A stretch of DNA of 64,000 nucleotides from Mariprofundaceae bacterium. Lineage in GTDB: Bacteria; Pseudomonadota; Zetaproteobacteria; Mariprofundales; Mariprofundaceae. The notes under the pieces were generated by a model that had not been told where the DNA came from, did no database searches, and saw only the letters and a program-made list of their open reading frames with translations. The stretch covers positions 1 through 64,000 of the forward strand of contig JAUZQO010000021.1 in the NCBI GenBank assembly GCA_030950925.1. Direction: 5' to 3'. How positions within the stretch are numbered: position 1 is the first letter of the stretch; each line of letters starts with the position of its first letter. The position numbers were made by a program, and so were the translations under genes. Below are positions 1 through 64,000 of this stretch, piece after piece.

Positions 1-55
1 TCTAAAGCATGGCATTGAGGGCATCTAATTTCTTGTAACATCATGAATACTAATC

Positions 56-81
56 CTTGTGAAAAAGCGCATTTTCACAAG
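56..81. repeat. Perfect 10-bp inverted repeat
   Basis: The arms CTTGTGAAAA (56-65) and TTTTCACAAG (72-81) are perfect reverse complements around a 6-nt centre. There is no T-tract after either arm, so it does not look like an intrinsic terminator. It lies just upstream of a restriction-enzyme remnant and could be an operator or a scar of a lost element. Confidence 0.6.
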
Positions 82-108
82 AAATTACATATAAAAAACT
101 GAATTTAA

Positions 109-462
109 ACCCTTTCAAACTCAACTGACCCAGTGCCAAGAATCTTGATTGAGAGGTTTATCCTTGAAAGCTTACCTGCTGTGAAAGATCGTGATGCCGT
201 GCCTGAAGCTTTTGGTGAGTTTTGGAACAAAGAACGGCAGGAGGCATTGGCCACAATCTGCAAGGAAGAACAACTGGCACCTGAAAAAGTTGAGAAAATT
301 ATTAACCAACATCTATTCACTGAAATCATACCCCTTCGGGATGATGTCGTTGGTGCGATGATGGTGAAGCCAAAACTTCTCCAAAGAAAATCACTGGCAC
401 AGCAAGCGCTGGAGAGAATTATGAATTTTATTGAAACCTTTATCATCGATGCACCATATTAA
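109..462 (+). pseudogene. C-terminal remnant of type I restriction endonuclease HsdR
   Basis: The reading frame is open only from the stop at 106-108 to 462 and encodes about 117 residues resembling the extreme C-terminal helical region of HsdR (EcoR124I-type) subunits. Visible features are an EAFGEFWNKERQEAL stretch, the EEQLAPEKVEKIIN helix and the final helix ending in IMNFIETFI. Full HsdR proteins are about 1000 residues with DEAD-box helicase and nuclease domains, and none of that is encoded in the 108 bases upstream. The first usable start is GTG at 133, with no clear ribosome binding site. I read it as a decayed remnant. The rest may lie in another frame left of the window. Confidence 0.6.
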
Positions 463-501
463 GAGAAGACAAAACGAAACCTTTTGGGCTATAGTTGAGG
501 A

Positions 502-843
502 ATGAAAATACGCGCACTGACCTCACTTCTTTTCACATTCTTGCTGGTATCTTCCTCCTTGTATGCTGAGGAATACTCAGGCGATACCAACCTTCAAAAA
601 GAATTAGCACCACCCAGCGCCACTTCGGGTGATGCTGAAATTCGCTCATATACCCGTGAAGATAAAGCCAAAATCACGGAATATTCCAAACATGGGCATG
701 TTTATTTGATAAAGGTTCAACCCGCAGGTGGTTTACCCCCCTATTACTTGGAAGATTCCAATGGTGATGGTAAGTTTAATCAGCGTTTACCCGGTGGCTA
801 TCAACGTATCAATCCACCGATGTGGATTATCAAGGAATTTTAA
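502..843 (+). CDS. DUF2782 family exported protein
   Basis: The product is a 113-residue protein with an N-terminal signal peptide (hydrophobic run at residues 8-20, likely cleaved after LYA). The mature part has the DUF2782 pattern: a charged REDKAKITEYSKHGHVYLIKV region, then PPYYLEDSNGDGKF and a C-terminal PPMWIIKEF. Family members are small periplasmic proteins of unknown function in proteobacteria, often near polA or thrB. Here the gene overlaps the following thiE-like gene by 22 bp if that one starts at its first ATG, so the two are probably co-translated. The GAGGA before the ATG is unusually close to it. Confidence 0.75.
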   Translation: MKIRALTSLLFTFLLVSSSLYAEEYSGDTNLQKELAPPSATSGDAEIRSYTREDKAKITEYSKHGHVYLIKVQPAGGLPPYYLEDSNGDGKFNQRLPGGYQRINPPMWIIKEF

Positions 844-1463
844 CCCGTGTGACTTCTTTACCTCAACTCACACTGATCACGCAAAGCGCTCGTTTTCATA
901 CTTTGGAAGCTTTTTTCACCTGTCTTCAACAAGCTTTAGAAGGTGGCGTAAAGCAAGTATTGGTGCGTGAAAAAGATATGGACTCGGCTCGTTTACTCTC
1001 TTTTTCATCGCGTGTCCGAAGCATGACCGATGATTATCAAGCCAAGCTTATCTTGCATAGCCAAGCCGATATTGCCCAAGCCATTGGTGCGGATGGGGTT
1101 CACCTATCGAGCATGAATATGGATGAAATCCCCGCAATTCGCCAATGGTTTCATGCATCGGATATGCTCATTTCCACCGCGTGTCATCATCTTGCAGAGC
1201 TAAAACTAGCCGAACATTGGGGTGCAGATTTTGTGTTTTTATCACCTGTGTTTCACACGCAAACGCATCCCGAGGCAAACCCACTTGGCGTTGAAAATTT
1301 TGAACAACTTGCAGCATCAACAAGCCTTCCTGTGATTGCACTGGGCGGCATTGATGAAAATAATCGCGAGCAACTGGCTGGCTATCCTGTGGCTGTTATC
1401 GGTGCATTATTGGATGCAGATAAGCCCAAGTTAGTCGCCCAACATTTATCCCGCTGCCCATAG
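822..1463 (+). CDS. thiE: Thiamine phosphate synthase (ThiE/TenI family)
   Basis: The 213-residue product has the ThiE/TenI TIM-barrel fold. Seen in order are VREKDM (about residue 48), which matches the family's LREKD substrate-contact motif; ADGVHLSS (about 90), which binds the pyrimidine phosphate; FLSPVFHTQTHP (about 140); and a phosphate-binding ALGGI (about 173). ThiE joins HMP-pyrophosphate and thiazole phosphate to give thiamine phosphate, while TenI relatives do aromatisation instead. The STACHH segment differs from the usual G.S.H of ThiE, so TenI-like function is possible. The ATG at 822 lies inside the previous gene. A GTG at 849, just after that gene's stop with AAGGA upstream, is an alternative start. 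Confidence 0.75.
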   Translation: MDYQGILTRVTSLPQLTLITQSARFHTLEAFFTCLQQALEGGVKQVLVREKDMDSARLLSFSSRVRSMTDDYQAKLILHSQADIAQAIGADGVHLSSMNMDEIPAIRQWFHASDMLISTACHHLAELKLAEHWGADFVFLSPVFHTQTHPEANPLGVENFEQLAASTSLPVIALGGIDENNREQLAGYPVAVIGALLDADKPKLVAQHLSRCP

Positions 1464-1472
1464 GAGTCTGAC

Positions 1473-2195
1473 ATGCCCACCCCCTATCAAACCGCTGCAA
1501 TTTTGATTATTGGCAATGAAGTGCTTTCAGGGCGAACTCGTGAAGCCAATGCTTGGTATGCTGCGAAAAATCTTTTTGAACAAGGGTGTAAACTGGGTGA
1601 GGTTGCCATTATTCCTGATCTGCATGATGATATTGTGATGGCACTACAGCGTTTATCCGATCATTATGATGTTGTCATTACATCGGGTGGCATCGGTCCC
1701 ACCCACGATGATATTACCATGCAAGCAGTGGCGGATTGTTTTGCTGTGCGCCTCTTAGAACACGCTGAAACCATGCAAAAGCTTTATGAACGGTTTGGGC
1801 AAGATGTGGATTCGGGGCGGCGGCGCATGGCGCGTTTACCTGAAACATCCGAACCTATTGTATGTTCGGCTTCGTTGATGCCAGGCGCACATATTCGCAA
1901 TGTTTATGTATTGGCGGGTGTCCCCAGTATTTTTGCATCACAATTGGATTCATTCTTAGATCGGTTTGGAGGGCGACCTTTTATACGCAAAGAAATCGAC
2001 GTATCTATGGCTGAAAGCCATTTTGCATCCGCACTGGCTGATATTCAAGAGCAGTTCAATGATGTGGAAATTGGATCATATCCGATGATGTGTGCGGATC
2101 ACCCTTGCGGAAAAATTTGCTTGAGCAGTCAGCATAAAAATCATTTGGATGATGCCTTTGAAGCCGTTCAAACCATGATTCAAGGTTTTTTGTAA
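1473..2195 (+). CDS. Molybdopterin-binding-domain protein (CinA N-terminal-like)
   Basis: The 240-residue protein consists of a MoCF-biosynthesis/MoeA-like domain of the CinA type. It starts with AAILIIGNEVLSGRTREAN and contains the TSGGIGPTHDDITMQAVA loop that defines the family. The C-terminal nicotinamide-nucleotide amidase (PncC) domain of full CinA is absent. The likely activity is ADP-ribose or nucleotide pyrophosphatase-like chemistry, but the role of stand-alone versions is not established. A strong TAGGAG precedes the ATG, 9 bp after thiE, so the genes form an operon. A block of dispersed repeats follows its stop. Confidence 0.8.
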   Translation: MPTPYQTAAILIIGNEVLSGRTREANAWYAAKNLFEQGCKLGEVAIIPDLHDDIVMALQRLSDHYDVVITSGGIGPTHDDITMQAVADCFAVRLLEHAETMQKLYERFGQDVDSGRRRMARLPETSEPIVCSASLMPGAHIRNVYVLAGVPSIFASQLDSFLDRFGGRPFIRKEIDVSMAESHFASALADIQEQFNDVEIGSYPMMCADHPCGKICLSSQHKNHLDDAFEAVQTMIQGFL

Positions 2196-2219
2196 GGGTT
2201 TAAACGCACATGAGGCGAT

Positions 2220-2281
2220 TATAGTGATTCAAGTATTAAGTTGCCCCGTGCTTTCCAAAATCTTTTATCGGGAATCTATCC
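2220..2281. repeat. Partial copy of dispersed TIR/hairpin element
   Basis: This copy begins with the terminal motif TATAGTGATTCAAGTATTAA (2220-2239) and contains one 31-nt hairpin module (2248-2278) whose left arm is decayed while the right arm still reads TCGGGAAT. It abuts a full element at 2283. Confidence 0.7.
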
Positions 2282-2282
2282 A

Positions 2283-2421
2283 TATAGTGATTCAAGTATT
2301 AAATCACCACGTCATTCCCGAAATCTTTTATCGGGAATCTAATGATAGACCCTCGATACAAGCACTCGAGGGTGACGACTGGGGAATATGGAAATGATAA
2401 TTCTATACTTGAATGACTATA
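2283..2421. mobile_element. MITE-like element with terminal inverted repeats and two hairpin modules
   Basis: The 139-bp element begins TATAGTGATTCAAGTATTAA and ends with the near-complement TATACTTGAATGACTATA. Inside are two 31-nt modules in opposite orientation. The first (2311-2341) has stem ATTCCCGA/TCGGGAAT. The second (2346-2376) has stem ACCCTCGA/TCGAGGGT when read on the minus strand. Both are flanked by GTCA and CTA. It has no coding capacity. The structure suggests a non-autonomous element or REP/BIME-like unit. No transposase is present in the window. Confidence 0.75.
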
Positions 2422-2450
2422 GACCCTCGACACAAGCACTCGAGGGTGAC
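2420..2450. repeat. Extra single hairpin module
   Basis: A further 31-nt TAG...TGAC module with the ACCCTCGA/TCGAGGGT stem follows directly on the right terminal repeat of the preceding element. The intergenic region 2196-2494 is therefore almost entirely repeat-derived. Confidence 0.75.
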
Positions 2451-2494
2451 GATTGGGGGATTCAAATGGTGGTTAGAGTATTATGGGGTCATGA

Positions 2495-3130
2495 ATGATG
2501 AAAAATCAACATATCAAACAAAAAAAACGGCAAATTATTGTCGGGATGACAGGTGCATCGGGCGCAGCCTATGGTTTACGTTTGATTGAACAACTGGTGA
2601 CAGCGGATGTGATGGTGCATCTGTTGTTATCCGATGCTGCGCGTGTGGTTCTCAAACAAGAGTGTGATGTCTGTTTACCTGACGATCAGGCAGAAACAGT
2701 ACAGGCACTGGCAGATGCAATCCATTGCCCTGCGGATAGCTTACGCAGTTATGGCACACAGGACTGGTTCTCACCTGCGGCATCAGGTTCGAGCGGTATT
2801 GAACAAATGGTGGTTGCACCTTGCTCGATGGGGACATTGGCAAGCATTGCGCATGGCATGTCGGATCATTTGTTGGAACGTGCCGCCGATGTCATGCTCA
2901 AAGAGCGCAAACAGTTGATTCTTATGCCGCGTGAAACACCATTGTCGGCGATTCATTTGGAACATATGCTCAAGTTGGCACGTTTGGGGGTGGATATTAT
3001 CCCTGCGATGCCGGGTTTTTATCATCGCCCCAAAACAATGGATGAGCTGATTGATTTTATGGTGTCGCGTGTGCTGGATCATTTAAAAGTGAACAATAAC
3101 ATTGCCCAACAATGGGGCATGGGAGTGTAA
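2495..3130 (+). CDS. ubiX: Flavin prenyltransferase UbiX
   Basis: UbiX attaches a dimethylallyl group to FMN to make prenylated FMN, the cofactor of the UbiD decarboxylase in ubiquinone synthesis. The 211-residue product has the family N-terminal flavodoxin-like motif GMTGASGAAYG (about 17-27), VVAPCSMGTLASIAHG (about 107) and RKQLILMPRETPLSAIHL (about 138), all typical. An insertion-rich stretch around 60-90 is normal for the family. Two adjacent ATG codons (2495, 2498) are possible starts. The next gene, 3 bp downstream, is another ubiquinone factor (ubiK), so the pair is functionally coherent. Confidence 0.92.
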   Translation: MMKNQHIKQKKRQIIVGMTGASGAAYGLRLIEQLVTADVMVHLLLSDAARVVLKQECDVCLPDDQAETVQALADAIHCPADSLRSYGTQDWFSPAASGSSGIEQMVVAPCSMGTLASIAHGMSDHLLERAADVMLKERKQLILMPRETPLSAIHLEHMLKLARLGVDIIPAMPGFYHRPKTMDELIDFMVSRVLDHLKVNNNIAQQWGMGV

Positions 3131-3133
3131 ATC

Positions 3134-3394
3134 ATGGTATCAAATCAAGTCTTGGATGATATTTCAGAAAAAATAGCAGGTGGCTTGCGCCTTTTGGCTG
3201 GGGCTAAGAGTGAAGTGGAATCACAAGTGCGCTCGATTGTTGAAACAGCACTGCAACAATTTGATGTGGTCACCGATGAACGTATGCAAGTGCAAGAAGC
3301 GATGCTAAAAAAATCACGCGATGATATGCAAGCCCTGAATGAGCGTGTGCAAGCACTCGAAGCACGCATCAAAGCATTAGAAACAACAGAATAA
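3134..3394 (+). CDS. ubiK: Ubiquinone biosynthesis accessory factor UbiK
   Basis: This 86-residue protein belongs to the BMFP/YqiC family. It has an amphipathic N-terminal half (SNQVLDDISEKIAGGL) followed by a trimeric coiled coil from about residue 45, ending ERVQALEARIKALE. UbiK helps assemble the soluble Ubi complex and bind lipid in ubiquinone synthesis. The gene lies between ubiX and comM with spacers of 3 bp on both sides, indicating one transcript. Confidence 0.85.
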   Translation: MVSNQVLDDISEKIAGGLRLLAGAKSEVESQVRSIVETALQQFDVVTDERMQVQEAMLKKSRDDMQALNERVQALEARIKALETTE

Positions 3395-3397
3395 ACC

Positions 3398-4921
3398 ATG
3401 TTGGCAAGATTGCCTTCTGCCGCATTGCGAGGTTTGGATGCGGATCCTGTCGATGTTGAAGTGGATTTATCCCGAGGCTTACCGTGTTGGAGTATGGTTG
3501 GTTTAGCGGATGCCTCTGTGCGTGAAGCCAAAGAACGGGTGCGTTCAGCACTATTAAATAGTAACTTTGAGTTTCCCTTAGCACATATCACAGTCAATTT
3601 ATCGCCAGCAGATCAGCGCAAAGAAGGCTCATATTTTGATTTACCTGTGGCGATGGGCTTGTTGTTGGCATCAGGGCAAATCATTCCGAGTGACGAAAAT
3701 AACATGGCTATGCCCATGATGTTGGGCGAATTGGCATTGGATGGACGCTTAAATCCTATTTCAGGCGTATTGCCCTTGGTCTTATTTGCGCAACAACAAG
3801 GTTTTACATCCGTCATTGTGCCGCAAGATAATGCCAAAGAAGCGGCATTGGTGGCGGGTTTAAACATCTTGCCAGCGGATTCTTTGTTAAGTGTGGCACA
3901 GCATCTTATAGGGCATATCAGCTTGCAGCCTTATGTTTTAGAATCTCTAAGCAATGATGCCGAAGCATTTAAAAATCACTTGGATTTGGCAGATGTTCGC
4001 GGGCAACAACAAGCCAAACGTGCCTTAGAAATTACTGCTGCAGGTGGTCATAACTTATTGATGAGTGGCTCTCCAGGTGTCGGGAAAAGTATGTTGGCAG
4101 CACGCTTACCCAGTATTATTCCCGCTTTAACTATGTCCCAACGCTTGGAAGTGGCGCGTATTTATTCCATTGCCAATCATCAAAATCGCTCACCCTTATC
4201 GGATATACCACCCTTTCGTTCGCCGCATCACACATCATCGGGTGTGGCGTTGATTGGGGGTGGTTCACGCCCCAAACCGGGTGAAATATCATTGGCACAT
4301 ATGGGAATTTTGTTTTTGGATGAATTACCCGAGTTTAAGCGACAAGCCTTGGAAGTGTTGCGCCAACCCATGGAAACAGGCGAGGTGCATATTGCCCGTG
4401 CCGCCGAAACCCTAACCTTTCCAGCTCGATTTTCTTTGATTGCTGCGTTTAATCCATGTCCATGCGGGTTTTTAGGGCATCCGATCAAGGCTTGTCGTTG
4501 CAGTGATTTACAAGTTCGTCGCTATCGAGAACGCATGTCAGGGCCTTTGTTGGATCGTTTTGATTTGCGTATCCATGTGCCTCCAGTGGAACAAGATGAA
4601 CTCACCCAACGCCCCGTAGGTGAATCTTCCAAAGAAGTTGCGAAACGTGTCTTGGCTGCGCGTGCCATTCAATATCAACGGCAAGGGCAAGGCGTGAGCA
4701 ATGGGATGTTATCTGTTCGGGTCTTGGAAGACATCGCAAAACCTGATACTGATGGGCAAAAACTTTTGCATGCGGCGATGACTCGCTTTGCCTTATCTGC
4801 ACGTGCTTATCACCGTATTTTAAAAGTAGCCCGCACCATTGCAGATTTGACAGCCGAAACATCCGTATCCAGTGCGCATATTGCAGAAGCATTACAATAT
4901 CGTGGTGATGATGGTTTTTAG
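3398..4921 (+). CDS. comM: Mg-chelatase-like AAA+ ATPase ComM/YifB
   Basis: The 507-residue protein has the full ComM architecture: an N-terminal Lon-S5-like region (GLADASVREAKERVRSAL), a Walker A GSPGVGKS (about 223), Walker B ILFLDELPEF (about 305), the Cys-rich CPCGFLG...CRCS insert (about 354) and a C-terminal Mg-chelatase helical domain. ComM is a hexameric helicase that promotes branch migration during natural transformation. The length is normal. It is translationally close to ubiK. A MITE-like element follows 16 bp after its stop. Confidence 0.92.
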   Translation: MLARLPSAALRGLDADPVDVEVDLSRGLPCWSMVGLADASVREAKERVRSALLNSNFEFPLAHITVNLSPADQRKEGSYFDLPVAMGLLLASGQIIPSDENNMAMPMMLGELALDGRLNPISGVLPLVLFAQQQGFTSVIVPQDNAKEAALVAGLNILPADSLLSVAQHLIGHISLQPYVLESLSNDAEAFKNHLDLADVRGQQQAKRALEITAAGGHNLLMSGSPGVGKSMLAARLPSIIPALTMSQRLEVARIYSIANHQNRSPLSDIPPFRSPHHTSSGVALIGGGSRPKPGEISLAHMGILFLDELPEFKRQALEVLRQPMETGEVHIARAAETLTFPARFSLIAAFNPCPCGFLGHPIKACRCSDLQVRRYRERMSGPLLDRFDLRIHVPPVEQDELTQRPVGESSKEVAKRVLAARAIQYQRQGQGVSNGMLSVRVLEDIAKPDTDGQKLLHAAMTRFALSARAYHRILKVARTIADLTAETSVSSAHIAEALQYRGDDGF

Positions 4922-4937
4922 GACGAAGTTTTGAAGC

Positions 4938-5066
4938 TATAGTCGTTTAAGTATGAATACTACATTATGTTGCTGTCACCCTCGAATGCTTGTGTCGAGG
5001 GTCTATTGATAGATTCCAGACACAAGCACTCTGGAATGACGGTGGTTTAATACTTGAATCACTATA
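4938..5066. mobile_element. MITE-like element with terminal inverted repeats and two hairpin modules
   Basis: The 129-bp element runs from TATAGTCGTTTAAGTAT to ATACTTGAATCACTATA. Its first 31-nt module (4975-5005) has stem ACCCTCGA/TCGAGGGT. The second (5010-5040), in reverse orientation, has a different stem, ATTCCAGA/TCTGGAAT, with the loop GTGCTTGTG. The GTCA and CTA flanks are the same as in the other copies. Confidence 0.75.
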
Positions 5067-5115
5067 TGCGTGAATTCAAGTGACAAGTCGTTGGCAAGCT
5101 CTATCGTGCCGACGC

Positions 5116-5494
<379 letters not shown>

Positions 5495-5566
5495 GTACTT
5501 TTTTGCTAAAAAACAGACCTTTTTTATGGCATCATGCGCAGAACCTAAAATAGAGGTCTTAAACAC

Positions 5567-6640
5567 ATGTTATCTCAACACCCTACAGATGATCAACGCA
5601 TTGTCGGAATCAAAGAAGTGGTCTCACCTGAACTTGTTCATGCAGAACACCCTGTCAGCCCAATGGCTGAACAGGTGATTGTTGAAGCACGCAAAGATAT
5701 TCATCATATTATTCGTGGCGATGATGATCGTTTACTGGTCGTGGTGGGACCTTGTTCGATTCATAACCCCGATGAAGCATTGGTGTATGCCAAGCATTTG
5801 GCCGAGATCAAAGAGAAATATGCGGACACATTAAAATTGGTCATGCGGGTTTATTTTGAAAAACCACGCACGACAGTGGGCTGGAAGGGTTTAATCAATG
5901 ACCCACATTTGGATGATAGTTTTGAAATCAATCAGGGTATTCGCATCGGTCGGAAATTATTGTTAGCCATCAATAACCTAGGCATCCCCGCTGCAACAGA
6001 ATTTCTGGACTTGATTACCCCGCAATACTTTGCTGATTTGGTGAGCTGGGGCGCGATTGGTGCGCGTACCACAGAAAGCCAAGGTCATCGTGAACTGTCA
6101 TCGGGCTTGTCTTGTCCGATTGGTTTTAAAAATAGCACCGAAGGTGGCTTCCGCATTGCCATTGATGCGATTCAAGCAGCAGCCAAACCGCATCATTTTT
6201 TATCACTGACCAAAGAAGGGCGTTCGGCAATTTTTACCACGGCAGGCAATAAAGATTGTCATATTATCTTACGTGGTGGGAAAGAGCCGAATTATGGTGC
6301 AAAAGATGTGGGCAATGTCATCATGCAACTGAATGCCGCGAAGATTGATGCGGGTATTATGATTGATTTTAGCCACGCCAACAGTTTGAAACAGCATGAA
6401 CGTCAAATGATTGTAGGCGCGGATGTTTGTCAGCAAATGGCACAAGGCAACCATAAAATTATGGGTGTGATGATTGAAAGCCACTTGCATGCAGGTCGTC
6501 AAAATGTGGTGGAGGGTGAAACACTCAAGCCCGGCGTGAGCATTACGGATGCTTGCATTGCTTGGGATGATACAGTGACACTATTGGATCAACTCTCTGT
6601 TGCTGTCAAACAACGTCGTGAGGTATCCCATGAGCATTGA
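5567..6640 (+). CDS. aroG: 3-deoxy-7-phosphoheptulonate synthase (class I DAHP synthase)
   Basis: This enzyme condenses phosphoenolpyruvate and erythrose-4-phosphate in the first step of the shikimate pathway. The 357-residue length equals that of AroF/G/H enzymes. Motifs seen are VVGPCSIHNP (about 64), RVYFEKPRTTVGWKGL (about 96), GARTTESQGHRE (about 160), GFKNSTEGG (about 184) and the metal-binding DFSHANS (about 265). I cannot tell which aromatic amino acid inhibits it. It is followed by sspB with an 11-bp overlap. Confidence 0.93.
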   Translation: MLSQHPTDDQRIVGIKEVVSPELVHAEHPVSPMAEQVIVEARKDIHHIIRGDDDRLLVVVGPCSIHNPDEALVYAKHLAEIKEKYADTLKLVMRVYFEKPRTTVGWKGLINDPHLDDSFEINQGIRIGRKLLLAINNLGIPAATEFLDLITPQYFADLVSWGAIGARTTESQGHRELSSGLSCPIGFKNSTEGGFRIAIDAIQAAAKPHHFLSLTKEGRSAIFTTAGNKDCHIILRGGKEPNYGAKDVGNVIMQLNAAKIDAGIMIDFSHANSLKQHERQMIVGADVCQQMAQGNHKIMGVMIESHLHAGRQNVVEGETLKPGVSITDACIAWDDTVTLLDQLSVAVKQRREVSHEH

Positions 6641-7124
6641 TTTTAAGCAAAAAGCCAAAGCCAAACAGTTAAATGATTACTTTCAAAGTTCGGGGCGTAT
6701 TTATATTGTGGTGGATGGCACTGCGGATACTGTGGATGTACCGGAATATTTAAAGGGCGACCCGGCCTTACGTTTGGCACTGAATGTGCGCATGCGCCAA
6801 CCCATTTATATTCGCGACACTGGTGTTTCATCGGTCTTGTCTTTTTCTGGAAAAGCGCATGATTGTTTCATTCCTTTGCAATGTATTTGGGGTGCTTATG
6901 AACCCGATGGTGATTTGGAAAGTGGTTTAATTTGGGAAGATGCTGTGCCTGAAGTCATTCGTTCTGCATTGTTGGCACAAAATGGATCTGAAGATGCAAC
7001 GGCATCGGAAACTGTGGACTTGGGTATTGAAGAGACAGTAAGCCATGACATCAGCATGGTCTCAAAAATAGATGACATTCAGACTCGTCCAACCAAAGTG
7101 CCACATTTGCGGGTTGTAAAATAA
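6630..7124 (+). CDS. sspB: ClpXP specificity-enhancing adaptor SspB
   Basis: SspB tethers ssrA-tagged and other substrates to the ClpXP protease. The 164-residue product has the substrate-binding fold (LNDYFQSSGRIYIVVD, then LALNVR and the FSGKAHDCFIPLQCIWGAY strand), an acidic variable linker, and a C-terminal PHLRVVK that matches the ClpX-docking XB peptide (LRVVK) of E. coli SspB. The start at 6630 (MSIDFKQ) overlaps the end of aroG by 11 bp. In E. coli sspB sits with sspA, whereas here it is coupled to aroG and followed 1 bp later by a DUF2066-like gene. Confidence 0.88.
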   Translation: MSIDFKQKAKAKQLNDYFQSSGRIYIVVDGTADTVDVPEYLKGDPALRLALNVRMRQPIYIRDTGVSSVLSFSGKAHDCFIPLQCIWGAYEPDGDLESGLIWEDAVPEVIRSALLAQNGSEDATASETVDLGIEETVSHDISMVSKIDDIQTRPTKVPHLRVVK

Positions 7125-7125
7125 T

Positions 7126-8046
7126 ATGCCTGTGATGATGCGACTGGTGATTGCATGGCTTATGCTAACTTGGGTGAATGTTGTACAGGCAGAAGACATG
7201 CGCTTTCAAATTGAACTAAGCTTTGAAGATGCTGGCGTTTCGCCGAGTATTTCCGCTCAAGTTCAGCAGGCTTTACCACAGTTGTGGCAACGAATTATTC
7301 CACAATCTGAACAAGCCGATTTGCATGGCTTGCAAGCGATGTCTTTTTTAAAAAGTATTCGTCCGCATGGTTTGACGAGTAGCATTACCTTTAATGAACA
7401 ACGTGTGTGGCAAGCTTTGGATGCACGCTCCATTGTCTATATTCGTCCTTTGCCAAGTTTTTATATGACCTTGGATATATTGAATGCTTTGGGGCACCAT
7501 AACACCCGTATGGAAAGCGAACTGCAAATATATTTGAATGAACTCAGCCAAACATGGGGCATTCAACGCAGCGATCATGGTCCTTTATTGGCGCTGAATG
7601 TGCAATGGTTGAACGATGTGCAATTTTATATTTCAGCTGTTCAACAAGGGCAGACCACACAACGTGATCAAAATCGTTGGGCGCAAGGTGTGGATGCGAT
7701 GCAACAGCTTAAAGCCAGTTTACAACGGTTATTATTGCATGTTCGTAATCAATATGTGGTTCAAGCAGTCGCTGCTTCCTCTCAAAATATTGAGCCTGCC
7801 GCCATTGAAACCCAGACATTTCATTTACATGTTGAAGGTCAGGCATCATTGGCCAACCAAATTTTATTGGAAACGGCGCTACAATCAGATACCTGGGTGG
7901 CATCCATCACCCCCTTATTGCTTGAACCCAACAGTCAAACCTACTTAATGGTGGTGAAGAAAGCCCCCGAACTTTGGCTTGAAACTTGGTTTTTACAGCA
8001 TGGTATGACAGCCAGCATGGGGCTGGAAGGCTGGTTGGCACAATAA
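7126..8046 (+). CDS. DUF2066-like exported protein
   Basis: The 306-residue product has a signal peptide (residues 1-22, cleavage after VQA). The mature region (FQIELSFEDAG, then a long alpha/beta part) resembles DUF2066 proteins, which in gammaproteobacteria commonly sit next to hda. That context is repeated here with pgsA and hda downstream. No catalytic motif is evident, and the function is unknown. The stop overlaps the next start by one base (TAATG), showing translational coupling. Confidence 0.6.
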   Translation: MPVMMRLVIAWLMLTWVNVVQAEDMRFQIELSFEDAGVSPSISAQVQQALPQLWQRIIPQSEQADLHGLQAMSFLKSIRPHGLTSSITFNEQRVWQALDARSIVYIRPLPSFYMTLDILNALGHHNTRMESELQIYLNELSQTWGIQRSDHGPLLALNVQWLNDVQFYISAVQQGQTTQRDQNRWAQGVDAMQQLKASLQRLLLHVRNQYVVQAVAASSQNIEPAAIETQTFHLHVEGQASLANQILLETALQSDTWVASITPLLLEPNSQTYLMVVKKAPELWLETWFLQHGMTASMGLEGWLAQ

Positions 8047-8603
8047 TGAATCAACATGTGTTAAGTGTTCCCAATATATTAACACTGATGCGTATTTTGA
8101 TGACACCTGTGATTGTGTACATGGTGTTAACCCATCAGCCTTGGTTGGCTGTGATATTGATGGTGATTGCGGGTGTGACAGATATGTTGGATGGTGCGAT
8201 TGCACGGTATTTCAATCAACGAACCACTGTCGGTGCTTACCTTGATCCTTTGGCAGACAAAATTTTATTGGTCAGCTTGTTTGTGAGCTTGTTTGTTGTG
8301 GGCAAGGTGCCACTGTTTATTTTTTTAGCCGTGATTTTTCGTGATGCAATTATTATTTTTGGGGCGATTGCTTATGAAATTGTGACACGTCAACTCACCA
8401 TGGAGCCAAGTTTAATATCCAAAGCAACCACATGTATGCAAATTTTTTATGTTGCCTTACTTTTGCTGGATATGGCAACACCCATTGAAGGTATATGGGT
8501 AAGCTTGGTGATGTGGTTGGCCTTTGTGTTAACCTGCATGTCAGGTGTGCATTATATGGTGACATGGACTCACAAAGCTGTTGGGCATGAAAAGGCGCAA
8601 TAA
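8046..8603 (+). CDS. pgsA: CDP-diacylglycerol--glycerol-3-phosphate 3-phosphatidyltransferase
   Basis: PgsA makes phosphatidylglycerol phosphate, the committed step to phosphatidylglycerol and cardiolipin, in the inner membrane. The 185-residue protein has the CDP-alcohol phosphotransferase signature D-G-x2-A-R-x8-G-x3-D-x3-D (DGAIAR...GAYLDPLAD, about residues 46-70) and several membrane segments. The start at 8046 (MNQHVLSVPNILTLMR) fits the family N-terminus. Confidence 0.92.
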   Translation: MNQHVLSVPNILTLMRILMTPVIVYMVLTHQPWLAVILMVIAGVTDMLDGAIARYFNQRTTVGAYLDPLADKILLVSLFVSLFVVGKVPLFIFLAVIFRDAIIIFGAIAYEIVTRQLTMEPSLISKATTCMQIFYVALLLLDMATPIEGIWVSLVMWLAFVLTCMSGVHYMVTWTHKAVGHEKAQ

Positions 8604-8607
8604 GTCG

Positions 8608-9297
8608 ATGAAAATGCAACAACAATACCTTCACTTTTCCTCACCGTTGAAGCATGACTACCATATGTGGGTTCACCATAGTGGTACCGAAATCGCTTGT
8701 GCCAAGCTTGCTATATGGATGAATCAAGGTGGGATTTTATGGCTAACTTCCGATGAACCTGCTGGGAAAAGTCACCTAATCCATGCTTTGGCGCAAGAAT
8801 ACTCCCAACTCAAGCGTATCGAGCCAGGTAAACGACTCACCCCCATCAAACAAGTGGCTGTTTGGTTGGATATCTTAAAGGATACAAACTTATGGGTACT
8901 GGATTTACATGCAGGTAAACTACCAAAGCGAACCGCTTTGGCTTTGTTTCATTTGATTGAACGCGCCAAAGAAAGTCAACATGCCTTGTTGATTTCGTGG
9001 CGTTGTCCCGATACAGACTTAAAACCTTCGGAGCTTGCCAGCCGTTTGCGTATGATGGAACAGGTGAAAATTCAGGCACCTGAAACGAATGCTGATTTAA
9101 GACGTGTCTTGCAAGCCACTGCACGCCAGTTGCATTGGGACATTCCTGAAGGCTTGATTAAAGTGTTGATTCAACATTTACCGCGTAATTTGGGCATTCA
9201 GATAGATGCACTTCACCGTTTGGAAGCTGCATCACTCGAAGAACGGACGCGTTTAACGCAAGTTTGGGCTAAAAAGAAGCTGCAACTTCTGAAGTAA
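8608..9297 (+). CDS. hda: DnaA-related regulator Hda
   Basis: Hda is a DnaA-like AAA+ protein that, with the sliding clamp, stimulates hydrolysis of DnaA-ATP. The 229-residue product starts KMQQQYLHFSSPLKHDYHMW. It has a Walker A-like DEPAGKSHL (about 50), a Walker B-like LWVLDLHAGK (about 92, with H in place of the usual acidic residue) and a DnaA-type sensor 2/lid region. An N-terminal clamp-binding QQQYLHF is visible. ATG codons at 8587 and 8614 are alternative starts. It follows pgsA by 4 bp. The clamp (dnaN) and dnaA are also in this window. Confidence 0.8.
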   Translation: MKMQQQYLHFSSPLKHDYHMWVHHSGTEIACAKLAIWMNQGGILWLTSDEPAGKSHLIHALAQEYSQLKRIEPGKRLTPIKQVAVWLDILKDTNLWVLDLHAGKLPKRTALALFHLIERAKESQHALLISWRCPDTDLKPSELASRLRMMEQVKIQAPETNADLRRVLQATARQLHWDIPEGLIKVLIQHLPRNLGIQIDALHRLEAASLEERTRLTQVWAKKKLQLLK

Positions 9298-9310
9298 GAA
9301 GGTGTTTTGG

Positions 9311-9757
9311 TCACCAATAAATTAACCAAGTAAACATCATCAAAGCTGTGCTAGAATCTCGCCACCAAGCTTGCCAGTACCACCATGGTTGATGCGTTTG
9401 TTGCCACAACAAGGGTGTGATGGATAAGGCTCGTAAGCCCAATGTTGCTGCCAAAAACCAAGCCGCTGATAGATGTTGTAAAACAAAAATAACCATATAA
9501 CAACTGAATAAAACCCATGCAATATTCATCACAAGATCCGCCACGCCATATCGCTCCGCCAATACAGCATCACTCACAGTGAAAACAATGAGTAATAAAG
9601 ATGCGGAAATCAGCCAATTCTTTTCAAAACTTGTTCCCCAAATGGGCTCTAAGCCAAGATATGGTGCCAGTGGCCAGCATAAAACGGGCAGAATGAGAGC
9701 CATACTTGTGGCACTATAGAGTTGCTTAAAAAGCGATGGTGTGGATTGCTTTGTCAA
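9311..9757 (-). CDS. Small integral membrane protein, unknown function
   Basis: The 148-residue protein is very hydrophobic, with about four predicted transmembrane segments (near residues 17-35, 48-64, 73-95 and 130-147), and is rich in Trp. I do not recognise a family. It overlaps the upstream yacG gene by 4 bp, so it is the last gene of a zapD-yacG transcript. It converges on hda with a 13-bp gap. Confidence 0.6.
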
Positions 9758-9939
9758 TGGGTGTTGGCTTCATCATCAGGCATTGAAGTTGCATCCCCCG
9801 CAATGCAATAACTCCCATCAGCCCAGCGTGATAAATCAAGAGTACGGCAACGTTCGGAGCAGAATGGAAAATAAAGACCATTGCGGGAGATCCCTTTTTT
9901 GCATAAGGGGCATTTGAACTGCGTTGTTTTTTGCGTCAT
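9754..9939 (-). CDS. yacG: DNA gyrase inhibitor YacG
   Basis: YacG is a 61-residue zinc protein that binds GyrB and inhibits gyrase. The ligands C10-x2-C13 (KCPLCKKG) and C27-x3-C31 (FCSERCR) are present, followed by the family motif [12 protein letters not shown]. It overlaps zapD by 4 bp upstream and the membrane protein by 4 bp downstream. The zapD-yacG pairing is conserved in gammaproteobacteria. Confidence 0.93.
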
Positions 9940-10712
9940 AAAATGGGTACCAACATACGGTAGTAAGAAAGATCTTGATCATAAGGCGTTTGTGTTTTGC
10001 CTGCTGACCATTGTTGAAAGCGAATGCGCACAACATGCTGGTTACCTGAAAATTCGGGGGTAATGCCTGATTGTACGGCTGAGGTTGGTAAACCTACAAT
10101 CAATAAGCCATGTTTTTTATCAGAACAGGTCGGTTGAAGTTGATCCGAACCATGTCGCGCCAATTCTTCCGTCCAAGGGACAAAATCGTGTAAAATATCA
10201 TCAAGGTGACTGATAATGGCATGAATATCTTGTAAGGATTCATTGAGTTGCTCTTGAATCCCCAATGTTTGCCAAAAAATAGGTAACACCTTTGGGTAAA
10301 AGAGACGGTGACCCAACCAATCCTGTTTTTTATGGCAATTGATCCATGATTGAATGACACCATCGTTGTACATAAAATCCAAGGCCTTTGGTAACGTTTT
10401 TGCCAAGACCTTTTCATATTCAGAAAGGCTCGCATGTGCTTCAAGAATTTGTTGTTTAAAGGCTGTGTTTTGCCTGCTTAAATTTTTTAAGTTTTTTTGA
10501 ATGGCATGAATCAAGCCAATAATCTCTGGTACGACAGGTTTACGCGCAGCACTGCCCAACAATGATTCTTGTAAGTCATGAATGGCCTGTAACCAGCCAT
10601 ACACATCATCGTGCAACTTGGCATATTCCAAACATTGCAAGGCATTCCGGCATTCCAAAAAGGATTGCATACGTGGTGTCAGTGCAAAAGAAAAACGGAT
10701 AAGATGGTTCAT
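9936..10712 (-). CDS. zapD: Cell division protein ZapD
   Basis: ZapD bundles FtsZ filaments at the division ring. The 258-residue, helix-rich product begins [21 protein letters not shown], a close match to the family N-terminus (F-x-P-L-x-E-R-x-R). It ends with the beta-rich [12 protein letters not shown]-type segment. The order zapD-yacG supports the call. Confidence 0.85.
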
Positions 10713-10748
10713 AGGGTGATGGTATACTTAGGCTGCGATGCCAAAGTG

Positions 10749-11186
10749 TTACAGCCAAGCATCAATCATGACCGTAATTTCTTTATATACAGCATGAAAA
10801 TATGCTTCATTTTTACCCATAGGATCATGCACTGTTTGGCCGCCGACAGGCTGTGAAATCAAAAAAACTTTACCAATGCTTGCGGGGCGCATTTTACTTA
10901 AATGTTGGCGTTGCCCTTGTTCCATCACCATAATCAAAGCGGCACGATCCACATCAGGCGCAAGCAAGGTTTGCGAAATATGTTTGCTCATATCGACACC
11001 AAAATCCATGCCCACTTTCTGCGCCGTAGCAGGCACCTTGCGCCCTGGCATAGCGAGAAGTCCGCGACTAAAACATTCAGATTCGCCCCCCAGCTCTTGC
11101 AAACATAAACGCATATAATATTCCGCAAAGGGGCTTCGGCACATATTTCCAGCACAAATCATCATGATGGGGGAGGGTAGAATCAT
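10749..11186 (-). CDS. Low-molecular-weight protein tyrosine phosphatase family protein
   Basis: The 145-residue product has the P-loop CAGNMCRSP near the N-terminus (C-x4-C-R-S) and the late acid motif DPMGKNEAYFHAVY, as in the LMW-PTP/Wzb group. These enzymes dephosphorylate tyrosine kinases, for example those controlling polysaccharide export. The start could instead be one of the Met codons at residues 8-9. It lies 37 bp after dnaQ on the same strand. A second LMW phosphatase is at 46.2 kb. Confidence 0.82.
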   Translation of the reverse strand: MILPSPIMMICAGNMCRSPFAEYYMRLCLQELGGESECFSRGLLAMPGRKVPATAQKVGMDFGVDMSKHISQTLLAPDVDRAALIMVMEQGQRQHLSKMRPASIGKVFLISQPVGGQTVHDPMGKNEAYFHAVYKEITVMIDAWL

Positions 11187-11223
11187 GGGTTCTCCTGTTC
11201 TGTTTTAATGGGGAGGCAATATT

Positions 11224-11955
11224 TCATTGCCAATCATCCCATATCGCATGCCCACCACTTTCTTCATCAATGCGTTGCATCAAAGCTTGATGGGCTTGCA
11301 TTTCTTTGGGTGTTACTGTCAGTGTAGCACGTTGTAAAATATCTGATGTTTGCCGTTGTTTATCTTGGCTGTGGTGAATTTCAGGTAGCTGAACAAAACT
11401 GGAAGCAGGTTGCGACACGGCATCCATACTCAGTGAAAATTGATTGCCACCTGTCATCATCAAATACATTTCAGCCAACAGTTCTGCATCCAACAATGCG
11501 CCATGAAATACACGGTGCCCACGTTCCACACCATAGCGATCACACAGGGCATCCAAACTATTGCGTTGATGTGGATGGCGTTTTCGTGCCATAGCCAACG
11601 AATCAATCACGGGGATATTGCTAATATTGGGTAAACCTGCCTGTGACAATTCATACATGATAAAGCCCAAGTCAAACGGCGCATTATGAATGACCAAGGT
11701 TGCCCCCTCAATAAAGGCCAAAAATTCTTGAGCAATCTCTGGAAATGTGGGTTCATCCTTAACTTTGGCATCATCAATGCCATGAATACGCACAACCACA
11801 TTGGGAATGGGCCGGCATGGGTGAATCAATCGGTGAAACTTTGTATTTGTTTGAATGGCGCGCTGCGTGACTTCCACAGCACCAATTTCAACCATACGAT
11901 CACCTGACTGTGGGGATAAACCTGTAGTTTCTGTATCTAACATAACAAAACGCAT
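11224..11955 (-). CDS. dnaQ: DNA polymerase III epsilon subunit (3'-5' exonuclease)
   Basis: This is the proofreading subunit of the replicative polymerase. The 243-residue protein has DEDDh motifs: Exo I DTETTG (residues 7-12), Exo II HNAPFDLGF (about 90) and Exo III H-x4-D as HGALLDAELLAEMY (about 154). The C-terminal segment after about 190 is a likely alpha-subunit tether and includes VQLPEIHH. Its length matches E. coli DnaQ. Confidence 0.92.
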   Translation of the reverse strand: MRFVMLDTETTGLSPQSGDRMVEIGAVEVTQRAIQTNTKFHRLIHPCRPIPNVVVRIHGIDDAKVKDEPTFPEIAQEFLAFIEGATLVIHNAPFDLGFIMYELSQAGLPNISNIPVIDSLAMARKRHPHQRNSLDALCDRYGVERGHRVFHGALLDAELLAEMYLMMTGGNQFSLSMDAVSQPASSFVQLPEIHHSQDKQRQTSDILQRATLTVTPKEMQAHQALMQRIDEESGGHAIWDDWQ

Positions 11956-11971
11956 GGTGGCAGTATAAGCT

Positions 11972-12289
11972 CTACACTTCAGCCAACAACCTTAAACCCA
12001 CCCAGGCTTGTGGATTGAGTAAATCTTGTTCTTGCAACCACGCAATTTCAGCCTGTAGGTGCTGGTGTTGTAGTAAACCTTTCTCATCATATTCAGGCAC
12101 ACTTACCTGCAAACGTTGATCTTCATGGTAGTCCTCCAAACTATCCACAATAAAGCTCATACCACCTTCAGAAATATCACGCAATTCAACGGTAGTATGG
12201 GTTTGATTTGCATGTATTTTTACTTCAATATGAAAGTTTACACTTTGACGTGGGTGTTCACGCCTTTCCTGCGGTGTTTGCTGCGGCAT
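11972..12289 (-). CDS. PilZ domain protein (cyclic-di-GMP binding)
   Basis: The protein of 105 residues consists of one PilZ domain. The c-di-GMP motifs R-x3-R (RREHPRQ, about 10-16) and D-x-S-x2-G (DISEGG, about 38-43) are both present, so ligand binding is likely. The start at 12289 is chosen because AGGAGG lies 9 bp upstream, and a longer reading frame from 12382 lacks family similarity. Its target is unknown. A type IV pilus-like pilP is 1.2 kb away. Confidence 0.82.
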   Translation of the reverse strand: MPQQTPQERREHPRQSVNFHIEVKIHANQTHTTVELRDISEGGMSFIVDSLEDYHEDQRLQVSVPEYDEKGLLQHQHLQAEIAWLQEQDLLNPQAWVGLRLLAEV

Positions 12290-12426
12290 AAGTTCAATCC
12301 TCCTGCAATCAGGGGGCGAGCAAAAAGCATGCCGATTTATCCTGCTTGAACAACAAAATGTGTAAAACCTACATTGCCTCATTCAATCGTTGGATATCTG
12401 TAAAGCGATTTACGTCACCATTTAGC

Positions 12427-13452
12427 TTAGCATAAATCCGTCAGTGCCCAACGTGGTTTGGCATCCCAAGTGTCATCGTGATACAAACCATATTGAAGCC
12501 GTTTAAAGGCTGAAAAGGCAATCATGGCAGCATTATCGGTACAATAATCAGGGTTAGGCAGGGTGACAGAGACACCTTGTTGTTGAGATTTTTCTTCCAG
12601 TAATGTGCGTAAATAATGATTGGCAGCCACCCCTCCTGCCATCAATAAACGTGGCACACCTTCTTGCTTGCATGCACGTAGGCTTTTTTTCACCAATACA
12701 TCACCGACTGCCGATTCAATGCAAGCTGACATATCACGGCGAATGTCATCTGTCACATCTCCTGCATCACGAATAGCATACATGACCGCCGTTTTTAGCC
12801 CTGAAAAACTAAAATTGAGGTGGTCGTGTTGTAGCATGGGACGCGGAAGCTTGAACCGCTTAGCATTGCCTCCCACAGCCCAACGTGAAATTTCAGGGCC
12901 ACCAGGGTATGGCAAACCCAAAACCCGTGCCGATTTATCAAAACATTCACCCGCAGCATCATCCAAGGTCTCCCCGATGACTTGATATTCACCCACCGCA
13001 TCAACGCGTACCAAGAGGGTATGTCCGCCTGAAACCAATAGGGTAATAAATGGAAAATCTGGAAGTTCATGGTTTAAACCTGCTGCCAATAAGTGCCCTT
13101 CCATATGATGAATGGGAATCACAGGGATGTGGTTCACCAAGCCAGCAGCACGAACATAGGAGGTACCAACGAGCAGTGCGCCCATCAAACCTGGTCCAGC
13201 GGTGACCGCGAGGGCATCCACATCCTGCCAACTACTTTTGGCATCATCCAGCACCGCATCAACGAGAGAAGGAAGGGCTTGTAAATGTTCGCGAGAGGCC
13301 ACTTCGGGGACGACACCGCCAAAACGTGCATGGGTGGCAATTTGTGATGCAATCCGCTCTGCGAGCAAGCTCCCTTTCCCTGAATCAAGGTTGCCATCAT
13401 ATAAGGCAACCGCCGTTTCATCACAAGATGATTCAATTCCTAAAATTCGCAC
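12427..13452 (-). CDS. tsaD: tRNA N6-adenosine threonylcarbamoyltransferase TsaD
   Basis: TsaD transfers threonylcarbamoyl to A37 of ANN-decoding tRNAs (t6A). Motifs seen are GIESSCDETAVALY at the N-terminus, the metal-binding HHMEGHLLA (about 110), LVSGGHTLLV (about 133) and the late GGVAANHYLR and DNAAMIAF. The GTG at 13452 gives MRILGIESSCDET, aligned with E. coli TsaD, and has AGGAG 10 nt upstream. A GTG at 13461 is too close to that site. TsaB and TsaC are also in the window. Confidence 0.93.
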   Translation of the reverse strand: MRILGIESSCDETAVALYDGNLDSGKGSLLAERIASQIATHARFGGVVPEVASREHLQALPSLVDAVLDDAKSSWQDVDALAVTAGPGLMGALLVGTSYVRAAGLVNHIPVIPIHHMEGHLLAAGLNHELPDFPFITLLVSGGHTLLVRVDAVGEYQVIGETLDDAAGECFDKSARVLGLPYPGGPEISRWAVGGNAKRFKLPRPMLQHDHLNFSFSGLKTAVMYAIRDAGDVTDDIRRDMSACIESAVGDVLVKKSLRACKQEGVPRLLMAGGVAANHYLRTLLEEKSQQQGVSVTLPNPDYCTDNAAMIAFSAFKRLQYGLYHDDTWDAKPRWALTDLC

Positions 13453-13551
13453 GATGGTCACTCTCCTTGCAAGCGATGTCAGTTTGCCTATTCTTCAATC
13501 ATTAAAGGATAGGCAACACATCACTGATGCGTTGATCTTATTGGAGGCGGT

Positions 13552-14052
13552 ATGCTTTACAAATGGCTCATCGTAGCAAGTTATCTATGCAGTATGTTGG
13601 TCGGAATCGACGTTGCGGAAGCAGCCAATCGTGCGACAAGCGTAGAAGTTGATCAAAAAACACATCAAGCACGTGCTCCCTATATTGATTTTGAACATTT
13701 ACGCGACCCTTTTGCTTCTTATTTGGTAACCATTGCTATGCGAGGTCAACGCCTATTAAAAACGCAGGAATACAAGCTTGCGAACCGTAAGCGTGAACCC
13801 TTGGAAGTATTTGATTTAAATACACTCTTGTTGGTAGGTATTTATCAGATGGGGGATAGGCATGTGGCCATGGTGCAAGACAGCCAAGGTAAAGGGTATA
13901 TGGTGAAACAAGGTAGCTATATGGGAAAAAAAAGTGGACGTATTGAAAAAATAGATTCAGATACTATCTATGTGGTAGAAAAAATCCTTAACATAGAAGG
14001 ACAAATTATTGACCAGCAAGTGACCTTAACCCTGAAAGAAGTGAATGACTAA
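13552..14052 (+). CDS. PilP-like type IV pilus assembly protein
   Basis: The 166-residue product has an N-terminal hydrophobic export segment (to VAEA, about residue 24) and then an RDPF motif. The C-terminal beta-rich part (LEVFDLNTLLLVGIY, VQDSQGKGYMVKQGSYMG, GRIEKIDSDTIYVVEKI) matches the PilP domain that links the inner-membrane pilus platform to the PilQ secretin. Unlike classical PilP there is no clear lipobox. No other pilMNOQ gene is adjacent, which is unusual. TTGGAGG precedes the start. It overlaps nth by 8 bp. Confidence 0.7.
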   Translation: MLYKWLIVASYLCSMLVGIDVAEAANRATSVEVDQKTHQARAPYIDFEHLRDPFASYLVTIAMRGQRLLKTQEYKLANRKREPLEVFDLNTLLLVGIYQMGDRHVAMVQDSQGKGYMVKQGSYMGKKSGRIEKIDSDTIYVVEKILNIEGQIIDQQVTLTLKEVND

Positions 14053-14701
14053 ACGCTTAAGAAAAATGACCAAATCTCAAGTTCAAGCCTTGTTTGAACA
14101 TTTAAGAGCCTTGGACCCCTCGCCTAAAACCGAACTTAACTATACCTCTCATTTTGAACTGCTGACATCTGTTTTGTTATCGGCTCAAGCGACAGATGTC
14201 GCTGTGAACAAAGCCTGTGCCAAGTTATACCCTGTTGCCAACACCCCTCAAGCCATCCTTGATTTGGGGCTGGAAGGGCTGGAATCATATATTTCCAGCA
14301 TCGGACTTTATCATAGCAAAGCCAAGCACCTGATGAAAACCTGTGAGATTTTACTACAAAAGCATCAAAGCCAAATCCCCAGTACACGCAAAGCATTGGA
14401 AGCCTTGCCTGGTGTCGGTAGAAAAACTGCCAATGTGGTGTTAAATATACTTTTTGGTGAACCGACACTTGCTGTAGATACACATATTTTTCGTGTCGGG
14501 AATCGTATGGGTTTGGCAGCTGGAAAAACACCGCTGGAAGTCGAGAAAGGTCTGTTAAAGATCATTCCGAATGAATTTTTATTGCATGCACATCATTGGT
14601 TGATTTTGCATGGGCGATACACATGTACCGCCCGAAAACCCAAATGTCATCTTTGTGCTGTTTCAGAATACTGTCAATGGGCTGAAAAGCCCATTGCCTA
14701 A
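14045..14701 (+). CDS. nth: Endonuclease III (DNA glycosylase/AP lyase)
   Basis: Nth removes oxidised pyrimidines in base excision repair. The 218-residue product has the helix-hairpin-helix LPGVGRKTANVV with catalytic Lys (about residue 121), the catalytic Asp in VDTHIFRVGNR (about 139) and the 4Fe-4S loop C-x6-C-x2-C-x5-C (CTARKPKCHLCAVSEYC). Either ATG 14045 or 14066 could start translation, and the first overlaps pilP. Confidence 0.94.
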   Translation: MTKRLRKMTKSQVQALFEHLRALDPSPKTELNYTSHFELLTSVLLSAQATDVAVNKACAKLYPVANTPQAILDLGLEGLESYISSIGLYHSKAKHLMKTCEILLQKHQSQIPSTRKALEALPGVGRKTANVVLNILFGEPTLAVDTHIFRVGNRMGLAAGKTPLEVEKGLLKIIPNEFLLHAHHWLILHGRYTCTARKPKCHLCAVSEYCQWAEKPIA

Positions 14702-14716
14702 CATGAAAATGAAAGA

Positions 14717-15754
14717 CTAACGGTGGTTGTTTACCGTTGCAGGAATCACATCACCTGAAGCTTGCAATGAAATCGCACCGGGATGGGTTCGATAATGATG
14801 GCGTATCACATGGGCAAGCTTCTGTTTCACACTATCGTCAATCAAGCAGGGTGATGTTTCAGGTAAGGCTGAAATTAAACCTTGTAGCAATTGCTCTTGG
14901 GGTTCGGGCATATCCTTGACCCACGACGCCAATAAATCGGCATTTACATAAGCGGGAAGCGAACCCAAAATACCCAAATCATTTTGTTCATGTACCAAAA
15001 GCCCCGTGGTGGTGCCGCGATCCAAGGTCAAAACCTGAAAGAAATACAAGCTGTGATAGGCCAATTGTGTGGCACGCGCTTCATCACTTGCTTGCGTTGG
15101 TTTGTTTAATGCCTGAGTCAAAATAGCCACATAGCTATCCATCGCAGCTTCACCCACAGATGCCGCCAATGCCAAGTCTTTTTCACTGTTGTTTGTATTG
15201 TATTGTTCCAAATAAAAGTGAGCCACACCACGATGACGGTTTAATACAGGAATCAAAAAATAGCGTTCGCCTTGGGCTTTAGCCTCATCAAACTGTTCAG
15301 GGGCAGCGGCTTGCAAAGCATCAAAAAACGCTTGTGTAGCATCTGGATTTTCAATGGCAGGGTTTAAATCAGCCATCATCCGCCAATAACCTTCACCATT
15401 GCGCATTTCTGTCCAACTGATGTGAATATGTACCGAAGGTGCATGAGGATGAACAGGATGGATGATGGTTGAAATTGCATTGGCAGAGCTTAATTTTTTC
15501 TCGGGAAGGTCATCATAATGCACTTGTGAAACATTGACCGAACCCCGTCCTATCACATCACCACCAGCAGTGCCATAACGAATTCCACCACCATGCTGGC
15601 CTTCATCTCGAAACCACTCGACAGTTTCAAATGTTTGGCTGCTGTCCAACGATGTCGAAAGTGCTTCCAAAGCATCGACAAAGCGTTTTTGTAAACGGAT
15701 CAGCAAATCATAGGCTTGAATAGCTTGGGGGGATTGTGCGGGAATACGTTGCAT
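14717..15754 (-). CDS. hemF: Coproporphyrinogen III oxidase, oxygen-dependent
   Basis: HemF oxidatively decarboxylates coproporphyrinogen III to protoporphyrinogen IX using O2. The segment VHPHAPSVHIHISWTEM followed by YWRMMADLNPA (about 95-125) matches the conserved HemF core. At about 345 residues it is longer than the usual ~300, and the HRGVAHFYLEQYNT and C-terminal parts are divergent, so it is a variant subfamily. The ATG at 15754 has GAGAGGA upstream, and the ATG at 15772 does not. Confidence 0.8.
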   Translation of the reverse strand: MQRIPAQSPQAIQAYDLLIRLQKRFVDALEALSTSLDSSQTFETVEWFRDEGQHGGGIRYGTAGGDVIGRGSVNVSQVHYDDLPEKKLSSANAISTIIHPVHPHAPSVHIHISWTEMRNGEGYWRMMADLNPAIENPDATQAFFDALQAAAPEQFDEAKAQGERYFLIPVLNRHRGVAHFYLEQYNTNNSEKDLALAASVGEAAMDSYVAILTQALNKPTQASDEARATQLAYHSLYFFQVLTLDRGTTTGLLVHEQNDLGILGSLPAYVNADLLASWVKDMPEPQEQLLQGLISALPETSPCLIDDSVKQKLAHVIRHHYRTHPGAISLQASGDVIPATVNNHR

Positions 15755-15786
15755 GATGTCCTCTCTTATCATTATATAAAGCTATC

Positions 15787-15858
15787 GTCACCCTCGAATG
15801 CTTCTATCGAGGGTCTATTGGAAAACATAGATTCCCGATAAAAGATTTCGGGAATGAC
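15787..15858. repeat. Pair of dispersed hairpin modules without terminal repeats
   Basis: Two 31-nt modules face each other: 15787-15817 with stem ACCCTCGA/TCGAGGGT and 15828-15858 with stem ATTCCCGA/TCGGGAAT on the minus strand. The terminal TATAGT-type repeats found elsewhere are not recognisable. The pair sits between the bioB stop and the hemF start. Confidence 0.75.
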
Positions 15859-15876
15859 GTTAGGAGTTTATAGGGG

Positions 15877-16851
15877 TTAAGCATTGGCCACACGGCGAGA
15901 TGATGCGGTTGCGCGTTCTTCGGGGCGAATACCCAATTTTTTAAACAGAGCTTGATCTTGATCTGCTTCGGTATTTCCTGTGGTGAGTAGCTTCTCACCA
16001 TAAAAGATCGAGTTTGCACCTGCCAAGAAGCACAATGATTGCATTTCTTCGCTCATGACTTCACGTCCTGCGGATAAGCGAATATGTGAAGATGGCATGG
16101 TAATTTTTGCCACAGCAATGGTGCGAATAAAATCAAAATTATCCAAATCCTCAACCTCAGACATCGGCGTACCTTCAACCTTCACCAACATATTGATAGG
16201 GACAGACTCAGGATGAGGATGCATGCGCGCCAATTGCGCCACCATCCCTGCGCGGTTTTTCATGGCTTCACCCATGCCCACAATACCACCGCAGCACACA
16301 CTCATGCCTTCAGCACGCACATTTTTGAGTGTGTCCAAACGTTCTTCATAGGTGCGGGTTGAAACAATCGTTTTATAAAAATCGGGATCACTATCAAGAT
16401 TGTGGTTGTAATAATCCAAGCCTACATCTTTAAGTTTACGGGCTTGCTCAGCATCCAACATACCCAAAGTCGCGCAAGCTTCCATATCCATATTTTTCAC
16501 TTCACGAATCATGTCCAAGACCAAATCAAAGGCGCGCCCCTTGGGTTCACGCCAAGCTGCGCCCATACAAAATCGGGTTGCACCTTTTTCTTTCGCCACT
16601 TTCGCCGCTTGCATGACTTCATCTTTTTTCATCAAAAGTTCGGATTCAACATCCGTGTTGTAACGCGAAGATTGTGGACAATATTTGCAATCTTCGGGGC
16701 AACCCCCAGTTTTAATAGAAAGTAAGGTGGAGAGCTGCACTTCATTGGCATCAAAATACATGCGATGGGCTTGTTGTGCCTGAAACATTAAATCATTAAA
16801 GGGCAATTCAAACAGTTTTGTGATTTCTTCCACAGTCCAATCGTAGCGCAT
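15877..16851 (-). CDS. bioB: Biotin synthase
   Basis: BioB is a radical SAM enzyme that inserts sulfur into dethiobiotin. The radical SAM cluster motif C-x3-C-x2-C is in [16 protein letters not shown] (about residue 50). Further family motifs are [25 protein letters not shown] and a C-terminal [14 protein letters not shown]. The start at 16851 ([10 protein letters not shown]) has TGGAGA upstream, and an ATG at 16863 adds four residues. No other bio genes are adjacent. Confidence 0.94.
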
Positions 16852-16905
16852 GTTGTTCTCCATCTTTCAAAGGTGGGCGAAAGGTAAACTGGGATGCACT
16901 TGAAA

Positions 16906-16945
16906 AGAAGGGGGAATGATAAGATATACGCAACACTCCCCCCCC
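16906..16945 (-). terminator. Possible intrinsic terminator between PuuD-like gene and bioB
   Basis: On the minus strand a GGGGGGA/TTCCCCC stem with a loop of about 20 nt is followed by a weak TTCTTTT tract. The long loop makes this uncertain. Confidence 0.35.
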
Positions 16946-16972
16946 TATTTATTCAAATATATGGTGAATGAT

Positions 16973-17536
16973 TTATGAGAACATGCGAAAATGTGCAGAT
17001 GCAATCATCAACAACAGCATCGGAATAGAAAGTAAGGTGTTAATGCGTGAAGCCATCAATGCTTTTTTACCCGCAGCGGCTTTTTCAGCAGCAGACGCAT
17101 CCACCATACCAATCACTTTCTTTTGATTCGGCCAAATAATAAACATCACATTCGCCCACATGATAATCGCCAACAATGCACCGATACGAATATCCCAACC
17201 CGTATTGGCACCCAATTCAGCAAACAATATAATACCAAATACAAGCGTTAAATTCGCACCCATACGAAACAAGTATAACGCGCGGCGTACAATACTACCT
17301 TCTTTGAACAATTCGCCTTTACTATCCGCAGAAAAGCCGCCCATAGCAGGCACTTGCACAAAGTTGAAGTAATAAAGCAAGCCAATCCATAAAATACCTG
17401 AAAGCACATGCAACCAGCGTGCACCTTCAAAAAGGCTTGGCACTGTGCCACCTGTAGCAGCTGCAATAGCAACAATCATGGCTGCTAAAACAAAGCCTGC
17501 GATGGCTGTTAGCTTGGCATCTTGTAAAATTTTCAT
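16973..17536 (-). CDS. PuuD-like membrane protein (urate hydroxylase N-terminal domain family)
   Basis: The 187-residue protein has about four to five transmembrane segments. Its ARWLHVLSGILWIGLLYYFNFVQVP (residues about 38-62) and the following parts match the membrane domain of PuuD-type urate hydroxylases, without the C-terminal cytochrome c domain. Stand-alone versions are usually of unknown function. The conserved His and Trp residues in the helices suggest heme binding, which is inference. AAGGAG precedes the ATG at 17536. A diheme cytochrome gene is transcribed divergently 143 bp away. Confidence 0.65.
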   Translation of the reverse strand: MKILQDAKLTAIAGFVLAAMIVAIAAATGGTVPSLFEGARWLHVLSGILWIGLLYYFNFVQVPAMGGFSADSKGELFKEGSIVRRALYLFRMGANLTLVFGIILFAELGANTGWDIRIGALLAIIMWANVMFIIWPNQKKVIGMVDASAAEKAAAGKKALMASRINTLLSIPMLLLMIASAHFRMFS

Positions 17537-17679
17537 ATCAATCTCCTTGATTTTCTCGAAACATATCGAATCCTTATGACACAAACACACTTTGGAATTG
17601 AGTGTTTTTCTCATAATGACAGTGTATGACCATCAAGTATATGCTTGCGGCCATGAATAATCGGTGAAGTGAGGACTGA

Positions 17680-17964
17680 ATGAGTGATTTAGATGTAAAA
17701 CAGAAGTGGCAACCTGGAAAGCGTGATTTTATTTTTTTAGCCGTCGTTGCTTCGGTGATTTTGTTGTTGGTCTTAGGTACAAGTGATCGCACCACGAAAA
17801 ATGTTCCCTCCGATGCCACCCACTTACAAGTCACCTCTCGAGCTGAATGTATGACATGTCATGCTGTCGATGGCATCAAGCCTCAACCCAAAGGGCATAC
17901 CCGTGCCGATCAATGTTTTCAATGCCATAAACAACCCCAAAACTGGCATCAAAGACCGCTATGA
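17680..17964 (+). CDS. Small membrane-anchored diheme cytochrome c
   Basis: The 94-residue protein has one N-terminal transmembrane helix (about residues 17-33) and then two heme c motifs, CMTCH (57-61) and CFQCH (79-83). His 73 and His 90 are placed to act as distal ligands, giving bis-His hemes as in NapB/NrfB-type domains. It is expected in the periplasm, anchored to the inner membrane. Its electron partners are unknown. It overlaps nadK by 4 bp. Confidence 0.75.
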   Translation: MSDLDVKQKWQPGKRDFIFLAVVASVILLLVLGTSDRTTKNVPSDATHLQVTSRAECMTCHAVDGIKPQPKGHTRADQCFQCHKQPQNWHQRPL

Positions 17965-18821
17965 ACGCCATGAAAACCATAGGCATCAGTATTCGTCCCA
18001 AGGCTGAACGCGCCAAAACCTTGGCCAATGAACTGGCAACATGGTTGGAAGTGCGTGGCTGTGAAGTCTTGTGTGATGAAACACAGGCATCTCTCAAACA
18101 TGAAACCTCATCCTTACAAACGATGGCAGCCCGTGTGGATTTACTCATTGTTTTGGGTGGTGATGGCACGTTATTGCATGCTGCGCGTCATTTTATGAAT
18201 TCGAAAGTACCCATTTTAGGCATCAATCTTGGACGTTTGGGTTTTTTAACCGATACACCTGTGGGTAGTATGTTGGATGTCGTTGAATCGGTATTGGCCG
18301 GTCATTTCAAAACCAAACATCATTTTGGTTTGCACGCCTCCTGCTGGCGAGATGGTCAGTGCTTAAAAGAAGATATCGCCATGAATGATGTGGTGTTACA
18401 GCGTTATGCCCACCCCCGTCCGATTGAATTTGAGGTGACATACCGTGATCAATTGATGTTTCGTTTGCATGCCGATGGATTGGTGTTGGCAACACCCGCA
18501 GGTTCAACAGCCTATGCCTTATCAGCAGGTGGCCCGATTGTTCACCCTGAAGTGGAGGCCATCAGTGTCGTGCCACTCTGCCCGCATACTTTATCCAACC
18601 GACCTGTCGTCATTCCTGCCGATGATGTCATTACATTGAAGTTGTTAAATAGCCCTAAACCTTCGGTACTCAATTTAGATGGGCAAGAATGCTTGGTTTT
18701 ATCAGAAGGTGATGAGGTAAAAGTAAAAAAAGCAGGTGAAGTTTGTTTGATTTACCTGCCTGAACGCCATTATTTTAAGACACTACGCAGTAAACTTCAT
18801 TGGGCAGGGCATGAAAATTAA
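17961..18821 (+). CDS. nadK: NAD kinase
   Basis: NadK phosphorylates NAD to NADP. The 286-residue product has the GGDGTLLHAAR motif (about 67), the NLGRLGFLTD segment (about 89) and the NDVVLQR and TPAGSTAYALSAGGPI motifs (about 142 and 178) of the family. The start at 17961 overlaps the cytochrome gene. An ATG at 17970 is an alternative. Confidence 0.94.
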   Translation: MNAMKTIGISIRPKAERAKTLANELATWLEVRGCEVLCDETQASLKHETSSLQTMAARVDLLIVLGGDGTLLHAARHFMNSKVPILGINLGRLGFLTDTPVGSMLDVVESVLAGHFKTKHHFGLHASCWRDGQCLKEDIAMNDVVLQRYAHPRPIEFEVTYRDQLMFRLHADGLVLATPAGSTAYALSAGGPIVHPEVEAISVVPLCPHTLSNRPVVIPADDVITLKLLNSPKPSVLNLDGQECLVLSEGDEVKVKKAGEVCLIYLPERHYFKTLRSKLHWAGHEN

Positions 18822-18846
18822 ACTGAATAATGCGTAAGGATGCAGC

Positions 18847-20077
18847 ATGTTAACAGAACTCGATATTCGTGAATTTTCTCTGATGGAACATATTCAGCTA
18901 CATTTTTCATCAGGCATGACAGTGTTTACAGGTGAAACAGGTGCAGGAAAATCTATTCTTGTGAATGCACTGTCCGCAGTGTTTGGGGCAAGAACCCATG
19001 CCGATTGGGTGTCTCATGGTGCAAAATTTACCGAACTCACGGCGGTGATTGAAGATGACCATCCTGCCTTATTACAACTGTTAAACGAACAAGGTATGGA
19101 GGTTTCCAAGCCGTTAATTTTACGTCGCACGGTGAGTCGTGATGGGCGTTCGTGTGCATGGTTGAATGGTACGCCTGTCCCCTTGAAACGACTACAACAC
19201 GCAGGTTCAATCTGTTTGGATATTCATGCATAACATTGAACATCAAAGCTTGATAAAGGATAGCACGCAACGCCAATGGCTGGATGGTCGTATCAAATCA
19301 AAGTTATTGGAGCGGGTTGCAATATCTGTCAAACACTTAAAACATGCTCGCCAAGCGTTGCAGGCATTTGTTGACGACCAAATAAACAGCCAAGATCAAT
19401 CAGATTGGATGCGTGGGGAACTCACACGTCTTACACCCTTAAACTGGCAGCATGGTTTACATGAAACTTTAAGCAAAGAAGTGGATGCAGGGCAACAGTT
19501 GCAACAATATTTGCGCCCTTATTTGGATCATTTGGGCATGAAAGGGGGGCGTTTGGATATTCAACTGCATGCACAGGAGCATGATGCGAAGCAATGGCAC
19601 GAACACTGTTGGGATGTGTCGGAGTTATTGGTGTCGAGTAGCCTAGGTGAACCTTTTCGTAAATTGTCAGGTGTGGCATCATCGGGGGGTGAGTTATCTC
19701 GCTTCGCTTTGGCACTCAAAGCCAGTGGCACGTTTGCGTTATCGGCCCAAACGGCAGTGTTTAATGAAGTGGATGTAGGCGGTGAAACAGGCTGGTGTGT
19801 AGCAGAACTTTTAGCGCGCATGGAAAAAAATCGACAAGTGTTTGTTGTATCCCATTTGCCACAGGTAGCTCCCTGCGCACAGCATCAAATCAGCATCTTA
19901 AAAAGTAAACGTGATGGACGCACCATGACTGATTTAGCCTTCCTTAAACCCCATGAACGCCCCGCAGATCTTGCACGCATGTTCGGCAGTGTAAATGGTG
20001 AAAGCTTGGAACATGCCCAACAAATGCTGCATAAAGCAATCACCATACAACAAGGACAGATGTGTCTTATCAAATAA
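18847..20077 (+). pseudogene. recN: DNA repair protein RecN, disrupted
   Basis: RecN is an SMC-like ATPase for double-strand break repair, normally about 550 residues. The first frame (18847-19233) carries Walker A GETGAGKS and ends at DIHA-stop, where the family has DIHGQHEHQ. Homology resumes one frame over at EHQSL (frame of 19226-20077), so a CAA-to-TAA-type stop (19231) and one extra T after CAT (19234-19236) both interrupt the gene. In addition, about 130 residues of the central coiled coil are missing, and the Walker B motif FDEIDAG reads FNEVDVG. The ABC signature ASSGGELSRF and HLPQVA remain. Confidence 0.85.
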
Positions 20078-20604
20078 ATATTCGAGCTGCCAATGTCTGC
20101 GATGTCGATGGCATTGAAGCTTTATTAACACCCTATGCCCAGAAAAAAGTGGTATTACAACGGAGTAAAGATGATGTGTTTCAACATCTTCAAGAATTTA
20201 TTGTCGCTGAATATGAGGGGGTATTGGTAGGCACTGCCGCCTTGCATGTCTATGCCTCACATATTGCAGAAGTGCGATCTTTGGTGGTTAACCCCGAGTA
20301 CCAAGGTATGAAAATTGGACAATTATTGGTCAAAGGCTGTGAACATAGTGCCATGCAATTGGGTGTGGATCAGGTTTTTGCTTTAACCTATGTGGATCAA
20401 TTTTTTCTTCGGATGGATTATAAAGTCGTCTTGAAAGAAAGTTTACCCCATAAAATTTGGACAGTCTGTGTCCATTGCAACAAGTTCAGTGATTGCGATG
20501 AAATTGCTGTGATGAAATATTTGGCTAAGGTAAATATGAAGAGCAATAGCGCAGCTAAAAAACTTGATGAATATCAACTGAACTCATGGGATCCTCATGG
20601 ATAA
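20062..20604 (+). CDS. GNAT N-acetyltransferase, ArgA-like
   Basis: The 180-residue protein is a GNAT acetyltransferase with the acetyl-CoA loop NPEYQGMKIG (about residue 77). It resembles the acetyltransferase part of N-acetylglutamate synthase (ADVDGIEALL-type N-terminus, FFLRMDYKVV, LPHKIW, C-x-HC). Short stand-alone ArgA versions catalyse the first arginine step, and that role is likely here but not proven. GTG at 20062 has AAGGA upstream. The start overlaps recN's last 16 bp, and the end runs 50 bp into the opposing transporter gene. Confidence 0.75.
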   Translation: MSYQINIRAANVCDVDGIEALLTPYAQKKVVLQRSKDDVFQHLQEFIVAEYEGVLVGTAALHVYASHIAEVRSLVVNPEYQGMKIGQLLVKGCEHSAMQLGVDQVFALTYVDQFFLRMDYKVVLKESLPHKIWTVCVHCNKFSDCDEIAVMKYLAKVNMKSNSAAKKLDEYQLNSWDPHG

Positions 20605-21478
20605 TGATTTCAGCATTTGGATATACTGCTAACAATGCGGCTTCCACCTCATCGGAAATCGCATGCGCTTCAATCAAAGGTAAGTGGTCATCCAGCTCCA
20701 AATGTAATTGAATAAATAGGGTCGTTCCTGATTTTCGCGTACGCAAATCATGCACACCCAAAGTTTTAGGGTGGTTGATAATAATTTGGTGGATATTTTC
20801 TCGCTCATCATCTGAAAGCTCTTGATCCATCAAATCTTTCAATGCGAGCTGAATAATTTCCCAAGCACTGTACAAAATAAACACACCAATGCCCAAGGCA
20901 AACACAGCATCAAATCCAGACCAACCATAAAATGCCAATAACAATGCCAACAACACACTCATATTCATATATAAGTCGGTTTTATAGTGCATGGCATCGG
21001 CTTGAATCGCGACAGATCCAGTTTTACGAATCACCAAGCGTTGAAAACTAAGCAAAGCCAAGGTTGCCACAATCGAAAAGATCATCACAGCCAAACCGAT
21101 GCCCACATCTTCCAAGGGTTGAGGATGAAAAAAACGAGAAAAGGCTTCAAGTATCAAAAATAATGCTGAACCTGTGATAAACATCGATTGAGCCAAACCT
21201 GCTAAGGACTCTGCTTTACCATGACCAAAACGATGCTCGGCATCGGCAGGCTCTAAAGCATGGCGAACAGCAAACAACGTGATCAACGATGCCACTGCAT
21301 CAAGGCATGAATCCAGTAGCGTTGCCAAGAGGCTCACCGAATCAATCCACATCCATGCCACCAGTTTTGCTGTAATTAACAGTCCCGCCACACTCGCTGA
21401 GGCATAGGTGGCACGTTTCATCCATTTACCAGCTTCTTCGGGAGAAAGAACTTTTTTCTCTATGGTCTTATCGTTCAT
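20555..21478 (-). CDS. fieF: Cation diffusion facilitator (FieF/YiiP-like)
   Basis: The 307-residue protein is a proton-coupled divalent metal exporter of the inner membrane. It shows six membrane segments, the site A residues in LLDSCLDA (D-x3-D) and DAMHYKTD (H-x3-D), HRFGHGKAE between helices 2 and 3, and a cytoplasmic C-terminal metallochaperone-like domain (from about 215). Substrates of this group are Fe2+, Zn2+ or Cd2+. The exact metal cannot be read from sequence. It lies 4 bp into ilvH on the same strand, an unusual pairing. Confidence 0.85.
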   Translation of the reverse strand: MNDKTIEKKVLSPEEAGKWMKRATYASASVAGLLITAKLVAWMWIDSVSLLATLLDSCLDAVASLITLFAVRHALEPADAEHRFGHGKAESLAGLAQSMFITGSALFLILEAFSRFFHPQPLEDVGIGLAVMIFSIVATLALLSFQRLVIRKTGSVAIQADAMHYKTDLYMNMSVLLALLLAFYGWSGFDAVFALGIGVFILYSAWEIIQLALKDLMDQELSDDERENIHQIIINHPKTLGVHDLRTRKSGTTLFIQLHLELDDHLPLIEAHAISDEVEAALLAVYPNAEIIIHEDPMSSVDIHQVF

Positions 21479-21960
21479 TCAACAACAAAGCCTTCCACAC
21501 CACGGCTCATGCCGACAGGTCCTGTTCGTGTACTCTCAATCACCCCAAAAGGACTGGCTTTGTTCAGAAAGTCTTGCAAAGCATCAATATGCCCTGTGAT
21601 TTCAACAATCATATATTGTCCTGAATCCTCATCAATAATTTTACCATCAAATTCATACACCAAATGAGCTATCGCGGGATCAGCTTGAATTTTCACCAGC
21701 AACATCTCACGCTCTAAATGGACTTTATGCGAAATATCTTCGGTTTTAATCACAGGAATCAATTTGTTCAGTTGTTTTTTTATTTGCTCAATAATGCGTT
21801 CATCACCACGCGTCACCAAGGTCATACGGCTCACGGTTTCATCCAGAGTGGGCGCAACATTGAGGCTTTCAATATTATAACCCCGTGCAGAAAATAAGCC
21901 TGCGACCCGCGTTAACACACCAAATTCATTCTCAACCAATACTGTAATTGTATGTCTCAT
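21475..21960 (-). CDS. ilvH: Acetolactate synthase small (regulatory) subunit
   Basis: IlvH binds valine through its ACT domain and activates IlvB. The 161-residue product opens [34 protein letters not shown] (split here by reading, residues 2-35) and has a C-terminal ACT-like domain. It overlaps ilvB by 4 bp. Confidence 0.93.
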
Positions 21961-23657
21961 GACAACACCATCTCATTCAATGCTGCGCCTGCTGGCACCA
22001 TTGGGAATACATTTTCATCTCTTGCAATCGCAATATCAACAAACACAAAGCGATCATTCACAGCAAAAGCTTGCTCTAAACCCGCATCCAATTCGGCGAC
22101 CGTATCAATCCGAATACCAACACCCCCATACGCTTCCGCTAATTTGGCAAAATCAGGCAGTGAATCAAAATAAGAGTTGGAATAACGTGAACCATGAAAC
22201 ATTTGCTGCCACTGACGCACCATGCCCATATAGGCATTGTTCAATAAAATAATGACAATTTTTTGTTTGTATTGAAAGGCAGTTGCCAATTCTTGGGTAC
22301 ACATTTGAATCGACGCATCACCTGTAAACAATACGACTGTTTCCTCAGGAAAAGCCACGGCAGCACCCACAGCCGCAGGTAGACCATAACCCATGGTGCC
22401 TAAACCACCCGAGGTGAGCCAACGATGTGGTTTTTTAAAACCATAATATTGGGCTGCCCACATTTGATGCTGACCGACATCCGTCGCAACAATGGCATTA
22501 CCTTTTGTTATTTCATGTACCTTACAAATAACATGTTGGGGTTTGATTGCAGCATTGTCATCTTGTATATAACCCAAGCTATCTTTGGCACGCCACTCAT
22601 CAATTTGTTCCCACCAAAGTTTTAATGCATCTGTATTCATAACTTTGCCTTGATGATCCAATTCAGCAAGTAACTGCTTCAACACCACACCCACATCACC
22701 AACAATGGGTATATGAGCGTGTACATTTTTGGAAATGGATGCGGGATCAATATCAATATGAATAATTTTTGCATCGGGGGCAAAAGCATCCAAACGCCCT
22801 GTCACTCGATCATCAAAGCGTGAGCCAATGGCAATCAGTATATCACAATGGGATACTGCCATATTGGCTTCATACGTCCCATGCATGCCCAACATACCAA
22901 CAAAATGAGCATCCTCATACGACATCCCACCCAAGCCCATCAATGTGCTGGTGACAGGTGCATGCAAACGGTGACTAAATTCGGTGAGAAGCTCTGAAGA
23001 ACCTTGAGAAGCCATGATACCGCCACCCGAATAAATCATCGGGCGTTTGGATGCTAATATCGCTTTAATCGCTTTTCTTACTTGTCCGTGATGCCCTTCA
23101 ATGACGGGTTGATAAGAACGCATATTCACTTCTTCAGGCCATTCAAACTCACAAATAGCATTGCCCACATCCTTGGGAATATCCACCAATACAGGTCCAG
23201 GGCGACCTGTCGTCGCAATATGAAATGCTTGACGAATAATCAAAGCCAAATCCTCGGCACGTTTGACGAGAAAATTATGTTTGGTGGCTGAACGGGTGAT
23301 GCCGATAATATCAGCTTCTTGAAAAGCATCACTACCAATCAAGGCTGTGGGTACTTGCCCAGAAAAACACACTGTTGGAATCGAATCTGCATAAGAATCT
23401 GCCAGACCTGTAACAGCATTGGTTGCACCAGGTCCTGATGTAACCAATGCCACACCACACCGCCCTGAAACACGTGCATAAGCATTGGCAGCATGCAAAG
23501 CGGCTTGTTCATGGCGAACCAAAATATGTTTGAAGTGATTTTGTTGAAAAATAGCATCATAAATAGGAAGTACAGCGCCACCTGGATAGCCAAAAATGGT
23601 TTTGACACCCTCTCGATGAAGACATTCTACAAAAATTTCAGCACCCGTTAATTTCAT
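21957..23657 (-). CDS. ilvB: Acetolactate synthase large (catalytic) subunit
   Basis: This thiamine-diphosphate enzyme joins two pyruvates, or pyruvate and 2-oxobutyrate, in branched-chain amino acid synthesis. The 566-residue protein begins [17 protein letters not shown]. It has the catalytic Glu in [18 protein letters not shown] (about 48), the [10 protein letters not shown] motif and the ThDP-binding GDASIQM...[12 protein letters not shown] (about 450-480). The ATG at 23657 is chosen by family alignment, and a 29-residue upstream extension is not conserved. Confidence 0.95.
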
Positions 23658-24031
23658 GATTTCGCTCGTTGTGTGTAAATTTAGCCGCCGATATGCCAGC
23701 CGTAAAAAGAAATGCCACGATAGGTTTGACCTTTTGAAAGTCAAGCGTATTACTGTCCTTTAACCTTGATAAAATAAGCTATTTTCAATCCAATAAATCC
23801 TTGGATAAATCGAACCTCATGGTTACGCTAACCCACTTTAGATACCTATGCTCAAGATGGCATATGAAGAAAAAATATGAGATTAAAAATTCACATGAGC
23901 CATCTTTTTAGTATATGCTTAATTAAAATGTAAGCAAAGCTGTTTCGACCACCAAAATTACTTGTGATGATGACACAGGTGATTTCAACGTGATTACCTC
24001 TGTTTGATCGAGCCTAAGAAGAAAGGAGCGT
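23658..24031. other. Divergent intergenic region upstream of ilvB and the rhombotarget gene
   Basis: No gene is visible in this stretch. It holds the leaders of two divergent transcripts, and I see no leader-peptide attenuator for ilvB. AAGGAG precedes the rightward gene. Confidence 0.5.
23717..23744 (-). promoter_or_regulatory. Candidate ilvBH promoter
   Basis: On the minus strand TTGACT (23739-23744) and TATCGT (23717-23722) are 16 bp apart. The -35 region lies in an imperfect palindrome, TTGACTTT...AAAGGTCAA, which may be an operator. Confidence 0.4.
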
Positions 24032-24865
24032 GTGATGAAAAAAATAATTCAATCTTTGGTCTTTTTGATATCCTTGTGTTTTTTATCTTCGTGTGCAACG
24101 GGTTTTTTGGGAGGCTCGTATGCCAAACATGAGTCCAGCAGCGTCATCGATTATTTGTACCCTGAAGGTGATCCAAAAGTTCCAGAAATAACCACTTATT
24201 TAAACCTACCAGTTCGTGTTGGTATTGCATTTACCCCTGTGGCAGAACAAGGCTCCAGTTTGCCAGAAAATGAGCAACTAGCATTACTGGAAAAAGTTCG
24301 CGTGGTATTTGAAAATTACCCATTTATTGAACACATTGAAGTCATTCCATCAGCGTATTTGCGACCCAAAGGGGGCTTTGATAATTTAGCGCAAGTGGGG
24401 CGGATGTTTCAGGTGGATGTGATGGCGCTAGTATCTTACGATCAAATTCAGTTTGATGACCCCAATAAGTTGTCCTTTTTGTATTGGTCTATTGTGGGAG
24501 CTTACTTTGTTAAAGGTGATCAACACGATACACGAACGATGGTGGATACTTCCGTGTTTGATATTCGCAGTCATAAATTACTGTTCCGTGCACCAGGGAT
24601 GAGTGTTCAAAAAGGTAATACAACACTATTAAATTACCGAGAGGAAGCGCGTCAGGCGCAAATTGAGGGCTATGGTCAGGCAGTGGAATTCATGATTCCG
24701 AACTTGAAAATTGAATTAGAAACCTTCAAAGAACGTGTGAAAAAGGATGAGAATATTCAGGTTCGTCATAGCTCAAGTTACTTGGGAGGCGGAGCTTTTT
24801 CATGGGGGTTCCTGCTTATTCTGATGGGCTTGCTCTACGCCGCGCGCCGATTAAGGAACGATTAA
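24032..24865 (+). CDS. Rhombotarget lipoprotein (GlyGly-CTERM tail)
   Basis: The 277-residue protein has a lipoprotein signal with lipobox LSSC (Cys about residue 21) and a middle domain of the rhombotarget lipoprotein family (VGIAFTPVAEQG, QVDVMALVSYDQIQ, TMVDTSVFDIRS). It ends in a GlyGly-CTERM sorting signal: YLGGG, then a hydrophobic helix, then AARRLRND. The next gene encodes the matching rhombosortase 9 bp downstream. The known model is that the intramembrane protease cleaves the tail after the Gly-rich motif. The function of the processed lipoprotein is unknown. Confidence 0.85.
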   Translation: MMKKIIQSLVFLISLCFLSSCATGFLGGSYAKHESSSVIDYLYPEGDPKVPEITTYLNLPVRVGIAFTPVAEQGSSLPENEQLALLEKVRVVFENYPFIEHIEVIPSAYLRPKGGFDNLAQVGRMFQVDVMALVSYDQIQFDDPNKLSFLYWSIVGAYFVKGDQHDTRTMVDTSVFDIRSHKLLFRAPGMSVQKGNTTLLNYREEARQAQIEGYGQAVEFMIPNLKIELETFKERVKKDENIQVRHSSSYLGGGAFSWGFLLILMGLLYAARRLRND

Positions 24866-24874
24866 GGCGGCTGC

Positions 24875-25456
24875 ATGCACCTTTGGTTTTGGGGAAGTAT
24901 ATGCTGTATCTTGGTGGGCGTGCTTCCCGATCCATGGATACAGATGCTGGCATATGATCGCTTGGCAATATTGGAACATGGGCAATACTGGCGCCTTTGG
25001 ACTGCACACTTGACTCACTTTTCCTGGTCGCAGTTATTTGTGGACACTGGGATGTTTGCCGCTCTAGGCTATGTCTTACGCACTTATGTAACGGATACTC
25101 ATTTATTGAAGAAGATGGCTTGGGCGATGCCGTTGATATTGATAGGCTTGATGTTATGGCTACCAAATATACAGGGCTATCGTGGTTTGTCGGCCGTGGT
25201 GAGCATGATGTGGGTCATGCTGGCTGCTTTTTTGTGGCAAAAAGCTAATGGGCGAAGCTTGCATTTGTTATTGGTAGCAGGATTGTTGGGATTGTTTGTG
25301 TTTCGTCTACTGTTGGATGCTGGCACGGAAAAGATCACCATTTCCCACTTGCCTGTGGGGGTTCTTGTACTTTGGCAAGTACATGCGCTGGGGGCTGTAG
25401 CAGGCGCTGTAGCATGGTATTTAAGCCGAACAGCCCCTAGAGACTTAGATAGATGA
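24875..25456 (+). CDS. rrtA: Rhombosortase (rhomboid-family intramembrane protease)
   Basis: The 193-residue protein has about six membrane segments. The rhomboid serine motif G-x-S is seen as YRGLSAVVSMM (about residue 107), with Ala where most rhomboids have Gly, and the catalytic His lies in VHALGAVAGA (about 172). The N-terminal HGQYWRLWTAHLTHFSW matches the rhomboid helix 1-2 region. Rhombosortases recognise GlyGly-CTERM proteins, and the adjacent lipoprotein is the obvious dedicated substrate. Confidence 0.83.
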   Translation: MHLWFWGSICCILVGVLPDPWIQMLAYDRLAILEHGQYWRLWTAHLTHFSWSQLFVDTGMFAALGYVLRTYVTDTHLLKKMAWAMPLILIGLMLWLPNIQGYRGLSAVVSMMWVMLAAFLWQKANGRSLHLLLVAGLLGLFVFRLLLDAGTEKITISHLPVGVLVLWQVHALGAVAGAVAWYLSRTAPRDLDR

Positions 25457-25466
25457 GGAGATTCGT

Positions 25467-26375
25467 ATGAATATTTTAAACAAAGTATGGCAACAACAGG
25501 TTCAAAATTGGGAATACACTTCTGCTGCCACGCCTGATTTAAAAGGTATTGACTTTCAAAATTTCCCCGCCTCTCTCCATCAAACAGACAAAACTATGAT
25601 TATCCCTTTGGATACCTCATCAACATTGGGGACAAGCTACCCAGCAACCAGCCCAAATTTATTGGCAAACTATATCCATATTGCTGACGGCGAACATATT
25701 CAAACCCATGCGCATACAAGTTCGGAAGTATTTTATGTCATACGCGGTTCAGGGAAAAGCAAGATAAGTGATGGTGTGATTGAATGGCAAGCAGGGGATG
25801 TATTCACCATGCCTTGTAATCAAGGCATGACCCACGAAGCTTCATCTGATACGGTAATATTTTGGACACATGATGGACCTTTATTATCTTACTTGGGTGT
25901 TCAAGCTCACCAAGCACGTTTTAAACCTGCCTTTTATCATTATCAAGACTTGTTGGACGAAGTTGATGCCATTAAAGACATCGCTATTCAAGAAAATCGG
26001 AACCGTGCAGGCATTATTTTAGGCAACCTTGATTGTGTTACGACCAAAAGCCTCACGCATGATATGTGGTCTTTGTTGAATGTTCTTCCCAAACACTGTG
26101 TGCAAAAAGCGCATCGCCATAATTCTGTGGCATTGGATTTGGCTATTTCAGCGGGTAAACATACTTATACATTGATGGGTAAAAAAGTTGATAAGCAGGG
26201 TAATATTATTGATCCAATTCGCGCCGATTGGGTATCAAATTCGGTATTTATTACACCTCCAGGTTGGTGGCACTCCCATCATAATGAATCGGATCAGGAT
26301 GCCTATGTGTTTCCAGTTCAAGATGCAGGATTACATACCTATGCTCGCACCTTGGATATTCAGTTTGTACGTTAA
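25467..26375 (+). CDS. Bicupin protein, gentisate dioxygenase-like
   Basis: The 302-residue product has two cupin domains. The N-terminal one has IQTHAHTSSEVFYVIRG (about 76), matching the metal-binding H-x-H-x-E pattern, and a downstream H in MTHEA. The C-terminal one has KAHRHNSVALDLAI and WWHSHHNE. The layout resembles gentisate 1,2-dioxygenases and related ring-cleaving bicupins, but no aromatic-degradation genes are nearby, so the substrate is unknown. AGGAG precedes the ATG. Confidence 0.6.
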   Translation: MNILNKVWQQQVQNWEYTSAATPDLKGIDFQNFPASLHQTDKTMIIPLDTSSTLGTSYPATSPNLLANYIHIADGEHIQTHAHTSSEVFYVIRGSGKSKISDGVIEWQAGDVFTMPCNQGMTHEASSDTVIFWTHDGPLLSYLGVQAHQARFKPAFYHYQDLLDEVDAIKDIAIQENRNRAGIILGNLDCVTTKSLTHDMWSLLNVLPKHCVQKAHRHNSVALDLAISAGKHTYTLMGKKVDKQGNIIDPIRADWVSNSVFITPPGWWHSHHNESDQDAYVFPVQDAGLHTYARTLDIQFVR

Positions 26376-26542
26376 GTTATGGCACGCTAAACGCGGCGAA
26401 GATTTGGCGTATCAACGCCGAATTTAGGGTTTATATCACCGTTGATAAGAACACTATTCTGCTCAGCGGGAGAAGCTGCTTATTCATGCTCTTGAACTTC
26501 AAATATATTATCTAAGCTACTCAAATCCACAAAATTTGCATG

Positions 26543-27643
26543 TTAAATTCTCATTGGCATGACAATATATTTTTCACCATCTTGACCCACAGGTGATAAA
26601 AGAATCGGGGATAATTCATCGCGGTAATGAATACTCATTTCTTCCGAACTCAACGCATTCAATACATCTCTTAAATAACGGCCATTAAATCCGATACTCA
26701 TTTCAGTTTCAGAACCTTTGGCTTCAACAAACTCTTGGGATTGTTCTTGTTCATTATTGTGTGCAGCAATATGTAAACCTTCTGGGGTAAATTGAATACA
26801 CAAATCATGGGTTATTTCATTGGCGACAATCATGCAACGACGCAGGGCTTTATCCAAATTCTTGCAGTTCACATTCACTTGGTAAGGATGACCCGTTGGA
26901 ATCACATCTTGATAGGCAGGAAAGGTTCCATCAATAACCTTACTGATCAAAGTATATCCGCCACACTGCAAACGGACTTGATGTTTACTCAAACCAATTT
27001 CGATTAACCCGCCTTGTTCCTCTGCTATTTTTTTCATTTCAAGTACCGTTTTACTCGGTACAATAGTATGAATATCTTGGCTTAAATGTTCCATAACCAT
27101 TTGAATCAAATTTAAACGATGCGTATCGGTTGAAACCATACGAAAACCTACATTGGCTTGGGTTTCAAACAAACCACCTGTTAAGTATTTGCGTGTTTCA
27201 TCATGAGACATGGCAAAGGCTGTGGATTGAATCATTTTGGACAAAGTTTTTTGTTCAATTTCAAAACGCATATCTGTTTCATTATGGGGCATTCCAGGAA
27301 AATCTGTGCAAGGCATGGTCACCAATCGAAAACGTGAGCGACCACTTTTAATGATTAAAAAAGCATCTTGTAAATGAAGTTCAACGGGTTTATCTGAATC
27401 CAACTCCTTAATGATTTCAAAGGCTTTTTGAGCAGACACTGTAATCGCACCTTCTTCCAAAACTTCCGCTTTTTGAATAGCAGAAATGGCCATTTGTAAA
27501 TCAGTACCAATGACTTCCAATTGATTGGGTAATGCTTTAAAACATATATTACACAAAATGGGTTTGGTATTCTTTTTTTCAACGATGCTTTGACAGCGTT
27601 GAACCTGTTTTAACAACAAAGATTGTGAAATAATCAGCTTCAT
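26543..27643 (-). CDS. dnaN: DNA polymerase III beta subunit (sliding clamp)
   Basis: DnaN is the ring-shaped clamp that tethers polymerases to DNA. The 366-residue product has three clamp domains. It begins MKLIISQSLLLKQVQRCQSIVEKK and ends with the conserved PILLSP...EKYIVMPMRI. AAGGAG precedes the ATG. It lies downstream of dnaA across the oriC-like spacer. The usual recF-gyrB partners do not follow it, and gyrB is 14 kb away on the other side. Confidence 0.96.
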   Translation of the reverse strand: MKLIISQSLLLKQVQRCQSIVEKKNTKPILCNICFKALPNQLEVIGTDLQMAISAIQKAEVLEEGAITVSAQKAFEIIKELDSDKPVELHLQDAFLIIKSGRSRFRLVTMPCTDFPGMPHNETDMRFEIEQKTLSKMIQSTAFAMSHDETRKYLTGGLFETQANVGFRMVSTDTHRLNLIQMVMEHLSQDIHTIVPSKTVLEMKKIAEEQGGLIEIGLSKHQVRLQCGGYTLISKVIDGTFPAYQDVIPTGHPYQVNVNCKNLDKALRRCMIVANEITHDLCIQFTPEGLHIAAHNNEQEQSQEFVEAKGSETEMSIGFNGRYLRDVLNALSSEEMSIHYRDELSPILLSPVGQDGEKYIVMPMRI

Positions 27644-27896
27644 ACTGACTCCTTTATAAACTTAAATAAAAAAATATAGTCATCTTAGTAGGGGTTGTGG
27701 ATAACTGTATAGTTTTAAAACGATATATTTTTCAATGATTTACTATCATGTATGAGGTATAAAATCATGTGGATAAGATGTGGATAAATTGTGTGTAATT
27801 CAAGTATATACTTTTTAAAGTTACAAAACACATCTTATCCACAAATGATTCACAGCTTACTCATAACTTTTTAACTATATTATACACAGCTTATTG
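27644..27896. other. oriC: Probable replication origin (oriC) between dnaA and dnaN
   Basis: This 253-bp AT-rich spacer contains four exact DnaA boxes: TGTGGATAA at 27696-27704, 27768-27776 and 27779-27787, and TTATCCACA at 27835-27843. A near box TTATACACA lies at 27880-27888. The segment 27705-27765 is almost pure A/T and may be the unwinding element. The gene strand bias switches nearby, with dnaA/dnaN leftward and rpmH onward rightward. The dnaA-dnaN spacer is an origin position known in many bacteria. Confidence 0.8.
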
Positions 27897-29225
27897 TTAG
27901 TTTTTTAAACTTGTTAATAAATGTTCAACCTCATCTTGAAATATAGGTTCATCCTGACATTTTTTATTAATTTTTCGATGGGCATAAAGAATGGTGGTGT
28001 GATCACGATGGCCAAATTGAACACCGATTTCAGGTAAGGATAGCTGGGTCAATTCTTTACTGATGTACATTGCAACTTGGCGAGGAAAAGCCAAGTTGCG
28101 ATTACGTTTTGCTGAACGCATTTCTTTGACCAAAATACCATAATATTCAGCCACTTTTTTTTGTATATCATCAACATTAACACTGCGAACAGTAACTTTA
28201 AGCTGTTCCCTCAAAACACTTTTTGCCATATCGACATCAATTTTCTTTTTTGTAAAATGAGAATAGGCAGTGAGTCGGGTGAGTGCGCCTTCAAGTTCAC
28301 GAACATTATTATCAATGCGTGATGCTAACAAATAAGCCACATCTTGATTCAGTGTGATGCCTGCTAAAGCCGATTTATTGGCTAAAATTGCCAAACGTGT
28401 TTCAAGCTTGGGTGGTTGAATATCAGCAACCAAGCCCCAATTAAATCGAGAACGTAAACGTTCTTCCAAGTGACTCATATCATGGGGATTACGGTCAGAT
28501 ACTAAAATAATTTGTTTGTGAATTTCATGCAAGGCATTGAAAGTATGGAAGAACTCTTCTTGGGTACTCACCTTACCCGCAATAAATTGGACATCATCGA
28601 CAATCAATACATCGACCTTACGATAATTTTTACGAAATTGATCAGTTGAACGGTCACCAATGGCCTTAATAAGTTCATTGGTGAAACGCTCACCTGTTCG
28701 ATAGGCAATTTTAATGCCTGATTTTTGACGTAAATGATTGGCAATGGCATGAATCAGGTGGGTTTTTCCAAGTCCAACACCACCATGCAAATATAAGGGA
28801 TTATAACTTTCACCAGGTTGATCGGCGACGGCATGGCAAGCGGCGTAAGCAAATTCATTGCTTGAGCCAATGACAAAATTATCGAATGTAAAACGTGGAT
28901 CAATGTGGCCATCAATTTCGGAAGGAATATGGTTAGAAGTTTGTTCTTTGCTGCTCTTAACTGGAGTGGGTTCATCGGTATTGATTTGATATTGAATTTG
29001 AACATTGGCTTTTAAAGTGTCTTGAATAACTGCCTTGATTTCTTTGCCACAATGGGCTTCTAAACCATCGAGGAAGAAGCGGCTGGGACCAAAAAGTTTT
29101 ATTGTATTGCCCACCATTTGGGTGTGAAGAGGGTAAATCCAAGCATCAAAAGTTTGGCTTGGAAGCTTAAATTGTAATTGTTGGGTGATGTGATCCCATT
29201 GCTTTTTCCATTCGTTATGACTCAT
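27897..29225 (-). CDS. dnaA: Chromosomal replication initiator DnaA
   Basis: DnaA binds and melts oriC. The 442-residue protein has an N-terminal domain I (SHNEWKKQWDHITQQLQFK), a short linker, an AAA+ domain with Walker A GGVGLGKTH (about 150) and Walker B VLIVDDVQF (about 212), and a domain IV with the signature FGHRDHTTILYAHRKI near the C-terminus. The ATG at 29225 is set by family alignment. The frame stays open to 29681, but that extension is antisense to rpmH and rnpA. Confidence 0.96.
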   Translation of the reverse strand: MSHNEWKKQWDHITQQLQFKLPSQTFDAWIYPLHTQMVGNTIKLFGPSRFFLDGLEAHCGKEIKAVIQDTLKANVQIQYQINTDEPTPVKSSKEQTSNHIPSEIDGHIDPRFTFDNFVIGSSNEFAYAACHAVADQPGESYNPLYLHGGVGLGKTHLIHAIANHLRQKSGIKIAYRTGERFTNELIKAIGDRSTDQFRKNYRKVDVLIVDDVQFIAGKVSTQEEFFHTFNALHEIHKQIILVSDRNPHDMSHLEERLRSRFNWGLVADIQPPKLETRLAILANKSALAGITLNQDVAYLLASRIDNNVRELEGALTRLTAYSHFTKKKIDVDMAKSVLREQLKVTVRSVNVDDIQKKVAEYYGILVKEMRSAKRNRNLAFPRQVAMYISKELTQLSLPEIGVQFGHRDHTTILYAHRKINKKCQDEPIFQDEVEHLLTSLKN

Positions 29226-29308
29226 CAGCTGGATGATACATAGAGAAAAAAGCATATCCATATGATAGGCAAATGTATGGACTGATTTATCAAAAATGCA
29301 TATTTTTA

Positions 29309-29336
29309 TTGACATCAAATGGCTAATTTTTACCAT
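29309..29336 (+). promoter_or_regulatory. Candidate rpmH promoter
   Basis: A perfect TTGACA (29309-29314) and TACCAT (29331-29336) are separated by 16 bp, about 35 bp before the rpmH start. Confidence 0.55.
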
Positions 29337-29370
29337 TCGCGACCTTTTTGATGCAATGTAGGAGAACACT

Positions 29371-29505
29371 ATGAGCTTTACATATAAACCCAGTCGTATT
29401 CGTCGTGCTCGGAAACATGGTTTCCGTGGTCGTATGGCAACCCGTTCAGGACGTGCGTTGATTAACCGTCGCCGTGCTAAAGGCCGTAAGAGCCTTTCTG
29501 CCTGA
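29371..29505 (+). CDS. rpmH: 50S ribosomal protein L34
   Basis: This 44-residue basic ribosomal protein reads [17 protein letters not shown]... and ends KGRKSLSA, matching L34. The usual N-terminus MKRTFQPS is altered to [13 protein letters not shown] lies 6 bp before the ATG. It opens the conserved cluster rpmH-rnpA-yidD-yidC-mnmE, divergent from dnaA. Confidence 0.95.
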
Positions 29506-29843
29506 ATCAGAAGTTTTCTTCTGAGTTTCGTCTTCGTTCCCGGCAAGATTTTGCCGGAATGAAGAAAGGGCGACGATTCCAATGGCATGGGATGCGATGT
29601 GTTGTCATCGCCAATCGTTTGGAACACGCTCGGGTTGGCTTTGCAGTGTCTACAAAATATGGAAATTCTGCACAACGTCATCGTTTAAAGCGCGTGTTTC
29701 GAGAAGTTTTTCGTACACATAAAATCAAGTTAGAACCTTTGGATATTTTAATGATTCCTTCACGCAGCTTCGATTCAAAAGCCAATATCTACCAAGATGT
29801 TACGGATATATTGAATCAAATGTTGCGTCGCTATCAACCGTGA
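29502..29843 (+). CDS. rnpA: RNase P protein component
   Basis: RnpA is the protein cofactor of RNase P. The core [28 protein letters not shown] contains the RNR-like basic helix of the family (shown in parts: [21 protein letters not shown]). The only ATG (29559) would drop the conserved N-terminal strand, yet the frame upstream encodes [11 protein letters not shown] followed by KKGRRF, exactly the family N-terminus. That part requires a non-ATG start, and CTG at 29502, overlapping the rpmH stop, is the only plausible codon I see. A hairpin (29540-29557) lies before the ATG. The coordinate given is therefore a proposal. Confidence 0.75.
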
Positions 29844-30091
29844 AAATGATGCAGCGCATATGGCTTTTACCTATTTATGCGTATCGTTATGGCATTTCGC
29901 CTTTTCTAACTCCCCGTTGTATTTATATCCCTACATGCTCGTCATATATGATTGAAGCCATTGAGAAACATGGTGTTATATCGGGTAGTTTTTTAGGTGT
30001 GAAACGTCTCTCTCGTTGTCATCCTTGGTCGGAAGGATGTTATGATCCCGTACCCGAACATTTTTCTTTAACCTCTCGTTTCAAAAAGTAA
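29840..30091 (+). CDS. yidD: Membrane protein insertion efficiency factor YidD
   Basis: The 83-residue protein has the YidD signature: IYAYRYGISPFLTPRCIYIPTCSSYMIEAI-type N-terminal half (residues 12-40), then GVKRLSRCHPWSEGCYDPVP. It aids YidC-dependent insertion. GTG at 29840 overlaps rnpA by 4 bp. ATG at 29846 is an alternative start. Confidence 0.93.
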   Translation: MKMMQRIWLLPIYAYRYGISPFLTPRCIYIPTCSSYMIEAIEKHGVISGSFLGVKRLSRCHPWSEGCYDPVPEHFSLTSRFKK

Positions 30092-30103
30092 GGAGTTTTT
30101 TTT

Positions 30104-31693
30104 ATGGAACAACGCAATATGTTTTTGGCTTTTGCCTTATCCATCGCTGTTTTGGTGGGCTGGAGCTATATTTTTCCTAGTCCTAATACCGAGGTAAAGA
30201 CGGGTGTTGAAATTTCAACTCAAACACTAAAACAAGAGCAAGTGACATCTTCTGAACATGCTGTAGCACCTGAATTACGTCCCACGGGCGTGGATGTCAG
30301 TTCGGTAGAAAATATTCCCAACCCTTTGGAAGAAAAGAGTAAAAAAGTTTTTTATCTGGCTAACAATCTTTTGCGTTTGGGTATGGATGATCGTGGCTGG
30401 TTGACCGAAGGCGAGCTGTTCAATTACACTGAAAGCATTAAACCTGGTTCCGATTATATTCACATTTTAAGCACTGGAAAAGGGCATAATGTTTATGTCA
30501 ATTCGGGGGTACTGGGTCATCAACGAGTGACACCCTTTGTGTTGAATAATGCACTTTCAGGTCGTCATCATAAAGTTTTTACTGCGACGTTGAAGAGTGG
30601 CGAAGTATGGCAACGTAGATTAAGTTTACAGCCTGATTCCTATATCATTCATGTCGAAGATCGCCTTATCAAAGGCGCAGGCTTGAAGATGTTCCGCCAA
30701 GTGGTGGAGCGAAATCCTGATAAAACAAAAGATACATTTTATGAACACATGGGTGCAACAGGTCTTTTAACCAGCATCTTGCAAGAACCCAGTTATGATG
30801 ACTTGGATGAAACACCTGTGAAGATGGCTGCAACAGGTGGTTGGACAGGTATCATGGATCGTTATTTTTTAACGGCATTGGTATCGCAACAAAATGTGGG
30901 TTATCGCTATTATTATAAAGGTGATGGCCGTTCCTACCAAGCAGGTGTTCTTGATGATGGTGTGTTGGATCAAGGTGATGCTTTGTTTGTTTCTGATATT
31001 TATATGGGACCAAAATCGATTGCTGTGATGAAACCGTTGAACCTTGGCCTAGAACGCAGTGTTGATTTTGGTATCTTCTCATTTATCGCCAAGCCGATGC
31101 ATCACTTTATGATGTGGATTGATGGTTTCGTGCATAATTTTGGTTGGAGCATTATTTTATTGGTGGTTTGTATCAAGTTGATCTTATTTTATCCATCACA
31201 CAAAGCTTATGTTTCGATGGCGGGTATGCGAAAAATTCAACCGGATATGGTGCGTTTAAAGGAACTATATGGTGAAGATCGCCAAAAAATGGGTCAGGAA
31301 ATGATGAAGTTGTATAAAAAGAATAAGGTGAATCCACTGGGTGGATGCTTGCCTATTCTGATTCAAATCCCAATTTTCTTTTCACTTTATAAGGTCTTAT
31401 TGATGTCGATTGAAATGCGCCAAGCACCATTTATTGGCTGGATTCATGATTTATCGGTGCAAGATCCTTATTTTATCTTGCCTGTAGTCATGGGTATTTC
31501 GATGTATATTCAACAAAAACTTAATCCCCAGCCCACCGATCCTATGCAAGCAAAAATTATGCAGTTTTTACCGCCAGTCTTCACGGTCATGTTCTTATTC
31601 TTCCCCGCAGGTTTGGTGCTGTATTGGGTTATCAACAACACCTTAACTATTTTACAACAATATTATGTGATGAAGAAACTGAAAGCGATTTAA
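30104..31693 (+). CDS. yidC: Membrane protein insertase YidC
   Basis: YidC inserts and folds inner-membrane proteins. The 529-residue product has an N-terminal anchor (MEQRNMFLAFALSIAVLVGWSY), a large periplasmic domain (about 60-330) and the C-terminal five-helix insertase core. The core includes the cytoplasmic hairpin (MRKIQPDMVRLKELYGEDRQKM) and NPLGGCLPILIQIPIFFSLY with the conserved region before helix 3. The length is typical of proteobacteria. Confidence 0.96.
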   Translation: MEQRNMFLAFALSIAVLVGWSYIFPSPNTEVKTGVEISTQTLKQEQVTSSEHAVAPELRPTGVDVSSVENIPNPLEEKSKKVFYLANNLLRLGMDDRGWLTEGELFNYTESIKPGSDYIHILSTGKGHNVYVNSGVLGHQRVTPFVLNNALSGRHHKVFTATLKSGEVWQRRLSLQPDSYIIHVEDRLIKGAGLKMFRQVVERNPDKTKDTFYEHMGATGLLTSILQEPSYDDLDETPVKMAATGGWTGIMDRYFLTALVSQQNVGYRYYYKGDGRSYQAGVLDDGVLDQGDALFVSDIYMGPKSIAVMKPLNLGLERSVDFGIFSFIAKPMHHFMMWIDGFVHNFGWSIILLVVCIKLILFYPSHKAYVSMAGMRKIQPDMVRLKELYGEDRQKMGQEMMKLYKKNKVNPLGGCLPILIQIPIFFSLYKVLLMSIEMRQAPFIGWIHDLSVQDPYFILPVVMGISMYIQQKLNPQPTDPMQAKIMQFLPPVFTVMFLFFPAGLVLYWVINNTLTILQQYYVMKKLKAI

Positions 31694-31696
31694 GCC

Positions 31697-33025
31697 TTGT
31701 TTAACGCTGATAATACGACCATTGCTGCCATTGCCACGCCATTGGGGCGCGGTGGCATGGGTATGATTCGTTTATCGGGTTCAGAAGCATTAACGATTGC
31801 TAAAAAACTATCATCGCGTGAGATCATCAAACCTCGCTTTGCCCACCTTTGTGTTTGGAAAGATGCTCAAGGTGAGATCATTGATTCAGGCATTTTACTG
31901 TATTTCCCCAATCCAGCTTCTTATACTGGTGAGGATGTGGTGGAGTTACAAGGGCATGGTAGCCCTGTATTATTGCATGCTTTATTACAGCGGTGTTTTA
32001 TTTTAGGGGCTGTTCCAGCCCAACCAGGTGAGTTTACACGTCGCGCTGTTGAGCAAGGTCGTATGGATTTATCGCAAGCAGAAGCGGTGATTGCCTGTAT
32101 TGATGCTGCGACTGAACGTGCAGCCAAGCAAGCGCAGCGTCATTTATCGGGTGAATTTGGAAGAAAAATTGAAGCTTTGATGGATCATTTAACTGGTATT
32201 GTGGCATATGTAGAAGCTTGTTTGGATTTTCCTGAAGAAGAAATCCCCGATTTATTTTTACATGGTTTACAACAACAACTTCAACAGGAACTACTGCAAC
32301 CGATGCAGAAGATGTTGCTATCCTCAACATTTGGCGAGCGTCTTTTTTCAGGTGTGACCATTGCCATTGTAGGTGCGCCCAATGTGGGTAAATCCAGTTT
32401 ACTCAATGCTTTATCAGGGCGTGACCGTGCGATTGTGAGTGATATTGCTGGTACGACACGTGATATTTTAGAAATTGATTTCGATATTCAAGGGATTCCT
32501 ATCCGCTTGGTGGATACCGCAGGTATGCGAGTGACCACTGATAGTATTGAAAAAGAAGGTGTTCGCCGTGCCAAGCAAGCAGCTGATATGGCCGATGTGG
32601 TTATTTTTCTTGCCGATGCTTCGGATAAAAGGACATGGTATTATGAGGGTTATTATGATATTAGGCTTATCAACAAATCCGATCTACTTCAAAAAATGCC
32701 CAATGATATTAAAAATGATCGATGTGTTAGTGCTACAACAGGACAAGGTATTACTGATTTTATGGTATATTTGGGTGAATATTTGGGGGCATCGGATACC
32801 AGTGGTGAAGATGTTTTTGTCACCAGTGTACGACACCGCCAAGCTATTCAAACATCAGAACAACTTATTTTGAAAACGCTTCCGATGTTATTATCCGAAG
32901 AACAACTGGATTTGGCAGCCTTATCTTTGCGACAAGCTTGGACATCTTTGGGATCAATTCTTGGTATTGGTGATGTGGAACATATTTTGGATCGTGTTTT
33001 TTCTGAATTTTGTATTGGTAAATAA
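31697..33025 (+). CDS. mnmE: tRNA modification GTPase MnmE
   Basis: MnmE, with MnmG, modifies U34 of certain tRNAs. The 442-residue protein has the N-terminal folate-binding domain (IAAIATPLGRGGMGMIRLSG), a G domain with GAPNVGKS (about 226), DTAG (about 273) and NKSD (about 331), and the C-terminal catalytic FCIGK. TTG at 31697, 3 bp after yidC, appears to be the start because homology begins immediately after it. mnmG is not in the window. Confidence 0.94.
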   Translation: MFNADNTTIAAIATPLGRGGMGMIRLSGSEALTIAKKLSSREIIKPRFAHLCVWKDAQGEIIDSGILLYFPNPASYTGEDVVELQGHGSPVLLHALLQRCFILGAVPAQPGEFTRRAVEQGRMDLSQAEAVIACIDAATERAAKQAQRHLSGEFGRKIEALMDHLTGIVAYVEACLDFPEEEIPDLFLHGLQQQLQQELLQPMQKMLLSSTFGERLFSGVTIAIVGAPNVGKSSLLNALSGRDRAIVSDIAGTTRDILEIDFDIQGIPIRLVDTAGMRVTTDSIEKEGVRRAKQAADMADVVIFLADASDKRTWYYEGYYDIRLINKSDLLQKMPNDIKNDRCVSATTGQGITDFMVYLGEYLGASDTSGEDVFVTSVRHRQAIQTSEQLILKTLPMLLSEEQLDLAALSLRQAWTSLGSILGIGDVEHILDRVFSEFCIGK

Positions 33026-33108
33026 TCGGGCGTAAAACTTGTATGAAAGAGGCTTCATGTTCATAATGCCCATTCCAGTTTTTTATTGACATCAAAATAG
33101 GAGGGGAT

Positions 33109-33972
33109 ATGTCTCATAAACATCCAGTCATTTCTGTAACCGGTTCATCTGGTGCAGGCACAAGTACCGCCAAAGTCGCGTTGGAGCACATTTTTCGTCG
33201 TGAAAATATCACACCAGCCATTGTTGAAGGTGATTGCTTTCATAAATTTGGTCGTATTGAATTTAAAGAGAAGGCAAAAGAATTTGAAGCAGCGGGTAAG
33301 CGTTTAAGCCACTTTTCCGATGAAGCCAACTTGTTTGATAAAATTGCCGAGTTATTTAAATCATACCAAGAAACAGGCTTGGGTAAAGCGCGCACTTATG
33401 TCCATGATGATGAAGAAGCGAAAGTATATGGCGTTGATTCAGGTAAATTTACCGATTGGCGTGATATTGGTGAAGGTTCAGACTTATTGTTTTATGAAGG
33501 TCTTCATGGTGGTGTCGAAGAAGTTCGCCCATATACCGACTTAATGATGGGTATTGTACCTGTCGTGAATTTGGAGTGGATTCAAAAAGTTCATCGTGAT
33601 ACTGCGATGCGTGGTTATTCTGCTGAAGCGGTGGTTGAGAATATTTTGTCTCGTATGCATGATTATGTTCACTTCATTACACCCCAGTTTACACATACAG
33701 ATATTAACTTTCAACGTGTGCCATTGGTGGATACATCCAACCCGTTTATTGCGCGTGATGTGCCAACACCTGATGAAAGTTTGATGGTGATTCGTATTCG
33801 TAAGCCTGAAAAATGGGGGATTGATTTCCCATGGTTGCTATCCATGTTGAATGGCTCTTTTATGTCTCGTCGCAATACAATTGTATTGCCATCTTCTAAA
33901 ATGCTATTGGCGATGGAACTCATTCTTGCCCCAATTGTGCATGATATGATGGAAAAACGTAAAAAATCTTAA
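33109..33972 (+). CDS. prk: Phosphoribulokinase
   Basis: Phosphoribulokinase makes ribulose-1,5-bisphosphate, the CO2 acceptor of the Calvin cycle. The 287-residue product has the P-loop GSSGAGTST (about residue 12), FKEKAKEFEAAGKRLSHFSDEANLFD-type substrate region (given in parts around 48-68), the LLFYEGLHGG motif (about 127) and the C-terminal helices of the proteobacterial octameric type. AGGAGG precedes the ATG. No RubisCO gene is nearby, so the cycle genes are dispersed. It is strong evidence for autotrophy. Confidence 0.95.
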   Translation: MSHKHPVISVTGSSGAGTSTAKVALEHIFRRENITPAIVEGDCFHKFGRIEFKEKAKEFEAAGKRLSHFSDEANLFDKIAELFKSYQETGLGKARTYVHDDEEAKVYGVDSGKFTDWRDIGEGSDLLFYEGLHGGVEEVRPYTDLMMGIVPVVNLEWIQKVHRDTAMRGYSAEAVVENILSRMHDYVHFITPQFTHTDINFQRVPLVDTSNPFIARDVPTPDESLMVIRIRKPEKWGIDFPWLLSMLNGSFMSRRNTIVLPSSKMLLAMELILAPIVHDMMEKRKKS

Positions 33973-34008
33973 TTTTTTTATTGGTTTTATGATTATGGTT
34001 CAAGAGAG

Positions 34009-34035
34009 AAGGGGGGAGTGATCCTCCCTTTTTTT
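34009..34035 (+). terminator. Intrinsic terminator after prk
   Basis: An AAGGGGGG/CCTCCCTT stem (8 bp with one G-T pair) and a 6-nt loop are followed by a T-run (34029-34035), 37 bp after the prk stop. Confidence 0.85.
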
Positions 34036-34111
34036 ATTCAGATTGATATGTCGTAACCCAAGCATATACAACTGAAGCGTCATTAAAGATTATGGTAAAA
34101 AGGATGAAAAC

Positions 34112-34717
34112 ATGGCAATATCATTACAAAAAGGTCAGCGTATTTCTCTCGAAAAAGATACGGGTAACCCGCTTCTTCAGGTTTGTGTGGGTGTGAACTG
34201 GGGTGCGATTGAAAAGAAGGGTTTTTTTGGCGGTATGAAAAAAGTTGCTGTTGACTTGGATGCAAGTTGTGCAACCTTTGATTCTAACAACAAGCCACTT
34301 GATGTGGTATGTTTTAGTCAATTAAGCGCGCAAGGGATTCAGCATTCGGGCGATGATTTAACAGGTGATATGGATGGTGATGATGGCTTGGATAATGAGG
34401 TGATTGTTGTGGACTTATCCAAAGTTCATCCTAGCACCCATCAAATTGTTTTTGTGTTGAATTCATACCAAGGTCAGGATTTTAAAGATATTCCTTTTGC
34501 ATCGATTCGTTTGTACGAAGGCACACCGTCGAGAGTTGATAATGTTTTTGCTGCATACGATATATCCAATGACAGCAAGTTTTATGGTTCAGTATCCATG
34601 GTCATGGGAAAATTTTATAAAAAAGATGGTCAATGGCGTTTTGTAGCCATTGGAGATGCTGTCAGTGACAGAAGTTTAAAAGATACCATTAAAACAGTGA
34701 CCCATAAATACCTATAA
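34112..34717 (+). CDS. TerD-family stress protein (TerZ/TerX-like)
   Basis: The 201-residue protein has one TerD domain. It starts MAISLQKGQRISLEK and has a calcium-site region VAVDLDASCATFD (about 46) and DLTGDMDGDDGLDNE (about 80), rich in acidic residues as in Ca2+-binding TerD proteins. The usual GGDFDLDAS is replaced by KKVAVDLDAS after an inserted Gly/Phe loop. It opens the Ter island. These proteins are cytoplasmic and are linked to tellurite, oxidative and phage stress. Confidence 0.88.
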   Translation: MAISLQKGQRISLEKDTGNPLLQVCVGVNWGAIEKKGFFGGMKKVAVDLDASCATFDSNNKPLDVVCFSQLSAQGIQHSGDDLTGDMDGDDGLDNEVIVVDLSKVHPSTHQIVFVLNSYQGQDFKDIPFASIRLYEGTPSRVDNVFAAYDISNDSKFYGSVSMVMGKFYKKDGQWRFVAIGDAVSDRSLKDTIKTVTHKYL

Positions 34718-34844
34718 GATTAAAAGGGTTTTAATGTTTATTTATTCACTTTTACATCATAGTTGTTTACGCTTCTACTCACTTTTATTGTTTATGTTTT
34801 AATCAAAATATGAACGGTAAATTTTTAAATTATAGGAGAAAAAA

Positions 34845-35420
34845 ATGTCTGTATCCTTAAAAAAAGGTGGCAATGTAAGTCTAGAAAAAACATCTCCAGG
34901 TATCAGTAAAATTCTTATCGGTTTGGGTTGGGATGAGCGTGCGACAGATGGCGGTGATTTTGATTTGGATGCCAGCGTCTTTTTGTTAAAAGATGATGGA
35001 AAAGTAAGATCAGATGAAGACTTTATTTTTTATAATAACCTATCATCCACATGCAAATCTGTGGTTCACCAAGGTGATAACAGAACAGGTGCTGGTGATG
35101 GTGATGATGAAGCTGTTAAGGTTGATTTGACACAAGTTCCAGCAGACGTGAAAAAGATTACGGTGGCTGTGACCATTCATGAAGCACAAGCAAGAAACCA
35201 GAATTTTGGTCAGGTTGCCAATGCTTTTATGCGTATTGTGAATGATGAAACCAATGTAGAGGTGGCGCGCTTTGATTTGTCGGAAGACTATTCCATCGAA
35301 ACAGCCATGATTTTTGGTGAAGTTTACCGTCACAATGGTGATTGGAAATTTAAAGCCATTGGACAAGGTTATGAAGGTGGCTTGAAAGCCTTGGCGCAAG
35401 GTTTTGGCATTAGTATTTAA
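34845..35420 (+). CDS. terD: TerD-family tellurium/stress protein
   Basis: The 191-residue protein is a canonical TerD domain: [14 protein letters not shown] at the start, [13 protein letters not shown] (about 42), [22 protein letters not shown] (about 83) and [20 protein letters not shown] (about 158). The acidic loops form the family's paired Ca2+ sites. AGGAG precedes the ATG. It is the second of two diverged TerD proteins here, as is usual for Ter clusters. Confidence 0.92.
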
Positions 35421-35546
35421 ATGATAAAGGGTGTTTTAGCGATGTGTTAAAACATCCTTTATTCTATGGTTTGCAGCACAGGCTGTTTTTTGTATGTAGT
35501 TCAATAAATGGCATTTCTGCCTTTTAAAAGGTGAATAACAGTCGTT

Positions 35547-36653
35547 ATGGTCGCTTCTAAAAAAAATGAGCATTACACCCGAAGGATTCAATCAGGTGTT
35601 TTACAACTGACACTTTCAGATGGTCATGATCGCATGGATGAGTTGATGGATTTTGCCAGTCGAGAAAATCCCAAAAGACACTTTTCTTTTGTGAGTAAAG
35701 TTCTGGGTAAACATATTCCTGTTCAGCCGCTATTGATGCGGAAAATTTATGATGAATTGTCTGATTTATGTGCGCTGGACGGTGATACTTATGTGGTGGC
35801 CATGTCTGAAATGGGCGTGGGTCTTGGCGCAGGCGTTGCGGATAGTTTATCGAAGATTCACCCTGAATATGATATATATTTTCAGCACACAACACGCAGT
35901 CAACTGGGGAGAAAAGCATGGTTGAACTTGGATGAAGTTCACTCGCATGCTGTTAATCATATTTTGTATGAACCCGTTATTGAACTTCGTCAAAAAATAA
36001 AGGCATCAACAACATTGGTGATTGTTGATGATGAAATAACGACAGGTCGAACGGTTTTTCTTTTAGCTTCTAGGGTGATGCAGAAAGTTCCAAATATTCA
36101 AAAAATTATTTTTGTTTCATTGGTGAATTGGTTAAGCGATGACAACACACAAAAATTTAATGAGCTTGGCATCCAAGTTGAATTTATTCAGCTCATGAAG
36201 GGTGAGTTTACATTCAAAAAACATGATGATTTTTATACTGCTTTGCCAGCCAAAGTGGATAGCAGTATCAGCTCCTCAACATGTCGGCAAGATTTGGGGC
36301 GGTTGGGGTTGAAGATGCCATATCATCTGGACTTACCAACCCGTTATGCCGATGATTTAAAACAAGATAAGGTGGTTGTCGTGGGTCATGGTGAGCATCT
36401 ATACTTGCCCTTTTTGCTTGCAGAAGACTTACAGAAACAAGGCGTTGATGTTGTTTTTCAATCGACAACCCGCTCTCCTGTATTGGAAGGTGATGCGATC
36501 AAGCATCGTATCTGTTTTGAAGTCGATGATGATAAAGAGCATTATATTTATAATTTCCCAACGGATCGAAAGGCTTTAGCCATGAGTGAAAGTGATGATA
36601 GCCTTGGTTTTCACCATCATATTCAGCAGCGACCATTTAAGGTGCCTTTATAA
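35547..36653 (+). CDS. Phosphoribosyltransferase with C-terminal TRSP domain (Ter-associated)
   Basis: The 368-residue protein has an N-terminal PRTase fold with the PRPP loop VIVDDEITTGRT (about residue 154) and a C-terminal TRSP domain carrying the name-giving STTRSPVLEG (about 307). Such PRTase-TRSP proteins belong to the biosynthetic module of Ter operons proposed by Anantharaman, Iyer and Aravind (2012) to make a nucleoside-like metabolite. The substrate is unknown. The HAD gene starts immediately after its stop, so they are coupled. Confidence 0.85.
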   Translation: MVASKKNEHYTRRIQSGVLQLTLSDGHDRMDELMDFASRENPKRHFSFVSKVLGKHIPVQPLLMRKIYDELSDLCALDGDTYVVAMSEMGVGLGAGVADSLSKIHPEYDIYFQHTTRSQLGRKAWLNLDEVHSHAVNHILYEPVIELRQKIKASTTLVIVDDEITTGRTVFLLASRVMQKVPNIQKIIFVSLVNWLSDDNTQKFNELGIQVEFIQLMKGEFTFKKHDDFYTALPAKVDSSISSSTCRQDLGRLGLKMPYHLDLPTRYADDLKQDKVVVVGHGEHLYLPFLLAEDLQKQGVDVVFQSTTRSPVLEGDAIKHRICFEVDDDKEHYIYNFPTDRKALAMSESDDSLGFHHHIQQRPFKVPL

Positions 36654-37379
36654 ATGAGTCAGGTTATCGTTTTTACCGATTTGGATGATACACTGATTCA
36701 GACACGCCGTAAATTGCCTGAAAATGCTAGTTTTTCATTGGGAGCAACGGATAAAGAAGGCTTACCTTTATCCTTTATGACCAAATCTCAGGAAACTATG
36801 TTAAAGATTTTTTCGCAAAGTGACGCCATCATTATTCCTGTGACAGGAAGGAATACAAGTGCGCTTGATCGCGTCGCTTATGCGTTTAATCATTACCGTG
36901 TGGTTTCACATGGGGCGTTGGTCTTACAAAAAAATGGTGATATTTGTACGAAGTGGTTGGAGAAAGTGGCGCATCAGTTTGATGCATGGAAGGCGTTGAT
37001 GTTCTCTTGTAATGAGGAAATTCTAAGCTTGATTAAGGATTACCAACTGAATGCAAGAAGCCGCGTGATTACCGATCATGATATTGATGTGTATGTTTCT
37101 GTGAAAGGTGAGCCTGAGGCATTAACATTTATTCGGGAACACAATACGCATGGTCAACATTTTACACACCATGAAAATGCTCATAACTATGCGTTATTAC
37201 CGCCGTATGCGAGCAAGAAAAAAGCAGTGGAACATATCCATCAAATGCTTAATTTGGGTGCAGATCATTTGATTATCGGCTTGGGTGATAGTTTGTCTGA
37301 CCTTGAATTTATGACATCATGTCAATTTGCGATGTTTCCACAACACAGCCAAATTAAACGTAGTTTCCCCTATGCCTAA
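36654..37379 (+). CDS. HAD-superfamily phosphatase (Ter-associated)
   Basis: The 241-residue product has HAD motif I FTDLDDTLIQT (about residue 7), motif II TGRNTS (about 64), a Lys in motif III and motif IV GLGDSLSDLEFM (about 211). The C2-type cap resembles sucrose-phosphate phosphatases. In Ter biosynthetic modules an HAD enzyme is expected to dephosphorylate the metabolite. It overlaps the following gene by 8 bp. Confidence 0.85.
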   Translation: MSQVIVFTDLDDTLIQTRRKLPENASFSLGATDKEGLPLSFMTKSQETMLKIFSQSDAIIIPVTGRNTSALDRVAYAFNHYRVVSHGALVLQKNGDICTKWLEKVAHQFDAWKALMFSCNEEILSLIKDYQLNARSRVITDHDIDVYVSVKGEPEALTFIREHNTHGQHFTHHENAHNYALLPPYASKKKAVEHIHQMLNLGADHLIIGLGDSLSDLEFMTSCQFAMFPQHSQIKRSFPYA

Positions 37380-38463
37380 GAAGAATACGCCTTTAAAGGG
37401 TAGTTATGCAGCAGAAGACTGTCTTTTTTTATTAAAACCCATTGAACCTCGCTACCATAGTATCGAAAATAAAGAGATGCTGATTCAGACGGGGCAACTT
37501 CATTATTCAGAGATGATTCACCAAGAAAAACCACCAACAGAAGCATATACGGCGTTGTTTTTAGAACTTACAGAACAATATAAGCAACGTCTCGCATCGG
37601 AAGTGGTCGTTTTAGCACAAAAAATAGCACAACTTAGAGCTGAAAATATTACCATTGTTTCGCTAGCGCGCGCAGGAACACCTGTGGGTGTGCTTTTGCA
37701 GCGAGCATTGGGCGGTTTATTGCACCGTCAATCCACTCATTTTTCCATTTCCATTATTCGTGACCGAGGCATTGATGAGGTGGCATTGGATTATATATTA
37801 CAACAGCATACACCTGAAAGCATTGTATTTGTGGATGGTTGGACTGCCAAAGGTACGATTACACATGAGTTGAAAACATCGATTCAAGCATACAATCATG
37901 CCAAGGGTGTTGGTATTTCAAGTGACTTGTTTGTGATTTCAGATATTGGTGGTTATGCTGATATTCAAGCAACACGGGATGATTATGCGATTCCAAGTGC
38001 TTTGATGAATTCAACGGTTTCAGGGCTTATATCTCGCTCCATTCTAAACCAACAAATTCAAGCGGGTGATTTTCATGGTTGTGTGGAATATTCACATTTA
38101 TCAAGCTATGACCGATCCAATTGGTTTGTGGATGAAATTTCAAATGAAATGAAAAAAATATCCGTAAAAGCAGAGGTGGAATGTATTCAGGAATCAAAGG
38201 ATATGCGTCGAAATATTGTGCGTGAATTTCTTTTATATATACAAGAAACCTACCATATATCCGATATAAACCGTATTAAACCGGGTATTGCAGAAGCGAC
38301 ACGAACCTTATTAAGGCGTGTACCGGATGTGTTGATTGTTCGGAATATGAAAGATAGTAATGTTCGTCATTTGATTCACCTTGCGACAGAGAAAAATATT
38401 TGTGTGAAAGAATATGGAAAGATGCCTTTTGGTGCTTGCTCTCTGATTAAAGATGTGGTTTAA
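37372..38463 (+). CDS. StiP-family PRTase-like protein with C-terminal PELOTA domain (Ter-associated)
   Basis: The 363-residue product starts PKKNTPLKGSYAAEDC. Its main domain is the StiP/PRTase_1 type (SLARAGTPVGVLLQRAL, FSISIIRDRGIDEVALDYIL, FVDGWTAKGTITHEL). The last 75 residues (GIAEATRTLLRRVPDVLIV through KMPFGACSLI) match the PELOTA_1 RNA-binding-like domain. Databases name the family cysteine protease StiP, but the Ter literature treats it as a phosphoribosyltransferase-like enzyme. The start at 37372 lies within the HAD stop region. Confidence 0.83.
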   Translation: MPKKNTPLKGSYAAEDCLFLLKPIEPRYHSIENKEMLIQTGQLHYSEMIHQEKPPTEAYTALFLELTEQYKQRLASEVVVLAQKIAQLRAENITIVSLARAGTPVGVLLQRALGGLLHRQSTHFSISIIRDRGIDEVALDYILQQHTPESIVFVDGWTAKGTITHELKTSIQAYNHAKGVGISSDLFVISDIGGYADIQATRDDYAIPSALMNSTVSGLISRSILNQQIQAGDFHGCVEYSHLSSYDRSNWFVDEISNEMKKISVKAEVECIQESKDMRRNIVREFLLYIQETYHISDINRIKPGIAEATRTLLRRVPDVLIVRNMKDSNVRHLIHLATEKNICVKEYGKMPFGACSLIKDVV

Positions 38464-38578
38464 ATATCACCATTCACCTGACCTTCATTGACCCCATCGT
38501 AGTGTTAGAACATAATCCAAGGAAATGCCTGAATGTTCAGGCTTGCTGTTAAAAAAAAGATACAAATAGGATGATATT

Positions 38579-39730
38579 TTGGAAATCATGACCTCTCTTA
38601 TACTGGTGTTTATCGCAACACTGGTGATTGCTAAAGCCTGCGATGGCTTTGAAGTTGCAGCGGATTATTTAGGGCGCAACATGTCCGATGGTGTGAAGGG
38701 TGCAACCATCAATGCCATTGGTAGTTCAACGCCTGAACTCTTTGCGACCTTTATATTTTTATTCCTCTTCAATGAAACCACAGGTTTTGCAGGTGGTATC
38801 GGCACAACAGCGGGTAGTGCGGTATTCAACACCATGGTGATTCCAGCATTGAGTATTTTAGTTGCACTCAAAATGTTTAAAATTAGGGGCGTTGTAGTTT
38901 CTAAGAAAGTCATATTAAGAGATGGCTTGATGTTGATTGCGGCCGAATTTATTTTGATTGTGACCATTGGTGAACGCCTTGAGTGGTGGCATGGTATGAT
39001 GTTGATGCTTTTGTATGTTGGATATGCAGGTATCTTATTTTTCTCCATGAGTCCTAAATCAGAAGCTGATGATAATAGCAAAGAGGAAGAAGCGGATGAC
39101 AATGACAATGGTGAACCCTATGTAGATTCCAATCGCCTACTATCTTTTCTTAAATTAGAACTGGAAGATGCAATCATTGCTGGGAATAAACTACAAAACA
39201 GCAATGCCTGGCTATTGTTGGGTATATCCACAACCTTTATTGCGCTTGCCTGTTATATTTTGGTATATGGTTGTGAAACTTTTGGTCATGCTTTGGGTAT
39301 TCAGGGTTATTTTGTTGCGGTGATTTTAGCGGCTGCGGCAAGCAGTGTGCCTGATACGATTTTATCCATGAAGGATGCTAAAAAAGGCAATTATGATGAT
39401 GCGGTTGCCAATGCTTTGGGTAGCAATATTTTTGATATTTGTTTTGCATTGGGTCTGCCATTATTTTTGTATACACTAATATATGGTGCAATTATTATCC
39501 CCAAAGAGGTTGTGGGTGACATCACTGAATTACGAATTTTATTATTGATTTTGACCATCGGTTCTTTTTTAATCTTTTTCTTTGGTTCGAGTATGGGTAA
39601 AATTAAAGCTTATATGTTGTTGTCCTTCTATGCTTTATTTACCATTTATATTGTATCAAGAGCTTATGCCTTTGCATGGTCACAACCCATTGCTGATTTT
39701 TTACATGCCATACAGTCGCATTTACAATAA
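38579..39730 (+). CDS. CaCA-family cation/Ca2+ antiporter
   Basis: The 383-residue integral membrane protein has two inverted alpha repeats: NAIGSSTPELFATF (about residue 45) and AAASSVPDTILSMKDA with NALGSNIFDICFALG (about 257-300). A cytoplasmic acidic loop (about 160-180, EEEADDND) joins the halves and could sense cations. TTG at 38579 has AGGA 8 bp upstream. An ATG at 38588 is less well placed. It sits between StiP and TerB, where other Ter clusters have TerC, so it is probably the island's ion transporter. Confidence 0.85.
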   Translation: MEIMTSLILVFIATLVIAKACDGFEVAADYLGRNMSDGVKGATINAIGSSTPELFATFIFLFLFNETTGFAGGIGTTAGSAVFNTMVIPALSILVALKMFKIRGVVVSKKVILRDGLMLIAAEFILIVTIGERLEWWHGMMLMLLYVGYAGILFFSMSPKSEADDNSKEEEADDNDNGEPYVDSNRLLSFLKLELEDAIIAGNKLQNSNAWLLLGISTTFIALACYILVYGCETFGHALGIQGYFVAVILAAAASSVPDTILSMKDAKKGNYDDAVANALGSNIFDICFALGLPLFLYTLIYGAIIIPKEVVGDITELRILLLILTIGSFLIFFFGSSMGKIKAYMLLSFYALFTIYIVSRAYAFAWSQPIADFLHAIQSHLQ

Positions 39731-39830
39731 ATTTTGGGTCGTAGTTTTTTGGACAAGCATAAACATCAGGGTTGATAAGCTGTTGTAAAAGTAGTAAAGA
39801 AATGAAAGATACGATAACAAAGGAGTCATA

Positions 39831-40283
39831 ATGTTTTCAACTTTTTTAGATAAAGCTCGGAACAAATTTAGTGAATTAAAAACAGGTGCGTTGAAATATA
39901 AATCCAAAGAGTTTCTTCATGCTGCCTTGGGTGGTAGTGCTTTGGTCATTATGGCTGATGGTAGTATTGATGCGCAGGAAAAATCAAAGATGATGAGCTT
40001 TATTGAGAATAATGAAGCTTTATCCATTTATGATACGTCAGAGGTCGTCAAAACATGGAAAGATTATATCGATACGCTTGAAATGGATGCTGATATTGGC
40101 GAAGCCAAAGCGATGTCCGCACTGGGTAAAATGAAGGGCAAAGATGAAGAATCACGTTTGGTATTAAGAATGGTGTGTGCGATTGGTGCATCCGATGGTG
40201 ATTTTGATAAGGATGAAAAAAGAGTCGCGGCTAAAATTGCCTTGGAGCTTGGTCTTAACCCTGCTGATTTTGATTTGGCTTAA
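39831..40283 (+). CDS. terB: TerB-family tellurite resistance protein
   Basis: The 150-residue helical protein has the TerB domain: ALVIMADGSIDAQEKSKM (about 38-55) and the repeated acidic ASDGDFDKDEKRVAAKIALELGL (in parts, about 123-145). Both DGxxxxxE segments are the family's metal-binding sites. AAGGAG precedes the ATG. A strong terminator follows and ends the Ter island transcript. Confidence 0.9.
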   Translation: MFSTFLDKARNKFSELKTGALKYKSKEFLHAALGGSALVIMADGSIDAQEKSKMMSFIENNEALSIYDTSEVVKTWKDYIDTLEMDADIGEAKAMSALGKMKGKDEESRLVLRMVCAIGASDGDFDKDEKRVAAKIALELGLNPADFDLA

Positions 40284-40307
40284 TGTTATCTAAGCGATGA
40301 ATCCTCT

Positions 40308-40350
40308 TGGGTTCGAGTCATGCCGATAGACTCGAACCCAGTATTTTTTT
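40308..40350 (+). terminator. Intrinsic terminator after terB
   Basis: A perfect 12-bp stem, TGGGTTCGAGTC (40308-40319) with GACTCGAACCCA (40329-40340), has a 9-nt loop and is followed by seven T (40344-40350). The T-run overlaps the stop of the opposing gene. Confidence 0.9.
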
Positions 40351-41392
40351 ACCGCACAGCAAAGCTCAATGCTTCACCAGGCTCATCTCCCAGTGTAAAC
40401 ACAGAGTGCCATACACAATGGTTTAAATCCCGCTGAGGTAACAATAAAACATCGCCAGTCTGTAGAACATGTGCATAGCCTTGTTTAATCATATATTGAA
40501 TAAATATAGGGTTGTGATCAATCAAACTTTCAACCCATCCATGGTCTTCTTCTTCCATATAATCCGATAAGGCAACTTGATTTTTAAGTAAGCTTTGTAG
40601 CTCAGCTGGGGTGTTATGTTTTTCTGAGAAATCGCGCATGACCTGCATCAATTGTAATTTATTTGCTGCTAGCCAAAATGTTGCTCCACTGAGTTGGGCA
40701 AAGACCACACCAGCATGGCCACGTTCCACATCATGATGAAATTGTGCGCCACCATTGGGTGTATTAAAATATACAATACGTTCCACGAATGCGGGTTGAT
40801 GGCCTAGAATGGAAGACATGTACTGTAAAATATCTGTATTTTTGGTAATTAACTCAGATTCAGGAAACATTTTTGTGCATAGTTCACCAGCCCAATGTTG
40901 GCGTTTAGGGTCAGCTGCGACATCTTCATAACCTTCCATGCCAAATGAAAAGCGAAACCTTAGTGAAGCATCTTCATCATGAAAGGATAACCATGAGGCT
41001 TTACACCATAAGTCTTCCGCTAAAATATTTTGCTCATCACCAGCATCAAAATAAAGTTTTTCAATGGCTTGTTCATCATGCTCTTCCATCGAAGATGCAA
41101 GAAAAGAAAATTCGGGTTCTAACCGTTTGATGCTACTATTTTTTTCTAGCTGCTCACCCAGTTCAACACCATTCAATGTACTTTCCATGCATTGATGTGC
41201 ACGCTGAATATCAGCTTGATAACGAGGCAGTTGTTCATCTAAAAGTTTGGGTAAAACAATGGATTGATCATTTTTCCAAGCTTTCATAATGGTTTTCTTA
41301 TCGGGCATATCAACAGCTTTAGGCGCTGATACATGCCCTAGTTTAAGACCACGACGTTCTAATAAATAGCGGGAAGTTAGTTTAAAAGTCAT
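40349..41392 (-). CDS. Cupin/JmjC-fold-like protein, unknown substrate
   Basis: The 347-residue protein has a likely iron site in its C-terminal half: FHHDVERGHAGVVFAQLSGATFWLA (about 217-241, with H-x-D) and a later GDVLLLPQRDLNHCVWHSVF (about 315), spacing like that of JmjC/cupin_8 2-oxoglutarate oxygenases. The N-terminal third is helical. I do not recognise a named family. It converges on terB, so a role with the Ter island is possible but not shown. Confidence 0.5.
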   Translation of the reverse strand: MTFKLTSRYLLERRGLKLGHVSAPKAVDMPDKKTIMKAWKNDQSIVLPKLLDEQLPRYQADIQRAHQCMESTLNGVELGEQLEKNSSIKRLEPEFSFLASSMEEHDEQAIEKLYFDAGDEQNILAEDLWCKASWLSFHDEDASLRFRFSFGMEGYEDVAADPKRQHWAGELCTKMFPESELITKNTDILQYMSSILGHQPAFVERIVYFNTPNGGAQFHHDVERGHAGVVFAQLSGATFWLAANKLQLMQVMRDFSEKHNTPAELQSLLKNQVALSDYMEEEDHGWVESLIDHNPIFIQYMIKQGYAHVLQTGDVLLLPQRDLNHCVWHSVFTLGDEPGEALSFAVR

Positions 41393-41551
41393 GCCAGATA
41401 TTAACCTGAATGAAGATGGTTAAACCATTGTTTTATGTTTTAAGCCTGATGATAGTCTATGGATGATCTCTGAATACTTTGAGGATAAGTATTGTATGAC
41501 AGTATGTTTCGATGTCATTATTAGTTCTCCCGCTGCGTGGGCTTTACTCAC

Positions 41552-41578
41552 AAGTTATTCACATATTGTGGATAACTT
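41552..41578. promoter_or_regulatory. Paired inverted DnaA boxes upstream of gyrB
   Basis: AAGTTATTCACA (41552-41563) and TGTGGATAACTT (41567-41578) form an imperfect palindrome with one mismatch. It contains an exact DnaA box (41567-41575) and a one-mismatch box (41555-41563), about 110 bp before gyrB. No gene is visible in 41393-41685 otherwise. Confidence 0.6.
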
Positions 41579-41667
41579 TTAAATCAATATAATTTACCTG
41601 CAAACTCAACCAACTCATTGCCATTGTTATTCAAGAGTGACTATTTTTATAGTATGGTGCGACATGA

Positions 41668-45157
<3,490 letters not shown>

Positions 45158-45205
45158 AATGCTTTCGTTTATAAAATTATTGATTATGCTTTCGCACGAC
45201 TGGAC

Positions 45206-45220
45206 GCTAACCAAGTTAGC
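45206..45220. repeat. Short palindrome upstream of the cold-shock gene
   Basis: GCTAAC-CAA-GTTAGC is a perfect 6-bp-arm inverted repeat 36 bp before the csp start. It could be an operator or part of the structured 5' leader typical of cold-shock mRNAs. Confidence 0.35.
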
Positions 45221-45256
45221 AAAAGGTATGTAAGATATTAGTAAAGAGGTTTTTTT

Positions 45257-45460
45257 ATGTCAGTTTCAGGTACAGTTAAATGGTTCAACGATACAAAAGG
45301 TTTCGGCTTCATTGAACAAGAAGGCGGTGATGATGTATTCGTTCACCACAGCGTTATCCAAATGGATGGCTTCAAAACTTTGGCAGAAGGTCAACGTGTA
45401 AGCATGGATGTTACTCAAGGTGCTAAAGGTCCTCAAGCTGAGAACGTAATTCCTGAATAA
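45257..45460 (+). CDS. Cold-shock protein, CspA family
   Basis: The 67-residue OB-fold protein has RNP1 KGFGFIE and RNP2 DVFVHHSV, in a [14 protein letters not shown] context. It binds single-stranded RNA or DNA. Codons are noticeably richer in C and A endings than in the neighbours, consistent with high expression. It lies between purM and purN. Confidence 0.95.
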
Positions 45461-45484
45461 CAGTTATTCATAAGAGGCACTAAG

Positions 45485-46111
45485 ATGACTCGCCAGTCAA
45501 TTGCGGTCATGGTCTCTGGGCGCGGAACAAATTTAGCAGCAATTTTGGAGGCTGCTAGCAATGGGAAATGTCCTGTTGATGTTCGCGTGGTTTTATCCAA
45601 TAAGGTGGATGCACCTGCATTACAGATAGCACGTGATGCAGGGGTAGACACCATTCTTTTTATCAATCCCAAAGATTATCCCGATCGTGTTGCATATGAT
45701 CAAGCTTGTTCAAAAGTGATTGAAATTCGCCAGTGTGACTGGGTTGTTTTGGCTGGATATATGCGGATTTTATCTTCTGGGTTTGTTTCTCATTTTGAAA
45801 ATCGTTTGATTAATATTCATCCAGCCTTACTACCTTCGTTTACAGGTGCTGATGGTGTCGCTGATGCTTTGGCATATGGTGTGAAATTTTCGGGTTGTAC
45901 TGTGCATTTGGTGCATGAAGAAGTCGACGCTGGCCCTATTCTAGCGCAAGCTTCTGTGCCTGTGTTGAACGATGATAGTGTTGAATCTTTGCATCAACGT
46001 ATTCAGAAAGAAGAGTATACATTATATCCCAATACTTTACGTCGTTTGGTTGAGGAAGGTTTTCACCTTGAAGGTCGCCGAGTTATTTGGCATACAGAAG
46101 ACTTGAGTTGA
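45485..46111 (+). CDS. purN: Phosphoribosylglycinamide formyltransferase
   Basis: PurN formylates GAR using 10-formyl-THF. The 208-residue protein has VMVSGRGTNLAAIL (about residue 8), LAGYMRILSSGFV (about 88), the catalytic NIHPALLPSF (about 107) and HEEVDAGPILAQ (about 137). Confidence 0.95.
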   Translation: MTRQSIAVMVSGRGTNLAAILEAASNGKCPVDVRVVLSNKVDAPALQIARDAGVDTILFINPKDYPDRVAYDQACSKVIEIRQCDWVVLAGYMRILSSGFVSHFENRLINIHPALLPSFTGADGVADALAYGVKFSGCTVHLVHEEVDAGPILAQASVPVLNDDSVESLHQRIQKEEYTLYPNTLRRLVEEGFHLEGRRVIWHTEDLS

Positions 46112-46201
46112 TATTTATGTCGCAGTTATTTCCCTGACCTTAATGTGATTGAAAATATTGGGGAAGCTATGGATGTATTTTAGCAAGATTTTCACGACCA
46201 T

Positions 46202-46702
46202 TTATCCAGCCCTCTTTACTTTTTCTAACAACTCATCCAACAAGCATGTTGTGCTATGATTTAACATCTTATAGGTATCCTCAAAACCGTTTTCTCCACC
46301 ATAATAAGGGTCGGAAACAGTTTGGACATCATTTATATCATGAACATTTTCTTCAAACTGTCGCATCATCAAAATTTTATGACTGGGTACTCCCATGGCT
46401 AAAAGGTTGATCCGATTCTCATGATCCATCGCAATCAGGTAATCCCAATAGTGTATGTTGTGGGTCGTCACTTGTTGCGCACAATGTTCTTTTAAGTCTA
46501 AGCCATGTTGTTGAGCAACGGCAATGGAACGCGGATCGGCTTGAGCACCGATATGCCAATCACCTGTTCCTGCTGATTCAAAATGAAATAATTGGGAAAT
46601 ATGACGTTCATTTGCCATGTGTTTGGCAATAATTTCTGCCAAGGGAGAGCGGCAAATATTTCCCAAGCATACAAATAAGATGCGTAGCGAGGGTTTAGAC
46701 AT
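46202..46702 (-). CDS. Low-molecular-weight protein tyrosine phosphatase
   Basis: The 166-residue product has the P-loop FVCLGNICRSP (about residue 10) and the general acid in DPYYGG (about 131), so it is a classical LMW-PTP. It overlaps tsaB by 8 bp and ends the galU-tsaB-ptp transcript. With galU nearby, a role in exopolysaccharide control is possible. Confidence 0.9.
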   Translation of the reverse strand: MSKPSLRILFVCLGNICRSPLAEIIAKHMANERHISQLFHFESAGTGDWHIGAQADPRSIAVAQQHGLDLKEHCAQQVTTHNIHYWDYLIAMDHENRINLLAMGVPSHKILMMRQFEENVHDINDVQTVSDPYYGGENGFEDTYKMLNHSTTCLLDELLEKVKRAG

Positions 46703-47354
46703 GCTTTAATTGCCTTTCTGCTTGTGATAATTGTAAGTAAACAGGCTGAACCTCTGCGGGTAAGGCTTGGGTATGAAGATTTTCAATATTTTGTTGAATC
46801 AAACGGGACATGGCATGGGCACGGTCATATACAAAGGGAACATGTGACCAGCTTTGTTCAGGCATACGAAAATCACTGCTACACACATAGGGCATAGGGG
46901 TTGATGGCGTATGGAGGTTTTGGATATGAACACACTCATCCTGTTTCTGTGCAATGCCTTTTTGGTAACAACCGAGAAAAATCTCGTGCGCACGCGCATC
47001 TTCAATCACCCAAATAATTTTATCGGATTGGATCTGCATAGCGGTGATAGCAAGTGATGAGATACCCCAGATAGGAAGTTTTAATGATGCATTGATGCCT
47101 GATATGCTGGCAGCAGCAATACGAAGCCCTGTAAAAGATCCAGGGCCTTGCCCTAAAATAAGCAGTTTTAAATCAGTCCATGTGATGTTTGCACCTTCTA
47201 ACAAGCTTTCAAGCAGGGGTAGAACCGTCTGAGAATGCTGTTTCCCCATGCTTCCTTGGGCGTGAAAGATGTGCTTAGATGAGGTGAATAAGCATGCGTA
47301 TGCAATGGGTGTGGAAACATCCAGTGCTAAAAGGGGATAAACAGAAGAACTCAT
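46695..47354 (-). CDS. tsaB: tRNA threonylcarbamoyladenosine biosynthesis protein TsaB
   Basis: TsaB is the structural partner of TsaD in t6A synthesis. The 219-residue product has the ASKHA fold start LLALDVSTPIAYACLF, HSQTVLPLLESLL (about 40) and the signature LGQGPGSFTGLRIA (about 67). It overlaps galU by 4 bp. Confidence 0.9.
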   Translation of the reverse strand: MSSSVYPLLALDVSTPIAYACLFTSSKHIFHAQGSMGKQHSQTVLPLLESLLEGANITWTDLKLLILGQGPGSFTGLRIAAASISGINASLKLPIWGISSLAITAMQIQSDKIIWVIEDARAHEIFLGCYQKGIAQKQDECVHIQNLHTPSTPMPYVCSSDFRMPEQSWSHVPFVYDRAHAMSRLIQQNIENLHTQALPAEVQPVYLQLSQAERQLKHV

Positions 47355-48226
47355 AAAAGTTGGCTTAATGCTTTCCGTAGTGCTTCACCATACTTGGGAT
47401 GCTGCAAACCGAGTGTTGCATTGGCGACCAAGAAGCCATAAGGGTTGCCAGCATCAAAACGATCCCCTTCAATAATCACACCATAGACAGGTTCTTCTTT
47501 TGCCAACTGACACATGGCATCGGTCAATTGAATTTCATTGCCTTTACCTGGTTTCGTTGTTTTGAGAATTTCAAACAAACGTGGGGTAAAGATATAACGT
47601 CCAATCATCGCCATATTGGATGGTGCTTGATCGGTTTGTGGTTTTTCAACCATATCATCCAAACGCAACAGCCCATTTTCATCATGGGCTTTGACAATAC
47701 CATAGCGATTGACTTCATCATCAGGAACGCGGGCAAGCCCAATCACGGATGCACCCCCTGTTTGCTCATGTATATCACGAAGCTGTTGCATGGCACCTTT
47801 ACAGCCTGCTTTGGGTAGAATGAGTTCATCAGCCAAAGATACACCAAAACATTCATCGCCCACCCAAGGGGCGGCACACAATACGGCATGTCCTAGACCT
47901 AGGGGTTGCTTTTGGCGAATATAGGCCACATCCACCATGCGTGCGATACGAGATACAGTCTCATACAACTCGACTTTCCCCGCAGCATTCAGGTTACTCT
48001 CCAGTTCCGCTGAAATATCAAAATGATCTTCAATGGAGCGCTTACCACGCCCTGTCACCATCACAACTTCGCCCATCCCTGCTGCCAAAGCTTCTTCAAC
48101 GCCGTATTGAATCAGGGGTTTATCCACAATCGTCAGCATTTCTTTTGGGGTGGCTTTGGTGGCAGGTAAAAAGCGTGTGCCCATACCTGCAGTTGGGAAA
48201 ATAATTTTATGTATGTTTTTGGGCAT
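47351..48226 (-). CDS. galU: UTP--glucose-1-phosphate uridylyltransferase
   Basis: GalU makes UDP-glucose for envelope polysaccharides. The 291-residue protein has the nucleotide-binding AGMGTRFLPATKATPKEML (about 13-31), the VTGRGKRSIEDHFD segment and GNEIQLTDAM (about 230). Confidence 0.94.
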   Translation of the reverse strand: MPKNIHKIIFPTAGMGTRFLPATKATPKEMLTIVDKPLIQYGVEEALAAGMGEVVMVTGRGKRSIEDHFDISAELESNLNAAGKVELYETVSRIARMVDVAYIRQKQPLGLGHAVLCAAPWVGDECFGVSLADELILPKAGCKGAMQQLRDIHEQTGGASVIGLARVPDDEVNRYGIVKAHDENGLLRLDDMVEKPQTDQAPSNMAMIGRYIFTPRLFEILKTTKPGKGNEIQLTDAMCQLAKEEPVYGVIIEGDRFDAGNPYGFLVANATLGLQHPKYGEALRKALSQLL

Positions 48227-48253
48227 GGTATGCTCTCTTATAGGGAAGTGGAC

Positions 48254-49492
48254 TTAACTCAAACGACCGTAGGAGTGTAGACCAGCCAAATACATATTAA
48301 CACCCAAGAAACAAAATACAGTGACCAAGAAGCCAATGACTGTCCACCAAGCCAAGGTTTTACCATGCCAACCATGAGAAATACGCACGTGTAAATAAGC
48401 ACCATAGACCAACCAAACAATCAATGCCCATGTTTCTTTGGGATCCCAAGACCAATAGCCGCCCCATGCTTCAGCTGCCCAAGCAGCCCCCAAAATAGTT
48501 GCGAGTGTAAAGGCAGGAAAGCCGACTGCGACAGATTTATAAGCCAATTGATCCAGTTGTTCCAAACTTGGGAAGACTTTGACCATCTTACTATTGCGAG
48601 CTTCAAGCCACATACGTGTGAGATAGGCCATGCCAGCACCACAGGCCACAGCAAAAGCGCCATAACCCACGAAGTTCATGGGTACATGAATCTTCATCCA
48701 GTATGATTGCAAGGCTGGTACCAAAGGTTTGATTTCGGCTTGTCCGACCGACTCCAACCAAATAGCAAAAAATACACCTGATGCAACCAAGACCATCACA
48801 AAGGCCCCCATGGCTTTGGCTTCGTAATTTCTTTCCCATTGCAAATAAATAATGCAAACAATGCAGAACAATAAAATAAATACTTCATAAATATTGGATA
48901 CAGGTGCATGACCAATCTCACCACCCATAAACAAATACGATTCATACCAACGAAGTAACAAAGCAGAGCCACCCGCATAAACACCTGCCCATGCTGTCCA
49001 AGTCGCTAACTTGCCGATAAAAGAGTCAGGCGCGAAAAGATAAGCAATATAAGAAACGGCTGAAAAAATGAACAACACATTCATGGTCATAATGACATGA
49101 CCTGCAAATAGGTTGGATTGATCCTCATAAGACACATTTGCAGATGTGGGCTCAAAAAGAGTCAGCACAGCCATCAATATGACCATCAATGCAGCACCAT
49201 CAAACCAAGAGACCATCATTTTTGGAATCCAGCCCTCTGTTGCTTCAGGTCGCATGGTGCTATAAGCAATAGAAACACCCGTAGCCAACAAAGCCCCTGT
49301 TCCCAACCACATAAAACCATCTTGACCTACCAATTGGAAGATATAACCGTTTTCTGTATAGCCATCACCACCCCACAAGGCCAAGCCAACAGCACCCAAC
49401 ATCAAGCCGATATACGCCCAATAGCGAACAAAAGCAGGTCGCCCTTGGTATAAACTGCTCATTATTCCATTTGTTTCTACATGTGCATTCAT
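48254..49492 (-). CDS. ccsB: Cytochrome c biogenesis protein CcsB/CcsA (System II heme transporter)
   Basis: The 412-residue multispanning protein carries the tryptophan-rich WWD-type heme-binding motif WGGYWSWDPKETWAL (about 340) and conserved His residues on the periplasmic side (HVPMNF, about 272; HGWHGKT, about 376). With ResB it moves heme to the periplasm and attaches it to CxxCH apocytochromes. It overlaps resB by 4 bp. It is consistent with the c-type cytochrome at 17.7 kb. Confidence 0.92.
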   Translation of the reverse strand: MNAHVETNGIMSSLYQGRPAFVRYWAYIGLMLGAVGLALWGGDGYTENGYIFQLVGQDGFMWLGTGALLATGVSIAYSTMRPEATEGWIPKMMVSWFDGAALMVILMAVLTLFEPTSANVSYEDQSNLFAGHVIMTMNVLFIFSAVSYIAYLFAPDSFIGKLATWTAWAGVYAGGSALLLRWYESYLFMGGEIGHAPVSNIYEVFILLFCIVCIIYLQWERNYEAKAMGAFVMVLVASGVFFAIWLESVGQAEIKPLVPALQSYWMKIHVPMNFVGYGAFAVACGAGMAYLTRMWLEARNSKMVKVFPSLEQLDQLAYKSVAVGFPAFTLATILGAAWAAEAWGGYWSWDPKETWALIVWLVYGAYLHVRISHGWHGKTLAWWTVIGFLVTVFCFLGVNMYLAGLHSYGRLS

Positions 49493-51189
49493 ACGTTTTC
49501 TCCTTGTTTTAAGTGTTGCATATCATTTTCAAAAGAGGTTAATATTTCCTTAAATTCACGTTTAAAATTCAATGGATTACGATTGCTTAAGCCTGCAAGG
49601 GTGACTTTTACGCCATCTTTTTCACGGCGAATAATCACCCATAATTTGCGATGGGAAATATAAAGCATGATGCACAAGCCAAACACCAACAAGCCACTGC
49701 CCACCCAAACGACATTCATACCTGGATCACGCGCAAGCTGTAAGCCTGTGTAATACTTTTGGTCATAGTTATCAAGTATGGGGATATAAGGCCAAGGTAG
49801 GCGAGGAATCACTTGTATGGCTTGAATCACACGGGTTGCCATGGCTTGAAAATTATCGGGGCGGTTGGCACCAAAGACATCGGCCATAGCCAATTTAAAG
49901 GCTTGTAAATTGGCTTTTTTTGGATGTTTTAAATCAGCACTACCGAGACGAACAATAAAGCGTTGAAAAAGCTCCCACTCTTTGGGGTTGGTCATATCCA
50001 AACCCAATGCCATGGGTTTAAAATCTTTGGTGTTTCCTGAGAAGGAGACCGACATAAATGTACCACGGTTTTCATCATTTAAGATAAATGGATCAATAAA
50101 ACTGCGAATTTTCACGGGTTTTAAACCAGGACCGCGCATGACATAATCTACGGATGCACCCAAATCTTGGAAGTCTTTGGGTTCATGGACTTCTGCCATG
50201 TTTTCAACATTGTGAGGTCGAAAATCGGTAATTTCCAAGGTAATATCTGTTTTGTCATCTTTAAAGGTGGTGTAAACTTTCGTTTTGGCGATTTCAACAT
50301 CACCTGAACCATCCAGCTTCATCAGTTTTAAGCGGATGTTGGAGCCACCATCACCAAAGCTGGCTTGGTAAATACGAATGCCTTTATAATATAAGGGGTC
50401 ATTGACAATAATATCTGAGGTCAGTACTTCCTTGCCACCATCAATGATGGTGAGGTTACTTTTAAATTCTTTGGGCATGCCATTGGGGTAAAAATCAATG
50501 GAAAAGTCATTGCAGCGGACATAAAAAGGCATCACCAAAGATTCTGTGCTTGTGCCTTTAAGAAAAGAAATTTCATGCTCTTTGGCACCGACAGGCACTT
50601 GCATATTACCACGAAAACCATAATGAACACTGATCCATCCACCGATTAAAATGACCAACATCGCAGAATGCACAAAAATATAGCCCCATTTATGATAATG
50701 CCCTTTGTCGGCACGAAGGTAGGTGATGCCATTGCGTTCTTCGGTCCGAATCGTCCATTCTTTGAGCTGATCTTTGATGGGGGATATAATTTTTTCTAAG
50801 CTTTGTTCAGGTAGTTGCCAGTGATGAACATGCTCCATATGTTTGATGGCACTGTCTGAGACAGGAACTTTCTTGCTCTTCATTTCTTTCAAAAAGCGAG
50901 GCACATTGCGATACAAACAGACGGTGAGGGAAAGCATTAAAAATCCCAGTAAGGATAAAAACCACCAAGTGTGGTACATATCGAACAAACCAAGGGCACG
51001 AAACACCCAGTACCAAATCGGCCCAAACTGTTGTAAATAATCACCTTGGTCTTGATTTTGTAAAAGTACTGTACCAATGACCGATGCCAAAGCGAGTACG
51101 GTGAGCAAGGTAATGGCCAAAGACATAGAGCCTAAGCGAAGTAATATTGTTTTGATATAATCAGAGGATTGAGACATGGGCGGCATCAT
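49489..51189 (-). CDS. resB: Cytochrome c biogenesis protein ResB
   Basis: The 566-residue protein has three N-terminal membrane segments (about 18-40, 72-92 and 170-190), a large periplasmic domain, and a C-terminal segment (VVWVGSGLLVFGLCIMLYIS) followed by HRKLWVII. This is the ResB/Ccs1 layout of System II cytochrome c maturation. It is cotranscribed with ccsB. Confidence 0.92.
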   Translation of the reverse strand: MMPPMSQSSDYIKTILLRLGSMSLAITLLTVLALASVIGTVLLQNQDQGDYLQQFGPIWYWVFRALGLFDMYHTWWFLSLLGFLMLSLTVCLYRNVPRFLKEMKSKKVPVSDSAIKHMEHVHHWQLPEQSLEKIISPIKDQLKEWTIRTEERNGITYLRADKGHYHKWGYIFVHSAMLVILIGGWISVHYGFRGNMQVPVGAKEHEISFLKGTSTESLVMPFYVRCNDFSIDFYPNGMPKEFKSNLTIIDGGKEVLTSDIIVNDPLYYKGIRIYQASFGDGGSNIRLKLMKLDGSGDVEIAKTKVYTTFKDDKTDITLEITDFRPHNVENMAEVHEPKDFQDLGASVDYVMRGPGLKPVKIRSFIDPFILNDENRGTFMSVSFSGNTKDFKPMALGLDMTNPKEWELFQRFIVRLGSADLKHPKKANLQAFKLAMADVFGANRPDNFQAMATRVIQAIQVIPRLPWPYIPILDNYDQKYYTGLQLARDPGMNVVWVGSGLLVFGLCIMLYISHRKLWVIIRREKDGVKVTLAGLSNRNPLNFKREFKEILTSFENDMQHLKQGENV

Positions 51190-51242
51190 AACTAGCGGAA
51201 TCTCTCACGTCATGCGTATAATCTCCTCTATCTACTATGGGT

Positions 51243-51776
51243 TTAGCGTAATTGTTGGATACCATGCTTGGATAGTGTGTATATTTTTGACGCTTGCTGG
51301 GATGTATGGAGTTCGCCTTGTTGAAGCATCCATACGAGATGACGTGATAAACGCATGCGTGTGGTTGGATGTAGGTTCAAAATTGGATTGCCACGTCGGT
51401 TCAAGCTACTGGATAGTAACAAACCATCACATGCTTGGGCAAGCCGACGGGTTTCATGGTTGGCATCCAAGCGAATAGCGATGCGCCCTCTTTTCTGACA
51501 TGCTGAGGGAAGCTTATGGTTGGTTGGAAGAATTAAGGTCACGGATGTTTCCAAGTATTGCCGCAACATGGCGCGTAAAGGGCGCGTGATATATCGGCAC
51601 TGTTGAAAGACAACTTTTTTTGAAGATGCCAACAATAAAAAAGGACCTTGGCGTTGTTTAAAGGTGCGCAAGCGTTGAATAGCGGCGTGGCTTTGAGGAT
51701 TTGCAGCAATGCCTGCGACAGTGCTGGTTGGATGGGCTAAAAGGCGACCTTGTTGCAAGTATTTAGCTGCACGCAA
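51243..51776 (-). CDS. tsaC: Threonylcarbamoyl-AMP synthase (TsaC/YrdC family)
   Basis: The enzyme makes threonylcarbamoyl-AMP for t6A. The 177-residue product has the YrdC features YPTSTVAGIAANP-like (here LLAHPTSTVAGIAANPQS), KQRQGPFLLLASS, VTLILPTNHKLP and IAIRLDANHETRRL. The S-x-N region at SSSLNRRGNPIL replaces the typical SAN. It is last in purD-purE-tsaC. Confidence 0.82.
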   Translation of the reverse strand: MRAAKYLQQGRLLAHPTSTVAGIAANPQSHAAIQRLRTFKQRQGPFLLLASSKKVVFQQCRYITRPLRAMLRQYLETSVTLILPTNHKLPSACQKRGRIAIRLDANHETRRLAQACDGLLLSSSLNRRGNPILNLHPTTRMRLSRHLVWMLQQGELHTSQQASKIYTLSKHGIQQLR

Positions 51777-51792
51777 GGTCGCTATTTTATGT

Positions 51793-52266
51793 TTAATCTT
51801 CAGCGAGAAGCGCCTTGGCTTGAGCTGCCCGATCAGCTTTTAATTGATCTGCTAAAGTTTCATCGGTTTGTGCAAGCATTTGCACCGCAAGCAAGCCTGC
51901 ATTTTTTGCAGAGTTGATACCCACTGTCGCCACAGGCATGCCAGGCGGCATCATGACAGTTGAAAGCAAAGCATCTTCACCATTCAAAGGCCCTGATGCG
52001 ATGGGTACACCAATCACAGGTTTAATGGTTTTGGAACATACCACACCAGCCAAATGCGCCGCCATGCCCGCAGCACAAATAAATACTTGGCAACCCGCTT
52101 GTTCAGCATCCTTGATGGCTTGAACCGTTGCTTCTGGGGTACGGTGAGCCGAACGAATCATTGTTTTGTATGAAATGGAGAAATCGTTCAATACCGCTTC
52201 TGTTTTTTGCATCACAGGCAAGTCAGATTTGCTTCCCATTAAAATTAATACACGAATATCTTGCAT
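51793..52266 (-). CDS. purE: N5-carboxyaminoimidazole ribonucleotide mutase
   Basis: PurE converts N5-CAIR to CAIR. The product of 157 residues has VLILMGSKSDLPVM, SAHRTPEATV (catalytic His) and AAGMAAHLAGVV, all characteristic. The ATG at 52266 follows the purD stop by 1 bp. A longer open frame to 52323 overlaps purD and is not conserved. purK is not present here. Confidence 0.95.
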   Translation of the reverse strand: MQDIRVLILMGSKSDLPVMQKTEAVLNDFSISYKTMIRSAHRTPEATVQAIKDAEQAGCQVFICAAGMAAHLAGVVCSKTIKPVIGVPIASGPLNGEDALLSTVMMPPGMPVATVGINSAKNAGLLAVQMLAQTDETLADQLKADRAAQAKALLAED

Positions 52267-52267
52267 G

Positions 52268-53545
52268 TTAAGTTTCCTCACGTTGAACGGCACGATAGCC
52301 AATATCTTTGCGGTAAAAACCACCCTTCCAATCTAATTTTTCCAAAGCGTTATAAACAGCGACTTGTGCTTCTTTCACTGAATCTGCGAGGATGGTAACA
52401 CCAAGTACACGACCACCAGCATTCACAATAGCACCATCTTTTTCAGTTGTTCCAGCATGGAAGACCATCGCACCTGCAGCTTCCACTGCATCCAAGCCCG
52501 AAATGACTTGTCCCTTTTCAAAGCTAGCTGGGTAGCCTGCGGAAACGACTGCCACACATAAGGCTTTACGCTGATCCCATTCAAGTTCTACACCGTCCAA
52601 CCGTTTTTCAGCAGCGGCCAAAAGAACCTCACCCAAGTCAGATTTCAGGCGAGACATCAAAGGTTGGCATTCAGGATCGCCAAAGCGAACATTAAACTCC
52701 AAGGTTTTAACGCCATGATCGGTGAGCATCACGCCTGCATATAGGGTTCCGATAAATTCAGCACCGCGTGCTTTTAAAGCTTCGATGGTTGGGCGCGCAA
52801 TGCTTTCAAGCACAAGCTGTTCAATGTCAGCTGTCACACAAGGAGCTGGAGAATAAGCACCCATGCCACCCGTGTTCGGCCCTAAATCACCATCCAACAA
52901 GGCTTTGTGATCTTGGGATGATGCCAGTGGAAGAATGGTATCACCCGATACGAGAAATAGGCATGATGCCTCTTCGCCTTCCAAAAATTCTTCAATCACC
53001 ACCTGTGAACCCGCATCGCCAAATGCATTGCCCGAAAGCATATCACGCACAGTATCAATAGCCTCTTCAACGGTTTGTGCCACAATTACACCTTTGCCCG
53101 CAGCCAACCCCGATGCTTTGACCACAATCGGTGCGCCCCATTCGCGAATCAATGCCTCTGCTTGATCCGCATCTGTATGGGTTTCAAACTTTGCAGTTGG
53201 AACGCCTGCTTCATCCATCAGTGCTTTGGAAAATGACTTGCTGCCTTCAAGTTTTGCGGCAGCGGCATCAGGACCATATACTGCAAAACCTTCTGCACGC
53301 AATTGATTGCCCAGACCTTTCACCAATGCCACTTCAGGACCAATGACGACCAAACGCGGCTGCTCATCACGCGCAAGCTGCATGAGACCTTCAATATCCT
53401 CTGCACCGATAGCAATGCAGCGTGCATGTTGGGCAATGCCAGGGTTTCCTGGTGCACAAATGACTTCTGAGACGGAGTTAGAATGATGTAATTTCCAACA
53501 TAATGCGTGTTCGCGACCACCGCCGCCGACAACTAAAACTTTCAT
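52268..53545 (-). CDS. purD: Phosphoribosylamine--glycine ligase
   Basis: PurD is an ATP-grasp enzyme of purine synthesis. The 425-residue product has VVGGGGREHALCWKL, the KASGLAAGKGVIV ATP loop (about 142), EEFLEGEEAS (about 185), PNTGGMGAYSPAP (about 232) and EFNVRFGDPECQ (about 284). Confidence 0.95.
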   Translation of the reverse strand: MKVLVVGGGGREHALCWKLHHSNSVSEVICAPGNPGIAQHARCIAIGAEDIEGLMQLARDEQPRLVVIGPEVALVKGLGNQLRAEGFAVYGPDAAAAKLEGSKSFSKALMDEAGVPTAKFETHTDADQAEALIREWGAPIVVKASGLAAGKGVIVAQTVEEAIDTVRDMLSGNAFGDAGSQVVIEEFLEGEEASCLFLVSGDTILPLASSQDHKALLDGDLGPNTGGMGAYSPAPCVTADIEQLVLESIARPTIEALKARGAEFIGTLYAGVMLTDHGVKTLEFNVRFGDPECQPLMSRLKSDLGEVLLAAAEKRLDGVELEWDQRKALCVAVVSAGYPASFEKGQVISGLDAVEAAGAMVFHAGTTEKDGAIVNAGGRVLGVTILADSVKEAQVAVYNALEKLDWKGGFYRKDIGYRAVQREET

Positions 53546-53742
53546 GGTTTATTCCTTATGACTGATGTTCACACAAAATTTAATGGTTAAATTATTATAT
53601 AGAGTGAAATAAGTGTTATGCGTGAAAAAATGAAAAGTGCTGAATAGTTACGAATATATCAATCATAAATATATCCAGTCATGTTTTTATGCACGCATGC
53701 AATATTTTGGAGTGACTTATATGGATGAGCAAAGGTTTATGA

Positions 53743-54771
53743 TCAACGCTCATGATTTGTTACAAAGAAGCTAGAATCAGAGTGAACTGTGTTGACTAAA
53801 TTTCCTCCTAAATCATAGCGTGATAAATTGTCCAATGTGGTCATCGCAATATTGACCAATGCTTCCTCTGTAAAAAAACCTTGGTGACCTGTTACCAATA
53901 CATTGGGAAATGTTAAAAGACGTTCAAATACGTCATCACGGATAATAGTATCCGATAAATCATGAAAAAATAAATCGCCTTCTTGTTCATACACATCCAA
54001 ACCAAGATAGGCGATTTTCCCTGATTTTAAGCCTTGAATGGCAGAACTTGTATCCACAATAGCACCACGGCTGGTGTTAATAATCATCACGCCATCTTTC
54101 ATTTTTGCTAAAGCATCGTCATTGATGAGGTGAAATGTTTCAGGTGTAAGTGGGCAGTGAAAAGAAAGAATATCAACTTCTGATAATAGTTTGTCTATCG
54201 GTAGGTATGTGATACCTTTTTTTGCCAAAGCATCATTGGGTTGGGTGTCATAGGCAAGAAGTTTACAGCCAAATCCATGCAATATATCGAAAACAATGGA
54301 GCCGATACGACCTGTTCCAATAATTCCCACTGTTTTACCATGCATATCAAAGCCTGTTAAACCTTGCAGTGAAAAATTGCCATCTCGTACACGGGAGTAA
54401 GCACGGTGAATCTTCCTATTTAATGAAAGCATCATCGCCACAGTATGTTCAGCAACGGCGTAGGGAGAATATGAAGGGACACGAACAATATGCATACCCA
54501 ATTGATCCGCTACACGTAAATTTACATTGTTATAGCCCGCACAACGTAGTGCTATGATGGGAATACTCATTGCTTTAAGGGCTTTAATGGTCACTTCACC
54601 AATGTCATCATTCACAAAAGCACAGACTGCATCAGAGCCTCTGGCTAACTCAACGGTGGCAGGTTCTAGTCGGGACTCATGAAATATCAGCTGGTATCCA
54701 TAACGTTGGTTGGCATGAGTAAAGTATTTTTTATCATAGGGTTGCGCGCTGAAAAATGTAATTTTCATCAT
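53743..54771 (-). CDS. ldhA: D-lactate dehydrogenase-like 2-hydroxyacid dehydrogenase
   Basis: The 342-residue protein closely follows E. coli LdhA: FSAQPYDKKYF at the start, ALRCAGYNNV (about 73), GTGRIG (about 150), SFHCPLTPETFHLIN (about 205), NTSRGAIVD (catalytic Arg, about 232), and the late GHQGFFTEEAL with catalytic His (about 296). It reduces pyruvate to D-lactate during fermentation. This is notable in a probable respiratory autotroph. It stands alone on its strand. Confidence 0.9.
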   Translation of the reverse strand: MMKITFFSAQPYDKKYFTHANQRYGYQLIFHESRLEPATVELARGSDAVCAFVNDDIGEVTIKALKAMSIPIIALRCAGYNNVNLRVADQLGMHIVRVPSYSPYAVAEHTVAMMLSLNRKIHRAYSRVRDGNFSLQGLTGFDMHGKTVGIIGTGRIGSIVFDILHGFGCKLLAYDTQPNDALAKKGITYLPIDKLLSEVDILSFHCPLTPETFHLINDDALAKMKDGVMIINTSRGAIVDTSSAIQGLKSGKIAYLGLDVYEQEGDLFFHDLSDTIIRDDVFERLLTFPNVLVTGHQGFFTEEALVNIAMTTLDNLSRYDLGGNLVNTVHSDSSFFVTNHER

Positions 54772-54848
54772 GGCGATAATCTAGCGACTTATTATTGCAT
54801 CACAAAAAATAACCCAGTTGCCCCTAAATCCAACAGAACTCTAAGAAA

Positions 54849-55628
54849 TTATTGACGCAAACGGTATTGCATCACAAATGTCACCCGAATCATTGCTCCT
54901 AGACCCTTGGGGGCGACAGAAAAAGGTTGAGAAGCTTTGATAGCTGCTCGACTTGCACGCTGTAATACGCTGTGTTTCCCATTGATTTGAATATCCTTTG
55001 CTTTGCCCCTTGCATCAATGACAAAAGAAATTAAAACATCCCCTTCCAGATGGCGGCGGCGAGCTAAATAAGGGTATAATTTATGCGTCTTAATGGTGTG
55101 CATGACATCGGCAATATATTGATTGCGTAACACTTGAATATTGATGTCTATTGGATGCCTGACTTTATACGGCTGATTTTTTGTAAGCATAGAAGAACGC
55201 GCTGTATTGACAATCGGTGGTCTTTGTTTAATCGGCTTGTTCGCTGAAAATTCCACCGATTGTTTGATGATGCTCTTTTGCTTCATGATTGGTTTTTTTT
55301 GGAGGTGAACCATGACTGCTTTCTTTCGTATGACAGCCTTGGGCTTCATCACTGGCACAGGTTTTATGATTGATGGAATGACAGCTTTTTGCTGAGGTTC
55401 AACTTGTTTGATGACTTGCTTCACAGGGGCTGGTGATACAATCATTTCAATGTCCATAGGAGAAACACGATGAACAGGTGGGCTATCGTGTTTCTCTATG
55501 GGAACTGCAACTTGAATCAAAAGAAGGTGTATCAATAAGGCCATACATAACGCCCACAACAAGCGGTAAGCTTGCTTGCGCTGACTTTGCTGACGATATG
55601 AATCAATCGTTACAATGTAAGCGTACAT
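54849..55628 (-). CDS. TonB-like energy transducer
   Basis: The product has a short cytoplasmic N-terminus, one membrane helix (about residues 22-38 from the ATG at 55628) and a long Lys/Pro-rich periplasmic linker (about 55-150). The C-terminal TonB domain contains KTHKLYPYLARRRHLEGDV and SFVIDARGKAKDI. It energises the receptor encoded just upstream. The start is uncertain: TTG at 55667 is in frame, and an AAGGG-preceded ATG at 55648 begins a different 12-codon frame. Confidence 0.85.
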   Translation of the reverse strand: MYAYIVTIDSYRQQSQRKQAYRLLWALCMALLIHLLLIQVAVPIEKHDSPPVHRVSPMDIEMIVSPAPVKQVIKQVEPQQKAVIPSIIKPVPVMKPKAVIRKKAVMVHLQKKPIMKQKSIIKQSVEFSANKPIKQRPPIVNTARSSMLTKNQPYKVRHPIDINIQVLRNQYIADVMHTIKTHKLYPYLARRRHLEGDVLISFVIDARGKAKDIQINGKHSVLQRASRAAIKASQPFSVAPKGLGAMIRVTFVMQYRLRQ

Positions 55629-55676
55629 ATCATTGCTAGCATCTGCATGAAGATCCCTTACAAACAAATAGAATAC

Positions 55677-57869
55677 CTAAAAACGTGTTCTAGCTTGCAC
55701 GAAAAAGTTCCTTCCAGCACCAGGCATACGCGCACCAACAGGTACCGCAGAGGCTTGTCCCGCAGCATTCGCGCTAACACGATTATAGCCACTCAAATGT
55801 GCTTGATAAAAGCGATCTAAAATATTGTTCACACCCAGACTTATTTCACTATCTCGATGAAAAGCATAATGTCCACTTAAATTAAACAAGCTATAAGCAG
55901 CCGTTGGTTTCTCACTATTACTCACCGATACTTTATTTTGTTTGGCATAAAAAACACCTTGGGTGGTAACAGACCAAGGTTTATCTCCATAATAGCTCAA
56001 AGCAATGGTGCTGTTCAATGGTGCCATGCGATAAAGGTTATCATTGATGTCAAGACGCTTTCCTAGCACATAACTCATCGTACCATCCAATGTGACATGC
56101 TCCGTCATATTCACACCAAATCCTGCATCTCCACCATAAAATTCTGCTTTCACATTCGAAAATTGTAGTGGAACACAAAAGGGAGCGAGTGGGTTCGCTG
56201 TACAAAAATTATTGCCACGCAACATATTACCCTGTGCAACACGAAAATTATAAGCTGTACCACTGCTAAGGGCTCTGCCTTGAATATAATGATTAACCCG
56301 TTTGAAAAAAACATGCGGTGTAAAATAAGCACGCTCACCATGCCAATCAAAACCAGCATCCATATTGTATGATGTTTCAGGGTTAAGATTCACATTGCCC
56401 ACATAGGTACGTGTATCAGCCAAACCTGCCGTGGATTCCAAAGGTGACCACAAATAACGCTCTTGATAAGAAGGCGCACGTTGCTTACGGGCAACACCAA
56501 ATGTGAAATTTAATTCATCATTGATGCGCTGTGTGAGCTGTATGGTAAGGTCAATCAAGTTATCGTGTTGAGCCAGTTGACGATGATTAAAATTATTTGC
56601 CAAGGTATTGATTTGTGTGCCTAGCATACCACCAAACCCTGTGGCTGTGACTGTCCCTGCATTCATGTCTACACGACTATAACGTGCGCCCAAACGAAGC
56701 TTACTGTTAGCATTCAAAGCTGTATCCCATTCACCAAACATACTGTAACGCTTGCGTTGAACATTGTTGTAATTTTGCAAATAAAAATTGGCGTTGCTGG
56801 GGTCATATAAATCTGCATTATGTTTCACTATCCAACCATCCGTACCCACTGTCAGGCGACCACCAGCCATCGGTAAACGAGCATGTAATTTATAAGCAAA
56901 GTCTTTGGCATTGCTGACAGCATAACGATACATGGGTGTATTCATCATACCAAGCATCAAAGGTCTTTGACGCAAGCTGTAGTTATCCATTTTATGATTG
57001 GTATTCATATAATGAATGTCTGCCAGCCACTGGGTTCCACCACGGTTGGGGTCACTCTTGTAGGATGCGGTGTAGGCATTGCCTTTCACATAAATAATAT
57101 CCATCGGCAAGGCTGGAGAACCTGAAAGATCAACGCGTTCATTACTATAGCCAAGTTTCCCCTCTCCTTGTGAGAAAAGGTGACCATATTCAATGCCTAT
57201 ATTCCGTCGTTTATACTGTGTTGGCACAATGTCTCGCCCATTACCAGCTTTCATATCCTGACCGTTGGCAACATTTCCATTGAGTTGTAAACGGTTATGC
57301 TGACCGCCAACACCCAGTTGAATGTCAGTAGTCCACGCCTTATTGTTGCTCTCATAACCACCAGAAATATCGCCTTTGGTGACCGTTTCAGAATCGTCAG
57401 CATAGGGTAAACTCACAGTTTGGGCTTGAACTGTCCCACCAATGCTTTCAGCCCCAGCACTTACAGGTGAAATGCCGCGTATGACCTTGATATTTTTTAA
57501 TTGGGATGGTGCAATATGACTTAATGGTGGATCCATCCAGTTCGGCCCTGCAGGGGCAACATTCAAGCCATCAACTTGCACATTCACGCGTGAACCATAC
57601 ATACCACGGTATTGTACAATCCCCGTCACTGGACCATTCTTATTCACATTTGCACCAGCCGTGGATGTCAATAAATCTGCGGCATCAACAGGCTTATATG
57701 CTTGTTCAGAAGGTGTGATGATGACACTGTTTTGTTGTTCAATGGCATCTGCTTCCACCTTCATCACGGACACTTTTTCTGGCATAATGGGGCTGGCTGC
57801 GAATGCTGAGGTTGCAAGTACCCATACGGCGACACTTGAAGCCATCATATATTTATATTTATCATTCAT
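55677..57869 (-). CDS. TonB-dependent outer-membrane receptor, OprC/NosA (copper) type
   Basis: The product of 730 residues has a signal peptide (to AFA), a plug domain (DAADLLTSTAGANV, VQVDGLNVAPAGPNWMDPP, IKVIRGISPVSAGAESIGGTV) and a 22-strand beta barrel ending in F. The PNWMDPP, SPALPMDIIYV and HKMDNYSLRQR segments match those of TonB-dependent copper receptors OprC/NosA (MDPPTSY, LPMDI, VDHVMDN). Copper uptake is therefore the leading hypothesis. GGGAG lies 9 bp before the ATG at 57869. The TonB gene follows by 10-50 bp. Confidence 0.82.
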   Translation of the reverse strand: MNDKYKYMMASSVAVWVLATSAFAASPIMPEKVSVMKVEADAIEQQNSVIITPSEQAYKPVDAADLLTSTAGANVNKNGPVTGIVQYRGMYGSRVNVQVDGLNVAPAGPNWMDPPLSHIAPSQLKNIKVIRGISPVSAGAESIGGTVQAQTVSLPYADDSETVTKGDISGGYESNNKAWTTDIQLGVGGQHNRLQLNGNVANGQDMKAGNGRDIVPTQYKRRNIGIEYGHLFSQGEGKLGYSNERVDLSGSPALPMDIIYVKGNAYTASYKSDPNRGGTQWLADIHYMNTNHKMDNYSLRQRPLMLGMMNTPMYRYAVSNAKDFAYKLHARLPMAGGRLTVGTDGWIVKHNADLYDPSNANFYLQNYNNVQRKRYSMFGEWDTALNANSKLRLGARYSRVDMNAGTVTATGFGGMLGTQINTLANNFNHRQLAQHDNLIDLTIQLTQRINDELNFTFGVARKQRAPSYQERYLWSPLESTAGLADTRTYVGNVNLNPETSYNMDAGFDWHGERAYFTPHVFFKRVNHYIQGRALSSGTAYNFRVAQGNMLRGNNFCTANPLAPFCVPLQFSNVKAEFYGGDAGFGVNMTEHVTLDGTMSYVLGKRLDINDNLYRMAPLNSTIALSYYGDKPWSVTTQGVFYAKQNKVSVSNSEKPTAAYSLFNLSGHYAFHRDSEISLGVNNILDRFYQAHLSGYNRVSANAAGQASAVPVGARMPGAGRNFFVQARTRF

Positions 57870-57934
57870 TAGGTATATCTCCCATCCATGTTTTGAATGG
57901 GCGAAATGATAAGCAGAATATAATGATGATTGGA

Positions 57935-57951
57935 TGTGGCAAAATGTCGCA
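57935..57951. promoter_or_regulatory. RegA/PrrA-box-like inverted repeat
   Basis: TGTGGC-AAAAT-GTCGCA lies between the divergent receptor and kinase genes. It resembles the GCGRC-N-GNCGC type sites bound by RegA/PrrA regulators. Arms match 5 of 7 positions as an inverted repeat. Confidence 0.5.
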
Positions 57952-58009
57952 TGTGAATCTATCAAAGCTATTATATACGGTTCGATATTTGCACATTTAG
58001 GGGAGAATC

Positions 58010-59290
58010 ATGAACGGCTTAGAAAAAAAAAGGTTCACTGTATCGACTGTATTGCTGGGTAATATGGGGCGTGTTTTGTTGATGCGTGCGGTGCTTATTT
58101 TATGTCAGTTATTGCTGGTCTTATTGTCACTATGGTATGATGCTATTCACTTATCATTGATGCCTATCATGGTGATTATTAGCCTATATATTATTGTTAA
58201 TGTGATTTCATTGTTTATATTGATGGGGCGTAAAGGCTTGTTAGAATGGGTGTATTTCTTACAGTTATTGCTTGATGTCCTATTTTTAACCTTGTTCCTC
58301 TATTATTCAGGTGGTTATACCAACCCCTTTATATCCTTATATTTACTGCCCTTGATTGTGGTTTCGACCACACTGGAGCAACGTTATGCTTGGACAATGT
58401 CTGCGCTGGTGTTATTTTGCTATACACTGATGGTCTTTGAGTATCACCCCTTGTTTATCTTGGAAGGCGAACATGCCAATCAATTCGCAGGATTTCACCT
58501 TCATTTACTTGGTATGTGGTTCAGTTTTGCCCTTAGTGTTGGACTTATTGTATTTTTTATTATGCGTATGAGCCTCAGTATTCGAGAGCGTGATATGCGG
58601 TTGGCGAAAATGCGAGAAACAGCTGATCGGGATAGCCATGTTCTTGCTCTGGGTGCGATGGCGGCTGGGGCTGCGCATGAACTCGGCACACCCTTGGCAA
58701 CGATGGCTGTCGTTTCACATGAACTGGCTTGTGATTTTGCCAACAACCAAGAAATTCGTGAGCAAACAAGCCTACTAAAACATGAACTGGTACGTTGTAA
58801 ACAGGTGTTGTCACAACTCTCTGCCAGTGCTGGTCAATTGTTCGCTGAAGGTGGGCAACGTATTGCTTTGGATCGTTATGTACGTGATAGCGTCACACGA
58901 TGGCAAATCATACGACCCCAAGCAACATTACGCTTGAACCCAGAAACAGAAGGCAATGCTCCCGCACTTTTGGTGGATATGACCTTAACACAAGCATTGT
59001 ATAATATATTAAACAATGCTGCTGATGCTGAGCCGCATGGTATGATGATTAGCTTTGGTTGGAATGAACAAGAAGTATGGATAGAAGTACACGATCAAGG
59101 TCAAGGCTTTCCACAACATGTACTGGAACACATCGATCAACCTGATATTTCAAGTAAAAATAGCGGCCATGGTCTCGGCTTGTTTCTTAGTCGTGCTGTG
59201 GTGAAGCGATTGGGTGGTCAGTTGGAACTATATAATCCTGATGTAGGCGGTGCTTGCGCACGCATAGTATTGCCCAAGGAGATGGTATGA
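58010..59290 (+). CDS. regB: RegB/PrrB-type redox sensor histidine kinase
   Basis: The 426-residue protein has six membrane helices (to about residue 190) with the quinone-sensing heptapeptide GGYTNPF (about 102). Then come the H-box GAAHELGTPLATMAVV (His about 225), the redox-active Cys context VRCKQVL (about 263), and N/G boxes NILNNAADAE and GHGLGLFLSRAV. These match RegB/PrrB, which shuts off kinase activity under oxidising conditions. It overlaps the response regulator by 4 bp. Confidence 0.87.
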   Translation: MNGLEKKRFTVSTVLLGNMGRVLLMRAVLILCQLLLVLLSLWYDAIHLSLMPIMVIISLYIIVNVISLFILMGRKGLLEWVYFLQLLLDVLFLTLFLYYSGGYTNPFISLYLLPLIVVSTTLEQRYAWTMSALVLFCYTLMVFEYHPLFILEGEHANQFAGFHLHLLGMWFSFALSVGLIVFFIMRMSLSIRERDMRLAKMRETADRDSHVLALGAMAAGAAHELGTPLATMAVVSHELACDFANNQEIREQTSLLKHELVRCKQVLSQLSASAGQLFAEGGQRIALDRYVRDSVTRWQIIRPQATLRLNPETEGNAPALLVDMTLTQALYNILNNAADAEPHGMMISFGWNEQEVWIEVHDQGQGFPQHVLEHIDQPDISSKNSGHGLGLFLSRAVVKRLGGQLELYNPDVGGACARIVLPKEMV

Positions 59291-59820
59291 CAAGCTTATT
59301 ATTGGTGGATGATGACGAAGTATTTTGTCAGGTTTTAGGAAAAGCTTTTGAAAAACGTGGCTTTGATGTTTGGCTTGCCCAGAGTGTCTCGGCGGCAATG
59401 AAGCGCGTGAATCAAGATGGAACGCCCGATTATGCTGTGATTGATTTATCCATGCGAGGTGGTTTGTCAGGTTTGTCATTGGTGGAGCAGTTAGATGCCT
59501 ATGATGCACAGGTATTGATGGTTATCTTGACGGGTTATGCCAGTGTAGCAACAGCTGTGGAAGCCATTAAATTGGGTGCTATCCATTATCTTATCAAACC
59601 AGCCCATGCCGATGACATCATCGAAGCCTTTGCTAAACAACAAGGTAATGCTGATGAGAAAGTCATGAAAGAAGGGGCTTCGATTCGTAGAGTGGAGTGG
59701 GAATATATTCAAAAAACACTCCATGATTGTGATGGTAATATATCCGAAGCTGCGAGAAAACTGGGTTTACATCGACGTACACTCCAACGTAAACTAGCCA
59801 AGCGACCTGTTAGGATATAA
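59287..59820 (+). CDS. regA: RegA/PrrA/ActR-type response regulator
   Basis: The 177-residue protein has a receiver domain (LLVDDDEVFCQVL, phospho-Asp in VIDLSMRGG, Lys in LIKPAHADD) and a C-terminal Fis-like helix-turn-helix, GNISEAARKLGLHRRTLQRKL (given in part, about 147-167), as in RegA. It acts with the adjacent RegB-like kinase on redox-controlled genes. The start at 59287 overlaps the kinase stop. Confidence 0.88.
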   Translation: MTSLLLVDDDEVFCQVLGKAFEKRGFDVWLAQSVSAAMKRVNQDGTPDYAVIDLSMRGGLSGLSLVEQLDAYDAQVLMVILTGYASVATAVEAIKLGAIHYLIKPAHADDIIEAFAKQQGNADEKVMKEGASIRRVEWEYIQKTLHDCDGNISEAARKLGLHRRTLQRKLAKRPVRI

Positions 59821-59899
59821 TCACTTAAAATGCATGAAGAATATATGATGGGTGATGTTTTCCTTGTGAAAGTAAACACTCTCATTTTTGATTCGCCTC

Positions 59900-60706
59900 A
59901 TGGTTAAGTCACCCATTAAAAAAATCAGCATTGCTCAGCAACGTAAACAGCAAATTTTACGTGCGGTGGATGCTATTGCAGAAAAAAACCAATTGGCTTT
60001 TTTAACCACCCAACGTGTATCCAAAGAATCGGGCGTGTCGGATGGCGTATTGTTTCGGCACTATGCTTCCAAAGAAGTGTTATTAACGGCTTGGGTATTA
60101 TACCATGAGCACCAGTTAGAACTACTTTTGACATCCATGCCAAGTGGACGTGCAGGTTTATTGCAGTTGATTCAACAGCTTTTCAAACAAGCTGACTTAT
60201 TGAGTTTTATGTGCTGCCAAAGTATGGATATTCCCTATTTACGTCAACGTTTGGAAACATGCCGCGCACAATTTTGGTATGAACTACAAGCACGCATTGA
60301 ACAACTACCATGTACGTATGCAGGCGTGAATAGTGCCGCTTTAACTGATCACCTGATTTTATCCATCTATCGTGCTTGGAATCCAGACAACCCTGAAAAA
60401 CAACAACAAAAGGAGAGGCTTATGCGCCAATTACCATGGGAAAAAGAAGAGAATATTGAGGTGTTACCTGCTCAAGAGGTTATCCAACGACTTGCCCTGA
60501 ATGACAGTGGTTTTGTCTTTGACCCGATGAATGGGCGTAGCTTTTCTGCCAATGATGTGGGCTTATATATTCTTCGTTTTTTGCAACATAACTATGATAT
60601 CGAAGCTTTATTGAAAGCCATTGAACATGATTTTGATATTCAACGAAGCCAAGCCGAGCGTGATATGACTGAGTTTTTTGAACAGTTGCGGACATGCTTC
60701 GCATGA
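59900..60706 (+). CDS. TetR-type regulator fused to a C-terminal PqqD-like domain
   Basis: The 268-residue product begins with a TetR DNA-binding domain (QRVSKESGVSDGVLFRHYASK, in part, about residues 39-58) and a helical middle region like TetR effector domains. The last ~75 residues (from EVIQRLALNDSG through VFDPMNGRSFSANDVGLYI to MTEFFEQLRTC) match PqqD/RRE-type winged-helix domains that recognise peptides. I know of no described function for such a fusion. ATG at 59900 is chosen over TTG at 59888. It overlaps the ATP-grasp gene by 4 bp. Confidence 0.75.
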   Translation: MVKSPIKKISIAQQRKQQILRAVDAIAEKNQLAFLTTQRVSKESGVSDGVLFRHYASKEVLLTAWVLYHEHQLELLLTSMPSGRAGLLQLIQQLFKQADLLSFMCCQSMDIPYLRQRLETCRAQFWYELQARIEQLPCTYAGVNSAALTDHLILSIYRAWNPDNPEKQQQKERLMRQLPWEKEENIEVLPAQEVIQRLALNDSGFVFDPMNGRSFSANDVGLYILRFLQHNYDIEALLKAIEHDFDIQRSQAERDMTEFFEQLRTCFA

Positions 60707-61785
60707 AAACAGATGTTTCAAAACCCATAACTATTGCCATCACGGGCATGAATTGTAAGCCTGATAATCCAGGTCCTGGTTTGGCTGTAGCACGTTGTTT
60801 ACGCATGGCATACGGCAAAGATATTCGCATCATCGGTTTAAGTTATGATGTCTTGGATGCAGGACTTTATTTGGAAGAATTTTGCGATGCTTCTTATTTG
60901 CTCCCTTACCCTTCGGCTGGTGAACAGCAACTAATGCAACGCATCGAACATATCCAATCACAAGAGCATGTGGATTGTTTGATTCCTTGCTTGGATGCCG
61001 AGTTATTAAGTTTTAGTCGCTTAAAACATGAGTTTGAACACTTGGGCATCCACATGTTAATACCTGATGTGAGCCAGCTCCGTGATCGCAACAAAGATCG
61101 CTTGGGCGAATTGGCGCATAATGCTGGCATTCGTTACCCCGAAACCAAAAATATCACCAGTGCTAACTTCTTTTATCATTGCCATGATGAGGGTTGGACG
61201 TATCCCTTGGTTGTCAAAGGTATTTTTTATGATGCGCATGTGGTGAACAATGCCGATGAAGGTGCAGCGGCTTTTCGGACGATTGCTGCCAGTTGGGGTT
61301 ATCCAGTCTTGGTGCAACGTTATGTCGAAGGGCATGAAGTCAATTTGACGGCGATTGGTGATGGTAAAGGCAACCTTTTGGGCTCGGTGATGATGCGTAA
61401 ACAAGCCGTCACAGATAAAGGCAAAGCATGGTCATGTGTCACCATTGAAGATCAACAACTCAAAGATGACGCGCTGAAATTGGTCAAAGCATTGCAATGG
61501 CAAGGCCCTTTGGAAGTGGAAATGCTTCGCGATAAAGATGGGCAAGCCTTGTTGATTGAAATCAACCCCCGTTTTCCTGCTTGGATTTATTTGGCAGCAG
61601 AAGCAGGCAGCAATTTGCCCGCAGGTTTGATTGATTTGATGATGGACAAAGAACCAAGCTTTGAAGCACCCAAAGTAGGCATGATGATGATTCGTTATGC
61701 CCAAGAAACAGTCATTGATTTAAAGACCTTTGAATCCATGGCGATGACAGGCTCTTATCACAGTTCAAATATAGATACTGCCTGA
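60703..61785 (+). CDS. ATP-grasp ligase, unknown substrate
   Basis: The 360-residue protein has a pre-ATP-grasp domain (ITGMNCKPDNPGPGLAVARCL), the ATP-binding loop YPLVVKGIFYDAHVVNN (about 167), and the metal-binding GPLEVEMLRDKDGQALLIEINPRF (in part, E and N, about 267-287). It belongs to the carbamoyl-phosphate-synthase-like/PylC-type group, forming amide bonds from a carboxylate and an amine. Start ATG 60703 overlaps the TetR-PqqD stop (ATGA). ATG 60694 is an alternative. Confidence 0.8.
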   Translation: MKTDVSKPITIAITGMNCKPDNPGPGLAVARCLRMAYGKDIRIIGLSYDVLDAGLYLEEFCDASYLLPYPSAGEQQLMQRIEHIQSQEHVDCLIPCLDAELLSFSRLKHEFEHLGIHMLIPDVSQLRDRNKDRLGELAHNAGIRYPETKNITSANFFYHCHDEGWTYPLVVKGIFYDAHVVNNADEGAAAFRTIAASWGYPVLVQRYVEGHEVNLTAIGDGKGNLLGSVMMRKQAVTDKGKAWSCVTIEDQQLKDDALKLVKALQWQGPLEVEMLRDKDGQALLIEINPRFPAWIYLAAEAGSNLPAGLIDLMMDKEPSFEAPKVGMMMIRYAQETVIDLKTFESMAMTGSYHSSNIDTA

Positions 61786-61795
61786 GAACCCCCCT

Positions 61796-61907
61796 GTCAC
61801 CCTCGAGTGCTTGTATCGAGGGTCTTAGATGCCCGATAAAAGATTTTGGGTATGACGGCTAGGACAAGATTTTAGCATGATGCTAATTTAATACTTACAT
61901 GACTATA
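61796..61907. repeat. Partial TIR/hairpin element between ATP-grasp and decarboxylase genes
   Basis: Two head-to-head 31-nt modules are present: 61796-61826 with stem ACCCTCGA/TCGAGGGT, and 61826-61856, which is decayed by two mismatches. A right terminal repeat TTAATACTTACATGACTATA (61888-61907) remains, and the left terminal repeat is not recognisable. It begins 10 bp after the ATP-grasp stop. Confidence 0.7.
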
Positions 61908-61942
61908 TCACGCAGCAAACCATAGAGATACGGAGAACAACC

Positions 61943-63322
61943 ATGAGTGAAAAACAAGTTTGGCAAAAACCAACATTAACAGCCCACCGCATGGGCACAC
62001 TGAACAAGTTTGGCAGTGTGAGCCATGGTCATTATCAAGATGAGTTTGAAGGCGTGAAAATTGCACCATTATTGGAAAAATATGGTTCACCGTTGTTTAT
62101 TTTATCGGAAAAACGGTTGCGTAACAATGTTCGCAAATTATTGCGTGCCTTTGAAACCCGTTACAGTGATGTGGTCTATGGCTGGTCCTATAAAACCAAC
62201 TATTTGGGCGCGGTATGTACCACGTTGCATCAAGAAGGTGCATGGGCTGAAGTGGTATCGGCATTTGAATATGAAAAAGCCCGCGAACTGGGTGTGCCTG
62301 CTGAAAAAATCTTGTTCAATGGCCCACATAAAGAACGTCCCATTTTAGAACGTGTGGTGGCTGAAGGTGGCCGCATTCATTTGGACAACTTGGATGAGCT
62401 GTACTTACTCGAAGAAGTGGCAAAAGAAGCTGGTAAAATTGTAGATGTCACCATTCGCTTGAATTTTGATACAGGTTATACCGAACCTTGGAGTCGCTTT
62501 GGTTTCAATATTGAATCAGGGCAAGCCATGGATGCAGCACGCGTTTTGGGCGAAAGTAATCATTTGCAATTGACAGGTTTACACAGCCACTTGGGAACAT
62601 TTGTGCTTGATCCACGCGCCTATGGCTCTCAAGTACGCATCATGTGTGCGTTTATGGAACAAATTGAAGCCGCCACCGCATGTTTGATTGAAAGCATTGA
62701 TATTGGGGGTGGTTTTGCCTCCATGAACTCCTTGCAAGGCAGTTATTTGCCGCCTGAACAAGTTGTACCGAGTATTGATCAATATGCTGAAGCGATTTGT
62801 TTTGCTTTGAATGATGCCACCCGTCAACGTGAATTGGCTGGCAAACCTCGTCCGCGTTTAATTTTGGAAAGCGGTCGTTTCACAGTCGATGATACTGAAA
62901 TTTTGGTGACGTCTGCGGTTGCCAACAAACGGATGCCCGATGGTCGTCGTTCTGTTGTCTTGGATGCAGGTGTGAATATATTGTTTACAGGTTTTTGGTA
63001 CAATCACCCTGTCACCCCGATACGTCCACTGGATGGCGTGGCTGAAGATACGATTCTTTATGGCCCTTTGTGCATGAATATTGATATTGTCCGCTCATCG
63101 GTGATGTTGCCGCCCATGAATGTGGGCGATGCCTTGGTCTTTAGCCATGTTGGGGCATACAACAACACCCAATGGATGCAGTTCATTGAATACCGTCCGA
63201 ATGTCATCATGATTCATGAAAATGGTGATGTATCGGTGATTCGAGAGGCTGAGGATTTGCAGGTGATGACAGCCCAAGAACGTATTCCTGAACATTTGCA
63301 ATCCATTGATGTCAAAGGCTGA
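61943..63322 (+). CDS. PLP-dependent decarboxylase, LysA/group III family
   Basis: The 459-residue protein has a TIM-barrel PLP domain (PLP-binding Lys in YGWSYKTNYLG, about 70; LTGLHSHLGTF, about 211; IDIGGGFASM, about 249) and a C-terminal beta domain with the substrate/dimer motif GPLCMNIDIV (about 373). It resembles diaminopimelate decarboxylase but has a distinctive N-terminus (MGTLNKFGSVSHGHYQD) and a FTGFWYNHPVTP segment. It may act on another amino acid. AGA-rich GGAGA precedes the ATG. It lies 36 bp after a repeat element. Confidence 0.82.
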   Translation: MSEKQVWQKPTLTAHRMGTLNKFGSVSHGHYQDEFEGVKIAPLLEKYGSPLFILSEKRLRNNVRKLLRAFETRYSDVVYGWSYKTNYLGAVCTTLHQEGAWAEVVSAFEYEKARELGVPAEKILFNGPHKERPILERVVAEGGRIHLDNLDELYLLEEVAKEAGKIVDVTIRLNFDTGYTEPWSRFGFNIESGQAMDAARVLGESNHLQLTGLHSHLGTFVLDPRAYGSQVRIMCAFMEQIEAATACLIESIDIGGGFASMNSLQGSYLPPEQVVPSIDQYAEAICFALNDATRQRELAGKPRPRLILESGRFTVDDTEILVTSAVANKRMPDGRRSVVLDAGVNILFTGFWYNHPVTPIRPLDGVAEDTILYGPLCMNIDIVRSSVMLPPMNVGDALVFSHVGAYNNTQWMQFIEYRPNVIMIHENGDVSVIREAEDLQVMTAQERIPEHLQSIDVKG

Positions 63323-63329
63323 TTGACCT

Positions 63330-64000
63330 TTGTTCATAACAGCTTTGAAAGATCGAAGCATGGGATTAGGTCGCGCCTATGCTTCGATTTTATTTGCCGA
63401 TAAACCTTGGGTGGGTGCATTATTTATTCTGGCAACACTTTGGTTTCCCAATACAGGTTTGGCAGGTTTATTGGCTGCCGTTACAGGCATGATGGTTGCC
63501 AGCTTGTTGAAATTTCGCCACTTAGAAAGCGGTTTGCATGTGTACAATAGTTTGCTGGTGGGGCTGGCATTGGGCGCGTATTATCAACTGGATGTCTATT
63601 TGGCAGTGTTGATTATATTGGGCGCGGTGTTGGCAGTCTTTGTGACCGTTGCCATGTCCGATATGTTGTGGCGTTTGGGCAAACTGCCTGTGTTAAGTTT
63701 ACCTTTTGTGTTGGTCGCATTAACAGTGACTTTGGCAGCCCATAGTTATGGCACATTGAGCCGTTATCTTTTACCCCTTGCGCCGCATGACACATTCATT
63801 GCCCCGTGGGTGGATCAATTTTTCACTGCTTTGGGTTCGGCATTTTTTATTCCTCACCCCATGGCAGGCTTGCTGTTATTTATGGGGGTATTGCTGACAT
63901 CGCGTTATTTGGCTTTGCTTGCCGTCGCAGGTTTTACCTTTGGTTTCACCACTTATGCCTTTTTATCAGGCAGCCCACACCCTGATTTGGTGGCATGGAA
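63330..64000 (+). CDS. Urea-transporter-family membrane protein (partial, cut by window end)
   Basis: At least 223 residues are encoded with no stop before the window end. The UT family motifs are visible: ADKPWVGALFILATLWF, HVYNSLLVGLALGAYY (about 70), LPVLSLPFVLVALTVTLA (about 118), and a second-half repeat IPHPMAGLLLFMGVLLTSR. The translated frame stays open from 63327. TTG at 63330, with AAAGG upstream, or ATG at 63360 could start it. The transported molecule may not be urea. Confidence 0.8.
   Translation, partial: MFITALKDRSMGLGRAYASILFADKPWVGALFILATLWFPNTGLAGLLAAVTGMMVASLLKFRHLESGLHVYNSLLVGLALGAYYQLDVYLAVLIILGAVLAVFVTVAMSDMLWRLGKLPVLSLPFVLVALTVTLAAHSYGTLSRYLLPLAPHDTFIAPWVDQFFTALGSAFFIPHPMAGLLLFMGVLLTSRYLALLAVAGFTFGFTTYAFLSGSPHPDLVAW

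What the first reader, a model, noticed from the sequence alone, without database searches (positions are those of the whole stretch)
2248..2450. 31-nt hairpin modules arranged head to head inside TIR-bounded elements
Every copy in the window is built from a 31-nt unit GTCA-stem-9 nt loop-stem-CTA. Units pair in opposite orientation, and two copies (2283-2421, 4938-5066) are framed by TATAGT-type terminal inverted repeats of about 17-20 bp. This looks like a miniature mobile element combined with REP/BIME logic.
Basis: seen in the sequence. Interest (0 to 1): 0.65.

Follow-up and report, generated by a model that had tools for sequence, protein, structure and literature searches.

The report
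Self-targeting mini-transposons carrying paired REP hairpins
A marine Zetaproteobacterium carries about a hundred tiny, recently mobile DNA elements that appear to borrow an IS630 transposase; each carries a pair of short hairpins of a repeat class (CGTC REPs) with no known mover, and new copies often land exactly between the hairpins of old copies.

Summary
The window holds ten 31-nt units (GTCA-stem-9-nt loop-stem-CTA) in GTCA-outward pairs; two pairs (2283-2421, 4938-5066) lie inside TATAGT terminal repeats. The genome has at least 150 units; 84 of 90 adjacent units share this orientation; 41 complete elements were extracted from 1.08 Mb. They are IS630/Tc1-type MITEs. The genome encodes an IS630 transposase (HTH_Tnp_IS630 plus DDE_3); the MITE ends match IS630 ends of this genus at 17-19 of 21 bases. 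Thirteen insertions, including the window's 4938-5066 copy, are empty in a relative (92.5% identical) or the reverse, nearly all with one TA. The hairpins are CGTC-tagged REPs in head-to-head dimers, a superfamily published as lacking a transposase; the 9-nt loop and CTA tail fit none of its four families. 14 of 41 elements sit exactly at the inner TA of another dimer (window: a 139-bp copy inside an older one at 2220-2450). A second, unrelated MITE family (ACTGATGTTACGCA ends, 5-bp duplications) carries the same dimer. Best reading: CGTC REP dimers travel as MITE cargo and act as landing pads. New variant of known kinds; transposase pairing and target preference are inferred from sequence.

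The parts
2283..2421 (+). inner 139-bp MITE, complete, TA at both ends
   Evidence: TIRs and dimer; 137/139-bp subfamily copies elsewhere in the genome
2220..2240 (+). left TIR of the older, interrupted element
   Evidence: 20 of 21 identical to the TIR
2248..2278 (+). degenerate left REP unit of the older element
   Evidence: unit alignment; left flank of the nested insertion
2420..2450 (-). right REP unit of the older element; its TA is shared with the end of the inner copy
2311..2341 (+). REP unit, ATTCCCGA stem type
2346..2376 (-). REP unit, ACCCTCGA stem type
2401..2421 (-). right TIR of the inner MITE (TATAGTCATTCAAGTATAGAA)
4938..5066 (-). 129-bp MITE between a comM-like gene and rnpB, complete
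   Evidence: about 24 copies of this subfamily, most nearly identical; empty site GAAGC-TA-TGCGTG in relative G002
4938..4958 (+). right-type TIR of the 129-bp MITE (TATAGTCGTTTAAGTATGAAT)
5046..5066 (-). left-type TIR of the 129-bp MITE (TATAGTGATTCAAGTATTAAA)
4975..5005 (+). REP unit
5010..5040 (-). REP unit
15787..15858 (.). REP dimer without recognisable TIR, 10-nt spacer
61796..61856 (.). REP dimer, units abutting
61887..61907 (-). single surviving TIR beside the dimer at 61796-61856

Best explanation
These are non-autonomous IS630/Tc1-type MITEs (129, 137-139 and about 184-202 bp subfamilies) moved in trans by an IS630 transposase that cuts at their TATAGT ends and inserts at TA, duplicating it (insertion at TA is shown by empty sites; the enzyme's role is inferred from matching ends). 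Each carries a head-to-head heterodimer of CGTC-tagged REP hairpins as cargo, which is how this REP family spreads here (inferred). The inner TA of the dimer is also a favoured landing site, so copies nest in one another (the pattern is shown; that the transposase prefers the site, rather than that such insertions survive best, is inferred).
For: 98 TIR copies in a 1.97-Mb genome, 0 in the reversed control; 41 complete elements, the 129-bp ones mostly identical in unrelated flanks; 13 orthologous empty sites, nearly all with one TA; IS630 copies with ends matching at 17-19 of 21 bases, the MITE129 left and right ends each 18/21 to the corresponding end of an own-genome IS630; HTH_Tnp_IS630 and DDE_3 in the own genome; 14 of 41 elements inside dimers at the same TA, P = 4e-24 over all TA, 4e-13 over intergenic TA, 6e-6 over intergenic TA of matching context; 14 of 15 nested insertions hit 2 of the 13 TA sites of an element.
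Against: Relative G002 shows only 3 of 32 elements nested this way, close to what an intergenic background would allow. G090 has 49 TIR-plus-CGTC matches but no IS630 HTH match. The 1.08-Mb sample was chosen because it contains copies. 12 of 88 dimers have no recognised TIR. No complete copy of the best-matching own IS630 type was seen. No transposition assay.
Confidence: 0.75

Rival explanations
1. REPIN model: the hairpin dimer is itself the mobile unit, moved by a Y1 (RAYT-type) transposase, and the TATAGT repeats are incidental flanks.
For: Dimer layout resembles REPINs; Y1_Tnp genes occur in many relatives; 12 dimers have no TIR.
Against: Empty sites span the whole TIR-to-TIR element; no unit near any of 20 Y1_Tnp loci; the tag is CGTC, not GTAG.
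Confidence: 0.07
2. Mobile IS630 MITE, but nesting reflects survival: insertions into old elements are harmless, and the inner TA merely fits a short ATAG-like preference.
For: Non-nested sites favour A before and G/T after the TA, as in the dimer; G002 shows little nesting.
Against: With intergenic background and matching context 3.6 expected, 14 seen; other TA sites in the same elements are almost never hit.
Confidence: 0.3
3. Static regulatory or structural repeats (terminators, RNA stabilisers) kept by selection, with mobility long past.
For: Mostly in tandem or convergent intergenic gaps; strong RNA fold, z = -6.0; compensatory stems.
Against: Presence/absence differences between close species and near-identical copies.
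Confidence: 0.05

Closest known systems
CGTC-tagged REP superfamily (Di Nocera et al. 2013, PMC3733652; includes Neisseria dRS3, Rickettsia RPE-4/6)
   Same: CGTC tag, A:T at the stem base, head-to-head heterodimers, intergenic.
   Different: 9-nt loop and CTA tail instead of 4-5 nt and mostly CCA; carried inside MITEs with a candidate transposase, where the paper found none.
IS630/Tc1-mariner MITEs; experimentally studied relative ISY100 (PMC2170065); Nezha in cyanobacteria (named in PMC3733652)
   Same: TA target duplicated on insertion; about 950-bp partner IS with imperfect inverted repeats.
   Different: Interior is a REP dimer; the partner IS has two frames that meet at an A8-A9 run, where ISY100 encodes a single protein.
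IS elements that target REPs: IS1397, IS621, ISPpu9, ISPsy8 and others (Tobes and Pareja 2006, PMC1525189)
   Same: REP palindromes used as insertion site.
   Different: Listed families are IS3, IS110, IS4, IS256 and IS5, not IS630; here the inserting element carries the target itself.
Anabaena variabilis GTAG-15 dimers inside TATAGGA...TCCTATA palindromes (PMC3733652)
   Same: REP dimer centred in a TATAG-ended inverted repeat.
   Different: Other REP superfamily; no mover, empty sites or nesting are described in the passages read.
Correia elements (CREE/NEMIS) of Neisseria (from memory)
   Same: Miniature element with ends beginning TATAGTG, recalled.
   Different: Interior not compared here; recalled as lacking a REP dimer.

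Membership tests
IS630-type MITE | terminal inverted repeats shared with an IS630 element | tested here: met
   17-19 of 21 for best pairs
IS630-type MITE | TA target duplication | tested here: met
   13 empty sites, nearly all with one TA; nested sites heal to intact dimers
IS630-type MITE | small, no coding capacity | tested here: met
   129-202 bp
IS630-type MITE | mobilised in trans by the transposase | not testable with these tools
   needs a transposition assay
CGTC REP superfamily | CGTC tag | tested here: met
   C before GTCA in 209 of 259 units
CGTC REP superfamily | predominantly head-to-head dimers (tag outward) | tested here: met
   84 of 90 adjacent units
CGTC REP families 1-4 | loop of 4-5 nt, tail mostly CCA | tested here: not met
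   9-nt loop, CTA tail; so a further family of the superfamily, not one of the four
REPIN/RAYT system | GTAG tag | tested here: not met
   CGTC instead
REPIN/RAYT system | RAYT gene flanked by the repeat | tested here: not met
   20 Y1_Tnp loci without a unit; not all Y1 matches were read

The most novel reading that the evidence does not exclude
CGTC REPs have no transposase of their own because they spread as cargo of unrelated MITE families, and in return give those MITEs a built-in landing pad: a self-targeting element that directs new copies into old ones and so spares the host's genes.
Probability: 0.4. Interest if true: 0.7.

Novelty: new variant of a known kind. Interest (0 to 1): 0.5.

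Why it matters
The 2013 survey that defined CGTC REPs left open how they move. This genome offers a concrete, testable answer (hitch-hiking on IS630 MITEs, plus a second MITE family) and adds IS630-type elements to those seen to land in REPs. It would also be a bacterial case of an element that carries its own target.

Tried and rejected
Rfam at gathering thresholds found only RNase P in the window. RAYT as mover: no support. A mover for the second MITE family (ACTGATGTTACGCA ends) was not found in the fetched half of the genome. An exact 46-base search of named genomes found nothing, records near the window's genome possibly being left out. A stem-blind unit selection kept only 33 distinct units, still paired above shuffles, 0.93 against 0.86. 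Survival alone as the cause of nesting was considered and kept as a rival.

Full report
Check of the observation. The window has ten 31-nt units of the form GTCA-stem-9 nt-stem-CTA, in pairs with GTCA outward, most often with 4 nt between the inner CTA and TAG. Compensatory stem changes support a hairpin. The 21-nt end TATAGTGATTCAAGTATTAAA occurs 5 times in the window against 0.00 expected and 98 times in the genome against 0 for the reversed control. A covariance model found at least 150 units in the genome, its scoring limit. I read 1.08 Mb around the copies; the sample is therefore biased to regions with copies.

Anatomy. The commonest cluster is TIR-dimer-TIR. Forty-one complete elements were listed: about 24 of a 129-bp subfamily, most nearly identical, about 12 of 137-139 bp, a few of other lengths up to 202 bp. 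Window 4938-5066 is a 129-bp copy and 2283-2421 a 139-bp copy. The latter interrupts an older element at 2220-2450: its left flank ends ...GGAATCTATCCA and its right flank begins GACCCTCGACAC, so leaving it out with one TA gives a dimer centre TCTA-TCCA-TAGA.... Of 90 adjacent units, 84 have the tag outward. Of 88 contiguous dimers, 62 have at least one TATAGT-type end within 75 nt, 18 at least one ACTGATGTTACGCA end, 12 neither; random positions give about 1.6% and 0.6% per side.

Mobility. The comM-rnpB junction of relative G002 reads GAAGC-TA-TGCGTG without the 129-bp element. A filtered comparison found 8 insertions of G000 that are empty in G002 and 5 the other way, with the flanks overlapping by the 2 bp of the target. 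Not all are equally clean: the C47 site aligns less well on the right, the C10 site is itself inside a repeat, and one G000 site shows TG where TA is expected. Aligned stretches of the two genomes average 92.5% identity.

Mover. PF13358 matched in the own genome (C29, and a remnant on C22) and in several relatives. The C29 copy (L094) is 948 bp with ends TATAGTGAATCAA; it interrupts a reading frame that appears to continue across one TA (read by eye). It has two frames that meet at an A9 run, matching HTH_Tnp_IS630 and DDE_3. A second own type, seen only as end fragments (C37, C69), has a left end 18 of 21 identical to the MITE129 left end and a right end 18 of 21 identical to its right end, keeping the ATTCAAG/GTTTAAG asymmetry. 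Frameshifting is inferred from the A-run. No full copy of that second type was seen.

Nesting. Fourteen of 41 complete elements sit at the inner TA of a dimer, at offset 29 or 35 from GTCA, one at 34; most heal to a dimer, three have only one recognisable half. One further copy (C9) is nested elsewhere in an element arm (by eye). Chance, by the strictest background used, is 6e-6. Insertion sites elsewhere favour A before and G/T after the TA. In G002 only 3 of 32 are nested, so the effect is strong in one genome only. Target preference and survival cannot be separated here.

Hairpins. The preceding base is C in 209 of 259 units, giving the CGTC tag of Di Nocera et al. [quoted passage not shown] Loop and tail differ from their four families. 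They mention REP dimers inside palindromes in A. variabilis and H. neapolitanus as outside the scope of their paper. Tobes and Pareja 2006 (PMC1525189) list REP-targeting IS of five families, not IS630. ISY100 shows that an IS630 transposase inserts almost only at TA and duplicates it (PMC2170065).

Second carrier. Twelve elements with ACTGATGTTACGCA ends, five with exact 5-bp duplications, carry units of the same kind, mostly as dimers, so the dimer is present in unrelated MITEs. How it entered is unknown.

Spread. The TIR-plus-CGTCA pattern occurs in 9 of 78 genomes of the class, in abundance in G000, G002 and G090, with different hairpins and spacers in other members. A stricter form matched 6 of 399 genomes of the phylum, all in the same family.

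Possible effects. Elements lie mostly between genes by a rough ORF call (one of 41 inside an ORF) and fold strongly; a regulatory effect is possible and untested.

Noticed in passing
window 4938-5116: The 129-bp insertion, absent in relative G002, lies about 50 bp upstream of rnpB (RNase P RNA, 5116-5498) and might alter its expression.
   Followed up: partly
L062 (G000:C40) 13659-13787: One otherwise near-identical 129-bp copy has a double, compensating stem change (CTCGA/TCGAG to CTTGA/TCAAG), which could mean hairpin-templated correction.
   Followed up: no
L084 (G000:C70) 3893-11959: Clusters of dimers with abutting units and a different flank (CCCAATC ... GAGCGTGTGGG), a third, BIME-like arrangement.
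   Followed up: no
G000 C16, C17, C32, C41, C42, C48, C56, C60, C62, C63, C75: Second MITE family with ACTGATGTTACGCA ends; exact 5-bp duplications, all beginning with TA, in five of twelve; mover unknown.
   Followed up: partly
window 34349-40281: GGTGATGATGG-type direct repeats, perhaps an Asp/Gly-rich repeat protein.
   Followed up: no
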